This document shows, in pieces, positions 1 through 6,172 of a DNA stretch of 6,172 nucleotides. The DNA lies in assembly GCA_029210545.1 (NCBI GenBank), contig JARGFV010000129.1, positions 1 through 6,172 of the forward strand. The letters run 5' to 3'. The first letter of the stretch is position 1, and each line of letters starts with the position of its first letter. This DNA comes from a bacterium. GTDB lineage: Bacteria > BMS3Abin14. A model generated the notes under the pieces. The model saw only the letters and a list, made by a program, of their open reading frames with translations. It did not search any database and was not told where the DNA came from. The position numbers were made by a program, and so were the translations under genes.

Positions 1-144
1 AAAGTCCAATCCGGGACTTTTCGCTCCACGGAAAGGGAAAAGCGTCGTTTTCCCTTTCCTCACAAATCAATGACTTAAGGTTCGGGTCATTGATTTGGGC
101 GCCCCGCGCGGGGCGCGTTGATGACTTTTTGCGAAGTCATCAAC
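1..144 (+). repeat. Multi-hairpin intergenic repeat, copy 1 (left end cut by window)
   Basis: This is a non-coding element made of five consecutive hairpins, with arms at 1-7/14-20, 30-41/48-59, 64-74/86-96, 99-105/110-116 and 117-127/134-144. The second stem is ggaaagggaaaa with its exact complement around the loop gcgtcg. The fourth is gcgcccc/ggggcgc, and the fifth is gttgatgactt/aagtcatcaac. By my alignment it differs from the complete copy at 3646-3806 by nine substitutions and three single-base indels, with six of the substitutions in the loop-proximal part of the third hairpin. The left end lies outside the window. It sits past the 3' end of the LysR gene, which is transcribed towards it. 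The repeat and hairpins are seen directly; that it is a mobile or RNA-level element is inference. Confidence 0.9.
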
Positions 145-147
145 TTT

Positions 148-172
148 GACAGGGTCGCAAAAAGTCCAATCC
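148..172 (+). repeat. Truncated left end of the multi-hairpin repeat
   Basis: These 25 bases match the left end of the complete copy (starting at 3649) except at two positions: gacagggtcgc here against gatagagtcgc there. They continue through gcaaaaagtccaatcc and then diverge abruptly into unrelated sequence before the LysR stop codon. The fragment starts three bases after the right end of copy 1 in the same orientation, so it reads as a head-to-tail remnant. Confidence 0.75.
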
Positions 173-207
173 TATGGTCTGCCGGTCACATTTTACCCAA
201 TCATTTA

Positions 208-1164
208 TTATATACCCGGTGGGCGCCACTTCAAGAGCTTTCGTTGACACGCAACCAGATCCGCTCCGGTCCTGATCAGCTCCTCCATGAACCGGGCAGC
301 AATGGGAGAAAGGGTCCGGCGGCTGTTGGTAACAAGGTAAAAGCCACGGTTTACGACCAGGCTGTTAACCTCAACGGCGCGCAGGTTGCCCTCGGCGATC
401 TCCCGGTCAACGGTTAAAGCCGAGAGGAACGCTCCGCCCAGCCCTGCAATGGCCCCTTCCACGACAGCCCTGGTGCTGCCCAGGTTGGCGGCCCAGTTCA
501 GGCCATCCACCCTGATGCCGCTCAGGCTCAGGGCGTTTTCAACGGCCCTCTGGGTTCCCGACCCGGTTTCCCTGCGGATCAGGGGGACGCCGGCAAGTTC
601 CCCGATGTCCACCCGCGATCCAATTCCCGCACTTTCGGCAAGCTCCGGTGAGACCGCCAGGATGATATCGTCATCGCACAGGAGGCGGGAATCCAGGGAA
701 GAATGATCCGCCGGACTGCCGGTGACACCGACAGGGACCTCCCCCCTTGCGACCCGATCAAGAACCTGGGTGGAATCACTGATCGTCAGGGTCACCTGGA
801 CTTCCGGATAGCGGCGGTGAAACCCTGCCAGCCAGCGGGGAAGAAGGTATTCGCCAGGCACAGTGCTGCTGTCTATGTGAAGGTTTCCCCTGATCTGTCC
901 GGTGAAACCCTCGATGGCCTGAACGGTTTTTTCCATGAGGTCGACGATCCTTCCAGCATATCCCGAGAGCAGCTTGCCTGCCGGGGTCAAACTGACCGAT
1001 CTGCCGGTGCGGTCGAAAAGACGGACCCCAAGGGTCTCCTCCAGGTTTCTTATGTGGGTGCTGAGTGTCGGTTGGGTCAGGCCCACCTCCCTTGAGGCTT
1101 TGGAGAAGCCCCCGTGCTTTGCAACGGCCTCGAACGCTTTGATCTGGCGAAGGTCGAAAGCCAT
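208..1164 (-). CDS. LysR-type transcriptional regulator
   Basis: This is a 318-residue cytoplasmic DNA-binding regulator, the normal length for the LysR family. Residues 1-60 form the winged helix-turn-helix: the FSKASREVGLTQPTLSTHIR stretch at 20-39, followed by LGVRLFDR at 45-52 and LTPAGK at 59-64. Residues from about 92 to 300 form the periplasmic-binding-protein-like effector domain, with STVPGEYLLP at 100-109 and ETGSGT at 199-204. The STVPGxYLLP and GSGT style recalls the CysB/CbbR-like branch and the regulators annotated as selenium-metabolism-associated; that subfamily call is from memory and tentative. The frame is open upstream to an ATG at 1242, but that would add 26 unconserved residues inside the methionine synthase gene. 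The ATG at 1164 begins MAFDLRQIKAFEAV, which fits the family, and has AGGA nine bases upstream. It lies one base after the methionine synthase stop, so the two are probably translationally coupled. The effector is unknown. Confidence 0.93.
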   Translation of the reverse strand: MAFDLRQIKAFEAVAKHGGFSKASREVGLTQPTLSTHIRNLEETLGVRLFDRTGRSVSLTPAGKLLSGYAGRIVDLMEKTVQAIEGFTGQIRGNLHIDSSTVPGEYLLPRWLAGFHRRYPEVQVTLTISDSTQVLDRVARGEVPVGVTGSPADHSSLDSRLLCDDDIILAVSPELAESAGIGSRVDIGELAGVPLIRRETGSGTQRAVENALSLSGIRVDGLNWAANLGSTRAVVEGAIAGLGGAFLSALTVDREIAEGNLRAVEVNSLVVNRGFYLVTNSRRTLSPIAARFMEELIRTGADLVACQRKLLKWRPPGI

Positions 1165-1165
1165 A

Positions 1166-3577
1166 TCACCGGTTCCTGTGGAGAAGCTCGAGAAATACCT
1201 TGACTGCCCCGGTAGCGTCCCCGGCGTATCCGTCGGCGCCAATCTCGCCGGCGTATTCCTGGGTCACCGCAGCACCCCCGACCACCACGGGGACCTCGAG
1301 ACCGGCCGCCCTCAACGCCTTGACGGCGTTTTTCATGTGAACCATGGTGGTGGTCATGAGAGCGGACAGGCCCACGGCATCGACCCCGGGTCGGGAAGCT
1401 TCCCTGACCAGTTCATCTGAAGGGACATTCTTGCCCAGATCCAGGACCTCGAACCCGTGGTTCTCCAGCAGGGTGATGACGATGTTCTTCCCGATATCGT
1501 GAATATCCCCCGCCACCGTGGCCATGAGGATCCTTCCGGCCGAAGGCAGGTCCTGGCCTTTCATGGCCTCACGCAGGGGTTTGAAGGCCGACTGCATGGC
1601 CTTGGCCGACATCAGGACCTGGGGCAGGAAATAATCGTTCCGGGCGAACCTTTCCCCCACCTCTGACATGGCCGGGATGAGGATCTTCTCCCCGATCTCC
1701 ATGGGACCATACCCCTGGTCCAGCAGGGCGACGGCCAGTTCGCCGGCTTTCTCCGGGTGGCCGTTCACGACGGCCCTCCCCAGGGCTCCCTCACGGTCCT
1801 CATCATCCCTGGTAGAAACGGTGCCTCCTGTCGACGGCCCGCCTCCGTAAAGAGAGATATAATCCGCTGCGTGGCGATCCTGGTTCAGGATGACACGGGA
1901 CGCGGCAAGGAGGCCCATGGAAATCTTGTCGAAGGGGTTGACGATGGCCGCGGACAGGCCCGCCCGGGCTGCCATGGAAAGGAATGCGGCGTTCAAAAAT
2001 TCCCTCGAAGGGAGTCCGTACGATATGTTGCTGACACCAAGGAGGGTGTTAAGACCCAGTTCTTTCCGGATGAGACTCACCGTCCTGAGGGCCTCGGCCA
2101 CCCGTTCCTGCTCTGCGCCGGCCGAGAGAGTGAGACAGTCGATGAGCACGTCCCGCCCGGGGATGCCCGCCTTAAGGGCGGCTGAATGAATGCGCCTGGC
2201 GATGGCAAGACGACCCTCGGCAGTGTCGGGGATCCCATTTCCATCCAGTGTCAGGCCGAGGACAGCCGCGCCGTATTTCTTTGCCAGGGGCAGGATTTTT
2301 TCCAGGCTTTTATCCTCGCCGGTCACCGAGTTTATAAGGGCTTTCCCATCGACTGCTTTAAGGCCGGCCTCGATGACCTCCGGTCGTGGGGAGTCGATGA
2401 CGAGAGGCACGGAGACCACCTGCCCGACAGCGGTGAGGGCGTCCTCCATGGCCTGCTCCTCGTTGATATTGGGGACCCCGACGTTGACGTCCAGCATCTG
2501 GGCCCCTGCTTCCACCTGCCGGGCCGCTTCTTCCCTGTAGGGATCGAAACGGCCTTCGCGGACCGCCTGGGCGAGGGTTTTGCGGCCGGTAGGATTGAGG
2601 CGCTCACCGATGGCGCGAATCGGGCTGGCCCCTCCCACGAAAAGAACGGAACTCCGACTCGACAACCTGGTGGCGGAAGGGTCCGTCAGGATCCTGTCCG
2701 ATCGGCCCGGGATCGTGTCCAGTTCCCGTCTCATGCGGGCGATGTGTGCCGGTGAGGTTCCACAACAGCCCCCAAGCAGGGCTGTCCCGATACCCAGAAA
2801 CTCCCCGAAAGGTTGAACCATCTCTTCCGGCGAAGCGGGGAAAACGGTCCGTCCGTGTTCCAGACGGGGCATCCCAGCGTTGGGCATGGCCACAAGGGGA
2901 AGCTCGGTGACCGTCGCCATGCGCCTTAGCACCTCCAGGATCCCTTCAGGTCCCAGGCCGCAGTTGGAGCCTACGGCGTCGGCGCCCACCGCTTCCAGGG
3001 TGACTGCAGCCGCCTCCGGGGAACTTCCCAGGAGGGTCAGTGCCGAGGGCTCGAAGGTCATGAGAGCGACGACGGGGATGTCGGTCACCTCCCTGGCGCC
3101 GATAACGGCGGTGCGGATCTCCTTGATGTCCGAAAAAGTCTCGAGGATGATGAGGTCGGCTCCCGCGCCGGCGAGGGCGGCAGCCTGCTGGGCGAAGATA
3201 CTTACCGCTTCGTCGAAACCGAGTTCACCCACAGGATGCAGAAAACGTCCCGTAGGCCCCACGCTTCCCGCCACGAGAGCGTCGCCGGAAGAGGCTTCCT
3301 TCGCCACCCTCACGGCGGCTTCGTTGAGTTCTTCAGTCCGGTCCTCGAGGCCGAAGGAGGACAGTTTGACCCTGCTGCCGCCGAAGGTGTTGGTTTCGAT
3401 GATATCGGCGCCGGCATCGATATAGGCGCGATGAACCGATCGCACCCTTTCGGGAGAATGCACGTTGAGCAGTTCCGGACACTCTCCCGGTGCCAGCCCC
3501 GCCTCCTGGAGCATGGTTCCCATGGCTCCGTCGCACAGAAGGGTACGGTTTTTGATCAGGTCTTTGAATCGGCTCAC
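1166..3577 (-). CDS. metH: Cobalamin-dependent methionine synthase, short form without reactivation domain
   Basis: The enzyme transfers the methyl group of 5-methyltetrahydrofolate through cobalamin to homocysteine, giving methionine in the cytoplasm. The 803 residues hold four domains in order. The homocysteine S-methyltransferase barrel (about 1-290) has DGAMGT at 16-21 and zinc ligands Cys206 (GSNCG), Cys271 and Cys272 (GGCCG). The pterin-binding barrel (about 318-575) has GERLNPTGR at 324-332, DVNVG at 363-367 and GVSNISYGLP at 514-523. The helical cap (about 606-685) has YFLPQVLMSA at 649-658. The B12-binding Rossmann domain (about 686-800) has GDIHDIGKN at 690-698, where His693 is the lower cobalt ligand. 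The C-terminal AdoMet-binding reactivation domain of the roughly 1200-residue E. coli enzyme is absent, as in Thermotoga and many anaerobes. Some related short proteins act on other methyl donors, so the substrate is probable rather than proven. The start is a GTG with AGGAG eight bases upstream. Confidence 0.93.
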   Translation of the reverse strand: MSRFKDLIKNRTLLCDGAMGTMLQEAGLAPGECPELLNVHSPERVRSVHRAYIDAGADIIETNTFGGSRVKLSSFGLEDRTEELNEAAVRVAKEASSGDALVAGSVGPTGRFLHPVGELGFDEAVSIFAQQAAALAGAGADLIILETFSDIKEIRTAVIGAREVTDIPVVALMTFEPSALTLLGSSPEAAAVTLEAVGADAVGSNCGLGPEGILEVLRRMATVTELPLVAMPNAGMPRLEHGRTVFPASPEEMVQPFGEFLGIGTALLGGCCGTSPAHIARMRRELDTIPGRSDRILTDPSATRLSSRSSVLFVGGASPIRAIGERLNPTGRKTLAQAVREGRFDPYREEAARQVEAGAQMLDVNVGVPNINEEQAMEDALTAVGQVVSVPLVIDSPRPEVIEAGLKAVDGKALINSVTGEDKSLEKILPLAKKYGAAVLGLTLDGNGIPDTAEGRLAIARRIHSAALKAGIPGRDVLIDCLTLSAGAEQERVAEALRTVSLIRKELGLNTLLGVSNISYGLPSREFLNAAFLSMAARAGLSAAIVNPFDKISMGLLAASRVILNQDRHAADYISLYGGGPSTGGTVSTRDDEDREGALGRAVVNGHPEKAGELAVALLDQGYGPMEIGEKILIPAMSEVGERFARNDYFLPQVLMSAKAMQSAFKPLREAMKGQDLPSAGRILMATVAGDIHDIGKNIVITLLENHGFEVLDLGKNVPSDELVREASRPGVDAVGLSALMTTTMVHMKNAVKALRAAGLEVPVVVGGAAVTQEYAGEIGADGYAGDATGAVKVFLELLHRNR

Positions 3578-3585
3578 TGGGTTCG

Positions 3586-3590
3586 CTCCT
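3586..3590 (-). promoter_or_regulatory. Ribosome binding site of the methionine synthase gene
   Basis: The minus strand reads AGGAG followed by eight bases and then GTG AGC CGA. This fixes the GTG at 3575-3577 as the start, since no in-frame ATG with a comparable site lies nearby. Confidence 0.75.
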
Positions 3591-3594
3591 AAAT

Positions 3595-3622
3595 ATTCAG
3601 TAGTCAGAAGTCAGTAGCCGGT
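3595..3622 (+). repeat. Left arm of a long-range 28-base inverted repeat
   Basis: This arm is complementary to 4198-4225 at 26 of 28 positions. It lies four bases upstream of the methionine synthase ribosome binding site and would be part of that mRNA leader. The partner arm lies in the leader of the opposite operon. Confidence 0.75.
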
Positions 3623-3645
3623 AACAAATAACTCAAATTGTAACC

Positions 3646-3806
3646 GTTGATAGAGTCGCAAAAAGTCCAATCCGGGACTTTTTGCTCCACGGAAAGGGAA
3701 AAGCGTCGTTTTCCCTTTCCTTACAAATCAATGACTTACGGTGTAACTCATTGATTTGGGCGCCCCACGCGGGGCGCGTTGATGGACTTTTTGCGAGTCC
3801 ATCAAC
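3646..3806 (+). repeat. Multi-hairpin intergenic repeat, complete copy 2, with inverted ends
   Basis: Five hairpins tile the element: 3658-3668/3675-3685 (11 pairs), 3691-3702/3709-3720 (12 pairs), 3725-3734/3748-3757 (10 pairs), 3760-3766/3771-3777 (7 pairs) and 3778-3788/3796-3806 (11 pairs). Gaps between them are zero to five bases. The outer 23 bases (3646-3668 and 3784-3806) are inverted repeats matching at 21 positions. The 7-mer aaccgtt occurs at 3642-3648 and again at 3804-3810, which would fit a target duplication around a core of 3649-3803. No protein is encoded. The structure is seen directly. Movement by a transposase supplied elsewhere, or a function as RNA, is inference. Confidence 0.9.
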
Positions 3807-3907
3807 CGTTCATTCTTCCTTTTTATACCGGGTCGCAAACGAACGTTTTTTTTCTGAAAACTGAGAATGTTACGTTATCGGCTACCTTCCTATAGAAAAC
3901 GCCTATA

Positions 3908-3934
3908 GGTATAGTATAAGGTTAGAAAAATCAA
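3908..3934 (-). promoter_or_regulatory. Weak candidate promoter for the metH-lysR operon
   Basis: On the minus strand TTGATT (3929-3934) is followed after 15 bases by TATACC (3908-3913), in an AT-rich patch that stands out from GC-rich surroundings. The spacing is short and neither box is perfect. If it is used, the transcript leader would be over 300 bases and would carry the whole multi-hairpin element in antisense. Confidence 0.2.
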
Positions 3935-4085
3935 GGGTCTGGGAAACAGGGTCTGGGAAATGAGCGGGATCTGGAGTCCAGGGTCCAGCCTTCGCGTGAA
4001 GCTGCGGCTGGCAGGCTGGGGTTCAGGAATAACGCCCACCTGGAACCTGGATGCCAGACACAAGACACAAGTAACTTTCCTTCCG

Positions 4086-4113
4086 TTGACATGGCAGCCG
4101 GCGGTGGAATAAG
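4086..4113 (+). promoter_or_regulatory. Weak candidate promoter for the aminotransferase operon
   Basis: A perfect TTGACA (4086-4091) is followed after 16 bases by AATAAG (4108-4113), a poor match to TATAAT. It lies about 145 bases upstream of the aminotransferase start and is the only consensus -35 box I found in the gap on this strand. A chance match is quite possible. Confidence 0.2.
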
Positions 4114-4197
4114 GTTGCCGGGAGCCAGTACTTGGAGCACGGAACTCGGAACAATCAAAAAATCCTGAGACCTGATGTCTCGTCATCCCGGATTTCA

Positions 4198-4225
4198 ACC
4201 GGCTACTGACTACTGACTACTGGAT
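4198..4225 (+). repeat. Right arm of the long-range 28-base inverted repeat
   Basis: This arm is complementary to 3595-3622 at 26 of 28 positions. It includes most of the three ctactgR heptamers, so the inverted repeat may be two insertions of the same heptamer-type repeat in opposite orientation rather than the ends of one mobile unit. Confidence 0.75.
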
Positions 4226-4257
4226 ACCGGATACTGGATACCAGCGCGGAGAGACTC

Positions 4258-5430
4258 ATGCGGCAGCCGTCAGAGAGATCGAGGAACATCCCCCCCTTTA
4301 TCGTCATGGATGTCCTGGAAAGGGCCCAGAAGATGGAGCGGGCCGGGAGAACTGTCATTCACATGGAGGTGGGCGAACCTGATTTCGATACCCCCGAGGT
4401 TATCCGGATGGCGGCGGCGGAAGCGCTGGAGAGGGGGGAGACCAACTATACCCACAGCCTGGGGCTCCTGGAACTGAGGGAGGCCATAAGCGAGCATTAC
4501 GATCGCAGGTACAGTGTGCGGGTGGACCCGGACTGTATCCTCGTCACTTCGGGGACCTCTCCCGCGCTGTTCCTTGCTTTTGCGGCCTTATTGGAGCAAG
4601 GGGAGGTGGTGGTGATGAACGATCCCCATTACGCATGTTACCCCAACTTCGTATCGTTTCTCGGGGGACGCCCCCTTTTCTCCCCGGTCCATGCGGTGGA
4701 TGGTTTCATGCCGGATGTTCGGGAGATGGCCCGTCAGGTGACGTCCGACACCGCGGCGATACTCATCAACTCGCCGGGCAACCCCACGGGAGCTGTCTGG
4801 CCCGGTGAGAGCCTCGGGCAGATCGCTCAACTCGGGGTACCGGTAATCTCTGACGAGATCTACCACGGCCTTGTGTATGGGACCAGGGAGCAGAGCATCC
4901 TCGAGTTTACGGATGAGGCGTTCGTCCTCAACGGCTTTTCCAAGCTTTACGCCATGACCGGGTGGAGGCTCGGATACGTTATTGCTCCTCGCCGGTTTAT
5001 CCGCCCCATGCAGAAGATCCAGCAGAACTTTTTCATCTCTGCAGCGGCCTTTGTCCAGAAGGCCGGGATCGCGGCCTTGACCCAGGCCGGTGGGGAAGTG
5101 GCGGAGATGGTCCGGGTCTACGACGAAAGGCGGCAGCTGCTCGTGAAAGGGATCCGGGAGATCGGTCTGCCGGTTCCTGTGGACCCGCAGGGTGCGTTTT
5201 ATGTGCTGGTGGATGCGAGGCAATTGGGTGCGGATTCCTACAAACTGGCTTTCGATATACTCGAGCGGACGGGTGTGGCTGTGACGCCGGGGATCGATTT
5301 CGGCCCTGGGGCGGAAGGCCACCTGCGTTTTTCCTACGCCAACTCCAGTGAAAACCTTACGGAAGGCCTCCGCCGCCTGTCAAAATATGTGAAGGAGGTT
5401 ACCTGTGAAGCAATCCAGGAGCCTGTCTGA
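4258..5430 (+). CDS. PLP-dependent class I/II aminotransferase
   Basis: This is a 390-residue cytoplasmic fold-type I aminotransferase of normal full length. Visible landmarks are GEPDFDTP at 39-46, TSGTSPA at 97-103, Tyr125 in the DPHYACYPN segment, NSPGNPTG at 171-178 with Asn175, SDEIYHG at 198-204 with Asp199 (pyridine nitrogen) and Tyr202, the Schiff-base lysine Lys229 in NGFSKLYAMTGWRLGY, and Arg357 in GHLRFSY, which should bind the substrate carboxylate. The sequence fits the broad aspartate/alanine/aromatic aminotransferase group. I cannot assign the amino donor from sequence alone, so no gene symbol is given. The ATG has GGAG six bases upstream (4248-4251). The 3' end overlaps the lipoprotein gene by 26 bases, so the two are expected to be co-transcribed. 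It is divergent from the methionine synthase gene, but no direct pathway link is evident. Confidence 0.94.
   Translation: MRQPSERSRNIPPFIVMDVLERAQKMERAGRTVIHMEVGEPDFDTPEVIRMAAAEALERGETNYTHSLGLLELREAISEHYDRRYSVRVDPDCILVTSGTSPALFLAFAALLEQGEVVVMNDPHYACYPNFVSFLGGRPLFSPVHAVDGFMPDVREMARQVTSDTAAILINSPGNPTGAVWPGESLGQIAQLGVPVISDEIYHGLVYGTREQSILEFTDEAFVLNGFSKLYAMTGWRLGYVIAPRRFIRPMQKIQQNFFISAAAFVQKAGIAALTQAGGEVAEMVRVYDERRQLLVKGIREIGLPVPVDPQGAFYVLVDARQLGADSYKLAFDILERTGVAVTPGIDFGPGAEGHLRFSYANSSENLTEGLRRLSKYVKEVTCEAIQEPV
5392..5399 (+). promoter_or_regulatory. Strong Shine-Dalgarno of the lipoprotein gene
   Basis: AAGGAGGT lies five bases before the GTG at 5405, inside the coding sequence of the aminotransferase. 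Its near-perfect match to the 16S anti-SD sequence supports the GTG start and the unusual 26-base gene overlap. Confidence 0.85.
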
Positions 5431-6055
5431 AAAACCCCGACACGCTGCCGTGAGCTGTCTTGTTCGGCGCAGTCTGAAAACATCCTCGCTTATCATGGCC
5501 CTCACCCTGATGGCGGGTTGCGCCTCGCCCGGCTTCACCCTCTTCCACCTGGAACCGGCACAGGGCGACGCAGTAGCGGTCGTTCTTGCCGACGGGGCGG
5601 TGACGGTGACGGCAGGTTACCTCGATACAGGTGAGCAGACCGGTTACCTGACCGAAAGGGGCTATGAGCCCCTGGGAAACAGCCTGCGGTCGATCCCCCT
5701 GATGACCTACCTGTTTAAGGTTCAGAATCGATCCACTGAGCCGCTTACCGTGGATCCTGCGGGCATGAGAGTTTCCACTGGTTTCGGGGAGATGCTCAGG
5801 CCTTACAACTACGCCCACTTCTACCTGGCGCTGCCACAGGGCAGCGGGCGGGAAAAGGCCCTTCAGGGTCTGAAAGATGTCATCTATGAGAGACCAGTCC
5901 AGGTCGATCCGAACGGTACCATGGAGAAACTCCTGATGTTCAGGAGGCCGGAAGTCGTGGGTGAGGAAGTGGCCATCCTCGTGAACGGCCTTTACCTGGG
6001 CGGTCGGGGAGTGGAGGGGGTTCTTGCGTTCAGGGCGGTGGATCTGTCGAGGTAA
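5405..6055 (+). CDS. Predicted lipoprotein of unknown function
   Basis: This is a 216-residue protein with a type II (lipoprotein) signal peptide. The N-region is long and basic (Lys/Arg through residue 25). A short hydrophobic stretch, SSLIMALTLMAG, follows at 27-38 and leads to Cys39 in MAGC. The residue after Cys39 is Ala, so outer-membrane sorting is the default expectation in a Gram-negative cell. The mature part has no further membrane segment. It looks beta-rich, with a central FKVQNRSTEPLTVDP stretch (104-118), as in small Ig-like or beta-sandwich lipoproteins, and aromatic residues around PYNYAHFYLAL (133-143). I do not recognise the family. The GTG start is supported by the Shine-Dalgarno at 5392-5399. 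The gene overlaps the aminotransferase gene by 26 bases in another frame and ends 17 bases before a copy of the multi-hairpin repeat. The functional link to the aminotransferase is unknown. Confidence 0.85.
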   Translation: MKQSRSLSEKPRHAAVSCLVRRSLKTSSLIMALTLMAGCASPGFTLFHLEPAQGDAVAVVLADGAVTVTAGYLDTGEQTGYLTERGYEPLGNSLRSIPLMTYLFKVQNRSTEPLTVDPAGMRVSTGFGEMLRPYNYAHFYLALPQGSGREKALQGLKDVIYERPVQVDPNGTMEKLLMFRRPEVVGEEVAILVNGLYLGGRGVEGVLAFRAVDLSR

Positions 6056-6072
6056 TTAACCCAGCCAACAGC

Positions 6073-6155
6073 GATAGAGTCGCAAAAAGTCCAGGCGGGA
6101 CTTTTCGCTCCACGGAAAGGGAAAAGCGTCGTTTTCCCTTTCCTTACAATGACTG
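6073..6155 (+). repeat. Multi-hairpin intergenic repeat, shortened copy 3
   Basis: It begins gatagagtcgc, the same left boundary proposed for copy 2 (3649), although the preceding bases differ. Hairpin 1 (6082-6092/6098-6108) has 10 of 11 pairs and a different loop, aggcg. Hairpin 2 (6114-6125/6132-6143) is identical to that in the other copies. After ttac the sequence appears to lose five bases of hairpin 3, continues as aatgact, and then diverges. Hairpins 3 to 5 are not visible before the window ends. Confidence 0.8.
6082..6108 (+). terminator. Possible terminator formed by hairpin 1 of repeat copy 3
   Basis: An A5 tract, gtcc, a 5-base loop, ggac and a T4 tract follow the lipoprotein stop by about 26 bases. 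The GC part of the stem is only four pairs, so this would be a weak intrinsic terminator, possibly aided by the 12-pair hairpin just beyond it. Position after the operon is the main support. Confidence 0.3.
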
Positions 6156-6172
6156 CTGATAGATCACCAAAG

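Follow-up and report, generated by a model that had tools for sequence, protein, structure and literature searches.

Structure and limits of the hairpin block

What is the sequence at positions 3646-3806 of this contig, which is built almost wholly of hairpins and lies between two divergent genes, and why does it recur at other places nearby? The window, that is, the whole stretch of DNA analysed, is one entire contig of 6172 bp (C129) of the genome of the uncultured host (G000), a draft of 2.72 Mb in 241 contigs. Our answer, to which we assign a probability of about 0.9, is that the block is a copy of a MITE of an apparently undescribed family, with an IS1182-like DDE transposase as its probable mover. 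The five adjacent hairpins are separated by gaps of 5, 3, 1 and 0 bases, and the folding energy of 3646-3806, calculated either for RNA (-86 kcal/mol, z -10.6) or for DNA (-52 kcal/mol, z -10.5), was not reached by any of 200 shuffled sequences, which bears out the five tiled stems of 7 to 12 pairs, with 0 to 5 bases between them, of the preliminary description. The limits given there hold for the hairpin block but not for the mobile unit, whose borders were set by aligning elements together with their flanks. This unit occupies 3649-3803, and the outermost bases of the block (GTT at 3646-3648 and AAC at 3804-3806) are part of a target duplication. The terminal inverted repeats are of about 20 bp, the right end being a near reverse complement of GATAGAGTCGCAAAAAGTCC.

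1166-3577, - strand: metH-like gene, left neighbour of the complete copy (identified by reading the translation only)
3642-3648, + strand: left target-site duplication AACCGTT (7 bp, 0 mismatches)
3649-3803, + strand: complete mobile unit of 155 bp (copy 2), bordered by terminal repeats and a perfect duplication, with the same border as the IS ends and the empty sites
3649-3668, + strand: left terminal inverted repeat GATAGAGTCGCAAAAAGTCC, from the alignment of elements with flanks
3658-3685, + strand: hairpin A, 11 pairs
3691-3720, + strand: hairpin B, 12 pairs, 4 with two-sided changes
3724-3758, + strand: hairpin C, 11 pairs plus 4 apical pairs, 6 pairs with two-sided changes
3760-3777, + strand: hairpin D, 7 pairs, 2 with two-sided changes
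3778-3806, + strand: hairpin E, 11 pairs, with the right terminal repeat inside
3784-3803, - strand: right terminal inverted repeat, GATGGACTCGCAAAAAGTCC as read on this strand
3804-3810, + strand: right target-site duplication AACCGTT (7 bp, 0 mismatches)
4258-5430, + strand: aminotransferase-like gene, right neighbour of the complete copy (identified by reading the translation only)

Other intergenic repeats of the window are found here, at 3594-3622 and 4198-4242, and also at 3934-3960. They comprise degenerate 7-bp tandem repeats (CTACTGA, TACCGGA), which lie in inverted orientation around the intergenic region, and a 14-bp unit, AGGGTCTGGGAAAC, which is present twice. In G008, short intergenic matches of a similar kind, to queries from G003, recur across the genome.

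Copies in the window, the host and its relatives

Besides the complete copy, the window contains the following:

1-141, + strand: copy 1, 91% identical, its left end missing, cut by the contig start alone
148-172, + strand: left end, truncated, of a further copy, joined to copy 1 via AACTTT (142-147)
6073-6172, + strand: copy 3, the first part of a long modular variant, interrupted by the contig end

Copy 3 continues into the next hairpin module (CAATGACTGCTGATAGATCACCAAAG) up to the end of the contig, as in a 271-bp variant found elsewhere (L029, 17049-17319). The recurrence noted earlier at 1-144 thus stands, with the copy itself at 1-141, whereas the copy taken as partial at 6073-6155 is not partial: it runs to 6172 and only the contig end cuts it. 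Many other host contigs also start or stop inside repeat copies. As both ends of this contig fall inside copies, the presence of three copies within 6 kb is partly an assembly effect.

The host and its relatives were searched with a covariance model of 42 copies, which gave at least 154 matches in the host genome (2.7 Mb), at least 150 in G004, at least 151 in G003 and from 13 to 141 in eight other genomes. With more than 150 copies, the idea that no further copies exist was clearly refuted. The repeat was present in 11 of the 12 genomes available for the phylum, all twelve of which come from one family. No copy was detected by the model in the complete genome G001, the only member of that family without any, which offers a natural element-free genome for comparison, and there was no match in 19 genomes of other families. 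Scanning GTDB-220 with a strict pattern matched one genome, MAG ZodW_Metabat.265 (G006). In a separate count, the end motif gave 344 matches against 2 for the reversed motif. No Rfam family matched at its gathering threshold, in agreement with the earlier view that the family may be undescribed; the only matches, AS-pc01 (35.4 bits, threshold 79) and mir-1179 (20.8 bits, threshold 80), were rejected as identities, their scores being far under threshold.

Target duplications and empty sites

A direct repeat of 6 bp, sometimes 7 bp, lies directly outside the element ends. The host and nine relatives supplied 85 copies for a test, of which 35 showed a perfect 6-bp duplication, compared with a mean of 2.6 and a maximum of 8 after shuffling of the right flanks, and the consensus of the duplicated target was AANNTT. 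The duplication score was 5 or higher in 18 of 36 elements (control mean 1.5, maximum 5), and about half of the copies lacked a clean duplication. These target duplications point to a DDE-type transposase as the inserting enzyme.

An orthologous empty site was identified for two copies, and in one case it is letter-perfect at the junction. There, the filled site of G003 (contig C28) reads ...CCAAAGGTT[GATAG...CATC]AAAGGTTAAGG... and the empty site of G011 (contig C61) reads ...CCAAAGGTTAAGG..., an intact sequence with a single AAAGGTT where G003 has two. The second pair comprises a filled site in G004 (contig C2) and an empty one in G009 (contig C10), the aligned flanks of which overlap by 6 bases. 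At three more orthologous sites in G003/G011, and at one in G004/G009, rearrangement prevented an empty-site reading. Outside this repeat family, G011 carries an insertion of about 150 bp relative to G003 (contig C101 of G011, 1979-2131, against L087, about 4920-4927), perhaps another small insertion.

Size variants built from hairpin modules

Elements sharing the same ends were found in sizes of 46, 87, 154-155, 167, 175, 188-195, 234, 271, 369 and 564 bp. The 46-bp form consists of the two ends alone, and such module-free copies also have target duplications; longer forms gain A-B-type or C-D-type hairpin pairs, diverged in sequence yet with pairing kept. The internal hairpins are optional modules, whose gain or loss changes the size of the element.

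A probable partner insertion sequence

A search for DDE_Tnp_1 within the taxonomic family revealed, on host contig C1 (L048, 1241-2905), an insertion sequence of 1665 bp with ends GACGGCATCGCAAAAAGTAT and GATGGACCCGCAATTAGTCA and one ORF of 520 aa, which matches DUF772, DDE_Tnp_1 and the IS1182 model (E 1.6e-33). It resembles the IS1182 family in combining DUF772 and DDE domains and in matching that model, but differs in scoring below the family cut-off (116 bits against 270 in NCBIfam), and for this reason we call it IS1182-like and not IS1182. Homologues in G009 and G007 share this left end, with the gene at equal distance. In all three genomes the left end starts exactly at the MITE border, the flanks outside it being unrelated, and is preceded by AATATT, AATAAT or AAGGTT, which are AANNTT-like. 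The MITE and the insertion sequence have only their ends in common. Of the 11 genomes that have the element, just 3 had copies of the latter and a fourth had a fragment; its best plasmid relative, from Microvirga, is 36% identical. The host copy lacks a segment, RYRFRAGVEATMSYLNRKTGVKRLRVRG, that is present in the G007 copy and looks like the putative catalytic-glutamate region; the host copy is therefore probably dead, and the host yielded no intact source. Another DDE transposase, of 464 aa in G003 (L050), was rejected as partner because its ends differ; the insertion sequence that carries it (L050, 993-2900, on contig C29) adjoins one long modular and one truncated MITE copy.

We consider this IS1182-like insertion sequence, which shares the ends of the MITE, the probable source of MITE mobility. 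Judging from the shared ends, its transposase would recognise the roughly 20-bp termini (GAYRG..TCGCAAAAAGT) and would excise or copy the element and insert it at AANNTT, duplicating 6 (sometimes 7) bp; mobilisation of the MITE in trans is a probable step. The elements themselves are short (46-564 bp) and non-coding, with terminal inverted repeats of about 20 bp and without an internal transposase gene, and they come with target duplications of 6 (7) bp, empty orthologous sites and an insertion sequence that shares their ends. The earlier suggestion of a mobile element from an undescribed family is therefore supported, by the terminal inverted repeats as well as by the target duplications, the empty sites and the partner insertion sequence.

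Covariation of the stems

In a comparison of 42 diverse copies, pairing held in 91% of stem cells, and changes on both sides were seen at 18 pairs, a number reached by none of 500 shuffles and to be compared with 4-9 for slid structures. A multiloop closed by pairing of the terminal repeats, which would replace hairpins A and E, was slightly worse (15 two-sided pairs against 18) and was rejected: hairpin A shows a compensatory change in G005 and G010 (GTAAAAA/TTTTTAC) that the right end does not follow. Single mismatches of the GT type (183) and of the AC type (178) were equally common, and hence there was no sign of selection on one RNA strand, one caveat being that insertion in random orientation would likewise equalise the two. 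In stems B and D and the outer part of C, two-sided cells outnumbered GT-intermediate cells by about nine to one (about 63 against 7), these being counts of cells and not of events. The co-change of stem arms most likely reflects palindrome correction, by template switching or gene conversion between the arms, together with tolerance of or selection for perfect DNA hairpins, rather than a strand-specific RNA function.

It is also conceivable, though we think it unlikely, that the modules are not passengers at all and that perfect DNA palindromes are kept by selection, through a host or transposase protein reading the folded DNA, or by active palindrome correction. Stems B-D keep their pairing through two-sided changes across seven genera and long variants repeat the modules with pairing kept, as this idea would have it; against it, the 46-bp copies carry duplications without any module, and G001 lives without the family. 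Such a reading of the hairpin modules would add to the MITE explanation and not replace it, and as an account of the locus we regard it as improbable.

Alternatives to a DDE-mobilised element

REP/BIME-type repeats (REPINs) are moved as single-stranded hairpins by RAYT, a Y1 tyrosine transposase. The present elements resemble them in being hairpin-rich and intergenic with compensatory changes (PMC3116915), and Y1 transposases occur in 8 of the 12 genomes, one of them near a copy on host contig C150. Nevertheless, no element end lay within 1.5 kb at 12 of 14 Y1 loci, G001 has two Y1 genes and no elements, and four genomes (G006, G007, G010 and G011) have elements without a Y1 match. Moreover, the 6-7 bp duplications and the empty sites indicate a DDE enzyme, and target duplications are not known from Y1 enzymes. 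As Y1 genes do not travel with the element, a RAYT origin was rejected and we give it very little credence. The Y1-type transposases of the host include a RAYT-like ORF of 243 aa (L160, contig C150) and an IS200-like ORF of 144 aa (L152, contig C27).

Equally small is the chance that selection has spread the block as a cis-acting RNA element, for example a terminator, a processing site or a stabiliser of mRNA. Its very stable fold, strong covariation and a single terminator-like match at 3778-3806 would suit such a role; on the other hand, the stems lack a clear T-run after them, GT and AC mismatches are balanced (with the caveat already given), and insertion is evident from the duplications and empty sites. 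Mapping of 36 complete elements in 383 kb relative to genes, as had been proposed, showed an intergenic placement with 15 in tandem, 10 in divergent and 6 in convergent gaps, besides 1 at an edge and 4 that overlapped the end of a gene; of those in tandem gaps, 8 had the orientation of the genes and 7 the opposite one, indicating no orientation bias. Since all gap types are occupied in both orientations, and the window copy itself lies between divergent genes, the copies do not behave as a terminator or mRNA element, and the earlier proposal of an mRNA-stabilising structure or processing site found no support.

Relation to known repeats and significance

Correia/NEMIS, RUP and ERIC repeats are palindromic, intergenic sequences of 100-160 bp in high copy number, and Correia and RUP elements have TA as target. 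The MITE family described here is likewise palindromic, intergenic and abundant, but it uses AANNTT with a 6-7 bp duplication and its ends differ. REPINs and BIMEs (PMC3116915) share with it hairpins with compensatory changes, an extragenic location and a high copy number, but here target duplications are made and the association with RAYT is inconsistent. The paper in which RUP is described (PMC3049150) also covers BOX of Streptococcus pneumoniae, a mobile, intergenic and highly folded element of 67-637 bp with a boxA-boxB(n)-boxC arrangement. Likened by this published architecture and not by sequence, the present family (46-564 bp) has the same inverted terminal repeats, target duplications, conserved left and right modules and variable number of inner modules; unlike BOX, it resides in an unrelated host, each module is a separate hairpin whose pairing is concertedly kept, and a probable IS1182-like parent has been identified. 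Compared by description only, as far as the available accounts go, it is also similar to the Chunjie MITE of Geobacter uraniireducens (size-variable, with conserved ends and duplications; cited in PMC10969869) and to sequences present in many copies in G. metallireducens and G. bemidjiensis (abundant and intergenic; PMC2700814, PMC2996986), from which it differs in lineage.

The family is apparently new but ordinary in kind, the type of element being already known. It is the dominant repeat of a little-known lineage, now delimited, and explains the assembly breaks at its copies. It adds a second and apparently independent example of modular MITEs of the BOX type, one for which a parent transposase is likely. 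The covariation of its stems provides material for asking how non-coding palindromes stay perfect and, if the hairpin modules are not passengers, the family would document, in nature, how the arms of stems evolve in concert.
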